Assembly: GCA_016870915.1 (NCBI GenBank)
Contig: VFZY01000030.1
Span: 1-41,692, forward strand
DNA: 41,692 nt
Direction of reading: 5' to 3'
Source of the DNA: Acidobacteriota bacterium
GTDB lineage: Bacteria; Acidobacteriota; Terriglobia; Bryobacterales; Bryobacteraceae
Positions 1-41,692 of the stretch are shown here, in pieces. The position numbers were made by a program, and so were the translations under genes. Numbering within the stretch: the first letter of the stretch is position 1; each line of letters begins with the position of its first letter. The notes below the pieces were generated by a model. That model saw nothing but the letters and a program-made list of their open reading frames with translations, was not told the origin of the DNA and made no database searches.

Positions 1-1029
1 ACGCTGCAGGACATCACCAGCGATCTCCGCCTCTCAAGCCCGCGCATCAACGTCGAAATCGACCGCGACAAGGCCCAGGCCGTCGGCGTCAGCGCCGAAG
101 CCATCGCCAGCACCCTGTTCAGCGCCTACGGCGGGCGCCAGGTGGCCACCATCAACACCTCCGCCAACGAATACTATGTGATTCTGGAGGTCCTGCCCCA
201 ATACCAGCGCGACCCCGAAGCCCTCGGCCGGCTCTACGTCCGGTCGAACACCGGCAATCTCGTTCCCCTCTCCTCCGTCACCACCTTCAACAAGGGACTC
301 GCACCGCTCACCGTCAATCATGCCGGCCAGCTTCCCGCGGTCAACGTGTCGTTCAATCTGCGCCCCGGCGCCGCTCTCGGCGAAGCCGTCGAACAGATTG
401 AGGAAGCCGCGCGTCAACTGGATCTGCCCGGCACCATGAGCATGTCGTTCCAGGGCACCGCCCAAGCGTTCCAATCCTCCATTCGCGGCCTCGGCATGCT
501 GCTCCTGATTGCCATTCTCGTGATCTACCTGGTGCTCGGCGTGCTCTATGAGAGCTTCATCCATCCGCTCACCATTCTGTCCGGCCTTCCCTCGGCCGGC
601 CTTGGCGCGCTCGCTACCCTCACCTTGTTCGGCTACGATCTCAACCTCTACGGCTTCGTCGGCCTCATCCTGCTGATCGGCATCGTCAAGAAGAACGCCA
701 TCATGATGATCGACTTCGCCATCGACGCCAGGCGCAATCACGGCCTGGCGGCCCGCGACGCCATCTACCAGGGCTGCCTGCTCCGCTTCCGCCCCATCAT
801 GATGACCACCATGGCGGCGCTGCTCGGGTCACTGCCCATCGCGCTCGGCATTGGATCGGGCTCCGAGGGCCGCCGCCCGTTGGGCTTGGCCGTGGTGGGC
901 GGGCTGATGGTATCGCAGGTCCTCACCCTCTATCTCACCCCCGTGGTCTATCTCTACCTGGAACGCGTCCAGACCTTTTTCACCCGCCGCCAGACGTCAC
1001 CCGCGCTTCATCCGGCGCACGGAGATTAA
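1..1029 (+). CDS. RND efflux pump inner-membrane subunit, 3' part
   Basis: The frame is open from the first base, so this is the C-terminal part (342 residues) of a protein of about 1,000 residues; the 5' end lies outside the window. It starts in the periplasmic porter domain (an INVEIDRDKAQAVGV stretch and a VPLSSVTTF stretch are typical of AcrB/MdtB-type pumps) and then runs through the second transmembrane block, including YLVLGVLYESFIHP, the GIVKKNAIMMIDFA segment and the RFRPIMMTT segment. These pumps use the proton gradient to move drugs or metabolites from inner membrane and periplasm to an outer-membrane channel, with an adaptor protein. Family assignment is firm; the substrate cannot be read from this piece. 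It ends in TAA seven bases before the next gene. Confidence 0.95.
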   Translation, partial: TLQDITSDLRLSSPRINVEIDRDKAQAVGVSAEAIASTLFSAYGGRQVATINTSANEYYVILEVLPQYQRDPEALGRLYVRSNTGNLVPLSSVTTFNKGLAPLTVNHAGQLPAVNVSFNLRPGAALGEAVEQIEEAARQLDLPGTMSMSFQGTAQAFQSSIRGLGMLLLIAILVIYLVLGVLYESFIHPLTILSGLPSAGLGALATLTLFGYDLNLYGFVGLILLIGIVKKNAIMMIDFAIDARRNHGLAARDAIYQGCLLRFRPIMMTTMAALLGSLPIALGIGSGSEGRRPLGLAVVGGLMVSQVLTLYLTPVVYLYLERVQTFFTRRQTSPALHPAHGD

Positions 1030-1036
1030 TCGCCCC

Positions 1037-1528
1037 ATGCCCCTTTCCCGCCGCATTCTTCTCGCTGCCCCCGCCGCGGCCGCCGCGGAGGACCGCTTCC
1101 CCGGCGTATGGAGTCTGGCCCGCTATGAACTGAAGAACAAGGCCACTGGCGCCATCACGCATCCCTATACGGAAAAGCCCGTCGGCCGTATCACCTACGA
1201 CCGCGAAGGCCGCATGTCCGCCCAGTTGATGCACCCGGGCCGCAAACGCCTTTCCGGCGATGTTCCGGGTGCCGCGGCTGCCCTCATTCTGATCCAGGCT
1301 TCGGCATCCGAACTCCGCGAGTTGGCTGGCGGCTTCATTGCCTACTACGGAACCTACCGTGTCGACGAACCTGCCCGAACCGTCATCCACCGCGTGGAAG
1401 CCTGCCTGATTCCGAATTGGGTGGGAACAGACTTGATCCGGGGTTACCAGTTCGAAGGACGCAACCGGCTCACGTTGATTGCCGAAACACCCGCCGTTAC
1501 CGGCCGCCTGATCTGGGAACGCGCCTAG
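1037..1528 (+). CDS. Lipocalin-like domain protein
   Basis: A 163-residue protein beginning seven bases after the RND pump gene, so probably co-transcribed. After a short Ala-rich N-terminus (SRRILLAAPAAAAAEDRF, possibly a weak export signal) comes a single beta-barrel-like domain: GVWSLARYELKN, GRITYDREGRMSAQLMHPGR, IAYYGTYRVDEPARTVIH and a closing GRLIWERA strand. This pattern fits the lipocalin-like family 5, a group of small barrels with no assigned ligand. A GGAG lies about 12 bases before the ATG, farther than ideal. A relation to efflux is suggested only by position. Family call fairly sure; function unknown. Confidence 0.7.
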   Translation: MPLSRRILLAAPAAAAAEDRFPGVWSLARYELKNKATGAITHPYTEKPVGRITYDREGRMSAQLMHPGRKRLSGDVPGAAAALILIQASASELRELAGGFIAYYGTYRVDEPARTVIHRVEACLIPNWVGTDLIRGYQFEGRNRLTLIAETPAVTGRLIWERA

Positions 1529-1542
1529 AGCATTCCAGGAAT

Positions 1543-2406
1543 TCAGCTTGCCTTAGGCAGGCCCGCCACGGCCAGGGCCGGTTCTCCCAGCCACGCCCGG
1601 ATTCGGGGCAGCGCTTCGGTGGCCGCCTGTTCGCCCGCCGCGATCAGCGACTTGGCGTCCTGGAACCCATCCCAGCCGGTGCCCGCCACGCTCGGTGCCA
1701 GCACCAGGTTGGAGTGACGGCGCCACTCGCCTTCCAGCCGCTTCTGCATGATCTGGAAACAGCGGTTCACCACCCCGAACACACTGGTGGGAGCCTCGCG
1801 CCGCCCTTCCGTGGGCAGACACACGGAGATCACGTGCGTCGCACCCATGCGCCGCAACGGCTCTGCCGGCAGTTCCATCGTCATCGCGCCATCCACCAGC
1901 ACGCGCCCCTCATGCTCGATCGGGATGAACATCCCCGGATAGGAGCAGCTTGCCCGAACCGCCAGCATTACATCGCCCGCCCCGCGAAACACAGCCGGAC
2001 TCGACGTGATCAGATCCGACGCCACCACGGCCAGCGGGATCCGCATCTCCTCAAAACGGTGGCTCTTGAGCAGCTTTGTAAGGAACGGCTCCATGCGCTC
2101 GCTGTCCGCCAGACCCATCTTGCTCACCGTCCAGCGGGCCACGTCGCGGAACTTCATGCTGCCCGCCGCCGTTTCCAGTTCATCGGGCGTGCAGCCACTG
2201 GCGTAGGCGGCCGCCACAATGGACCCCGCACTCACGCCGCCAATGAACCGCACCGGAATCCCGTGCCGCTCCAGCGCCCGCAACACGCCCACATGCGCCA
2301 CGCCGCGGGCAAACCCGCCGCCCAACGCCAGGCCGATTGCCGGTTCCCGCCGGGAAGGTAGATGGAGCACCCGCCGCGAAGCTTTGGTCAACATCTCGCG
2401 CCACAT
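1543..2406 (-). CDS. Patatin-like phospholipase
   Basis: 287 residues with all patatin signatures: the oxyanion glycine loop LGGGFARG (about residues 28-35), the nucleophile elbow GVSAG with Ser59, and the partner aspartate in VLVDGA (Asp172). Patatins are Ser-Asp dyad lipid acyl hydrolases; bacterial ones act on phospholipids or as RssA-like proteins of unknown substrate. No signal peptide or membrane segment is evident, so it probably acts in the cytoplasm or at the inner membrane face. The start is supported by an AGGAGAGGG ribosome-binding site just upstream. It is convergent with the lipocalin gene (14 bases apart) and divergent from the PIG-L gene. Confidence 0.9.
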   Translation of the reverse strand: MWREMLTKASRRVLHLPSRREPAIGLALGGGFARGVAHVGVLRALERHGIPVRFIGGVSAGSIVAAAYASGCTPDELETAAGSMKFRDVARWTVSKMGLADSERMEPFLTKLLKSHRFEEMRIPLAVVASDLITSSPAVFRGAGDVMLAVRASCSYPGMFIPIEHEGRVLVDGAMTMELPAEPLRRMGATHVISVCLPTEGRREAPTSVFGVVNRCFQIMQKRLEGEWRRHSNLVLAPSVAGTGWDGFQDAKSLIAAGEQAATEALPRIRAWLGEPALAVAGLPKAS

Positions 2407-2506
2407 CGTCCCTCTCCTTCCCTCCGGCCGCGGCCGGCCTCAACCATACAGTGAATCCTGGGAGGCCACCGTTTCATTCCTTATCGGTCCCTCCCGAGGG
2501 ATCGTC

Positions 2507-2512
2507 TACACT
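2507..2512 (+). promoter_or_regulatory. -10-like box immediately before the PIG-L start
   Basis: TACACT followed by seven bases and then the ATG at 2520. No Shine-Dalgarno sequence lies between. If it works as a -10 element, transcription would begin at or next to the start codon. No good -35 hexamer is visible at 16-18 bases upstream. Confidence 0.35.
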
Positions 2513-2519
2513 GGGTTCG

Positions 2520-5054
2520 ATGTCCCATCGCGTTCCCGGGTTGCATGGTGTGCTCTGCCTGCCGCTGCTTTTCGCCGCCGCCGCCCTGCCTTCGCATGCA
2601 CAGAAGAATCTTTACGGTGCCGCCGAAATTCGCCAGTCCCTGGACCGTCTCAACGTCCTCGGTACGGTCCTCATGATTGCCGCCCATCCCGACGACGAGA
2701 ACACCGCTCTCATCGCCGCCTTTGCCCGGGGCAGGAAGTACCGCACGGGCTATCTCTCGCTCACCCGCGGCGAAGGCGGTCAGAACCTCATTGGCGCCGA
2801 GCAGGGCGACGAAATGGGCGTCATCCGCACCCAGGAACTGCTGGCCGCCCGCCGCATCGACGGCGGCGAGCAGTTCTTCACCCGCGCCATCGACTTCGGC
2901 TTTTCGAAGACCGCGGCCGAAACGCTGGATAAATGGAAGCGCGAGGAGGTGCTGGGCGATATCGTCCGCGTCATCCGCGAATTCCGCCCGGACGTCATTG
3001 TCCTTCGATTCTCCGGAACGCCTCGCGACGGACACGGCCAGCACCAGGCCTCAGCCATGCTCGGCAAAGAGGCCTTTGCCGCTGCCGCCGACCCCGCCCG
3101 CTTCCCCGAACAACTCACCACGCTCCAGCCCTGGCAGGCCAAGCGAGTGGTCTGGAACGTCTTCGCCTTCACCCCGCAGCAGGAAAAAGAGACTCGCGAT
3201 CTTCCCAACCGCGTCTCGATCGATACCGGTATCTTCGACCCGGTGCTCGGCTACTCCTATGGCGAAATCGCCGGCATGAGCCGCAGCCAACACCGCAGCC
3301 AGGCCATGGGCGCCCCTGAACGCAAGGGCGCTCAGCCCAACGCGCTGGTCCACGTTGCCGGCGACCCGGCGGCTCAGGACCTTTTCGACGGCATCGACAC
3401 CACCTGGAACCGCGCCCCCGGCGGCGCACCCATCGGTGAACGCCTCGCCGCCGCCGCCCGTGAGTTCCGCATGGAAGACCCGTCCGCCAGCGTGCCCAGG
3501 CTTCTTGAGGTCCGCCGCCTTCTGGACTCCCGCCAGGACCCCTGGAGCCTCCGCAAACGCGCCGAACTCGATGAGACCATCGCCCTCGCCGCCGGCCTCT
3601 GGTTCGATGTTTCCGCCGCCAGTCCCCAGGCCGTCCCCGGCCACCCAGCGCGGCTCAACGTGCAGGCCGTCAACCGCTCCCGCCTCACCGTTCGGCTCGC
3701 CAGCGTGGCGTTCGTCGGGGCGCCGGGCGCCGACCCGGTTTCCACGCCCCGGGATCTTCCCCCGAATCATCCCGTCAACCTCACAGTGACCTGGGCCGTG
3801 CCCCGGAACCTCAGCTACACCCAGCCCTTCTGGCTCAGCCGGCCGAAGGATGGCGCGCTCTACACCGTACCCGCCGCTGAGCGCTCCGCCATGGCCGGCC
3901 CCCTGCCCGTTCTCATGGCCCGCGCAAGGTTCGAACTCGGGGATCAGTCCATCGACATCACCCGCCCGGTCCACCACCGTTACGTCGATCGCGGCGAAGG
4001 CGAACTCACCCGGCCGCTCGAAGTGGTGCCGCCCGTGGCGCTCACGCTGGCCGAGAAATCCCTGATCTTCCCCAATCGCGACCGGCGCGGCATCGACGTT
4101 CAGGTTCGCGCCAACCTGCCCGGCGTCTCCGGCGCCGTGCGGCTCGATCTTCCCCCAGGCTGGACCGCTCAGCCGGCCTCGCGCCCGTTCACTATCGCCG
4201 GCGCGGGTGAAGAAACAACTCTCTCCTTCAACATCACACCGGCGCAGGCCGAAAGCCGCGGGAAAGCGGTGGCCGTGGCCATTCTGGACGGCCGCGAATC
4301 CAGCGCCGGCCAACTCACCATCCGCTACCCTCACATCCCGCCGCAAACACTGTTCCCGGCCGCCGAAGCCGATGTGGTGCGCGTCAATGCCACGCTGCTT
4401 TCCCGGCGCATCGCCTACGTGATGGGTGCCGGAGACGATGTGCCCGCGGCGCTCCGCCAACTGGGTGCTGACGTTGTGCTCCTCAGCGACGACGACCTGG
4501 CCCGTGCCGACCTCAGCCGTTTCGACGCCGTTGTCACCGGAGTCCGCGCCTACAACACTCGCGCCGCGCTTCGTGCCAACCAGCAGCGTCTGCTCGATTT
4601 CGTCCGCGCCGGCGGCACCATGGTGGTACAGTACAACGTCCTCGAGGGAGGATTCATGGGCGGCGATCCCAAGCTGCTCGAGAAAGTGGGCCCGTATCCC
4701 ATGAAGATCGGCCGTGAGCGCGTTACCGTCGAGGAGGCCCCGGTCACGTACCCGGATCCGCGCCACATCCTGCTCCGCGCCCCCAACGAACTTCGCTCTT
4801 CCGACTTCGAAGGCTGGGTGCAGGAGCGCGGCCTCTACTTCGCCTCCGAATGGGATCCTCAGTACGAATCCATCTTCGAATCGCACGATCCCGGTGAGAA
4901 CGCCCTCAAAGGCGGCACGCTGGCCGCGCGGCTCGGCAAGGGCGTCTACGTCTTTACCGCCTACTCCTGGTTCCGCCAACTGCCCGCCGGTGTGCCCGGC
5001 GCCTATCGCATCTTCGCCAATCTGGTGAGTGCGGCCAAGGCGGGCCAGCAGTGA
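2520..5054 (+). CDS. Secreted PIG-L (LmbE-like) family deacetylase, multidomain
   Basis: 844 residues. I chose the ATG at 2520 because it gives a clear signal peptide (LPLLFAAAALPSHAQ); the frame stays open upstream, but that part overlaps the promoter region. The N-terminal domain (about 30-260) carries the zinc motif AHPDDEN and the LSLTRGEGGQN segment of PIG-L/MshB-type enzymes, which remove acetyl groups from N-acetylglucosamine-type sugars. The middle contains beta-rich segments resembling a NEW3/NPCBM-associated domain (LDLPPGWTAQP). The last 220 residues look like a class I amidotransferase/ThuA-like fold (DAVVTGVRAYNT, VRAGGTMVVQYN). It is probably periplasmic. The stop overlaps the next gene by four bases, so translation is probably coupled to it. 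Confidence 0.85.
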   Translation: MSHRVPGLHGVLCLPLLFAAAALPSHAQKNLYGAAEIRQSLDRLNVLGTVLMIAAHPDDENTALIAAFARGRKYRTGYLSLTRGEGGQNLIGAEQGDEMGVIRTQELLAARRIDGGEQFFTRAIDFGFSKTAAETLDKWKREEVLGDIVRVIREFRPDVIVLRFSGTPRDGHGQHQASAMLGKEAFAAAADPARFPEQLTTLQPWQAKRVVWNVFAFTPQQEKETRDLPNRVSIDTGIFDPVLGYSYGEIAGMSRSQHRSQAMGAPERKGAQPNALVHVAGDPAAQDLFDGIDTTWNRAPGGAPIGERLAAAAREFRMEDPSASVPRLLEVRRLLDSRQDPWSLRKRAELDETIALAAGLWFDVSAASPQAVPGHPARLNVQAVNRSRLTVRLASVAFVGAPGADPVSTPRDLPPNHPVNLTVTWAVPRNLSYTQPFWLSRPKDGALYTVPAAERSAMAGPLPVLMARARFELGDQSIDITRPVHHRYVDRGEGELTRPLEVVPPVALTLAEKSLIFPNRDRRGIDVQVRANLPGVSGAVRLDLPPGWTAQPASRPFTIAGAGEETTLSFNITPAQAESRGKAVAVAILDGRESSAGQLTIRYPHIPPQTLFPAAEADVVRVNATLLSRRIAYVMGAGDDVPAALRQLGADVVLLSDDDLARADLSRFDAVVTGVRAYNTRAALRANQQRLLDFVRAGGTMVVQYNVLEGGFMGGDPKLLEKVGPYPMKIGRERVTVEEAPVTYPDPRHILLRAPNELRSSDFEGWVQERGLYFASEWDPQYESIFESHDPGENALKGGTLAARLGKGVYVFTAYSWFRQLPAGVPGAYRIFANLVSAAKAGQQ

Positions 5055-5176
5055 GCCGTGATATCTCGCCACCGCCCTTCCTCGGCTCCTGGGGCCGGGT
5101 CTACGGCGCAGTGCTTATCTATCTCGCTGCGCTTGTCCTCTTGTTCTGGCTCTTTGGAAAGGCCTTCGGTTCGTGA
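5051..5176 (+). CDS. 41-residue single-pass membrane protein between deacetylase and symporter
   Basis: A short gene starting with GTG inside a GTGA overlap with the PIG-L stop, and ending in a second GTGA overlap with the symporter start. The product has a polar Pro-rich head (SRDISPPPFLGSW), one hydrophobic helix (YGAVLIYLAALVLLFWLF) and a short basic tail. The two four-base overlaps fix both ends and argue strongly that it is translated. Small single-helix proteins are known next to some sodium:solute symporters, where they are presumed accessory subunits (compare YhdT with PanF); I infer the same role here. The alternative is that the reading frame is fortuitous, which the double overlap and the clean helix make unlikely. 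Confidence 0.75.
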   Translation: MSRDISPPPFLGSWGRVYGAVLIYLAALVLLFWLFGKAFGS

Positions 5177-6828
5177 AGCCTTTGGATTGGTGGGTCCTCG
5201 TCGGCTCGCTTGTCTTCATCGTGCTGTACGGCCTGTGGCGCAGCCGCGGCGAGCGCACGGCCAGCGATTATCTGCTGGCCGGCAAATCGATGCCCTGGTA
5301 TGCCATGGCGCTCTCCATCATGGCCACCCAGGCCAGCGCCATCACGTTCATTTCCACCACGGGCCAGGCCTATGTGGACGGCATGCGCTTCGTCCAGTTC
5401 TACTTTGGACTGCCGCTGGCCATGATCATCCTCTCGGCCACCGCCGTACCCATCTTCCACCGCGCGGGCGTCTACACCGCCTACGAATATCTTGAGAAGC
5501 GCTTCGACGCCAAGACCCGTACTTTGGTCACCCTGGTTTTTCTGCTTCAGCGCGGCCTCGCCTGCGGCATTTCACTCTACGCGCCCGCGGTGGTACTCAC
5601 TGTCATCCTCGGCTGGCCTGACCAGTGGACAACGCTTGCCATGGGCGCGATCGTCGTCACCTACACTGTCATCGGTGGCATCAAGGCCGTCACCTGGACC
5701 GACTTCCAGCAGATGCTCGTCATGATGTTCGGCCTCTTCGTCGCCCTCTACATGGCTGTACACCTGCTGCCGGATGGCGTCGGTTTCCTCGACGCTCTGC
5801 GCGTGGCGGGCGCCGCGGGCCGCCTCAACCCGGTCACCTTCACCGTCGATTGGAATGACCGCTACAACCTGTGGAGCGGCCTCATCGGCGGCATGTTCCT
5901 GGCCCTTGCCTACTTCGGAACCGACCAGTCGCAGGTGCAGCGCTACCTTTCCGGAAGCTCCATCGCCCAAAGCCGCTTGAGCTTGCTGTTCAATGCCGTG
6001 GCCAAGATCCCCATGCAGTTCCTCATCCTGCTGACAGGCGCCATGGTCTTCGTCTTCTTCACCTTCGAACGCCCGCCCATCGTGTTTCACCACGAACATC
6101 AATCGGCCGCCCGGCAGGCAGTCGGCCAGCGCTTCGATCAGGCCTTTGAAGCACGGCGCGACGCGGCGCTGGCTCTTGTGCGGGCCGAAGACGCCCAGCG
6201 TGACGGCCGTGCCGCCGAACTCGGCGAACGCAATCGGGAGTTTGAGACCGTCCGCAAGGAAGCCCTGTCTTCCTCCGGAGGCAAGGGCTTCAACGATACC
6301 AACTACATCTTTCTCACCTTCGTCACCAAGCACCTGCCCGCCGGACTGGTCGGCCTCATCATGACCGCCATCTTCGCCGCCGCCATGTCCACCATCTCCG
6401 CGGAGATCAACTCGCTGGCCACCGTGAGCATCGTCGATATCTACAAGCGCTTCGTCAAGCCCAGTGGCTCCGACAGTCATTACGTCCGCGCCTCCATGAT
6501 CGCCACCGCGCTCTGGGGAGCCTATGCGATCCTCACCGCCCGCTTCGGCCGCGGACTCGGGTCGCTCATTGAGGTGGTAAACCTTCTAGGGTCGCTTTTC
6601 TACGGAGGCATGCTCGGTGTCTTCGTCCTGGCTTTCTACTTCCCGCGCATCGGTGGCACGGCTGCGTTCATCGGCGTCCTCGCCGGCGAAGCGGCCATCT
6701 TCTTCTGTTATGGTTTCACCGCCATCTCATTCCTTTGGTACAACGTGATCGGCTGCGCGGTAGTCCTCCTCACCGCGCACCTGGCGGAGTTCCTGCTGCC
6801 CCCGCGGCGTCGGGCCGTCTCGCCGTGA
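5173..6828 (+). CDS. Sodium:solute symporter (SSS family)
   Basis: 551 residues, GTG start inside the overlap with the preceding small gene. It has the SSS pattern: an N-terminal helix then SDYLLAGKSMPWYAMALS, the FISTTGQAY segment, YTAYEYLEKRFDAKTR, IGGIKAVTWTDFQQ and a TDQSQVQRYLS motif, with about 13 membrane helices. A long charged stretch (about residues 298-375, rich in Arg, Glu and Ala) interrupts the helices and would form a soluble loop, as in other symporters of Bacteroidetes/Acidobacteria type. These carriers take up sugars, sugar acids or similar solutes with sodium. Coupling to a secreted deacetylase suggests that the carrier imports its product, but the substrate is not shown by the sequence. 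Confidence 0.93.
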   Translation: MKPLDWWVLVGSLVFIVLYGLWRSRGERTASDYLLAGKSMPWYAMALSIMATQASAITFISTTGQAYVDGMRFVQFYFGLPLAMIILSATAVPIFHRAGVYTAYEYLEKRFDAKTRTLVTLVFLLQRGLACGISLYAPAVVLTVILGWPDQWTTLAMGAIVVTYTVIGGIKAVTWTDFQQMLVMMFGLFVALYMAVHLLPDGVGFLDALRVAGAAGRLNPVTFTVDWNDRYNLWSGLIGGMFLALAYFGTDQSQVQRYLSGSSIAQSRLSLLFNAVAKIPMQFLILLTGAMVFVFFTFERPPIVFHHEHQSAARQAVGQRFDQAFEARRDAALALVRAEDAQRDGRAAELGERNREFETVRKEALSSSGGKGFNDTNYIFLTFVTKHLPAGLVGLIMTAIFAAAMSTISAEINSLATVSIVDIYKRFVKPSGSDSHYVRASMIATALWGAYAILTARFGRGLGSLIEVVNLLGSLFYGGMLGVFVLAFYFPRIGGTAAFIGVLAGEAAIFFCYGFTAISFLWYNVIGCAVVLLTAHLAEFLLPPRRRAVSP

Positions 6829-6877
6829 TGGGGCGTTTCTTGCTAACTTCGAATTGCGGAGTCCGCACGCGTAAGCC

Positions 6878-7621
6878 GTGAAACAGCTCATCCTCACCCT
6901 TCAGGATTTCCTCTACCTCGCCGGACGCGCATTCCGCGCCATTTTCCGCCGCCCGCATTACTTTGCCGATCAGTCCATTCAGGCCGACGTCATCGGCGTT
7001 GGCAGCCTCCCCATCGTCATGCTGATCGGCACCTTCAGCGGCGTCGTCATGGCGCTGCAGATGTCGCGCGCTCTGTCCACCTACGGCGCCGTCAGCAAAA
7101 CCGGGGAGATCGTCGCCATCACGCTGATACGCGAAATGGGACCCGTGCTCACCGCGCTCCTCGTCGCCGGCCGCAACGCCTCCGGCATCGCGAGCGAAAT
7201 CGGCTCCATGAAGGTCACCGAGCAGATCGACGCCATGCGCGCGCTCGGCACGGACCCCATTCTCAAGCTGGTGAAGCCACGCCTCATCGCCACCTCGCTT
7301 GTTCTTCCCCTGCTCACCGTCCTCGCCGATTTTCTTGGCATCGCCGGCGGCTTCCTCATCGCCTACTTCATGCTCAACCTCACCGCCTCCCAGTACTGGA
7401 CCTCGGCCTACCAGGCGCTCGAATACAACGACATCGCCCAGGGCTTGGTCAAGCCCTTCCTGTTTGCCGTCGTCATCTCGCTGGTCGGCTGCTTCTATGG
7501 CCTCCGCACCACCGGCGGAACCCAGGGCGTCGGCCTTTCCACCACTCAGGCGGTGGTTGTGGCCTCGGTGTGGATCTTTGTCATTGACGTTTTCGTCACC
7601 CAGGTCTTCGTCAACCTGTAG
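6878..7621 (+). CDS. mlaE: MlaE-type ABC transporter permease
   Basis: 247 residues from a GTG start. The sequence follows the MlaE/YrbE family closely: GTFSGVVMALQ, the EIVAITLIREMGPVLTALL segment, VAGRNASGIASEIGSMKVTE, QIDAMRALGTDP and the C-terminal GLRTTGGTQGVG loop. With about five to six helices it forms the membrane part of an Mla-type system that moves phospholipids between outer and inner membranes. It begins 49 bases after the symporter gene and is followed after three bases by the ATPase gene, so mlaE-mlaF-mlaD form one operon. Gene names are by family and order; MlaA, MlaB and MlaC are not in the window. Confidence 0.93.
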   Translation: MKQLILTLQDFLYLAGRAFRAIFRRPHYFADQSIQADVIGVGSLPIVMLIGTFSGVVMALQMSRALSTYGAVSKTGEIVAITLIREMGPVLTALLVAGRNASGIASEIGSMKVTEQIDAMRALGTDPILKLVKPRLIATSLVLPLLTVLADFLGIAGGFLIAYFMLNLTASQYWTSAYQALEYNDIAQGLVKPFLFAVVISLVGCFYGLRTTGGTQGVGLSTTQAVVVASVWIFVIDVFVTQVFVNL

Positions 7622-7624
7622 ACC

Positions 7625-8440
7625 ATGAGCACCGCCTCGGTTGTCCGCTTTGAGCATGTCAGCGTCGAGTTCGACGGGGATCTGGCGCTCAACGATGTCT
7701 CGTTCGACGTCCGTGCCGGCGAAACCCGGGTCATCCTCGGCGCCGCGGGCAGCGGCAAGACGGTTCTGCTCAAGGTGGCCATGGGCCTCGTTCGTCCCAG
7801 TGCCGGCCGGGTCTTCCTCTTCGATACCAATATCACTCACCTCCGGGAGCGTGACCTGTTCAGCCTCCGCTCCCGCGTCGGCATCCTGTTTCAGGAAGGC
7901 GGCCTCTTCGATTCCCTCACCATCGAGGAAAACGTCGCCTACCCGCTGGTGAATCAGGCGAGCATCAAGTGCCCGGCCGAAGAGGTGCTGCCGCGTGTCA
8001 ACCAGGCCCTCCAGTTCGTCGAACTGGGCCACACCCTCGCCAAGGTGCCCAGCGAACTCTCCGGCGGCATGCGCCGCCGCGTCGGTATCGCCCGCGCCGG
8101 CGTCACGGAGCCGCCACTGGTCCTCTACGATTCACCCACCGCCGGGCTTGACCCCATCACCGCCAATACCATCATGGCGCTGGTGGTCAAGCAGCGCGAC
8201 CTGCGCAACATCACCCCAATCATCGTCACCCACCGCGCTCAGGACGGCTACCTTCTGGCCAACTACTGCTGGAATACGGCGGAAAGCAAGGTGGAACGCG
8301 CCACGGCCGGGCACCGCGCCACCGAGCAGACCGAATACATGGTGATGTGCGAAGGGAAACTGGTTTTTCAGGGACCGGAAGAGGCCCTCTCGGCGTCTTC
8401 CGATCCATATGTGTCAAAATTTGTGAGGCGGAATCATTAG
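7625..8440 (+). CDS. mlaF: MlaF-type ABC transporter ATPase with altered Walker B
   Basis: 271 residues. Walker A is GAAGSGKT (39-46, Lys45), the Q-loop segment is FQEGGLFDSL, the signature is LSGGMRRRVGIARA and the H-loop is VTHRAQD. Walker B reads LVLYDSPTAGLDP, so the usual catalytic Glu after Asp169 is Ser170 (codon TCA at 8132-8134). A C-terminal extension after about residue 215 contains a charged segment (ESKVERATAGHRATEQT) before the final EGKLVFQGPEE. It sits three bases after mlaE and three before mlaD. It should power lipid transfer as a dimer bound to MlaE; the missing Glu could lower ATP hydrolysis or be compensated elsewhere. Confidence 0.92.
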   Translation: MSTASVVRFEHVSVEFDGDLALNDVSFDVRAGETRVILGAAGSGKTVLLKVAMGLVRPSAGRVFLFDTNITHLRERDLFSLRSRVGILFQEGGLFDSLTIEENVAYPLVNQASIKCPAEEVLPRVNQALQFVELGHTLAKVPSELSGGMRRRVGIARAGVTEPPLVLYDSPTAGLDPITANTIMALVVKQRDLRNITPIIVTHRAQDGYLLANYCWNTAESKVERATAGHRATEQTEYMVMCEGKLVFQGPEEALSASSDPYVSKFVRRNH

Positions 8441-8443
8441 CAG

Positions 8444-9517
8444 ATGCCATCGGCGCAACGGGTGAAATGGTCGCAGCTTCGGGTGGGGATTTTGGCGCTG
8501 GTCGCCATGGCGGTGCTAGCCGTCCTGATCTTCTACCTCACAAGCGGCAAGAGTGTCTTTTCAAAAGAGGTCACCATCTATACCTACATGGGAACCTCGG
8601 CGGTGGTACCCAAGGGTGCCCCTGTCCGCCTGAACGGCATTCTGGTGGGCAAGGTGGGCCAGGTGGAGCTCTCCGGCGACCCCAAGCCCTCCCGCACCAT
8701 CCGCTTCGACCTCATGATCGATGAAGCCCGCCTCCGCTCCATCCCCGCCGACTCGAACGTCATCATCGGCATGGAGAGTCTGCTCGGCTCCCGCTTCATC
8801 AGCATCCGCAAGGGGACCAGTCCCACGCCCGTCGCCCCCGGCGGCGAACTGATCAGCGGCGCGACACCCGAACTCGAAGACATCGTCGAGCGCGGCGTCA
8901 CCACCATGGATACCGCCCAGGCCATCCTCAAGCGCATCGAAAAGGTGATTGAGCTGGTGGAAGTGGGGAAGGGAACCATCGGCAAGCTGTTGGTGGACGA
9001 AGAACTCTACCGCCGCTTCAACAGCCTGCTGGGAGACATGCAGAAGGTCACCGGCGCGCTCGCCTCGGGCCAGGGCACCATCGGCAAGCTCATCTACGAT
9101 GACGCCCTCTATACCGATATCCGTAAGACCACCGCCCGCATTGACCGTCTCATCGCCGAACTGGAAGCCGGCAACGGAACTGCCGGCAAGTTCCTCAAGG
9201 ACCCGGCCGTTTACGATGAGACCCGCAAGAGCCTCGCCGAAGTGCGCGGCCTTCTGGCCGACATCAACGCAGGCAAGGGCACCGCCGGCAAGCTCCTCAA
9301 GAGCGACGAGTTGCATGCCAGTGTCAAGGCTTCCATCGACAGCATCAACACGCTTCTCGATGGCGTCAACAAGGGCAAGGGAACGCTCGGACAACTGGTG
9401 GTGAATCAGCAGCTCTATGAGTCGCTGAACGGAGCCACCCACGAGATGCAGGGCCTCATGAAGGATTTCCGGGCCAATCCGAAGAAGTTCCTTCGCATCA
9501 AACTCGGCCTTTTCTAG
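8444..9517 (+). CDS. mlaD: MlaD/MCE family lipid-binding protein with 34-residue repeats
   Basis: 357 residues. A short cytoplasmic start and one membrane helix (VGILALVAMAVLAVLIFYL, about 11-30) anchor it to the inner membrane, followed by the MCE domain (TYMGTSAVVPKGAPVRLNGI, LGSRFISIRKG) to about residue 135. From residue 175 there are tandem repeats of exactly 34 residues beginning GKGTIGKLL, GQGTIGKLI, GNGTAGKFL, GKGTAGKLL and GKGTLGQLV (residues 175, 209, 243, 277, 311), predicted helical, before the end NPKKFLRIKLGLF. MCE proteins form hexameric rings that pass lipids across the periplasm; the repeats may build a longer helical needle. It is the last gene of the mla operon. Confidence 0.9.
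   Translation: MPSAQRVKWSQLRVGILALVAMAVLAVLIFYLTSGKSVFSKEVTIYTYMGTSAVVPKGAPVRLNGILVGKVGQVELSGDPKPSRTIRFDLMIDEARLRSIPADSNVIIGMESLLGSRFISIRKGTSPTPVAPGGELISGATPELEDIVERGVTTMDTAQAILKRIEKVIELVEVGKGTIGKLLVDEELYRRFNSLLGDMQKVTGALASGQGTIGKLIYDDALYTDIRKTTARIDRLIAELEAGNGTAGKFLKDPAVYDETRKSLAEVRGLLADINAGKGTAGKLLKSDELHASVKASIDSINTLLDGVNKGKGTLGQLVVNQQLYESLNGATHEMQGLMKDFRANPKKFLRIKLGLF
8966..9478 (+). repeat. Five coding repeats of 34 codons in mlaD
   Basis: Each unit starts Gly-x-Gly-Thr-x-Gly-x-Leu/Phe and then has Asp/Asn and Leu-Tyr-type positions. Four spacings are exactly 34 codons, with no insertion or deletion between units. The DNA itself has diverged, so the repetition is held at protein level. 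Confidence 0.85.
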
Positions 9518-9682
9518 AACCACTCGCCGGGTGAGATTCCCATCCAGTTGGGCGCTTCCCCGCAACATTCTACAAATTTCCCTCAAATGGGGGTATTGGT
9601 AGTCCGATCTACGCGGATAGATACTAGCGATAACTGAATCGATACCCGGCCGCGCCGCCAGGCCAATTCGATGACCTCAGTG

Positions 9683-9688
9683 TATGAT
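9683..9688 (+). promoter_or_regulatory. -10-like box immediately before the PAS gene
   Basis: TATGAT followed by eight bases and the ATG at 9697; there is no Shine-Dalgarno sequence in between. The 179 bases from 9518 hold no gene. They contain a small CCCTC-AAAT-GGGGG stem-loop near 9580-9595 and an ATCTA-CGCGGA-TAGAT dyad near 9608-9623, either of which could be a regulator site. Confidence 0.35.
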
Positions 9689-9696
9689 TTCTGACC

Positions 9697-10101
9697 ATGA
9701 CCGAAGACCTGGTTCACGCGATTTCCGAACACTCCAACCCGCTGTTCCAGCTTCTGGATTCCGCCGGTGACATGATGGACGCCCATGCACTCGACGGCAC
9801 AGTGATCGAGGGCAATGACGCCGCGCTCACAGCGTCTGGCTATTCGCGGGCGGAGGTGCTTAACCTCAAGATCTCGAACGTTTTGCTTCCGGCCGCCGCG
9901 GAAGCCGCCAACGGCAGGTTGGCGCGCGGACTTCAGGGCGGGCACAACACCCGCTCTTCCATCGGAGTTCTCACCAGGAGCGGCGGCACCATGCCGCTGG
10001 AGATTACATCCACCGTTTCGCCGCCCCTTGGCCAGCCCGTTGCCGTGATCGGTGTCGGCCGGCGCCTGGTGGCGAATTTCACCGCGGCGGGTGGACGATG
10101 A
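9697..10101 (+). CDS. Single PAS-domain protein
   Basis: 134 residues forming one PAS fold and little else: [20 protein letters not shown], then [21 protein letters not shown] (the typical PAS core helix after the N-D-A-A turn), [13 protein letters not shown] and [15 protein letters not shown]. There is no kinase, cyclase, GGDEF or HTH output domain. Its stop overlaps the cupin start in ATGA (10098-10101), so the two are probably translated as a coupled pair. PAS folds sense light, redox state or small ligands; neither ligand nor partner can be read here. It might regulate another protein by direct binding. Confidence 0.75.
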
Positions 10102-10664
10102 GCGGACTCCTCGACCGCCGCCGGTTTCAGACCCTGCTCACTGCGATCGGTGTCAACGCCCAGGCCGCCGCCTCTCCGGAACAGCTTCGGCTCGCCCGGA
10201 ACGGATGGATGCCCAACAACGAACGCCTGCCGGTTCTGCTCTATCGCGGCGTACTCGCTGCTTCCAGCGCCGGCGCGGAAGCGTTGGAAGGCATGTTCCG
10301 CCGCCATGGCTGGCCGCCTCAATGGCGCAACGGAGTCTATCCGTTCCATCACTACCATTCCACGGCACATGAAGTGCTCGGCTTTGCCGCCGGCACAGCC
10401 CGCATCATGCTGGGTGGCGAAGGCGGAACCATCGTCACGGTGCGGGCCGGCGATGTCGCGCTGCTCCCCGCCGGAACCGGCCACTGCCGCGTCGATGCGT
10501 CCCGTGACTTCCTGGTTGTGGGAGCCTATCCCCCGGGGCAGGATTGGGACCTCTGCCGTTCCGCCCCCGATGCCGCCGCCGTGCGCCGCATGGCGGCACT
10601 TGGCTTTCCCGCCACGGATCCCGTGCAGGGCGCGTCCGGGGCCCTGTCTACCCTCTGGAAGTAA
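10098..10664 (+). CDS. YjlB-like cupin protein
   Basis: 188 residues. The cupin core has the His-rich motif [13 protein letters not shown] (metal ligands), then [31 protein letters not shown] and [14 protein letters not shown], the order seen in the YjlB family. The N-terminal 100 residues contain [15 protein letters not shown], also typical. A TAT-like start is not evident; the protein is probably cytoplasmic. The ATG overlaps the stop of the PAS gene. The reaction of YjlB-type cupins is not established; a metal-dependent sugar or small-molecule enzyme is possible. The TAA directly abuts the stop codon of the opposite M20 peptidase gene with no base between. Confidence 0.8.
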
Positions 10665-12062
10665 CTACCGCGCGCCGGCCATTTCCAGCACCACGCGCCA
10701 CTGGTATTCCACGAACTTCAGGAAGTGCGATTCCATGATCTTCTCGTCATCGCCATGCGCGCCGCCGCCGGAAGAGCGGTCTTTTTCGTCCATCAACGGC
10801 CCAATTCCGTACGATTGCACGCCCTTGGCGCGTAACTGCGCCATATCGGTCGCCCCAGTGAGCATCGTAGGCAGCGTCACCGCGCCCGGATAAACGTCTT
10901 TTTGTACCCGTTCGAGCAGCCGGAACATCTCCGTATCCAGCCGCGAAGGAGCCGCCGAAGGCCGATAGGAGCGATTGGGCACGATTTTCACGTTCGGATC
11001 GTTGATCACACCGCCCAAAAGGTCGTAAAAAGCATCCAGATTCTCGCCGGGAAGCGCCCGAATGTCGAGCGTTGCCTCGGCATCCGACGGGATGACATTC
11101 GTCCGAAACCCGGCCCTGAGAATTGTCGGTGAAATCGAGGTTCGCAGCATCGACCAGTGCCCTAACTCATGCTCGGCGAAGTATCGCTGAACTTCCTGCG
11201 TCTTCTCCGGATTCACCACGTTGTTGTACCGCGCGGCGTCTTCCGGCTTCGAAATGGTGGCCAAACGCTCGAAATATGTGCGTGTCGTGTCGTTCAAACG
11301 CATCGGCGGCTGCCATGCTCCCACCCGGGCCACGGCGTTGGCCAATCGCACCACCGCATTATCCAGCCGTGGAGCCGACCCGTGCCCCGCGGTGCCTGTT
11401 GCTACCAGACGCGCCCCCCGCGGGACCTTCTCCGTCGTCGCCACCGTTAAGTACTTCACCGTGTTTCCAACTGCCAGGCCGCCGCCCCCTTCGGCCAGCG
11501 CGAACTCGGCTTCGATTTCGTTCCAGTGGTTCGCCACCACGAAATCGATACCCACTGGGCCGCCACCCTCCTCGCTCGCCTCGGCCAGGAAAATCACATC
11601 GCGGTCAAGCGGAGTCTTCAGCCGCGCCAGCATCAGCATGTTCATCAGACACGCAGTCAGGTTGTCCTTGTCATCCAGCGCGCCGCGGCCGTAGATGTAG
11701 CCGTTCTTTCTCTCGCCGCCGAACGGATCAAAGGTCCACTTTTCGCGCTGCACGCCCACCACATCCGTGTGGCCCATGATCAGCAGCGGCCGCTTCTTTC
11801 CGTTTCCCTTGATGCGGGCCACCAGGTTCGCACGATCCGGTTCGCGTGCCAGCAGCTTCACCGCAATTCCTTCGCCTTCGAGCACTCGCCTGATGTACTC
11901 GGCGGCCTTGGTTTCGTTGCCCGGTGGATTGCTGGTATCGATGCGAATCAAGGCCTGGAAGTGGCGGATCGCCTCTTCGTGCAGCTTCGGCCAGTCAATC
12001 GCAGGGCGCTCCTGCGCCGCGCATAGCACGGGCAGGAGCGTCGCTAGCAGGAGTTTCGGCAT
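10665..12062 (-). CDS. Secreted M20 family metallopeptidase
   Basis: 465 residues with a signal peptide (LLLATLLPVLCAAQ). It shows the dinuclear zinc layout of M20 peptidases: MGHTDVVGV (His ligand and following Asp), GRGALDDKDNL (bridging Asp), EASEEGGG (general base and metal Glu) and a dimerisation domain around GTAGHGSAPRLDNAV. Such enzymes cleave small peptides or deacylate amino acids (ArgE/DapE/CPG2-like, Pm20d1-like). The export signal points to periplasmic peptide use. It starts six bases after the DinB gene, with a weak AAAGAG site, and is probably co-transcribed with it. Substrate not determined. Confidence 0.9.
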   Translation of the reverse strand: MPKLLLATLLPVLCAAQERPAIDWPKLHEEAIRHFQALIRIDTSNPPGNETKAAEYIRRVLEGEGIAVKLLAREPDRANLVARIKGNGKKRPLLIMGHTDVVGVQREKWTFDPFGGERKNGYIYGRGALDDKDNLTACLMNMLMLARLKTPLDRDVIFLAEASEEGGGPVGIDFVVANHWNEIEAEFALAEGGGGLAVGNTVKYLTVATTEKVPRGARLVATGTAGHGSAPRLDNAVVRLANAVARVGAWQPPMRLNDTTRTYFERLATISKPEDAARYNNVVNPEKTQEVQRYFAEHELGHWSMLRTSISPTILRAGFRTNVIPSDAEATLDIRALPGENLDAFYDLLGGVINDPNVKIVPNRSYRPSAAPSRLDTEMFRLLERVQKDVYPGAVTLPTMLTGATDMAQLRAKGVQSYGIGPLMDEKDRSSGGGAHGDDEKIMESHFLKFVEYQWRVVLEMAGAR

Positions 12063-12068
12063 CTCTCT

Positions 12069-12566
12069 TTACATACTCATGGGTTCATCGGCGCTGCCGC
12101 CGTAGATGCTGGGCACCTTCGCCCCCATCGGACGCAGGTACGCCGAAAGCTGGCCGCGGTGATGCACGGAGTGCTTGAGAAGAAAGTTCAGGTAGAGCAC
12201 GTTCGGCAAGTTGAGCATGCCAAAGAAATCCACCGGCTTGGCCAGGTCTTCGCCGCCCATGCCGCGCACCTGATCCAGCAGGGCGGGGAAGCGCGTCTTG
12301 TAAAGAGCTGCCGCCGCCGACGGCGCCATGCCGGTCGATCCGCCGCCTTCCATGCGGAAGGAACCGGCCAGAATCGATTCCAGGAACCAGTTATCGGCCG
12401 TGGCGATGTGTTCGGCCAGTTCACCGGCCGACATCGACTTTTCGTGGGGACGGTACGCCGCCTGATCGTCGGGAACCGCCTCAAGAACCCGTCCCGTGGT
12501 CGGGATCTCGGGCTCGATGAACATGATCAGCGTATCGCGTAATGCGGAAGTTTGTTCGGGTGTCAT
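12069..12566 (-). CDS. DinB superfamily protein
   Basis: 165 residues of mainly helical character with the three-histidine pattern of DinB/YfiT-type proteins: HIATADNWFL (His53) and the late KHSVHHRGQLSAYLRPMG segment (His132, His135, His136), which would bind a divalent metal in a four-helix bundle. Some members are thiol transferases (bacillithiol/mycothiol/glutathione), many are uncharacterised. It heads the minus-strand pair with the M20 peptidase. A TAAGAT box about 40 bases upstream could serve as -10, with an AAGAAAGG site closer to the ATG, so this transcript would have a normal leader. Confidence 0.85.
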   Translation of the reverse strand: MTPEQTSALRDTLIMFIEPEIPTTGRVLEAVPDDQAAYRPHEKSMSAGELAEHIATADNWFLESILAGSFRMEGGGSTGMAPSAAAALYKTRFPALLDQVRGMGGEDLAKPVDFFGMLNLPNVLYLNFLLKHSVHHRGQLSAYLRPMGAKVPSIYGGSADEPMSM

Positions 12567-12925
12567 TGTCGTAGGGACCTTTCTTCAGTTGGGGGATGCG
12601 TCCATCTTAGCCCAACCGCCGCCCGCGGGCGGTGCAAATATGGACGGCCGGCCCAGGACCGGAACCGGCAGGCTCCGCAACCCGCCGGTTCGATCGTTCA
12701 CGGCGCCCAACCGTGAACCAGGCCCATGCCGGAGGCCGAGCTCTTCGCGCAAATGCGCGTGGCTCAAGGCACTCCGCGGGCCGGCCATCCACCCGCGCGA
12801 AGGCGCACCGGATCCCACCCCGGTGCTCCCGGCCTGTGAAAGGAGGTAAACAGGCCAGCGCGGGAACCCGTACTCGAACCCTCCCCCAGGGTCGTGTCCG
12901 GGAAGCTCAAAATCTCGTAAGTTGT
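12567..12925. other. Gene-free, highly structured intergenic stretch
   Basis: No convincing gene in either strand. It contains perfect inverted repeats in a row: the 14-base palindrome at 12619-12632; 8-bp stem 12662-12669/12684-12691; 8-bp stem 12696-12703/12711-12718; 5-bp CGCGC-AAAT-GCGCG at 12746-12759; 7-bp stem 12805-12811/12820-12826; and 7-bp stem 12831-12837/12850-12856, whose loop GAAAGGAGGTAA holds a perfect Shine-Dalgarno core. The right part may be the DNA of a short RNA, a REP-like element or a decayed repeat. The left edge also holds the promoter of the DinB gene. Confidence 0.55.
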
Positions 12926-12984
12926 AAAAAAACGGGCCGCTCCCGCCACTCCATGCCAACCTCAATCCACGGAGCGGCCCGTTT
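12926..12984 (-). terminator. Rho-independent terminator of the surface-protein gene
   Basis: A perfect 14-bp stem (12930-12943 with 12971-12984) encloses a 27-base loop and is followed on the minus strand by seven T residues. It begins a few bases after the stop codon of the minus-strand gene at 12988. On the plus strand only three T residues follow, so it should act mainly on minus-strand transcripts. Confidence 0.9.
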
Positions 12985-12987
12985 GGC

Positions 12988-15159
12988 CTAGGGGTTTGAC
13001 TGCGCCGGATACCGCAGAACCGTGAAGTTCCGCAGGGTCACAGTCTCACTGGTGGCCGAATTCATGACGCCCACCACCTGGATCAGGAAGGCGTCGGTTG
13101 GCAGGGTCAACGCACCGCCGGTCGTGGCCTGCAAACTGGTCGTCGTGCCCCAGCTCTGCCCTCCCCAGACGATACCCGTGCCATGCAGCGCGCCATCCAT
13201 CTTGCCCGAGATAAACGTCTCGGTTGAGGAGATGCTGCGCGTCAACAGATTGGCGGGACCGAACAGCAACTGCACCGTGAAGCCCGCCGCCGCTCCACCT
13301 TCGTGTTCGTAGTCGAACCGGATGTCGATGCGGTCGCCCGCGTCGAAGAAGAACGCCGGAATCTGGCACGTTCCGAGCGCCGTGGGGATCGTCGAATTGG
13401 TGGTCAACCCGGTGCTGCTGCACAGCACCTGCGGCAGTGGATGTGCCTGGCCGGCTTCAAAACTCCGCCGCGCCTGCTGTGAGGTGTTGAACCAGAAGTC
13501 GCCGTTCTGCTTGTCGGTGGGGTCGGTTGGTGTCCCCAGATCCTTCCACGCCGCTCGTGTCGCCGTGGTCACCGTCTGCAGACTCTTGATCGCCATGCTG
13601 CCGTCGCTCTCAACCCGGGCCACTTCCGTGCCCGCGGCGTTGATCCACCGTTGCAGCGGCGTCGTGCCCTGCGCCTGGCCGCCGCGCAGCGTCAATTGCG
13701 TCACGCCGTTGGGTGTCGCCGAATCGAACAGATACAGCGTGCTCAGGCTCTGGCTGTTGCCCACCGAAAGCCGCCGGTTCGCGTTATCGAAAACCAGCCC
13801 GCTTGTGTTCTGCGTCAGCGTACCCGTGTTGTCCACGAACGGCACCGCGCCGAGTGAAAAGCCCGTGAAGAGGCAAGTGTTCCACACTGCGTCGAAGCCG
13901 TTTGACATCAGGCACCGGTTGGCCGGGCCAATCGCCAGCCGGGTCCATGTGGCGGAAGCGCCCTGGCCCACAATCAGATCGCCGCGCGCCACCGTTCCGG
14001 TGGTCGAATCGCCGTGCGAACCGCTCAGCAGCGAATGCGGCGCCGCCGTCCGCGCATTGGTCATTCGCGGGTCGGTGTCCGTCACATAGCGGTTGGTGAA
14101 CGACGGCATTCCATTGGTGCCCGTCAGGGCCGCTTTTTGTTCCGGTGACGGATCGTTGGCGTTGGTGTGTGTCGGGAAGTTGAGCGCCAGTTTGCTCTCG
14201 CCGATCGACGCGCCGGCCGCCACGTTAATGTCGCTGATGACGCCAGCGGCAATCGTCGGGTTCGGATAGCTGCCCGCCAGATGCCCGCCCGCGTTGCCCA
14301 CGGGATCCCCCGAACTCGACAGGCGGTAAGAGGCCTGCAGGACATCGCCGGACTGCGGCGTCGAACCCACCGTGAACGTGATCGTGTTGCCGGCAATCGT
14401 GTAATCCCCCGGCGACCTCTGCAGAACGCCGTTCCGATAGAGTGCAACGCTTGTCGGCGGGTCCGGAGGACTGGCCAGAGTGAACACCAGATTCGAGGAG
14501 TTCACGGCGCCCGCGGGGACCTCGCCATCCACAAACCCCGGAGCCGTCACCGCGGCCGATGTGGGGCACGGAATCGATGTGCCATCCACCCGCACGCAGG
14601 CGTCGAGATTGCCGGGAACCGGTTCCAACTGGCCCGTGGCGTTCGATCGCAGCGTCCGTGACGGTGCATACGTCGAGGACTTCGTCGGCCGTGCCGACAA
14701 CTCATTCGTCAACCCCTGCACATCGCTCACCAGCGTTCCGCTGGATGGGTTGCCGGTGGTTACGTTGCCCGTGGGCGGCGTCGCCGTCCGCACATCGCGC
14801 AGCTTCAACACCGTCGAGGTGGGAGGCACATTCCAGTACTCGGTGAATTGAATTTTACCGTCGCTGTTGTAGCGCACCAGGTAGTAGGCGGCCGGCGTGG
14901 CGGTTGTGGTGGGTACCAGACGGACGCGAAGGTTCCCGTCCATGATCGGCACCGTCACCGTCTGCGTCGCCACCTGCGTTTGATCGCCGGCCTGAAACGA
15001 CTTCCACTCGATGAATGCGTAGCCGTTGAACTTCGCCCCGTCGGCCTTGTAGAGAGTGTCCTGAACCGTGGTCAACTGCGGCTGCGCCAGAGCCGGAACG
15101 GACAGGCTCTGCAATGCGAGCAGAATCGTGGCGCTTCGCCATTGCTTGAGTTTGGGCAT
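12988..15159 (-). CDS. Exported tail-fibre-like surface protein
   Basis: 723 residues. The ATG at 15159 is chosen for its GGAAGGA site nine bases upstream and because a signal peptide (ATILLALQSLSVPALAQ) follows; a longer upstream frame lacks these. The rest is low in charge and rich in Thr, Ser, Gly and Asn: a first beta region (YYLVRYNSDGKIQFTEYWNV), a strand-rich repeat SVALYRNGVLQRSPGDYTI, then AGGHLAGSYPNPTIAAGVI, as in phage tail-fibre collar repeats, and a C-terminal jelly-roll-like end. Similar long, repetitive exported proteins occur in Solibacter-type genomes without a known role; surface adhesion or a fibre is my inference. It has its own promoter region and terminator. Confidence 0.7.
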   Translation of the reverse strand: MPKLKQWRSATILLALQSLSVPALAQPQLTTVQDTLYKADGAKFNGYAFIEWKSFQAGDQTQVATQTVTVPIMDGNLRVRLVPTTTATPAAYYLVRYNSDGKIQFTEYWNVPPTSTVLKLRDVRTATPPTGNVTTGNPSSGTLVSDVQGLTNELSARPTKSSTYAPSRTLRSNATGQLEPVPGNLDACVRVDGTSIPCPTSAAVTAPGFVDGEVPAGAVNSSNLVFTLASPPDPPTSVALYRNGVLQRSPGDYTIAGNTITFTVGSTPQSGDVLQASYRLSSSGDPVGNAGGHLAGSYPNPTIAAGVISDINVAAGASIGESKLALNFPTHTNANDPSPEQKAALTGTNGMPSFTNRYVTDTDPRMTNARTAAPHSLLSGSHGDSTTGTVARGDLIVGQGASATWTRLAIGPANRCLMSNGFDAVWNTCLFTGFSLGAVPFVDNTGTLTQNTSGLVFDNANRRLSVGNSQSLSTLYLFDSATPNGVTQLTLRGGQAQGTTPLQRWINAAGTEVARVESDGSMAIKSLQTVTTATRAAWKDLGTPTDPTDKQNGDFWFNTSQQARRSFEAGQAHPLPQVLCSSTGLTTNSTIPTALGTCQIPAFFFDAGDRIDIRFDYEHEGGAAAGFTVQLLFGPANLLTRSISSTETFISGKMDGALHGTGIVWGGQSWGTTTSLQATTGGALTLPTDAFLIQVVGVMNSATSETVTLRNFTVLRYPAQSNP

Positions 15160-15305
15160 TGCGGATGTTCCTTCCTTTGCAAAAAATAACGGGGCCCTCG
15201 CCAACGGCACCAGAACGAAAACGCCAACGGATATAAAGTGTGGGGTGGGTCGTTCCAGCCGCCCGGCTTCGGGCCCCGGCAAGCAGTTCGTTTCTGCTCT
15301 GACTG

Positions 15306-15334
15306 ACTATACACACGGGACCCCCGAAAACGAA
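15306..15334 (-). promoter_or_regulatory. Possible sigma-70 promoter of the surface-protein gene
   Basis: On the minus strand TTCGTT (15329-15334) and TATAGT (15306-15311) are 17 bases apart. The -35 is poor, the -10 good. The leader to 15159 is about 140 bases. The interval 15160-15427 has no gene; it also has a run of nine A at 15391-15399 and a GTCCG-TTTC-CGGAC mini-dyad just upstream of the promoter. Confidence 0.35.
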
Positions 15335-15427
15335 CGTCCGTTTCCGGACACTTGGGCCGAACTGATTGATATGGAGCGACTTACACGTTGAAAAAAAAAG
15401 CTTAAAACGCTGTGACTCGAGTTTCGG

Positions 15428-16492
15428 TCAGGGCCGTTTTGGCCCCAAAATGGCCCGCAACCGGCCAATTGGCAGCGGTTCCACGCCTCCGCCCACGCTT
15501 CTGGCACGCAGCATCGAGTTGTAGATCGCTTCCTCGGTAGCCTCAAGCACCGCCTGGAACAGCGGCGACATCCCCTCCGGGGTCAACGTACGCCGCGTCA
15601 CCACACCACGTTCCCCGGCGCGGGTCCGCATCTCGGCCGACGTGCTGAAGGCGATGGCGAAATCGCCGCTGCCGTTTGAGTAACTGCCCCCCGTGCGGCC
15701 CATGGCAAAGACCGCGCGTGCCGCCAGCCGTCCCAGGTCGCGAGCATCGGCCGGGGCATCCGTCGCCACCACGATCATGCAGGACCCGTCAGCCGTCCCC
15801 AGCGCCGCCCGCCCCGCCTTCACGCCGCCAATGGTCAACTCGCCCCCGTAGTTTGTCTGCACCAGAACACCCAGCGTGTAACCCTCGGCCAGCCTGCGCG
15901 ATGCCGTGCCAATCCCGCCCTTCCATCCGAACGCCACCGTGCCCGTCCCCGCCCCCACGGACCCCTCTTCCACCGGACCCGGCCGGGCCGCGCGAATCGC
16001 CCCCGTCACATGCTCGCGCCGCACCGGCAGCGCCCGGATATCGTTCAGCCGCGAGTCATTGGTTTCACCCGCCACCGCATTCACCGACACCACCCGCTCA
16101 TTGCCGGCCTGCGCCAGCGTGTGCGCCACCACGGCCTCCACCGCCGTCCCCACGGCCAGGGTGTTTGTGAGGATGATCGGCGTCTCGATCTGCCCCAACT
16201 CATTCACCTGCAGTGCGCCCGCCAGCTTGCCGAACGCGTTGCCCACAAACACCGCGCCCGCCACCTTGTCCTGGAAGAGATTGCCGCCGTGGGGCAGAAT
16301 GGCCGTCACTCCCGTGCGGATGCGGTCTCCCTCAATCAGCGTCGTGTGGCCCACCAGCACACCGGCCACATCGGTGATGGCGTTGAGCGGGCCCGGAGGG
16401 TACACGCCGGGAGCAATACCCAACTCTCTCGCGCGCGGACGAGGTTCCTGCGCAAGACAGGCGATGGCGATTAGAATGGCGGCGGAAGGCAT
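15428..16492 (-). CDS. P1 family aminopeptidase (DmpA-like)
   Basis: 354 residues with a probable signal peptide (AAILIAIACLAQ). It matches the DmpA/BapA (L-aminopeptidase D-esterase) family: the start NAITDVAGVLVGHTTL, the NLFQDKVAGAVFVGNAFGK segment, SVNAVAGETNDSRLND, VGAGTGTVAFGWKGGIGTAS and the autoprocessing site NGSGDFAIAFS. Cleavage would fall between Gly274 and Ser275, freeing Ser275 as the N-terminal nucleophile of the small subunit. These enzymes release N-terminal residues, including D- or beta-amino acids, from peptides. It begins 23 bases after serS and is probably co-transcribed with gltA and serS. Export suggests periplasmic peptide turnover. Confidence 0.9.
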   Translation of the reverse strand: MPSAAILIAIACLAQEPRPRARELGIAPGVYPPGPLNAITDVAGVLVGHTTLIEGDRIRTGVTAILPHGGNLFQDKVAGAVFVGNAFGKLAGALQVNELGQIETPIILTNTLAVGTAVEAVVAHTLAQAGNERVVSVNAVAGETNDSRLNDIRALPVRREHVTGAIRAARPGPVEEGSVGAGTGTVAFGWKGGIGTASRRLAEGYTLGVLVQTNYGGELTIGGVKAGRAALGTADGSCMIVVATDAPADARDLGRLAARAVFAMGRTGGSYSNGSGDFAIAFSTSAEMRTRAGERGVVTRRTLTPEGMSPLFQAVLEATEEAIYNSMLRARSVGGGVEPLPIGRLRAILGPKRP

Positions 16493-16515
16493 TCCGCCAG
16501 CTTACTACCGCGCGT

Positions 16516-17799
16516 CTACTTCAGGGCGCCGCGCGCCGTGATGCACTCGGCGTTGAGGTAGGGGCGCAAGGCCTCGGGCACGGTTACAGTGCCGTCCGCC
16601 TGCTGGTAGTTTTCGACGATGGCCACCCATGTGCGGCCCACTGCCAGTCCGCTGCCATTCAGCGTATGGGCCAGTTCGCTCTTGCCCTTCGCCGCCTTGC
16701 ACCGGATGGAGGCACGCCGCGCCTGGAACGCCTCGAAGTTCGAACAGGACGAAATCTCTTTGAACTCGCCCTGGCCGGGAAGCCATACTTCGATGTCGTA
16801 GGTCTTGGCCGAGGAGAACCCCATGTCGCCCGTGCAAAGCACCATGGTGCGGAACGGCAGTCCCAGGCGGCGCAGGATGTTCTCCGCGTCGTTGGTGAGA
16901 GATTCCAGTTCCCCCGCGCTCTGATCGGCCCGCGCGAACTTCACCAGCTCCACTTTCTGGAACTGATGCTGCCGGATGATGCCTCGCACGTCCCGCCCAT
17001 GCGACCCGGCTTCGCTCCGGAAACATGGCGTATACGCGCACAACTTGATGGGCAGCGCCTCGGCGTCCAGCGTCTCGTCCCGGTAGAGATTCGTCACTGG
17101 CACTTCCGCCGTCGGAGCCAGGTAATAGTCGGTGTCACGCAGTTTGAACAGGTCCTGCTCGAACTTGGGCAACTGGCCGGTGCCATACAGGCTGGCCGAA
17201 TTGATCACGAACGGGGGCAGCACTTCGGTATAGCCATGCTCGCGCGTATGCAGGTCGAGCATGAAGTTGATCAGCGCCCGCTCCAACTGCGCGCCCAGAC
17301 CCCAGTAGACCGCGAAACGAGACCCGGTTACCTTGGCCGCGCGCTCGAAATCCAGCACGCCCAGCCCCGTGCCCAGATCCCAGTGCGCCTTGGGCGCGAA
17401 GTCAAAGGCGCGCGGTGAACCCTCGCGCCGCACCTCGACGTTATCCTCGGCGCCGCCGCCTGCCGGAACGCTCTCATGGGGCAGATTCGGGATGCCTTTC
17501 AGCAACTCGCGAAAACGGTCGTCGGTGGCCTCAGCCTGCTTTTCACACGCGGCGATCTCATCGCCCAGCGCGCGAACTTCCTGCTGGCGCACCGCGGTGT
17601 CCACACCCTGCTTGCGCAGTGCCGCGATCTCCTGGCTGGCCGCGTTGCGCCGCGCCTTGAGCTGCTCCGATTGCGTCAGCGCCGCCCGCCGTTCGGCATC
17701 CATCTGCCGGAACGAGTCCCGGTCCAGTTGAAAGCCCCGCAAAGCCAGACGATCCGCCACCGCGTCCAGGTTGGCGCGGAAAAACCCCAGGTCGTGCAT
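16516..17799 (-). CDS. serS: Seryl-tRNA synthetase
   Basis: 427 residues. The start at 17799 ([14 protein letters not shown]) fits the family better than the GTG/ATG candidates upstream, which would overlap gltA. The N-terminal coiled-coil arm that grips the tRNA (about 30-100, e.g. [18 protein letters not shown]) is followed by the class II core: the [19 protein letters not shown] loop, motif 2 [17 protein letters not shown] and motif 3 around [20 protein letters not shown]. It charges tRNA-Ser (and tRNA-Sec) with serine. It lies five bases downstream of the citrate synthase gene. Full length, no defects seen. Confidence 0.97.
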
Positions 17800-17804
17800 G
17801 GGGC

Positions 17805-18929
17805 CTAGCGCTGCTCCAGCGGCACCCACGCCTGGCCCACCGGAAGCCCGGTGTAGTCTGCGCGCGGCCGGATCAGGCGGTTGTTGCGATACTGCTCCAG
17901 CACATGCGCCGTCCAGCCGGACATGCGGCTCACCGCGAAGATGGGCGTGAACAGGTCGATCGGAATGCCCAGCGAGTAATATGCCGAAGCCGAGTAGAAA
18001 TCGACATTGGCGTTCAGGTTCTTGGCTTCCTTGATGAACTGCTCAATGGCGGAGGACGCTTCGTACAGGTTCTCATGCCCCGTGCTCTTGCCCAACTCCT
18101 CGGACATGCGGCGCAGGTGAATGGCCCGCGGATCCAGTGTTTTGTAGACGCGATGGCCAAAGCCCGGCACCTTGATCTTGTTCGCCAGACGGTTCTTCAC
18201 CATCTCAAGCGCTGATTCTTTGTTGCCGCCCGCCTCCAGCAGCATCCGGATCACGTCCTCATTCGCGCCGCCATGCAGCGGACCCTTGAGCGCGCCAATG
18301 CCTGAGGTGACTGCTGAGTGAATATCCGAAAGCGTCGCAGCCGTCACGCGGCTGGCGAAGGTGCTGGCATTCAACTCGTGGTCCGCGTGCAGCGTCAGGG
18401 CGATGTCAAAGACCTTCTCCATCACCGCATCCGGCCGCTTGCCGGTGAGTGTGTACAGAAAGTTCGCCGCAAAGCCAAGCGACGGGTCCGGCTGCACCAC
18501 ATCCTGGCCCTTGCGCAACCGGTCGAAACTGGTCACGATCGTGGATGTCTGGGACATCAGCCGCACGGCCTTCCGTTCGCTCGCCGCAACGGAGTTGTCG
18601 CGGGATTCCGGGTCATGCAGCGCCAGCATCGAGACCGCCGTACGCAGCACGTCCATGGGCGTTGCGTCCTTGACGCTTGCCAGAAACGCGGTCACTGCGT
18701 CCGGAATGCCGCGATTGGCCGCCAGGTCCGCCTTCAAGCCGGCCAGTTCGGCCGCCTTCGGCAGCCGCCCGTTCCACAAAAGGAAAATCACTTCCTCGAA
18801 AGTGGCATTTTCAGCCAGCGTGTGAATGTTGAATCCCTGATAACTCAGAATGCCTGCGTCGCCATCGATCCAGCAGATCGACGATTCAGCCGCGATAATT
18901 CCTTCCAGTCCCGCGCCAGACAAAGCCAT
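17805..18929 (-). CDS. gltA: Citrate synthase
   Basis: 374 residues, the short form typical of Gram-positive, archaeal and methylcitrate-synthase-like enzymes. The ATG at 18929 gives the family start [20 protein letters not shown]; the frame is open upstream. Catalytic parts are present: [12 protein letters not shown] (first His), GPLHGGANE (second His), [10 protein letters not shown] and [10 protein letters not shown] (Asp). It joins acetyl-CoA and oxaloacetate to citrate in the TCA cycle; a side role with propionyl-CoA cannot be excluded from sequence. First gene of a minus-strand unit with serS and the P1 peptidase. Confidence 0.95.
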
Positions 18930-19013
18930 GATTCCGTCGCCAGTTTCCCTTTCCCAAGTGGTGCCACACGTCCACGGCGCCGTGCCAGGCTGTTGTGGAA
19001 GCGGTGAAATCTC

Positions 19014-19019
19014 ATTGTA
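19014..19019 (-). promoter_or_regulatory. Possible -10 box of the gltA operon
   Basis: TACAAT on the minus strand, about 85 bases before the gltA ATG, in the only AT-richer part of the gap between gltA and the divergent small gene. The region upstream where a -35 should be is A-rich without a clear TTGACA. Confidence 0.35.
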
Positions 19020-19111
19020 TCGAATTGCGGCCGGATTGTTTTTGCGCCGGGCCGCCGAAAAATTCTCACAACTGGGTAACAATTTTGCCCCCGCCGTGCT
19101 ACCGTGGAGAC

Positions 19112-19351
19112 ATGGATGCTGCCAAGATCCGCACCTGCGTCGATATTCCCGCCGACCTTTACGGCAAATTGCACGCCAGGGCGATCGATGATGGCGTTTC
19201 CATCCGGCAACTGATCCTGAAGGGCATTGAGGGTGTTCTGGCCCCGGCCGAACCCGCGCAGCCGTCTGTACGCCCGGCCCTGCGGCTCATCGAGTTCCCC
19301 TCTGCCCGCGCGGCAATGCCCGCCGGTGCGGCGCGCCGCCGCGCCCGCTGA
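19112..19351 (+). CDS. Small ribbon-helix-helix-like protein
   Basis: 79 residues from the ATG at 19112, directly preceded by a GGAGA. The N-terminal half fits a ribbon-helix-helix fold: a strand (IRTCVDIP), a first helix (ADLYGKLHARAIDDG) and a second helix (SIRQLILKGIEGVL); the C-terminal 35 residues are Pro/Ala/Arg-rich and probably disordered. Such proteins are small repressors or antitoxins. No toxin-like gene lies beside it, so an antitoxin role is not supported; autoregulation or control of the divergent gltA operon is possible. Function not known. Confidence 0.65.
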   Translation: MDAAKIRTCVDIPADLYGKLHARAIDDGVSIRQLILKGIEGVLAPAEPAQPSVRPALRLIEFPSARAAMPAGAARRRAR

Positions 19352-19404
19352 CGGTCCATTCCCTCGCAGATCGCACATCCCACACGGGGGCCCCGCCCGC
19401 GCTG

Positions 19405-19410
19405 TATCGT
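19405..19410 (+). promoter_or_regulatory. -10-like box immediately before the SDR gene
   Basis: TATCGT followed by eight bases and the ATG at 19419, with TG directly before it but no Shine-Dalgarno site between. Same geometry as at 2507, 9683, 21378 and 30215. Confidence 0.35.
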
Positions 19411-19418
19411 AGATTCTG

Positions 19419-20183
19419 ATGACTTCTTTCAATCTTGCCGGCCGCGTGGCGCTGGTCACCGGCGGCAGCAAAGGCCTTGGCAAAGCCATGGCTCGGGGAT
19501 TCGCTGAAGCTGGCGCGGATGTCATGATCTGCAGCCGTAGTGAAGAGGAACTGCGGCAGGCAGCGGGCGAAATCGGTGCCGGGCTCGACGGACGAGTCGA
19601 GTTCCTGGCCGCCGATCTTGCCCGCCGCGACGAATCGAAGCGCCTGGCCGCGGAGACCCTGGCCCGCTTCGGCCGCGTGGACATTCTGGTGAACAATGCC
19701 GGTTCCAACGTGCCCCAGGAAATCGACGCCGTGACCGATGAAGCCTGGGACCGTATTCTGGAGCTGAACCTCTCCGGCATCATGGCGCTGACACGCGCCG
19801 TGGTCCCCGGCATGAAAGAGCGGCGCTGGGGCCGCATCATTCATATCTCGTCCATCCTTGGATTGTCAGGCAAGGAAGGCCGGAACATCTACAGCGCGAC
19901 CAAGGCAGCGCTCATCGGCATGGCTCGCTCCACGGCCCTTGACCTGGGATCCTACAACATCACCTGCAACTGCATCGCGCCCGGCCCGTTCCTCACCGAT
20001 CTGCCCGGCAAGATTCTCACCGCGGAACAGAAGGAACACTTCGCCCGGCAGACCGCCCTGGGCCGCTGGGGCCAGCCGCGCGAACTGGCTGGGCCCGCGC
20101 TTCTGCTGGCCTCCGATGCGGGCAGCTACATCACCGGAACCACGCTGGTTGTGGACGGCGGTGTCCTGTGCCGCACCTTTTAG
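19419..20183 (+). CDS. SDR family oxidoreductase
   Basis: 254 residues, a complete classical short-chain dehydrogenase/reductase. The cofactor loop is TGGSKGLG (14-21), then NNAGSNVP, and the catalytic set Asn117, Ser145, Tyr158 and Lys162 (YSATK). The Arg40 after a beta strand (ICSRSEEE) suggests preference for NADPH. The end ITGTTLVVDGGVL is standard for the FabG/gluconate 5-dehydrogenase branch. It could be a 3-oxoacyl reductase or a sugar/polyol dehydrogenase; no acyl-carrier or sugar gene is adjacent to decide. The redoxin gene starts inside its 3' end. Confidence 0.92.
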   Translation: MTSFNLAGRVALVTGGSKGLGKAMARGFAEAGADVMICSRSEEELRQAAGEIGAGLDGRVEFLAADLARRDESKRLAAETLARFGRVDILVNNAGSNVPQEIDAVTDEAWDRILELNLSGIMALTRAVVPGMKERRWGRIIHISSILGLSGKEGRNIYSATKAALIGMARSTALDLGSYNITCNCIAPGPFLTDLPGKILTAEQKEHFARQTALGRWGQPRELAGPALLLASDAGSYITGTTLVVDGGVLCRTF

Positions 20184-20674
20184 CGGCTTTTCTCCTGGCT
20201 CAGGGCGCAGGTCCGTTCGAAGGGCCGGAAGCGCGCGCCACCGTGCTGCTGTTTGTCGACCCCGAATGTCCCGTTTCCAACCGCTACGCACCGGAAATCG
20301 CCGCGTTGAATGAACGGTTCGCCCCGCGCGGTGTAGCGTTCCACATCGTTTATCCCAATGCTGAAGCGCCGGCGGCGCGCGCGCACGCGGCCCTGTTCAA
20401 GCTGCCCGGCGGCGTGCTGGCCGATACGGACCGCCGCTGGACCCGTGAGGCAGGCGCCACGGTCACCCCGGAAGCCGCGGTCTATGCCGGGCGCCGCCTG
20501 ATCTATCGCGGCCGCATCGATGACCGGCACGTAAGGCTGGGCGAAACCCGCCCCGCGCCGTCCAAGCAGGACCTGGCTGCCGCTCTGGAGCGGGCCTTAT
20601 CCCCAAATCCAGGCCGCCTTCGAACCACCAAAGCCGTGGGTTGCTACATCCCCCGGCGCAGTGGATCCCGCTGA
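20168..20674 (+). CDS. Redoxin/thioredoxin-like protein with one active-site Cys
   Basis: 168 residues from a GTG at 20168 that overlaps the SDR gene by 16 bases. A short hydrophobic start (LLAAFLLAQGAG) suggests export. The thioredoxin-like core reads LLFVDPECPVSNRYAPEIAA: the CxxC motif is CPVS, so only the first Cys is kept. A second Cys sits in the C-terminal tail (TKAVGCYIP), a tail seen in redoxins of planctomycetes and acidobacteria. It may use these two in a resolving pair or act as a peroxidase-like redoxin. Its last 31 bases overlap the opposite-strand DUF2461 gene. Confidence 0.7.
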   Translation: MPHLLAAFLLAQGAGPFEGPEARATVLLFVDPECPVSNRYAPEIAALNERFAPRGVAFHIVYPNAEAPAARAHAALFKLPGGVLADTDRRWTREAGATVTPEAAVYAGRRLIYRGRIDDRHVRLGETRPAPSKQDLAAALERALSPNPGRLRTTKAVGCYIPRRSGSR

Positions 20675-21363
20675 CGGGCGCTCCTGGCGCGTCCGGCATC
20701 GATCGCTTCGTTCAGCCAGTCCACCACGGGTTGCATCAGCTTGAAGCGCAACGCCACTTCCTTTTCCACGGCACCCGAGAGTGCCAATCCGGCATCGAGC
20801 AGAACGTAGTAATACCACTGCTTTCGCTTCAACAGATCGGCCGCCGGGTGATCGGGCTCGAAGCCCTTCGGTACACGCGTCAGAGATTCGCCCTGAAGCG
20901 GCCCGCAGGCTTTTTCAACGCGGGCCGCGGCGCCCATCTTCCGGAACTCGGCGTGGTGGGTGTGCAGGCGCTTGCGGATGGCCAGCAACTCATTGGGTCC
21001 GGGCATGTAGACGCCGCCCGCCACTTCAATCTGCTTGTGCGAAACGGAAAAATAATACCCCGCCGCGGCATGTTTTTCCAGGCCATGGCGCGGAAAGTTG
21101 GCGGCGATGTGGGTCTTGTACGGGGTCTTGTCCTTGCTGAAACGCGTGTCGCGATGGATGCGGTAGACGGCGCGCGATGGTTCCGTGGTGTGAGACTCGG
21201 GCACCTGCCGGTTCAGCCGCCCCACAAGCTCCAGCATGGGAGCCTTGAGCAGTTGATCGAACATCTCCTTGCGCGGTTGGAACCACTCCCGCGAATTGTT
21301 CTGTTCCAGTTGGAGGAAGAACTCCAGGGCTTGGGGCTGGAATCCCGCGAAACTGGCTGGCAT
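20644..21363 (-). CDS. DUF2461 domain protein
   Basis: 239 residues, start at 21363 with a CGGAGG site seven bases upstream. The family signature is complete: SFAGFQPQALEFFLQLEQNN, REWFQPRKEMFDQLLKAPM, RIHRDTRFSKDKTPYKTH, the HGLEKHAAAGYYFSVS segment and GVYMPGPNELLAIR. DUF2461 proteins are soluble and conserved in bacteria and some fungi, but no reaction is known. The gene is divergent from murB with 28 bases between start codons, so regulatory sites of each lie in the other. Its 3' end overlaps the redoxin gene on the other strand. Confidence 0.88.
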   Translation of the reverse strand: MPASFAGFQPQALEFFLQLEQNNSREWFQPRKEMFDQLLKAPMLELVGRLNRQVPESHTTEPSRAVYRIHRDTRFSKDKTPYKTHIAANFPRHGLEKHAAAGYYFSVSHKQIEVAGGVYMPGPNELLAIRKRLHTHHAEFRKMGAAARVEKACGPLQGESLTRVPKGFEPDHPAADLLKRKQWYYYVLLDAGLALSGAVEKEVALRFKLMQPVVDWLNEAIDAGRARSARQRDPLRRGM

Positions 21364-21377
21364 CAGGCGGCCTCCGG

Positions 21378-21383
21378 TACACT
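21378..21383 (+). promoter_or_regulatory. -10-like box immediately before murB
   Basis: TACACT, then eight bases and the ATG at 21392, with no Shine-Dalgarno sequence between. Any -35 would lie inside the first codons of the divergent DUF2461 gene. Confidence 0.35.
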
Positions 21384-21391
21384 GAAAGTGA

Positions 21392-22375
21392 ATGTCAACA
21401 CCCGGACGGCTCGCTGACCGTCTCGCGGATCTTCCCAATGTACAGGTAGTGATGAACGCGCCGCTGGCTCGTTACACCCGGTTCGGGCTGGGCGGCCCGG
21501 CACGCCTGCTGGTGGATGCCGCAAGCCCGGATGCGTTCATCCAAGTCCACCGGCTGGTGTCCGCATCCAGCGAGCCATGGACACTGCTTGGCGGCGGCAC
21601 CAACCTGATTGTCTCCGACGCCGGATTCGATGGCATCGTCGTGCGTTTCACCGGACAGACCGTGGAGCGGGAAGGGAACACAATCCGCGTCGAGGCAGGC
21701 GCCGTCCTGCAGCATCTGGTGGATTTCGCGATCGCCGAGGGACTGGGCGGTATCGAGACCATGACCGGTATCCCCGGCTGGGTGGGTGCGGCCGTCTACG
21801 GCAATGCCGGTGCGTACGGCCAGTCGATCGCCGAACGGTTGACGGATGCCGTCTACTTCGACGGCTCGCGGACGGAGGTTCTGGACAACGCCGGCTGCGG
21901 CTTCACGTATCGCGCCAGCGGGTTCAAGAAGCATAAGGAACGTGCCGTGCTCAGCGCCCGTTTCGCGATGCTGCCGGCGGATCGTGTGGCACTGCGGGAA
22001 AAAGCCGAGGGCATTCTGACGGTGCGCAACGCGAAGTACCCTCCCACGATGAAATGCGCCGGCAGTATCTTCAAGAACCTGCTTTTTGCCGATCTGACTG
22101 AAAAGGCCCGCGCCGCGGTGCCGCCGTCCCTGGTGCGGGATGGCAAGGTCCCGTCCGCGTTTTTCCTGGAGCAGGCGGGCGGGAAGGGTATGGTTCAGGG
22201 CGGGATGGAAGTGGCCCGATATCACGCCAATCTTATCTTCAATACGGGCACGGGTACAGCCCGGGACGTCTGCCAACTGATCGACCTTCTCAAGGGTCGC
22301 GTCAGGGAACGGTTCGCCGTTGAGTTGGAGGAGGAAGTGCAGTACGTTGGTCTTGCGGACCGGCGTAGCTATTAG
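21392..22375 (+). CDS. murB: UDP-N-acetylenolpyruvoylglucosamine reductase
   Basis: 327 residues. FAD-binding part: APLARYTRFGLGGPARLLVD and LGGGTNLIVSDAGFDG; then TGIPGWVGAAVYGNAGAYGQ. Active-site segments are FTYRASGFKKHK (Arg), KCAGSIFKN (Ser that protonates the product) and LEEEVQYVG (C-terminal Glu). It reduces UDP-GlcNAc-enolpyruvate to UDP-MurNAc with NADPH, the second committed step of peptidoglycan synthesis. It stands apart from the usual mur-fts cluster and is followed after 12 bases by a sensor kinase gene, with which it may share a transcript. Confidence 0.95.
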   Translation: MSTPGRLADRLADLPNVQVVMNAPLARYTRFGLGGPARLLVDAASPDAFIQVHRLVSASSEPWTLLGGGTNLIVSDAGFDGIVVRFTGQTVEREGNTIRVEAGAVLQHLVDFAIAEGLGGIETMTGIPGWVGAAVYGNAGAYGQSIAERLTDAVYFDGSRTEVLDNAGCGFTYRASGFKKHKERAVLSARFAMLPADRVALREKAEGILTVRNAKYPPTMKCAGSIFKNLLFADLTEKARAAVPPSLVRDGKVPSAFFLEQAGGKGMVQGGMEVARYHANLIFNTGTGTARDVCQLIDLLKGRVRERFAVELEEEVQYVGLADRRSY

Positions 22376-22387
22376 CGTTTGGCCGGT

Positions 22388-25300
22388 ATGAAAGTGGCCG
22401 CGATCATCATCCGTTATCCGGGTTTCATCCTGGGGCTTTCATCGGCCCTGTGGGGGCTGGACCCCTCCCTGCTTCCGCAGCGATACCTTCGCCGCGGCTG
22501 GACCACCGATCAGGGCCTTTCAAGCAACGTCGTGAGCACCATCCATCAGAGCCGCGACGGTTATTTGTGGATCGGCACCAAGGAGGGCGTCAGCCGTTTC
22601 GGCGGCGTGCGATTCGAGAACTTCCGGCCGTCCGAGACGCCAGGGTACGGCGTCCGGTTCGTACGCCAGATTCTTGACACCCGGGACGGAGCGATCTGGG
22701 TTGCCGGAGATCAGGGCCTGGCACGCTTGGCCGGCGGTATCTGGACCACCTGGACGGCCGCCACCGGATTGCCGCACAGCCAGGCAAATCGAATCCTCGA
22801 ACTGGCGGATGGCACTCTGCTGGTGGGCAACCGGTACGGCCAGGTGCTGGCCTTCCTGGATGGTAAGTTCCGCGAACTTCAGAAGCTTCCCGGCAGCGTG
22901 CAGGGGATGGTCGAGGAGCGCCCGGGAAGAATCTGGTTGGCATACAACGCCGGGCTGTTCATTCTGCACACGGAGAGTGGGAGTCTTGAAGCGGTGCCAT
23001 CGAAGTGGCCGGCTCCGGGAGTGGTCACACTGCACCGCGACAGGCATGGACGGATTTGGGCGGGGCGCGCGGGGCCCGGATTGACCGTCTACGAAGACGG
23101 GGTCGGGCGCGACATCGAACTCGGGCTGCCGTACAAGCCTGTCGAGACGGCGCGCCAAATTGTTGTGGATCGCGACGACAACGTCTGGTTCTCCCACTAC
23201 CCGCGCGGGCTGGCGCGCCTTCGCAACGGGCGGTTGGAGCGGCTGACGGTGGCTGACGGGCTGCCGAATTCCGACGTCCTGGGGGTGTACGAGGATCAGG
23301 AGGGAAGCTTGTGGGCGGGTTTGGCTGGGGGCGGGCTGTTTCAACTCCGCGATACGAAATTTGCCGGCAACGGCGGGATCAGCGAAGGGCCCGATGGGTC
23401 TCTCTGGGTCTGCAGTATCGTCGGCGGAGTTGAACGCTTTGATCGCAAGTCCACGCCGCTGGGCGCGGATTTGGATCACCCGGTGGGCATACTCATCGGA
23501 CGGGACGGCGCCGTCTGGTCCACGGCCCGGCCGGCCAACCTGGTGCGTTGGAAAAACGGCCGCAAGGAAGTGTTCCCATCGCCAGACCAGGCGGCTTCGT
23601 TCGTGTTTTCCCTGGTTGAAGACCGGACCGGCAGAGTCTGGGCGGGCTACAACACCGGGACCCTGGGTGTTTTTGACGGGACCTCCATGGAACCGGTCCC
23701 GTTGCCGGAATCCACCAACGGAGTCCGTTCATTGCTGGCCGCGCGCGATGGGTCGCTCTGGATCGGCGCCGTGGCAGGCGCGATTCTGCGGCTGAAGGAT
23801 GGTGCGGTCACCCGGGCAGGCCGCATCGCCAACTCCACGATTGCGCACATGATCGAGGACCGCGACGGGGCGATTTGGGCAGCCACGGTGGGCGCGGGCC
23901 TGGCCCGCGTGCACGCAGGCCGGGTCCAGCTGTGGAACCGGGATCATGGCATTCCAAGCCAGGCCTTGTTCGGCCTGATGGATACCCCGGAAGGTGAGTT
24001 GTGGGCGGCCTCCAGCGGAGGCGTGCTGAGGATGCGCAAAGAGCACCTGCTGGACGCCGCGGCGGGGCGCCTGTCCCGTGTCCTGGTCAGTGTCTACGAC
24101 ATCGCGGACGGGCTGCCATCCACCGAAATCTTCGATGGAACCTGGCCGCCGGTGCATCGCGATCGCAAAGGTCTACTCTGGTTCGCCACCACCAAGGGGC
24201 TGGCGGCGATCGATCCGGCGCGGCTCCGTCTGAACCCGGCCACGCCCCGCGTGGCGATTGAGTCGGTGACGTTCGATGGGGTGCCGCAGCGCTCCGCCGG
24301 CCGCATGCGGCTGGGGCCGGGACGGGGTGACCTTTCGATCAATTTCACTGCCTTGGCGTTTGCCCCTCCGGAAAAGAGCCGCTTCCGGTATCGGTTGGAA
24401 GGGCGCGAGTGGGTGGAAGCAGGGGGACGCCGGGAGGCCTTCTTTACCTTCCTGCCGCCGGGTACCTACCGGTTTGCCGTCCAGTCCACCAACGGTGACG
24501 GTGTGTGGAACGCCGAAGGCGCCTCGGTGGATCTGGAGATTGCCCCTCACTTCTATCAGGCTGTGTGGTTCTATCTGCTGTGCATCCTGGCGGCCGGCAC
24601 CCTGGGCTGGCGGGTCTACCGCTACCGAGTGCGGCGGCTGGTGAATCTGAATGCCGAACTGGAAGGCCGTGTGCGCAGCCGGACCCAGGAACTGCTGGTG
24701 GCCAAGGAGACCGCGGAAATGGGCGCCCGGGCGAAAAGCCAATTCCTGGCCAACATGAGCCACGAACTCCGCACACCCATGAATGCCGTTGTGGGCATGT
24801 CCACCCTGATGATGGACATGGACATGACGCCCGACGCGCGGGAGTGCCTGGCGCTCATTCGTACCTCCGCCGACGCCCAGATCACACTGATCAACGATAT
24901 TCTGGATCTTTCAAAGATCGAGGCGGGGAAGCTGGAGATCGAGCGGCTGCCCTTCAACCTGGTGCGGTGCGTCCGGGATTCGACGGCGATGCTCGCGGTG
25001 ACCGCCCGCGAAAAAGGTGTGCCTCTGGTTACGCAAGTGGATCCGTCTGCCCCCGAATGGGTGCTGGGCGACGTCACCCGTGTGCGGCAGGTTCTGATCA
25101 ACCTGCTGACCAACGCCGTGAAGTTCACCACGTCGGGCGAGGTGAACATCAGCGTCGCCTCACGCGATGGCGAACTCTGGTTCTCCGTGAAAGACACGGG
25201 CATCGGCATTCCGCCGGACCGCCTGGACCGGCTGTTTCAACCCTTCAGCCAGGTGGATTCGTCCACCACGCGGCGCTACGGAGGCACCGGCCTGGGCTTG

Positions 25301-25861
25301 GCCATTTGCCGCAAACTGGTGGACCTGATGGGCGGCCGGATCTGGGTGGATAGCGAGCCCGGCACGGGGTCGAACTTCCAGTTCGTCATTCCCGCAATCG
25401 TGGCGCGGGAGCCCGGCGCTGAAGACCGTGATATGACCGGCCCGCTGCTGGAACTCGACCGGCAGCTTGCCCAGCGTCATCCGCTCCGCATCCTTCTGGC
25501 GGAAGACAATGCCGTGAACCAGCGTGTCTGCGTCCGGATGCTTGAGCGGATGGGATACCGGGTTGACATCGCCTGGAACGGGGCCGAAGCGCTGGACGCC
25601 CTGTCCAAGCAGACCTACGACGTGGTCCTGATGGATGTCCAGATGCCGGAAATGGACGGCCTGGAGGCCGCCCGGCGCATCCGGCAGATGTGGCCGGGTG
25701 CGGGACCGCGGCTGGTGGCCATCACCGCTAATGCGCTGGAAAGCGACCGGAAGGCATGCTTTGATGCCGGCATGGACGACTATCTCACCAAGCCCATCAA
25801 CGTGCATCAGTTGCGAGATGCCCTGGTGCGGTACGGCGGTCAGGCTCCCGCGGTACAGTAG
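22388..25861 (+). CDS. Hybrid histidine kinase with two-component propeller sensor
   Basis: 1157 residues. ATG at 22388 preferred to a TTG nine bases earlier. Order: N-terminal hydrophobic signal; periplasmic propeller repeats (about 40-610; recurrent DGYLWIGTKEGVSRF-like motifs such as DGSLWIGAVAGAILRL); a Y_Y_Y domain (about 617-720); a membrane helix (about 722-746); a short coiled coil; HisKA with His792 in MSHELRTPMNAVVG; HATPase with N box, DTGIGIPPDRL and GGTGLGLAI; and a receiver domain (about 1034-1154) with Asp1083 in LMDVQMPEMDG. Unlike Bacteroidetes hybrid systems it has no AraC output domain, so it needs an outside regulator. It probably senses a sugar or polymer fragment in the periplasm. 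The target is not visible here. Confidence 0.93.
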   Translation: MKVAAIIIRYPGFILGLSSALWGLDPSLLPQRYLRRGWTTDQGLSSNVVSTIHQSRDGYLWIGTKEGVSRFGGVRFENFRPSETPGYGVRFVRQILDTRDGAIWVAGDQGLARLAGGIWTTWTAATGLPHSQANRILELADGTLLVGNRYGQVLAFLDGKFRELQKLPGSVQGMVEERPGRIWLAYNAGLFILHTESGSLEAVPSKWPAPGVVTLHRDRHGRIWAGRAGPGLTVYEDGVGRDIELGLPYKPVETARQIVVDRDDNVWFSHYPRGLARLRNGRLERLTVADGLPNSDVLGVYEDQEGSLWAGLAGGGLFQLRDTKFAGNGGISEGPDGSLWVCSIVGGVERFDRKSTPLGADLDHPVGILIGRDGAVWSTARPANLVRWKNGRKEVFPSPDQAASFVFSLVEDRTGRVWAGYNTGTLGVFDGTSMEPVPLPESTNGVRSLLAARDGSLWIGAVAGAILRLKDGAVTRAGRIANSTIAHMIEDRDGAIWAATVGAGLARVHAGRVQLWNRDHGIPSQALFGLMDTPEGELWAASSGGVLRMRKEHLLDAAAGRLSRVLVSVYDIADGLPSTEIFDGTWPPVHRDRKGLLWFATTKGLAAIDPARLRLNPATPRVAIESVTFDGVPQRSAGRMRLGPGRGDLSINFTALAFAPPEKSRFRYRLEGREWVEAGGRREAFFTFLPPGTYRFAVQSTNGDGVWNAEGASVDLEIAPHFYQAVWFYLLCILAAGTLGWRVYRYRVRRLVNLNAELEGRVRSRTQELLVAKETAEMGARAKSQFLANMSHELRTPMNAVVGMSTLMMDMDMTPDARECLALIRTSADAQITLINDILDLSKIEAGKLEIERLPFNLVRCVRDSTAMLAVTAREKGVPLVTQVDPSAPEWVLGDVTRVRQVLINLLTNAVKFTTSGEVNISVASRDGELWFSVKDTGIGIPPDRLDRLFQPFSQVDSSTTRRYGGTGLGLAICRKLVDLMGGRIWVDSEPGTGSNFQFVIPAIVAREPGAEDRDMTGPLLELDRQLAQRHPLRILLAEDNAVNQRVCVRMLERMGYRVDIAWNGAEALDALSKQTYDVVLMDVQMPEMDGLEAARRIRQMWPGAGPRLVAITANALESDRKACFDAGMDDYLTKPINVHQLRDALVRYGGQAPAVQ

Positions 25862-25865
25862 TGGT

Positions 25866-27791
25866 TTGCGGCGCATTGTGTTCATTCTGGCGGCCTGTCC
25901 CGCGTGGGCGGCGCCACTCGATTTCCCGGCGGCCCGGCGCATGGTGGAAGCCCATTGCGGCAAGTGCCACACGGGGCGCAGCGCCGTGGGTGGTTTCGAT
26001 GCCTCCCGGCTTGAGAGCCCGGCCAGCCTCTCCCTGCAGCCGCGCAAGTGGCAATCGGCGATGAACCGGCTGCGCGAAGGCACCATGCCCCCGCGCAATG
26101 TGCCGGGCCCCAGCCTGGAAGACCGCGACCTGCTTGCCGCCTGGATTGGCGGCACGCTCAAGGCGGCCGCCTGCGCCGACGGCATCACGCCGGCGCCGTT
26201 TCTGGTGCGGCGCCTCAACCGCAGTGAGTATTCGGCCACCCTGCGCGATCTGCTCAATATCCACATCAACGCGGGCCACGCGCTGCCGGCCGAAGGGGCG
26301 GGCGGTGAAGGCTTCGACAACGCCGCCGAGACGCTGTTCCTCTCGCCCATCCACGCGGAGAAGTTTCTGGAAGCGGCGAAGCTCGCCGTGGGCTATGCCA
26401 TGCGGGATACCCGGTCCCGCGCGGTCTTCATGACCGCCGCGCCCGGGCAGGATCTGAGCGACGACGACGCGGCCCGGAAGATCCTGGAAGCGTTCGTGCC
26501 GCAAGCTTTCCGCCGCCCGGTCCGGCCGGGGGAAGTGGAAAAGTTCCTGGGGCTCTACCGCGGGCAACGCGTGAAGGGCGGCGGGTTCGATGACGCCGTG
26601 GGCTTTGCCCTGCAGGCGGTGCTGATCTCACCCTCGTTCCTCTTCCGGCTGGAAGAGGCCAACCCCGCCCCGGAGCCACGCCTGGCCGATTCCCATGCCA
26701 TGGCGTCGCGCCTTTCGTACTTCCTGTGGGGTTCGACGCCCGACAAGGAGTTGATCACTTTGGCTGAGGCCGGCAAGCTGCAGGATGACGAAGTGCTGGG
26801 CAAGCAGGTGGCCCGGCTGCTCAAGGACAACAAGGCCATCGAGTTTGCCGAGCGGTTCGTCGAGCAGTGGCTCAACACACGCGAGCTTGGCCGTGACATC
26901 AAGCCCGACGGAAAACTCTTCCCGGAGTATTACAACGCCGAGATCCAGGGCGCGATCAAGTACGAGCCCGTGATTTTCTTTCAGGAAATCCTGGCGCAGG
27001 ATCTGCCGCTTGAGACGTTCCTCGACGCCTCGTTCACCATCTCCACCGACAAGCTGCAGCGGTTCTACGGCCTGCCGCCGGTGAAGGATCTGCGGCAACA
27101 GCCCAAACGCGTGGACCTGCCCGCGAACAGCCATCGCGGGGGCATTCTTGGCATGGCCGCCGTGCTCGCCGTCTCTTCCTATCCGCATCGCACCAGCCCC
27201 GTGCTGCGCGGCAAGTGGGTGTTGGACGCGCTGCTGGGAACTCCTCCTCCACCCCCGCCGCCGAACGTGCCGGAACTGGCGGAGAACGTCCACGGCGCCG
27301 CGCCCAGAACCCTTCGGGAGCGTTTGAGCGAACATCGCCGGAACCCGGTCTGTGCCGGGTGCCACGAGCGCATGGATCCCATCGGCTTTGGACTGGAAAA
27401 CTACGACGTGCTGGGCCGCTGGCGGACCGAGGATGCGGGCCAGCCGGTGGACGCCGTGGGTGTGCTGCCGGACGGGACGCGCTTTGCCGGTCCCGAGGAA
27501 CTGAAACGAGTGCTGCTGGCCAGGAAGGGCCAGTTCGCGCGCAACCTGGCCTCGAAGATGATGGGCTACGCGCTGGGGCGCGGGCTCACCATGGAGGACC
27601 ATTGCGCGATTGACGCGATTATGGAACAGTTGGAAAAGGATGGCTATCGCGCGCAATCACTGGTGCGCGGCATCGTCCTGAGTGTTCCGTTTCGTTATCA
27701 GGCGGGGACGCGGGCCGGGGCGCCAGCGGCGCGACAGGGAGCCAGGGCGCCAGCGGCGCGACAGGGAGCCAGGGCGCCAGCGGCGCCATAG
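25866..27791 (+). CDS. Cytochrome-type DUF1592 protein (PSD domains)
   Basis: 641 residues from a TTG at 25866, five bases after the kinase gene; a GTG at 25878 is the alternative. A signal peptide (VFILAACPAWA) leads to a haem c site HCGKCHTG near residue 30. Then follow the planctomycete-type domains: DUF1587 (VRRLNRSEYSATLRDLLNI), DUF1595 (AFVPQAFRRPVRPGEVEKF), DUF1592 (ASRLSYFLWGSTPDKEL, FVEQWLNTRELG), DUF1588 (HRGGILGMAAVLAVSSYPHR, CAGCHERMDPIGFGLENYD) and DUF1585 (FARNLASKMMGYALGRGL). The role of these periplasmic proteins is not established. The C-terminus ends in a short repeat (see 27721). It pairs with the DUF1552 gene downstream. Confidence 0.88.
   Translation: MRRIVFILAACPAWAAPLDFPAARRMVEAHCGKCHTGRSAVGGFDASRLESPASLSLQPRKWQSAMNRLREGTMPPRNVPGPSLEDRDLLAAWIGGTLKAAACADGITPAPFLVRRLNRSEYSATLRDLLNIHINAGHALPAEGAGGEGFDNAAETLFLSPIHAEKFLEAAKLAVGYAMRDTRSRAVFMTAAPGQDLSDDDAARKILEAFVPQAFRRPVRPGEVEKFLGLYRGQRVKGGGFDDAVGFALQAVLISPSFLFRLEEANPAPEPRLADSHAMASRLSYFLWGSTPDKELITLAEAGKLQDDEVLGKQVARLLKDNKAIEFAERFVEQWLNTRELGRDIKPDGKLFPEYYNAEIQGAIKYEPVIFFQEILAQDLPLETFLDASFTISTDKLQRFYGLPPVKDLRQQPKRVDLPANSHRGGILGMAAVLAVSSYPHRTSPVLRGKWVLDALLGTPPPPPPPNVPELAENVHGAAPRTLRERLSEHRRNPVCAGCHERMDPIGFGLENYDVLGRWRTEDAGQPVDAVGVLPDGTRFAGPEELKRVLLARKGQFARNLASKMMGYALGRGLTMEDHCAIDAIMEQLEKDGYRAQSLVRGIVLSVPFRYQAGTRAGAPAARQGARAPAARQGARAPAAP
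27721..27787 (+). repeat. 27-base tandem repeat at the end of the DUF1592 gene
   Basis: Two full identical copies of 27 bases (27721-27747 and 27748-27774) and a partial third to 27787. In the gene frame each encodes nine residues (ARQGARAPA type), so the protein ends in a low-complexity tail. The conserved DUF1585 domain ends before it (PFRYQ), so the original stop may have lain upstream. Confidence 0.9.
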
Positions 27792-27801
27792 GGAAAAACT
27801 G

Positions 27802-29133
27802 ATGAGCAGGTTTCTGATATCACGAAGAACGTTGCTGCGGGGCGCGGGCGTGGGGCTCGGTCTGCCGTGGCTTGAAGCCATGACGCCACGGGCGCGCGCG
27901 GCGGAATCACCCGCGCCCAAGCGGCTCTGCGCGCTCTACATGCCGAACGGCGTGCACCCCGGTCTGTGGACACCGGAAACGGAGGGTCCCGGCTTCAACC
28001 TTTCACCGGCGCTTGAGCCGCTGGCCGATCTGAAAAGCGAACTGATGGTGCTCACCAACCTGTGGAATGCGGGCAGTGTGGGCGGCGATGGCCACTATGT
28101 GAAGATCTCGGGGTTCCTCACCTGCACCACGGTGACCAAGACCCTGGGCGTGGATGTGAGCTGCAACGGCGTCTCCATGGATCAGGTGGCGGCCCGGCGT
28201 GTGGGTGCGGAAACGCCGTTCCCTTCGCTTGAACTGGCGGTGGCGCCGGTGACCACCGGTGTGGATCGCAATGTCGGCTACACGCGCGTCTATGGGTCCC
28301 ATGTCAGTTGGAGCGGGCCCACCTCGCCGCTGGCCAAGGAGATCAACCCGCGCAGCGTGTTCGAACGGCTGTTCCGCGCGGCGCAACCGGGCGGAGCGGC
28401 CTCAAGCGGCGACAAACTGCTGCTGGACAGTGTGATCGACGACGCGAGGGCGCTGCGGAAGACGCTGGGCGCGCAGGACCGCTTGCGGGTGGATGAGTAT
28501 CTCTCGGTGGTGCGCGGCCTGGAGCAGCGCATTGAACGCGCCTCGCGGCCGGAACGGAAGGCCTGGCGCCCGCGCGTGCCCGTGGATGGCGCCCGCAAGC
28601 CCGAGGGCATTCCAAAGGAATATGCCGAGCATGTGAAGCTGATGCTCGACATGATCGCCCTGGCGTTTGAGACGGATTCCACGCGAATCGCCACGTTCAT
28701 GTTCCAGAACGAGGTGAGCAATCAGAACTTTTCGTTCGTCGAAGGTGTGTCGAGCGGCCATCACACGGTGTCGCACCACCAGAAAAAGGAAGACAACCTG
28801 CGCCAGTATCAGTTGATCACGCGCTGGCACGTGGAGCAGTACGGCGCCCTGCTGCGGCGCCTGGCGGCGATGAAGGAAGGCGAGCGGAGCGTGCTGGATT
28901 CGTCGATGGTCCTGTTCGGCGCCGGCATCCGCGATGGAGACCGTCATGATCCGCACGATCTGCCGCTGCTGGTGGCCGGACGCGCCGGCGGGCGTCTCGC
29001 CGTGGGCCAGCACCTGAAGTATCCGAAGGACACCCCGCTCGCGAACCTCTACGTGTCGATGCTCGACGCGTTCGGCACGCCCGTGGAGCGGTTCGCCGAT
29101 AGCACCGGTCCTCTCCCCGGCGTGCTCGTGTAA
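27802..29133 (+). CDS. DUF1552 protein with Tat signal
   Basis: 443 residues. The ATG at 27802 follows an AGGGAAAAACTG site and starts a twin-arginine signal (SRRTLLRGAGVGLGLPWLEA). The body matches DUF1552: KRLCALYMPNGVHPGLWTPE, LSPALEPLADLKSELMVLTN, GDGHYVKISGFLTC, then DSTRIATFMFQNEVSNQN and GEGERSVLDSSMVLFGAGI-like end segments. DUF1552 genes are typically found next to DUF1592/DUF1587 genes, as here, suggesting a periplasmic complex, but no substrate is known. Tat export implies folding or cofactor loading in the cytoplasm before export. Confidence 0.88.
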   Translation: MSRFLISRRTLLRGAGVGLGLPWLEAMTPRARAAESPAPKRLCALYMPNGVHPGLWTPETEGPGFNLSPALEPLADLKSELMVLTNLWNAGSVGGDGHYVKISGFLTCTTVTKTLGVDVSCNGVSMDQVAARRVGAETPFPSLELAVAPVTTGVDRNVGYTRVYGSHVSWSGPTSPLAKEINPRSVFERLFRAAQPGGAASSGDKLLLDSVIDDARALRKTLGAQDRLRVDEYLSVVRGLEQRIERASRPERKAWRPRVPVDGARKPEGIPKEYAEHVKLMLDMIALAFETDSTRIATFMFQNEVSNQNFSFVEGVSSGHHTVSHHQKKEDNLRQYQLITRWHVEQYGALLRRLAAMKEGERSVLDSSMVLFGAGIRDGDRHDPHDLPLLVAGRAGGRLAVGQHLKYPKDTPLANLYVSMLDAFGTPVERFADSTGPLPGVLV

Positions 29134-29138
29134 CGCGA

Positions 29139-29171
29139 ACGGAATAAGCCGCCCCGGGCGGCGGATTCCGT
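29139..29171 (+). promoter_or_regulatory. Strong hairpin at the YHS gene start
   Basis: ACGGAAT (29139-29145) pairs with ATTCCGT (29165-29171), and inside it GCCGCC pairs with GGCGGC around a three-base loop. No T run follows, so it is not a standard terminator. It ends four bases before the ATG at 29176 and would hide the initiation region. Confidence 0.55.
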
Positions 29172-29175
29172 GATC

Positions 29176-29625
29176 ATGAAGAAAACCATTCTCACGATGG
29201 GCCTGCCTCTGGCCGCGGGCCTTATCGTATTGACCCTGGCGCAAGCGGGCGGACCGCCCGTGGCCATCCGTGGCTTTGACACCGTGGAGTACTTCACCGC
29301 CGGCCGCGCGGTGCGGGGGATGGAGGCGTTCACCCACACCTGGAACGGCGCCGTATGGCGGTTTGCCTCCGCCCGGAATCGCGACCGCTTTGCGGCCGAA
29401 CCCCAGGCGTTCGCCCCCCAGTACGGGGCCTTCTGCGCCTGGGCGGTGGGGCACGGCTACACCGCGCCCGTGGACCCTGAGGCGTGGAAGATCGTGGACG
29501 GCAAGCTCTATCTCAATTACAGCAGGAAAGTGCAGCGGGAGTGGGAGAAAGACGCGGCGGGCTGGATCGCCAAGGCGGACCGCAATTGGCCCGAACTGCA
29601 AAAGAAGAAAAAATCCACGGAATAG
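29176..29625 (+). CDS. YHS domain protein, exported
   Basis: 149 residues. ATG at 29176 preferred over a GTG two codons earlier. A signal peptide (MGLPLAAGLIVLTLAQAGG) is followed by a YHS-like domain: GFDTVEYFTAGRAVRGMEAF, HTWNGAVWRFASARNRDRF, AEPQAFAPQYGAFCAWAVG and DGKLYLNYSRKVQREWEKD. The Cys in GAFCAWAV is at the usual place. YHS domains bind metal, perhaps copper; the exported forms are uncharacterised. There is no clear Shine-Dalgarno sequence, and a strong hairpin covers the start region. Confidence 0.82.
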   Translation: MKKTILTMGLPLAAGLIVLTLAQAGGPPVAIRGFDTVEYFTAGRAVRGMEAFTHTWNGAVWRFASARNRDRFAAEPQAFAPQYGAFCAWAVGHGYTAPVDPEAWKIVDGKLYLNYSRKVQREWEKDAAGWIAKADRNWPELQKKKKSTE

Positions 29626-29662
29626 CGGGCTCCGGTGGCAGGATATACCCGGTGAAGGCCAG

Positions 29663-29681
29663 ATGCAAAACAAAATGCAAA
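29663..29681. repeat. Direct repeat ATGCAAA upstream of the DM13 gene
   Basis: ATGCAAA occurs at 29663-29669 and 29675-29681, a spacing of 12 bases, in a short AT-rich interval otherwise unlike its surroundings. A TAAGAT box follows at 29690-29695. It may be the operator or upstream part of the promoter of the gene at 29728. Confidence 0.4.
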
Positions 29682-29727
29682 TAAGCCTTTAAGATATTCA
29701 GACCAACCGACAAGGAGTAACAGTAAA

Positions 29728-30129
29728 GTGACGACACTTACCTCTCGTTTCGCGCGGCTGGCCGGACTGGCCGCGCTTGCCCTGGCCGTCTCCGGCGTTC
29801 CCGCCTGGGCCGACCACAGCGCCCATCACACCAATGGATTCAAGGGACCCAAGGCGAACACCGGCTCCGCGATGCACTACATCGAGAGCGGCAAGCAGAT
29901 GCTGGCGGTTTCCGAGGACTTCCAGATTCCCGACACGCCGGCCCCAAGCTGGCAGGTGGTGGATTCCAAGGGCAACGTCTATCTGCTGAATCAGTTCAAG
30001 ATCAAGGGAGGAACCAATCGCAGGATCGCGCTGCCGGCCTACATCAAGGATGTCGCGAAGGTGCAGGTCTGGTGCTCGTTCGCCGAGGTCCTGCTGGGTG
30101 AAGCTTCTTTCAAATCCGCGGTGAAGTAA
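29728..30129 (+). CDS. DM13-like domain protein, exported
   Basis: 133 residues from a GTG with an AAGGAG site ten bases upstream. A signal peptide (LAALALAVSGVPAWA) precedes a compact domain: GFKGPKANTGSAMHYI, QMLAVSEDFQIPDTPAPSWQ, NVYLLNQFKIKGG and the end KVQVWCSFAEVLLGEASF. This agrees with DM13, where a Cys in the late I/V-W-C motif (here VWC) is conserved; the domain is predicted to have a redox or electron-transfer role. The match is by pattern only. It has its own upstream region and ends at a strong terminator, so it is a single-gene unit. Confidence 0.68.
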   Translation: MTTLTSRFARLAGLAALALAVSGVPAWADHSAHHTNGFKGPKANTGSAMHYIESGKQMLAVSEDFQIPDTPAPSWQVVDSKGNVYLLNQFKIKGGTNRRIALPAYIKDVAKVQVWCSFAEVLLGEASFKSAVK

Positions 30130-30170
30130 GCCGGTTTCCGCGACAGTCTCCTCCAACTCCGAATCTCCTT

Positions 30171-30212
30171 CCGGCCGTGCGGCGCTCTGGCGCCCCGGCC
30201 GGGCTTTTTTTT
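30171..30212 (+). terminator. Rho-independent terminator after the DM13 gene
   Basis: CCGGCCG (30171-30177) pairs with CGGCCGG (30196-30202), enclosing a second perfect stem GGCGC/GCGCC (30181-30185/30190-30194), followed after GC by eight T residues. It ends only a few bases before the -10-like box of the TonB receptor gene, insulating that gene from read-through. Confidence 0.9.
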
Positions 30213-30214
30213 GG

Positions 30215-30220
30215 TAGAGT
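30215..30220 (+). promoter_or_regulatory. -10-like box immediately before the TonB receptor gene
   Basis: TAGAGT, eight bases, then the ATG at 30229. No ribosome-binding site fits between. The -35 position would lie in the terminator stem of the upstream gene. Confidence 0.3.
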
Positions 30221-30228
30221 TCACAACC

Positions 30229-33200
30229 ATGAGATCTCTGATTGCCTGTGCCGCGATACTCGCGGCGAGCACGATCGTTGGTTGGGCCCAGGGCGAACGC
30301 GGAACGGTGACCGGTACCGTCACGGACAGTTCCGGCGCGGTGGTCACCGGCGCCAAGGCTACGCTGCGAAACATGGAAACCAACCTGAGCAACAGCGTCG
30401 AGTCAAACACGGCCGGAATTTACACCTTCCCGGCGCTCAATCCAGGCCGCTACGAACTGAGTGTTGAGAGCAGCGGCTTCAAGACACGGAAGGTGTCGAA
30501 CATTCCGGTGAGCGTGGGTCTCACCGCCACGATCAACGTGCAGATGGAAGTGGGAGCGGTGAGCGAATCGGTGCAAGTGACCGCCACGGCCGTGCAGCTT
30601 GAAGCTCAAACTTCGGGCTTGGGCAAGACCGTTGAGACGCGCCGCGTGGTGGAACTGCCGCTGTTGGGCCGCAACCCGTTGCAACTGGCGGCGCTGGCCC
30701 CGGGCGTGATTCCCACGCGCGGGCAGGTTGGCGCGGGCGGCGATGCCATCGGTCAGGCCGGCAACTCGCGCATCTCGGGCGGACTGGCGAACCAGAACGC
30801 CATTCTCATGGACGGCGGCGACAGCCGGGGTTTCACATCGGGCGGCCAGTCGTATGCCTTCCCGCTCGAGTCCGTGGCGGAGTTCAAGGTGGAGACCGCC
30901 AGCTATTCGGCCGAGTTTGGCCGGGCCGGCGGCGGCGTGGTCAACGTGGCGTCGAAATCGGGCACCAACCAGTTGCACGGCGTGCTCTATGAGTTCGTCC
31001 GGAACAACCACCTCAACTCGAACTCCTGGTCGAACAACCGGAACCGTGTGCCGCGCGCCCTGTTCCAGCGCAATGAATATGGGGCGGCCGTGGGCGGCGC
31101 CATCAGGAAAGACCGGACGTTCTTCTACGCGAACTATGAAGCGCTGCGCCAGGGCAGCCCGCGCAATTTTCTTGCCACCGTGCCCCAGCCGCAATGGCGC
31201 ACGGGCGACTTCCGGAATACGTTGGACCGCACCGGTCAGCAGATCTCCATCTACGATCCGTCCACCACGCGCAGCAATCCGGCCGGCGGCGTGGTGCGCG
31301 ACCAGTTCCCGGGCAACCAGATTCCGGCCTCCCGCATCAACGGCATCTCCAACAACATCGCCAAGTTCTGGCCGTCTTCCAACCGCGGTGGTGAGGGCGC
31401 CGCCCAGGTGAACAACTATTTCAAGACCGGCAAGAACGTGACCAACAACGACATCTGGTTCTCGCGCATCGATCATGAGATCAGTTCCAGGCACCGCCTG
31501 TTCGGCCGCTTTGGCGGGTTGCAGAGCGAGAGCTTCGCCGATGGCCTGGTGGATGCGGCGTTCCCGGCCACGGCCGTGGGCAGCAACCCTCAGCGCAATG
31601 TCGGCATCAGCCTCACTTCCACGTTCTCACCGAACGTGCTGGGCGAGTTCCGCATCAGTTACACGCGCCTGCAGAACAATTCGCGTCCCATCAGCGAAGG
31701 GTTCGATCTGAAATCGCTCGGTTTCACCGGAAGCTGGGTGGACGCGGTGACCTACAAGCAGTTCCCGCAGATTCTGGTTCAGCAATACGCCACCGGCACC
31801 GGTCTGGCCGTCGCCACCTTCGGCGCCGATGAAGTGACGGGCCTGGGCGGGGCGGGGAAGAACTACCTTCCCCAGGACACCTACCACGCGCAGTATCACA
31901 TCACGGTGAGCCGCGGACGCCACAAGATCAAGGCCGGCGCCGACGTGCAGCGCCAGAAGATGGCGGCGTTCAACTCGCGCAATTCGGCCGGGCAGTTCGT
32001 GTTTGACCGGGTGTTCACCCAGGGTCCCAACCCGGCCGCCACGGCGATCAACTCCGGCAACGCGTTCGCCAGTTTCCTGCTGGGTGCGCCGATTTCGGGA
32101 AGCATTGAGACCACGCCGCAGATGCTGCTTTTCCAGCGCTACAACGCCGGCTATATCCAGGATGACTGGCGGGTGACCAACAAGCTGGTTCTGAACCTTG
32201 GCTTCCGCTACGAATACACCTCACCCTACGGGGAAAAGTTCGGCCAGATCGGTTACTTCGATTCCAAGGAAGTCGAACCCGTCACCGGCCTCCCCGGCAT
32301 CTTCAAGTGGGTGCCCCCCGGCGGCTATCACAACGATCCCAATTACAAGACCTTCGGGCCGCGCATCGGGCTTGCGTATTCGTTCGACAACAAGACGGTC
32401 ATCCGCGTGGCGGCCGGTCTCTTCAACGCCTCGAACAACGGCCTGAACGCCGCCGCCAGCGACTTCGGCAGCGGCCTTTTCACCACCAACGCTGTTTTCC
32501 TGGGCACCCCCCAGTTCGGATTCACGCCGCCCACCGGTGCTTCCTGGTCGAACCCCTTCTCGGCGGGTCTGGTGCTGCCTGAGAAAGGAAAGACCACCTT
32601 CGTCGGCCAGAACGTCCGCGTGGCGTTCCGCGATCACAAACTGGCCTATCTCGGCAATTGGACCCTCTCCATCCAGCGCCAGTTGAATCCCAATGCCCTC
32701 GTCGAGGTGGCCTACATCGGCACCAAGACCACGCATCTGTTCTGGAACCGCTTCGACAACGCCAATGATCCGCTGCTGCTCTCGCAATGGGGATCGCGGT
32801 TGCGCGACCAGGTGCCCAATCCGTTCTTCGGCAAGATCACCAGCGGTGCGCTTTCCGGGCGTACCGTGGAGCGCCGCCAGCTTCTGCGCCCGTTCCCGCA
32901 GTATCAACAGGTGCTCGCCGTGCGGCGGCCGTATGGCGATGCCAGCTACCAGAGCATGACGGGGCGCCTGGAGAAGGCCTACAGCGGCGGCTACACGCTT
33001 TCCGTCGGCTACACGCTGTCGAAACTGATCGCCTCCACCGCTGAGTCGAACACCTGGGTGATCGGCCCGTCGAACGCTCTCTACAACCCCAAATACAACC
33101 GGGGTCTGGATGCCAACGATACGCCGCACCGCCTGGTGATGAGCCACCTGTGGGATCTGCCGTTTGGCATCGGCCGCAATCGTCTGAACCACGGCGTGGC

Positions 33201-33675
33201 CGCGCGCGTGCTCGGCAACTGGCAGTTCTCCGGCATCACGATCCTGCAGGCCGGCCGCCCCATCCTGATCAGCGCGCCCGACAACACGCAGTTGTTCGAG
33301 TTCGCCTACACCAACGGCCGCGCGGACCGGCTGAAGAGCGCCGTCATCGACAACCCCACCAAGACACGGTGGTTCGATACCTCGGCCTTCCGCGCCGCCT
33401 CGGCCTTCACGGTGCCCACCGACAGCCTGAGCCAGCCGGACCTGCGCACGCCGCGCCGCACGGCGTTCAACTGGTCCGTGTTCAAGAACAACCCGTTCAC
33501 GTTCCGCGATAAGCAGATGAACCTTCAGTTCCGCACCGAAATCTACAACGTCTTCAACACGCCCCAGTTCGACGTTCGCGGCGCCTCGACCGACGTCACC
33601 AACCCGCTGTTCGGGCAGATCACCGAGGGCGGCGGCGAACGGAACATTCAGTTCGGCCTGCGGCTTACCTTCTGA
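30229..33675 (+). CDS. Oar-like TonB-dependent receptor
   Basis: 1148 residues. Signal peptide ending GWAQ, then a carboxypeptidase-regulatory-like beta domain (about 22-105: GTVTGTVTDSSGAVVTGAKA, NPGRYELSVESSGFKT), a plug domain (VELPLLGRNPLQLAALAPGV, NAILMDGGDSRGFTSGG, FGRAGGGVVNVASKSGTNQL) and an outer-membrane beta barrel of about 800 residues, ending in IQFGLRLTF with the C-terminal Phe needed for barrel assembly. This Oar/SusC-like type is greatly expanded in soil acidobacteria; the substrates are mostly unknown, probably oligosaccharides or peptides. No SusD-like partner is next to it. The following genes encode hydrolases, which hints at sugar or ester substrates. Confidence 0.93.
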   Translation: MRSLIACAAILAASTIVGWAQGERGTVTGTVTDSSGAVVTGAKATLRNMETNLSNSVESNTAGIYTFPALNPGRYELSVESSGFKTRKVSNIPVSVGLTATINVQMEVGAVSESVQVTATAVQLEAQTSGLGKTVETRRVVELPLLGRNPLQLAALAPGVIPTRGQVGAGGDAIGQAGNSRISGGLANQNAILMDGGDSRGFTSGGQSYAFPLESVAEFKVETASYSAEFGRAGGGVVNVASKSGTNQLHGVLYEFVRNNHLNSNSWSNNRNRVPRALFQRNEYGAAVGGAIRKDRTFFYANYEALRQGSPRNFLATVPQPQWRTGDFRNTLDRTGQQISIYDPSTTRSNPAGGVVRDQFPGNQIPASRINGISNNIAKFWPSSNRGGEGAAQVNNYFKTGKNVTNNDIWFSRIDHEISSRHRLFGRFGGLQSESFADGLVDAAFPATAVGSNPQRNVGISLTSTFSPNVLGEFRISYTRLQNNSRPISEGFDLKSLGFTGSWVDAVTYKQFPQILVQQYATGTGLAVATFGADEVTGLGGAGKNYLPQDTYHAQYHITVSRGRHKIKAGADVQRQKMAAFNSRNSAGQFVFDRVFTQGPNPAATAINSGNAFASFLLGAPISGSIETTPQMLLFQRYNAGYIQDDWRVTNKLVLNLGFRYEYTSPYGEKFGQIGYFDSKEVEPVTGLPGIFKWVPPGGYHNDPNYKTFGPRIGLAYSFDNKTVIRVAAGLFNASNNGLNAAASDFGSGLFTTNAVFLGTPQFGFTPPTGASWSNPFSAGLVLPEKGKTTFVGQNVRVAFRDHKLAYLGNWTLSIQRQLNPNALVEVAYIGTKTTHLFWNRFDNANDPLLLSQWGSRLRDQVPNPFFGKITSGALSGRTVERRQLLRPFPQYQQVLAVRRPYGDASYQSMTGRLEKAYSGGYTLSVGYTLSKLIASTAESNTWVIGPSNALYNPKYNRGLDANDTPHRLVMSHLWDLPFGIGRNRLNHGVAARVLGNWQFSGITILQAGRPILISAPDNTQLFEFAYTNGRADRLKSAVIDNPTKTRWFDTSAFRAASAFTVPTDSLSQPDLRTPRRTAFNWSVFKNNPFTFRDKQMNLQFRTEIYNVFNTPQFDVRGASTDVTNPLFGQITEGGGERNIQFGLRLTF

Positions 33676-33720
33676 TCCGCAGGCGCTGGAGCCAGCGTGA
33701 GTGGTACATTTCTGATCAGA

Positions 33721-35733
33721 ATGAAATGGATGTACCCACTCATCATGACGGCGGCATCCGTGCTGGCGCAGGAAGCCTCCTTCCAGCGCATGGTGCGCAG
33801 CCGCAATGAGGTGACCGCGTTTCTCGAACGCGAAGCGCGGCGCATCACCGCGCGCGCCGCCGCCGAAGTGACGGATCGCGCGCAATGGGAGTCGGTCCGG
33901 GCGCGCCGCCTGGAGGAAATGCGGGACATGCTGGGTCTGCTGCCCTGGCCCGAACGGACCCCTCTCAAGGTTCGCATCACCGGCAAGCTCGACAAGACCG
34001 CCTACACCGTTGAGAAGATCGCCTTCGAAAGCCTGCCCGGCATCTACGTCACGGGCAACCTCTATGTGCCCGCCCAGCGCGCCGGGCGCGTGCCTGCTGT
34101 CATCTATGTGTGCGGCCACAGCTACACGCCGCAGGGCGACAAGGCCGCGTATCAGCGCCACGGCATCTCTCTGGCGCGCAACGGCTACGTGGCCTTCATC
34201 CTCGATTCGATCCAGATCGCTGAAACGTTCGCCCTGCATCACGGCATCTACAACCAGGAGATGTATGACTGGTACGCGCGCGGCTACACGCCGGCCGGCG
34301 TTGAGGTGTGGAATGCCATGCGAGCCATCGATTATCTGGAGACGCGCCCGGAAGTGGATGCCGCAAAGATCGGCATGACGGGACGCTCCGGCGGCGCGGC
34401 CATGACCTGGTTCACCGCCGCCGTCGACCCCCGTGTGAAGGTGGCGGCGCCCGTCATGGGGATCAGTACGTATGAAGAGAATCTCAAGGCGAACACCCAG
34501 AAGCTGCATTGCGACTGCATGTTCGCCATCAACACCCACCTGCACGACATGATGCATCAGGCCGCGCTGATCGCCCCACGGCCCCTGTTGATGGCCCATG
34601 GCCGGCTGGACGCCCTCTTTCCCGTCCCGGGCTACAAGGACGTCGAAAAGCGCATGCAGACTCTGTTCGGCGCTTACCAGAAGCCGGAAGGTTTCCGCGC
34701 TATCGAAGTGGAGACCGGGCACGAGGATTCACACTTCCTGCGCGAGCAGGCCATTCGCTGGTTTGACCGCTTTCTGCTGGGACAACCGGACCGCAAGCTC
34801 GACATGGACTACAGCGAGGCGCCCAAGGAGGAACTCGCCGTCTTTCCCGCCGGGCCGCCCGCCGATGCGGCAAACTACCGCGTGCATGAGACCTTCAACC
34901 CGGTGGCGGTGCTGAAACCCTACGCCTCGCGCGCCAGTTGGGATCGGCATGCCGCGGGCGTCATGACAGCGCTGCGCGAAAAGGTGTTCCGCGCGTTCCC
35001 CAGTGAGCCGGCCGCGCCCCGCTGGCGCAAGCTGGATCGCGAACCCGGCAATCCCTTCGACGTCATCGAAATCGACGTCGATGGCGTCGCCGTGAGAACA
35101 CTCGTTCAGGCCCCCCGCGACACATCGAAGCCCATGTCCGCGCTGCTCTACATCGCCTCCGACGGCGATGACGTGCGCGCGCTCAGCGCCACGCTTCGGG
35201 CGCCCCGCGGAAATTCGCCGCATGTGCGGATGGTGGTGTATCCGCGCGGCGTGGGTGAAGTGCCGTGGGAGAAGAGCTTCTGGAAGGATACCCTCCGCAA
35301 CGCCATGCACACCGGCTGGACCGTGGATTCCATGCGCCTGTGGGACGTGTTGCGCGCCGTGACTGTTTTGCGCGCGCAGCCGGGCGTGGCCCCGGAGAAG
35401 ATCGCCGTGACAGGCTCAGGCGTCAGCGGCGCGCTCGGTCTCTACGCCGCTCTGCTTGACCCGCGCATCGAACAGGTGATCCTGCGCAACCCGCCGCCCT
35501 CCCACACCGAGGGCCCCATCTTCCTCAACGTCCTGCGGCACCTCGACATGCCGGAGGCCGTGGCCATGATGGCGCCGCGCCGGGTCAGCTTCTACGGCCG
35601 GACGCCGGCGGCGTTTGAGCCTGCCCGCGCCGTGTATGCGCTGTTCGGCAAAGGCGGACACCTGTTCACCGGCATGGACCTCGAAGCCATGCTCTCCGGC
35701 CGCTACGACCACGGCTTCGCGTCGGGCATGTGA
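33721..35733 (+). CDS. Exported protein with two alpha/beta-hydrolase lobes
   Basis: 670 residues. ATG at 33721 gives a signal peptide (MYPLIMTAASVLAQ); a GTG at 33697 is also in frame. The first lobe (about 90-360) is an acetylxylan-esterase-like hydrolase: VPAVIYVCGHSYTPQGDK, the elbow TGRSGGAAM with Ser223, and a late GHEDSHF His. The second lobe (about 440-670) repeats the fold: ALLYIASDGDDVRAL, VTGSGVSGALGLYAALLDPR, and GKGGHLFTG; without gaps its Gly567 falls at the place of Ser223, though Ser569 is near. So lobe two may be inactive or shifted. Probably a secreted carbohydrate esterase. The TGA overlaps the ATG of the next gene by one base. Confidence 0.78.
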   Translation: MKWMYPLIMTAASVLAQEASFQRMVRSRNEVTAFLEREARRITARAAAEVTDRAQWESVRARRLEEMRDMLGLLPWPERTPLKVRITGKLDKTAYTVEKIAFESLPGIYVTGNLYVPAQRAGRVPAVIYVCGHSYTPQGDKAAYQRHGISLARNGYVAFILDSIQIAETFALHHGIYNQEMYDWYARGYTPAGVEVWNAMRAIDYLETRPEVDAAKIGMTGRSGGAAMTWFTAAVDPRVKVAAPVMGISTYEENLKANTQKLHCDCMFAINTHLHDMMHQAALIAPRPLLMAHGRLDALFPVPGYKDVEKRMQTLFGAYQKPEGFRAIEVETGHEDSHFLREQAIRWFDRFLLGQPDRKLDMDYSEAPKEELAVFPAGPPADAANYRVHETFNPVAVLKPYASRASWDRHAAGVMTALREKVFRAFPSEPAAPRWRKLDREPGNPFDVIEIDVDGVAVRTLVQAPRDTSKPMSALLYIASDGDDVRALSATLRAPRGNSPHVRMVVYPRGVGEVPWEKSFWKDTLRNAMHTGWTVDSMRLWDVLRAVTVLRAQPGVAPEKIAVTGSGVSGALGLYAALLDPRIEQVILRNPPPSHTEGPIFLNVLRHLDMPEAVAMMAPRRVSFYGRTPAAFEPARAVYALFGKGGHLFTGMDLEAMLSGRYDHGFASGM

Positions 35734-36449
35734 TGGCACCCGATCTGGTTGTGGTGCTGTCGCAAACGCGCAATCCCGTCAATATCGGAGCCGCGGCGCG
35801 GGCCATGTCGAACTTCGGCTTCACCGAGCTGCGTCTGGTGCAGGCCTACCGTCATGCCGTGGATGAGGCGCGTGGCGCGCCCGGCGCCGCGGGCGTGCTC
35901 CTTCAGGCCACGGACTACCCCGGCATCGCGGAAGCCGTCCACGACTGTTCCCTGGTGGTGGGCACCACCAGCGTACGCCACCGCCAATTGCACCTGCCCC
36001 TGCAGCGTCTTGAGACCGGCGCCCGGGCCATCCGGCAGTGGCCGGGCGGGCGTGTGGCGTTGCTCTTCGGTTCCGAAAAATCGGGCCTCTCGAATGATGA
36101 GATGAGCCACTGCCACTGGCTTACGCGCATCCCGGCGCGCGAACAGCACGGCTCCATGAATCTGGGTCAGGCCGTTGCAATCTGCCTCTATGAGCTCATC
36201 CGCGGCCGTGCCGGGGTGCCGCGCACCCGTTCGGAGCGTGCCGCCGGCGCCAGCGTCGCTTCGTTGAATGCGCTGATGGAAGAATCCCTGACATTGGCCG
36301 GATATCTGCGCGGCGAAGCGGCGCGGCTCAAACTGCGGCGCCTTCTGCGCAAAATGGTTCTTTCGCCCGCCGATGCCGAGAACTGGTGCGGCATGATGCG
36401 CCAGGTGCTTTGGAAGCTCAAGCATCCCGGCGGGCGCAATGGGGCCTGA
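35733..36449 (+). CDS. TrmJ-like tRNA 2'-O-methyltransferase (SPOUT)
   Basis: 238 residues with the three knotted-fold motifs of the TrmH/TrmJ group: motif 1 NPVNIGAAARAMSNFG, motif 2 LLFGSEKSGLSNDEM and motif 3 SMNLGQAVAICLYEL, plus a helical C-terminal extension (RLKLRRLLRKMVLSPADAENW), which in TrmJ helps dimerise and bind tRNA. TrmJ methylates the ribose of C/U at position 32 in tRNA using SAM. The start overlaps the preceding stop (TGATG); a GTG one codon earlier is possible. Substrate position is by family, not shown. Confidence 0.88.
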   Translation: MAPDLVVVLSQTRNPVNIGAAARAMSNFGFTELRLVQAYRHAVDEARGAPGAAGVLLQATDYPGIAEAVHDCSLVVGTTSVRHRQLHLPLQRLETGARAIRQWPGGRVALLFGSEKSGLSNDEMSHCHWLTRIPAREQHGSMNLGQAVAICLYELIRGRAGVPRTRSERAAGASVASLNALMEESLTLAGYLRGEAARLKLRRLLRKMVLSPADAENWCGMMRQVLWKLKHPGGRNGA

Positions 36450-36484
36450 CCAGGCGTTGGATCGGGTATTCTGGAAGGTTCACC

Positions 36485-36700
36485 ATGACCAAGTGCCAGA
36501 TTCAGTTTGAGCTTTCGCGTCCCGTTGACGACGCGGCGGCGGCGGCCATCGCGCGGCTGCACAGCGTCTACGGCATCGCTTCGGCGCGGCTTTCCCCCCG
36601 TCTCGACGTGCTGACCGTGGAGTATGACGCGACGCGGATGAACGACGTGCAGGCGGAGCGCACCCTGGCCGGGCTGGGCATCTCCGCGCGCCGCAAGTAA
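36485..36700 (+). CDS. Small HMA-like ferredoxin-fold protein
   Basis: 71 residues from the ATG at 36485 with a GGAAGG site. The pattern beta-alpha-beta-beta-alpha-beta (QIQFELS, DDAAAAAIARLHSVYGIAS, RLSPRLDVLTVEYDAT, DVQAERTLAGLGISARR) is that of heavy-metal-associated domains, but the CxxC metal site is missing; the only Cys is at position 4. It could be a metal-independent relative or a small partner protein. A second start upstream would add 33 residues without family support. Function unknown. Confidence 0.65.
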   Translation: MTKCQIQFELSRPVDDAAAAAIARLHSVYGIASARLSPRLDVLTVEYDATRMNDVQAERTLAGLGISARRK

Positions 36701-36735
36701 GCCGCGAAAAAGTAGTAGGGTATCGAGGAGACAAC

Positions 36736-37371
36736 ATGCGAAACGCAATCTGCGTCCTCATCGCGCTGGCTCTGCCGTGCGCCGCACAGAATAATCAGAA
36801 GCCGAAGCTGCCGGGCGAGGATTGGATCCAGCTTTTTAATGGCAAGGATCTCACCGGATGGGTGAATGTCGGCCAGGAGAAGTGGAACGTCGAAAACGGC
36901 GAACTGCACGGCATCGCCATCAGCAAGGCCTATGGCTATCTGATGACCGAAAAGCACTACAAGGATTTCCAACTGTCGCTCAAGTTCAAGTGCGAAGGGG
37001 ATGGCAACAGCGGCGTCTTCTTCCACACCGCCTTCAAATCCGGCACCCCCGATGTTTCGCAGGGTCTTCAGTTCGAAGTGGACTGCTCCATGATGAAGCA
37101 TACCGGCGGCATCTATGGCGACGGCCGCGGCTGGGTGGTTTGGCCCGCGCCCGAAAACGAATCCGTGGTTCGGCGCGGTGAATGGAATGAGTATCTGCTG
37201 AAGGTGGAAGGCAACCGCTACGTCTCCCGGCTGAACGGCGTGCTGATGGTGGATTACACGGACCCCAGTCCCAAATCGTTTGACGGCGGCATCGCCCTGC
37301 AGTTGCACTCCGGCGGACGCGGCGACATGCGCTTCAAGGAGATCTGGCTGCGCGATCTCACGAAACGATGA
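36736..37371 (+). CDS. DUF1080 (3-keto-disaccharide hydrolase-like) protein
   Basis: 211 residues with signal peptide (VLIALALPCAAQ) and a GAGGAGA site before the ATG. The DUF1080 jelly-roll pattern is clear: WIQLFNGKDLTGWVNVG, WNVENGELHGI, YLMTEKHYKDFQLSLKFKCE, GNSGVFFHTAF, GLQFEVDCSMMKHTGGIYG and the closing GGIALQLHSGGRGDMRFKEIW. Members split 3-keto-glycosides or act as non-catalytic lectin-like parts. It is probably periplasmic. The stop overlaps the MFS gene (ATGA), so both are likely translated together, giving a sugar-hydrolase/transport pair. Confidence 0.88.
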   Translation: MRNAICVLIALALPCAAQNNQKPKLPGEDWIQLFNGKDLTGWVNVGQEKWNVENGELHGIAISKAYGYLMTEKHYKDFQLSLKFKCEGDGNSGVFFHTAFKSGTPDVSQGLQFEVDCSMMKHTGGIYGDGRGWVVWPAPENESVVRRGEWNEYLLKVEGNRYVSRLNGVLMVDYTDPSPKSFDGGIALQLHSGGRGDMRFKEIWLRDLTKR

Positions 37372-38594
37372 GTTCCGCCCGCCCGGCCGCCATTATCTTC
37401 ATCTTCTTCACGGTCCTGCTCGATGTCATCGCGCTGGGCCTGATCATCCCGGTGATGCCGAAGCTCATGCTCGGTTTCGCCGGCAACACGGCGGAAGCGG
37501 CGCGGCTGTTCGGGTTGTTCGGCACGGCCTGGGCCGTCATGCAGTTCTTCGCCGCGCCCTTTCTGGGCGCCGTGTCGGACCGCTTCGGACGCCGCCCCGT
37601 CATCCTGCTTTCCAACTTCGGCCTGGGCATGGACTATGTTCTGATGGCCTGGGCGCCCACCCTCAACTGGCTCTTCCTGGGACGCGTCATCTCAGGAGTC
37701 ACCTCGGCCAGCATCCCCACCGCGTTTGCCTACATCTCCGATGTCACGACGCCGGAAAAGCGCGCCGCGAGCTTCGGCATCGTCGGCGCCGCGTTCGGTG
37801 CGGGCTTCATCCTGGGGCCGGCGCTCGGCGGTCTGCTGGGCGCGGGCGATCCCCGGTTCCCCTTCTGGGTGGCCGCGGGACTTAGCCTTCTCAACGCCTG
37901 CTACGGCTTCTTTGTGCTGCCGGAATCGCTGGCTCCAGAGCGCCGTGGACCGTTCCGCCTGGCCCGCGCCAATCCCGTGGGATCCCTGCGGCTGCTCGCC
38001 TCCCACCGGCAACTGCTGGGCCTGGCTTCGGTGATCTTTCTCTCCTACCTTGCGCACGATGTGCTGCCCAGCGTCTTCGTGCTCTACGCAACGCATCGCT
38101 ACCAGTGGGATGAGCGCGTCATCGGACTCACACTCGCGGGAGTCGGCCTCTGCAGCATGATCGTTTCAGCGGCCCTGGTACGGCCCGTCGTCGCGCGATT
38201 CCGGGAACGCGCCACGCTCGTCGCGGCTCTGCTGTTCGGCGTCGCCGGTTTTGCCGTCTATGGCTGGGTTGCCACCGGTGCGGCGTTCTGGTTCGGCGTC
38301 CCCCTCGTGTCGCTCTGGGGCATGGCCGGACCCTCCGCGCAGGGCCTCATGACCATCCTGGTCAGCCCCTCCGAACAAGGCCAGTTGCAGGGCGCCATCA
38401 GCGGCATGCGTAGCGTCACCGGCCTGCTCGGTCCAGGACTCTTCACCGGCGTCTTCGCCATGTTCATCGCCCCCGGACGGCAATGGCAGTTGCCGGGTGC
38501 GCCCTTCCTGGTGGCGTCCCTTCTGCTGCTGGGCGCGGCCCTGCTGGCCGTGCGGGTCACCCGTCCACATGCCACGCGCGCCGGAAGCGCGTAG
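37368..38594 (+). CDS. MFS transporter (TetA/TCR-like)
   Basis: 408 residues with 12 predicted helices. Motif A is AVSDRFGRRPVILLSNFG; the first helix carries LLDVIALGLIIPVMP and the fifth GFILGPALGG, as in the drug:H+ antiporter (TetA) branch. Helix 11-12 include GPSAQGLMTILVSPSEQGQL, characteristic of TCR/TetA members. It may export a drug or a sugar; the four-base overlap with the DUF1080 gene is the only hint for sugar. No linked TetR regulator is seen. Confidence 0.88.
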   Translation: MSSARPAAIIFIFFTVLLDVIALGLIIPVMPKLMLGFAGNTAEAARLFGLFGTAWAVMQFFAAPFLGAVSDRFGRRPVILLSNFGLGMDYVLMAWAPTLNWLFLGRVISGVTSASIPTAFAYISDVTTPEKRAASFGIVGAAFGAGFILGPALGGLLGAGDPRFPFWVAAGLSLLNACYGFFVLPESLAPERRGPFRLARANPVGSLRLLASHRQLLGLASVIFLSYLAHDVLPSVFVLYATHRYQWDERVIGLTLAGVGLCSMIVSAALVRPVVARFRERATLVAALLFGVAGFAVYGWVATGAAFWFGVPLVSLWGMAGPSAQGLMTILVSPSEQGQLQGAISGMRSVTGLLGPGLFTGVFAMFIAPGRQWQLPGAPFLVASLLLLGAALLAVRVTRPHATRAGSA

Positions 38595-38634
38595 CAGGCC
38601 GGCCGGGGCCGCCCAGCCTTGAGGAACCTGCCGC

Positions 38635-40473
38635 TCAGTTCGAGCCGCCCGCCGTCTGCGCCAGCGCGCTCGGTTCCGTGGAAAGGTACGGCGAGTGCAG
38701 GAACCCATCGCGGCGGTGCCGCACGCCGGTCTTGAACTTGTCCGGCATCTCGCGCACCGTCTCATCGGCGATCGCTTCCAGCTTGTCCATCTCCGTCATG
38801 CCGGGCTTCACCGTCTGATTGTGGATGCGCTTCAACCCGCCATCGCCAAACTGATTTGCCACATCCAGCATGAACGCGATGCCCCGTTCGGAGCTGATCC
38901 CCGCCGCGTACGTGCGGATCGTCCCCAGCGACTTCTCGAACGCCTTCACCGCGCAGACAATCTGCGCCCGCTGAAACTCAAGCGCCAGCGCCGCCTGCTG
39001 GAATCGCCCCTTCCACGGATCGTCAATCAGATCGAATGCCGGGTTCGTCGTCGAGCCGTCGGCGTTGACGCCTCCGTTCGTCCGCGAAGTGAATGAGACC
39101 AGAGCGTCCGCCAGCGATGCATCGCCATCGCCAAAGACCCGCACGTAGAGATCTCGATTCGCCTGTGAGAACGCGCGCAACAATTCAGGCATGCGGCCCG
39201 GCTTCTGCGCCCACTGGATCAGGCCAAAGGAGAGTCCCGCTTTGTCCGTGTTCAGGTTGAGCGCGCCGAACTTGCCCGCGCCCTCCATCTGCGCCGTGAT
39301 GCTCAGGATCTTCTGCATGCCGCTGAACGGCACGCCCAGCACCAGTGTCAGATAGGCCTGCGTGATCCGCGGACTCGCCGCCGGCTGCCTCACCAGACAC
39401 TGCAACACCCGGGTATCCACGCCATCCCCCGTGTCAAGATTCTGCTGGCTCCGGAAACGCCGCACGGCGGACAGCGTCTGGTTCCCGAACACGCCATAGA
39501 CCGGGCTCAGAATGCTTGGCATTTCCGTGAACCCCTGGCCGCAGAGCAGATCCTGCACCGCTCCCACCACGGACCTGTCGCGTTCGTCGCGGCCAATGGG
39601 CGTGCCTGTCCCGGCCAGCAGATCGTCGATTTTATCGATTCCACACCGCCGTGGTCCGCCCCCCGGTGGCGCCGGGCTCGGCATCGATACCGGTGCCGCG
39701 GGTGGCGCGGGTGCCGCTTCGGGAGCGCTCACCGGAGCCTGAGGCGCGGGTTGCGGCCGGTCCGTGTTCCCGGCCCAGAAGAAGAGATTGTCCGGCGTCT
39801 GATACCACGCGGCGTTGCCCTGAATGCGCTCGCCGGTGTCCGTGAAGCCCGCAATCTCAACCTCGCTGCCCTTGCTTGCGGTGCGCGCCACCACGGCCTT
39901 CGTCGAAGGCTTGCCGTTGCGCAGATTCGCATCCGCCGTCAGCGTGACAAAACTCCGCTCCAGGCGCTGCGTCTCAGATGGAGCCCCCAGGCGGGCCGCG
40001 CGCCGCAGCAGTTCATCGCGGTCAAACCCGGGCCCTGGGCAAGCCTTCGATGCGCGGATCTCGGTGTGTGTCACCACATGCGCCGCATCCAGCGGGATCC
40101 CGTGCCGCGCCGCCACCTCCACCACCAGCGCCGCCATCGCATCATACAGAGCCGGGCTCCACGAACTCTCGCCGGTGGCGCCCACAAGGCCAAGCGTGTA
40201 GAGGTTCGGATTGACGCCGTTGCGAATGCCGGTCCACGTTGCGCTCACAACCACGCCCGCATGGAAGGCGGAGTCACTCTCCTCGACATACTGATGCACC
40301 GTGCCATCCGAATCCACGGCGTAGTGGGCGGAGAGCGACGAGCCAGCGTTCTGGAATGTGCGGTCAGCTTCGTCAAGCGAGGCCATCTGATGGATGACAA
40401 TCGCTTCGGGCTTGAAGGTCTTGCGGCCGGAAAAGAAGTTCGCCGGCGCGCAACCGATCCATTGCTTGGGCAT
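38635..40473 (-). CDS. Multidomain peptidoglycan hydrolase: amidase, SH3-like, PG-binding and lysozyme-like domains
   Basis: 612 residues, start with an AAGGAG site. N-terminal amidase_2 domain (about 22-155) with zinc ligands His28, His136 and Cys145 (IVIHQ, THTEI, ACPGPGFD). Then an SH3-like domain (172-236; DANLRNGKPSTK), a Pro/Ala-rich linker (240-273), a peptidoglycan-binding helical domain (about 300-365; GVFGNQTLSAVRRFRSQQNL) and a C-terminal segment (about 370-580) that looks like a muramidase/chitosanase-type fold (QMEGAGKFGALNLN, GLSFGLIQWAQKPG; Glu397 is the likely acid). There is no signal peptide, so export by a lysis or injection route, or use as an endolysin, is possible. It lies 10 bases after a membrane-protein gene. 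Confidence 0.78.
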   Translation of the reverse strand: MPKQWIGCAPANFFSGRKTFKPEAIVIHQMASLDEADRTFQNAGSSLSAHYAVDSDGTVHQYVEESDSAFHAGVVVSATWTGIRNGVNPNLYTLGLVGATGESSWSPALYDAMAALVVEVAARHGIPLDAAHVVTHTEIRASKACPGPGFDRDELLRRAARLGAPSETQRLERSFVTLTADANLRNGKPSTKAVVARTASKGSEVEIAGFTDTGERIQGNAAWYQTPDNLFFWAGNTDRPQPAPQAPVSAPEAAPAPPAAPVSMPSPAPPGGGPRRCGIDKIDDLLAGTGTPIGRDERDRSVVGAVQDLLCGQGFTEMPSILSPVYGVFGNQTLSAVRRFRSQQNLDTGDGVDTRVLQCLVRQPAASPRITQAYLTLVLGVPFSGMQKILSITAQMEGAGKFGALNLNTDKAGLSFGLIQWAQKPGRMPELLRAFSQANRDLYVRVFGDGDASLADALVSFTSRTNGGVNADGSTTNPAFDLIDDPWKGRFQQAALALEFQRAQIVCAVKAFEKSLGTIRTYAAGISSERGIAFMLDVANQFGDGGLKRIHNQTVKPGMTEMDKLEAIADETVREMPDKFKTGVRHRRDGFLHSPYLSTEPSALAQTAGGSN

Positions 40474-40483
40474 GGAGGTCTCC

Positions 40484-41542
40484 TTAGCCGATCACGCCGC
40501 GTTCACCGGCAATCGCAGCGGCGGCCTTGGCGGGTGCGGCCTCGGCGGCGCCACCGCCCAGGGCTTGCGTTGTTTGACGCACGGTTCGCTGATCGTCGTC
40601 CTTGTAGGCGATCACGGACCGCAGTTTTAGAAGGTTCTTCAACGCGTTGTACCAGAACGGTGCACCCAGACTGAGCAAAAGCGCTGAGAGTAGAGTGCCC
40701 AGGACGTTAACCTTGCCCCAGTTGTCCCACCAGCCGGTCCAACTGCTCGGAATCGTCAAAACGCCCAAGGAAGCAAGGTTCCGGATTTCACCCTTCACTG
40801 CCGCAGCCTGGTCCTTAAGGGCCGTCTCCTTCTCCGCCGGTGTAGTCTTCGCGGCGGCAACCGCTGCTTCAGCCTTGATCGCCTCAGCCACCAGCGTGCG
40901 CCGCAATTCCGGATCCTCGCTCAAGCGGTTCACCAGACCGATCACGTCCAATTGCAGAGCCAGGGCCACAGCCAGCGAGCACACCACCGTAACCACCCGC
41001 GTGCTCGACGTGAACCGGTCCGCAACCCGGTCAATCGTCTGGTCGAACCAGCCATGCACTTTGCCCAGCAGCTTATCCTTCACCTCAGACATCAAAGCCA
41101 TCGTATGGCGAACGTCGGCGGCCAGCTCCGGATTGCTTCGCTCAATCTGCAGCGCCATCGATCGCACGTTCTCAAGCGTTTTTCCCGGGTCCTCAATTCC
41201 ATGGGCCGTGAGGATCTCGCGCACCTTGACGCCCACCGGCGTCGTATCGCTTGCGCCCAGTTCCAGCAGCATCTGCGTGAACTCCTCGCGGTGCAGCGTC
41301 CCCGAAAGCTTGCCGCCGTCGGCCACCAGCGGATGCGCCAGTATCGCATGTGAAATCTGGTCCGCCAGCGTCGCATCGAGTTTCGGTTCAATCTGCTTGA
41401 GCAGCCCGGCCAGCCCTTCCTTCAGCCGCTTGCCCCGCTGCTGCAGCAAGCCGTTGATCGCCTGCGTCAACACTTTCACGCCCATGCTGACAATCAGCAT
41501 CACTACGCTCACGCCCAACAAAATGTCGATGGTCTTTAGCAT
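40484..41542 (-). CDS. Membrane protein of unknown function with WFD..DRV and LGAPFW motifs
   Basis: 352 residues. One N-terminal helix (ILLGVSVVMLIVSMGVKVL, 7-25), a soluble helical part (30-180), a second helix (VVTVVCSLAVALALQLDVIG, 183-202), a charged coil (205-255) and a third (VLGTLLSALLLSLGAPFWY, 280-298). The segment WFDQTIDRVADRF before helix two and LGAPFWYNALKNLLKLR after helix three resemble a widespread but uncharacterised bacterial membrane-protein type. The Ala-rich tail looks disordered. A GAGGTGTAAGG site precedes the ATG. It is the first gene of a pair with the amidase and could be an anchor, channel or immunity partner; this is not shown. Confidence 0.6.
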   Translation of the reverse strand: MLKTIDILLGVSVVMLIVSMGVKVLTQAINGLLQQRGKRLKEGLAGLLKQIEPKLDATLADQISHAILAHPLVADGGKLSGTLHREEFTQMLLELGASDTTPVGVKVREILTAHGIEDPGKTLENVRSMALQIERSNPELAADVRHTMALMSEVKDKLLGKVHGWFDQTIDRVADRFTSSTRVVTVVCSLAVALALQLDVIGLVNRLSEDPELRRTLVAEAIKAEAAVAAAKTTPAEKETALKDQAAAVKGEIRNLASLGVLTIPSSWTGWWDNWGKVNVLGTLLSALLLSLGAPFWYNALKNLLKLRSVIAYKDDDQRTVRQTTQALGGGAAEAAPAKAAAAIAGERGVIG

Positions 41543-41564
41543 CCTTACACCTCGATGTGCTTAC

Positions 41565-41692
41565 TTGCGGATTGCCGAACGACATGTTCGGGTAGCCGAA
41601 CCGCACGTGGTTGAGAGCGTTGAATAGCTCGGCGCGGAACTGCGCGTTGAAGCGGCCGTCGGCGCCGAACGTATTGTTCTTGAAGAGTCCGA
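41565..41692 (-). pseudogene. C-terminal part of a TonB-dependent receptor lacking its last strands
   Basis: Read on the minus strand from the window edge, the frame gives GLFKNNTFGADGRFNAQFRA, then ELFNALNHVRFGYPNMSFGNP. This lines up with the end of the receptor at 33480-33675 (FKNNPF, LQFRTEIYNVFN). In a complete receptor about 20-25 more residues follow (FGQIT, IQFGLRLTF). Here the similarity stops near 41565, and the frame runs unrelated into the membrane-protein gene to a stop at 41388. The final strand and C-terminal Phe are lost, so the receptor is probably not functional, unless the assembly is chimeric. Confidence 0.7.

Follow-up and report, generated by a model that had tools for sequence, protein, structure and literature searches.

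The DNA analysed here, called the window throughout, is a 41,692-nucleotide stretch of contig VFZY01000030.1 from a member of the Bryobacteraceae (Acidobacteriota). Three genes follow one another on its forward strand (Table 1): a large PIG-L hydrolase, a gene for a 41-residue membrane protein and a gene for a sodium:solute symporter (SSS). The small gene shares a GTGA tetranucleotide with each of its neighbours, and the GTG that opens it is the sole start codon in its frame. A preliminary description of the window had drawn this GTG-started frame with GTGA overlaps at both ends, and its coordinates are exact; the proline-rich head and single hydrophobic helix that it ascribed to the product are likewise borne out by the translation.

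Table 1. Genes and features of the locus, in window coordinates
Feature	Position	Strand	Details
Large PIG-L (LmbE-like) hydrolase	2337..5054	+	AHPDDE motif; ATG at 2520 is the likely true start, giving 844 aa
Small single-helix membrane protein gene	5051..5176	+	GTG at 5051, TGA at 5174-5176; 41 residues; MSRDISPPPFLGSWGRVYGAVLIYLAALVLLFWLFGKAFGS
GTGA, start of small gene overlapping PIG-L stop	5051..5054	+	PIG-L TGA at 5052-5054
Conserved head of small protein, residues 7-20	5069..5110	+	P8, P9, W14 and Y18 nearly or fully invariant (28-member alignment)
Hydrophobic helix of small protein, about residues 17-36	5099..5158	+	Extent judged by eye
GTGA, stop of small gene overlapping symporter start	5173..5176	+	SSS GTG at 5173-5175
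Sodium:solute symporter	5173..6828	+	551 aa; 13 membrane helices by our own reading of the model; PF00474, TIGR00813
Predicted helical hairpin 307-337/340-368 between TM7 and TM8	6073..6288	+	Symporter residues 301-372; from the model

The small protein was described with two alignments. The first contains 28 members, drawn from 30 tblastn loci after removal of two (L023 and L030), and gives DEPPP as the head consensus of the Acidobacteriota proteins. The second (A3), a hand-picked selection for spread of 74 out of 135 distinct small proteins, reveals an invariant Y18, with W14 and L25 conserved at 90 percent or more. The helix is flanked by K+R counts of 2.04 on the N side (14 residues) and 0.97 on the C side (five residues), and by D+E counts of 2.02 and 0.25, respectively; these counts are not decisive for the topology of the helix.

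The small gene is conserved and under purifying selection. A tblastn search with the small protein against 41 genomes of relatives, the window's own included, as the preliminary description had proposed, recovered the gene beyond chance, with 36 genomes matching at E <= 1 and 26 at E < 1e-3. With a profile built from 28 sequences, 108 of the 396 genomes searched from the phylum, belonging to 65 of 211 genera, match at E <= 0.01; some weak ones among the 108 matches (L068, L070, L072, L081 and L082) are probably false, and one match, L077, sits at a contig end. A wider profile, applied to Bacteroidota at E <= 0.001, identifies the gene in 81 genomes out of 296. Among 60 close pairs of small genes (70-97 percent DNA identity, pairs not mutually independent), codon positions 1, 2 and 3 carry 384, 231 and 798 differences, and dN/dS does not exceed 0.3 in 43 pairs, lies above 0.3 in 11 and is undefined in six where dS is saturated. 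The highest value, 1.11, belongs to L044/L050, the only pair above 1, and the window's own closest pair (with L088) gives 0.62. G+C-rich DNA is rich in open frames (107 ORFs of at least 30 residues in the first 12 kb), and a non-coding frame might arise by accident from such overlapping DNA. However, protein-level conservation across phyla, with nearly or fully invariant W and Y columns, speaks against an accident, as do the excess of changes at third codon positions and a coding stretch of only 38-48 percent G+C in the five Bacteroidota members checked. Conservation and codon pattern together rule out a chance frame, an explanation that is refuted in practice and to which we attach next to no probability. 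The refuting conditions named in the preliminary description, a lack of conservation or of protein constraint, did not hold.

The gene downstream encodes a genuine SSS carrier, by its PF00474 score (158.9 bits, gathering score 22.8) and by its fold. The AF2 model of the window symporter (pLDDT 93.1, pTM 0.90) retrieves SiaT first and SGLT2-MAP17 next in a Foldseek search, and matches SiaT (5nva) with a TM-score of 0.89 by target length. The PF00474 match is interrupted by the predicted helical hairpin, which would be extracytoplasmic, judging from the usual SSS topology. A search of the plasmid collection for relatives of the symporter, at E <= 1e-50, was negative.

Linkage counted in loci found via the small protein is biased, and a scan of named genomes was therefore carried out with a symporter alignment alone, keeping the best 80 of at least 590 places. 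The 14 symporters used as queries were all taken from genomes with a small-gene match, and nearly all of them lie beside the gene; the scan is thus only partly independent of the small gene, and our confidence in the main reading was lowered slightly for this reason. In these best 80 of at least 590 places, the small gene lies within 200 nt upstream of the symporter at 75 loci and shares the identical four-base overlap with it at 69. The exact overlap is also present at 144 of 194 distinct junctions, mostly in loci found via the small protein. The 80 loci, again the best of at least 590, come from Acidobacteria (with Aminicenantes), Bacteroidetes, Ignavibacteria and Calditrichia; Ignavibacteriota and Calditrichota are separate phyla in the NCBI taxonomy, which brings the scan to four phyla, with Calditrichota represented by a single locus (L129) among these best 80.

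Five of the best 80 of at least 590 depart from the pattern. In three, the small gene lies further upstream: a CutC-like gene (89-90 bits against a cut-off of 311) stands between small gene and symporter in L100 and L122, and in L118 (read as L210) the two are 3.7 kb apart with bshC-bshB1-bshA in between. The fourth, L164, is a 4-kb contig that opens with bshA and has its upstream region cut off. The fifth, L097, has a symporter of the same subfamily without the small gene, next to a KDPG aldolase and a KDG-kinase-like gene, and its genome carries a normal pair elsewhere (L099).

The pairing is also selective within genomes. All 12 named genomes searched carry the small gene, 11 of them with a single match; the twelfth (G439) has a weak, short second match that contains an internal stop. 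Nine of the 12 hold 6-19 PF00474 matches each at E <= 1e-20 (some carriers counted twice), and the small gene is absent beside all 34 paralogous symporters examined, 30 from nine genomes and four from the window's genome. Two of these 34 paralogous loci (L197 and L205) bear TIGR03647 small subunits instead. In three of the 34, different short hydrophobic frames lie close by; the two of these that were scanned matched no family. No natural fusion of small protein and symporter occurs among 220 paired loci, which counts, like the carrier of L097 and the two high dN/dS values, against reading the small protein as a subunit of the carrier.

Its position directly before one kind of importer in four phyla makes it most likely that the small protein is a functional component of this importer that has been overlooked. 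It is probably a dedicated single-pass subunit of a distinct sodium:solute symporter subfamily, one that also bears the predicted extracytoplasmic hairpin, and we infer that it binds the carrier, is translationally coupled to it and is required for transport. The accessory subunit of the carrier proposed in the preliminary description thus holds as far as a real gene tied to an SSS gene across phyla is concerned, with a subunit as the best reading of that tie and binding as its presumed consequence. Translational coupling would ensure that helix and carrier are made together, and the helix would then probably pack onto the outer face of this 13-helix protein, where it would stabilise the carrier or tune its transport cycle in the manner of MAP17 and human SGLT2. 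SGLT-type carriers have a fourteenth helix, and it is an attractive idea that the small protein may provide the present carrier, which lacks TM13, with a helix in trans.

The small protein could also be a regulator or an assembly factor, acting by inhibition or on insertion or turnover, without forming a stoichiometric complex with the carrier. Regulation of partner proteins is a possible role for small single-helix membrane proteins, and AcrZ is so described in the available text of PMC10903887. The fixed four-base overlap and the near-constant pairing favour matched synthesis of the two products, yet they are compatible with a regulator, and we regard a purely regulatory role as unlikely though well worth keeping in mind.

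Mean-field coupling analysis was applied to a paired alignment of 184 rows, each with 440 or more residues of the symporter and together equivalent to an effective number of 149; a further alignment (A4) comprises 64 of the 80 loci kept from the scan, the best of at least 590, and the window. The two strongest inter-protein pairs join L22 of the small protein to L82 and I85 in TM2 of the symporter, with coupling scores that resemble those of the best pairs within the symporter. Under within-clade shuffling, L22-L82 and L22-I85 reach z-scores of 6.9 and 8.0. Among all 12,388 pairs they rank 13 and 5 when 19 clades are used; with finer clades (73), they drop to ranks 35 and 73 of 12,388. TM2 contributes eight of the top 100 pairs versus 19 of the 326 symporter columns, many pairs on other symporter helices score equally high, and the signal is scattered. 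TM2 around residues 82 and 85 is accordingly put forward as a weak lead to a possible contact site.

The upstream neighbour is a PIG-L protein by its score against PF02585 (60.7 bits, threshold 28.2), and its N-terminus, read from the ATG at 2520, resembles a signal peptide by eye. Its PIG-L domain is nearest to the thiol enzymes Mca, MshB and BshB, with weak matches to TIGR03446, TIGR03445, TIGR04001 and TIGR04000 that score far under the curated cut-offs (46.7 versus 277 bits for Mca, for example). It had been called a secreted sugar deacetylase; the start is consistent with secretion, and ‘sugar deacetylase’ is too specific, because the domain is nearest to thiol enzymes and some Acidobacteriota have a gene context that points to bacillithiol.

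The preliminary description had also joined all three genes into one fully coupled unit. The pairing of small gene and symporter was upheld, but the tie to PIG-L is looser and the PIG-L overlap less constant. The small protein might nevertheless serve the hydrolase rather than the carrier, for example by anchoring it in the membrane or by linking it to the carrier. Consistent with such a role, 56 of the best 80 of at least 590 loci carry a PIG-L gene upstream in the same orientation, and in 49 of those 56 the matched part of PIG-L ends no more than 350 nt from the stop of the small gene; moreover, the small gene adjoins PIG-L in L210 and L303, three genes away from the symporter. PIG-L was undetected in the remaining 24 of these 80 loci by a search restricted to flanks of up to 3.5 kb and a single query, for which reason the PIG-L gene of L118 was missed. 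Against a PIG-L partner, 19 of these 24 loci keep the small gene adjacent to the symporter, and six Acidobacteriota loci (L293-L296, L298 and L306) have PIG-L after the symporter with the small gene still before it. The small protein therefore goes more with the symporter than with PIG-L, and service to the hydrolase appears improbable.

The substrate of the carrier is approached through the gene context. In the Aminicenantes locus L210, the order is PIG-L, small gene, bshC, bshB1, bshA and symporter, with all three bsh genes above the NCBIfam cut-offs. The order in L303 is the same (other genes named by similarity); its small frame, a profile match, lacks a start codon (ATG, GTG or TTG) over the 16 codons that precede the motif. 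In L297, bshC, bshB1 and bshA, named by similarity to L210, precede PIG-L, small gene and symporter. The bacillithiol synthesis genes are thus interleaved with the module or abut it in three acidobacterial loci, which suggests a salvage of bacillithiol-derived glucosamine-malate. As far as the available text of PMC4101496 goes, Mca and Bca, which belong to the same superfamily as PIG-L, cleave thiol conjugates, and GlcN-Ins is thereby recycled, as GlcN-malate presumably is too. Salvage of GlcN-malate would suit a secreted enzyme of this type that is encoded beside a sodium importer. Across genomes in which both places are listed, small gene and bshC lie within 10 kb of each other in 18 of 49, and 15 of these 18 belong to one family (f24). 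The window's own genome encodes BshC on another contig. In a further family (f4), BshC is common and no genome is among the small-positive ones, which speaks against the bacillithiol link. Of 20 Bacteroidota loci inspected, one has a bsh context (L286, with a bshB1-like gene about 4 kb away); co-occurrence of BshC and the small gene is uninformative in this phylum, because BshC is present in 291 of 296 Bacteroidota genomes.

A bacillithiol-derived cargo is consequently offered as a tentative hypothesis, clearly less probable than not. The bsh context may instead be a lineage-specific accident and the cargo a compound that has nothing to do with bacillithiol; a sugar acid or an amino sugar would be examples. 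Such a cargo is compatible with the subunit reading. BshC occurs in none of the 20 small-positive genomes of family f26, mutL separates bshC from the module in both f24 loci checked, and the same-subfamily carrier of L097, which lacks the small gene, sits with the KDPG aldolase and KDG-kinase-like gene named above. This proposal is opposed by the interleaving of bshC-bshB1-bshA in L210 and L303 and their contiguity with the module in L297, and by the nearness of the PIG-L domain to thiol enzymes, though far under the cut-offs. On balance, we find a cargo unrelated to bacillithiol slightly favoured.

PIG-L, where present, is probably secreted and probably cleaves an N-acylglucosamine compound on the outer side of the cytoplasmic membrane. 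The symporter would then import what is released, possibly glucosamine-malate derived from bacillithiol or bacillithiol conjugates; both steps are weaker suggestions than the joint synthesis and packing of helix and carrier. In its most elaborate form, the locus would encode a bacillithiol salvage machine working beyond the cytoplasmic membrane, in which a secreted PIG-L amidase frees glucosamine-malate from the thiol or its conjugates, the extracytoplasmic hairpin of the symporter docks the enzyme, the symporter imports the product and the 41-residue protein supplies the fourteenth helix in trans. We consider this full assembly speculative and quite unlikely as a whole. If the main reading is true, it also yields a proposal, open to experiment, of the way in which Gram-negative bacteria recover the breakdown products of bacillithiol.

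The small protein was finally compared with known families and systems. The window's protein matches no NCBIfam family at E <= 1. Known small-subunit families were considered and rejected: Pfam and NCBIfam scans of the 74 members returned scattered weak matches, the best at E 0.00096 for one member, and TIGR03647 is not among the 11 families matched by any of the 74 at E <= 0.1. A PDB homologue was rejected as well, the family profile giving no match at E <= 10 against all PDB sequences, SGLT-MAP17 complexes included. A literature search, judged by titles and abstract openings, found nothing on this small protein. The main text of a 2021 review of prokaryotic SSS carriers, in the form available (PMC7918813), does not contain the terms small subunit, accessory, DUF, MAP17, YjcH or single transmembrane.

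Small subunits of SSS carriers are already known, namely TIGR03647 and, in animals, MAP17; the present family is separate and shorter, and no Pfam or NCBIfam model for it was found. TIGR03647, which we take to be DUF4212, is the closest parallel in gene order: it too is a small membrane protein encoded directly before an SSS gene, as the new family is in 75 of the best 80 of at least 590 loci. The TIGR03647 subunit has two helices and measures 87 residues in L197 and L205, compared with 41 here, and its partners belong to another SSS subfamily, scoring 56 and 49 bits with our symporter profile. MetS, the single-helix small subunit of the LeuT-fold methionine symporter MetPS, resembles the present protein in architecture but serves a carrier of the NSS, not the SSS, family. 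As for the PIG-L neighbour, it shares the PIG-L domain and weak profile matches with Mca/Bca and BshB1, and differs from them in its length of about 840 residues, signal-peptide-like start and long C-terminal part.

If the small protein is indeed a subunit, a symporter subfamily of Acidobacteriota, Bacteroidota and their relatives includes a component for which there is no family model, and the carrier expressed alone in a heterologous host may fail for want of it. A functional analogue would be MAP17 (PDZK1IP1) of human SGLT1/2. Both are single-helix proteins, MAP17 an accessory of an SSS/SLC5 carrier and the small protein probably one, and the window symporter model matches SGLT2-MAP17 chains, while no sequence relation was found between MAP17 and the small-protein family. 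In the available text of PMC10803289, MAP17 is a single-helix accessory protein of SGLT2 that contacts TM13, and its helix is part of the fixed scaffold of SGLT2, which also includes TM2. The TM13 of SGLT2 contacted by MAP17 has no obvious counterpart in the window's 13-helix carrier, by our inferred numbering. If the subunit reading is correct, this locus would provide a bacterial counterpart of the SGLT2-MAP17 complex that is workable in simple hosts.

The PIG-L enzyme, presumably secreted, may dock onto the two-helix insertion of the window symporter, whose position is listed below with those of the neighboring and compared genes.

Coordinates of the symporter insertion and of genes in the window and compared loci
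Feature	Coordinates	Context
Two-helix insertion (~62 residues)	window 6073–6288	between TM7 and TM8 of the symporter
MlaE/MlaF/MlaD-like lipid transport genes	window 6878–9517	after the symporter
CutC-like gene	L211:3425–4114	between small gene and symporter
CutC-like gene	L122:2812–3504	between small gene and symporter
Symporter	L097:3501–5192	
Small frame	L303, around 1064–1186	
Small helix protein	L078, ~2738–2563, minus strand	

In two acidobacterial genomes, a CutC-like gene separates the small gene from the symporter. A single Bryobacteraceae genome encodes two symporters of the small-protein-linked subfamily (L097 and L099), of which the L097 symporter adjoins a KDPG aldolase and a KDG-kinase-like gene and lacks the small protein. 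At locus L078, a profile search identified a small helix protein resembling the small protein family (E 1.7e-7), through either shared ancestry or convergence; its gene shares an ATGA overlap with a non-SSS neighbor, which, read by eye from its translation, looks like a FecCD/BtuC-type ABC permease. Over the 16 codons that precede the motif, the small frame of L303 (genome G375) contains no ATG, GTG, or TTG, and it may begin at a rarer start codon or further upstream. Within Acidobacteriota family f26, 20 genomes carry the small protein and lack the bacillithiol pathway protein BshC at a threshold of E ≤ 1e-20.

The known SSS small subunit, TIGR03647, is found next to a different symporter in two of the Bacteroidota genomes (L197, L205), which encode both this subunit and the new small protein, providing a ready-made internal comparison.
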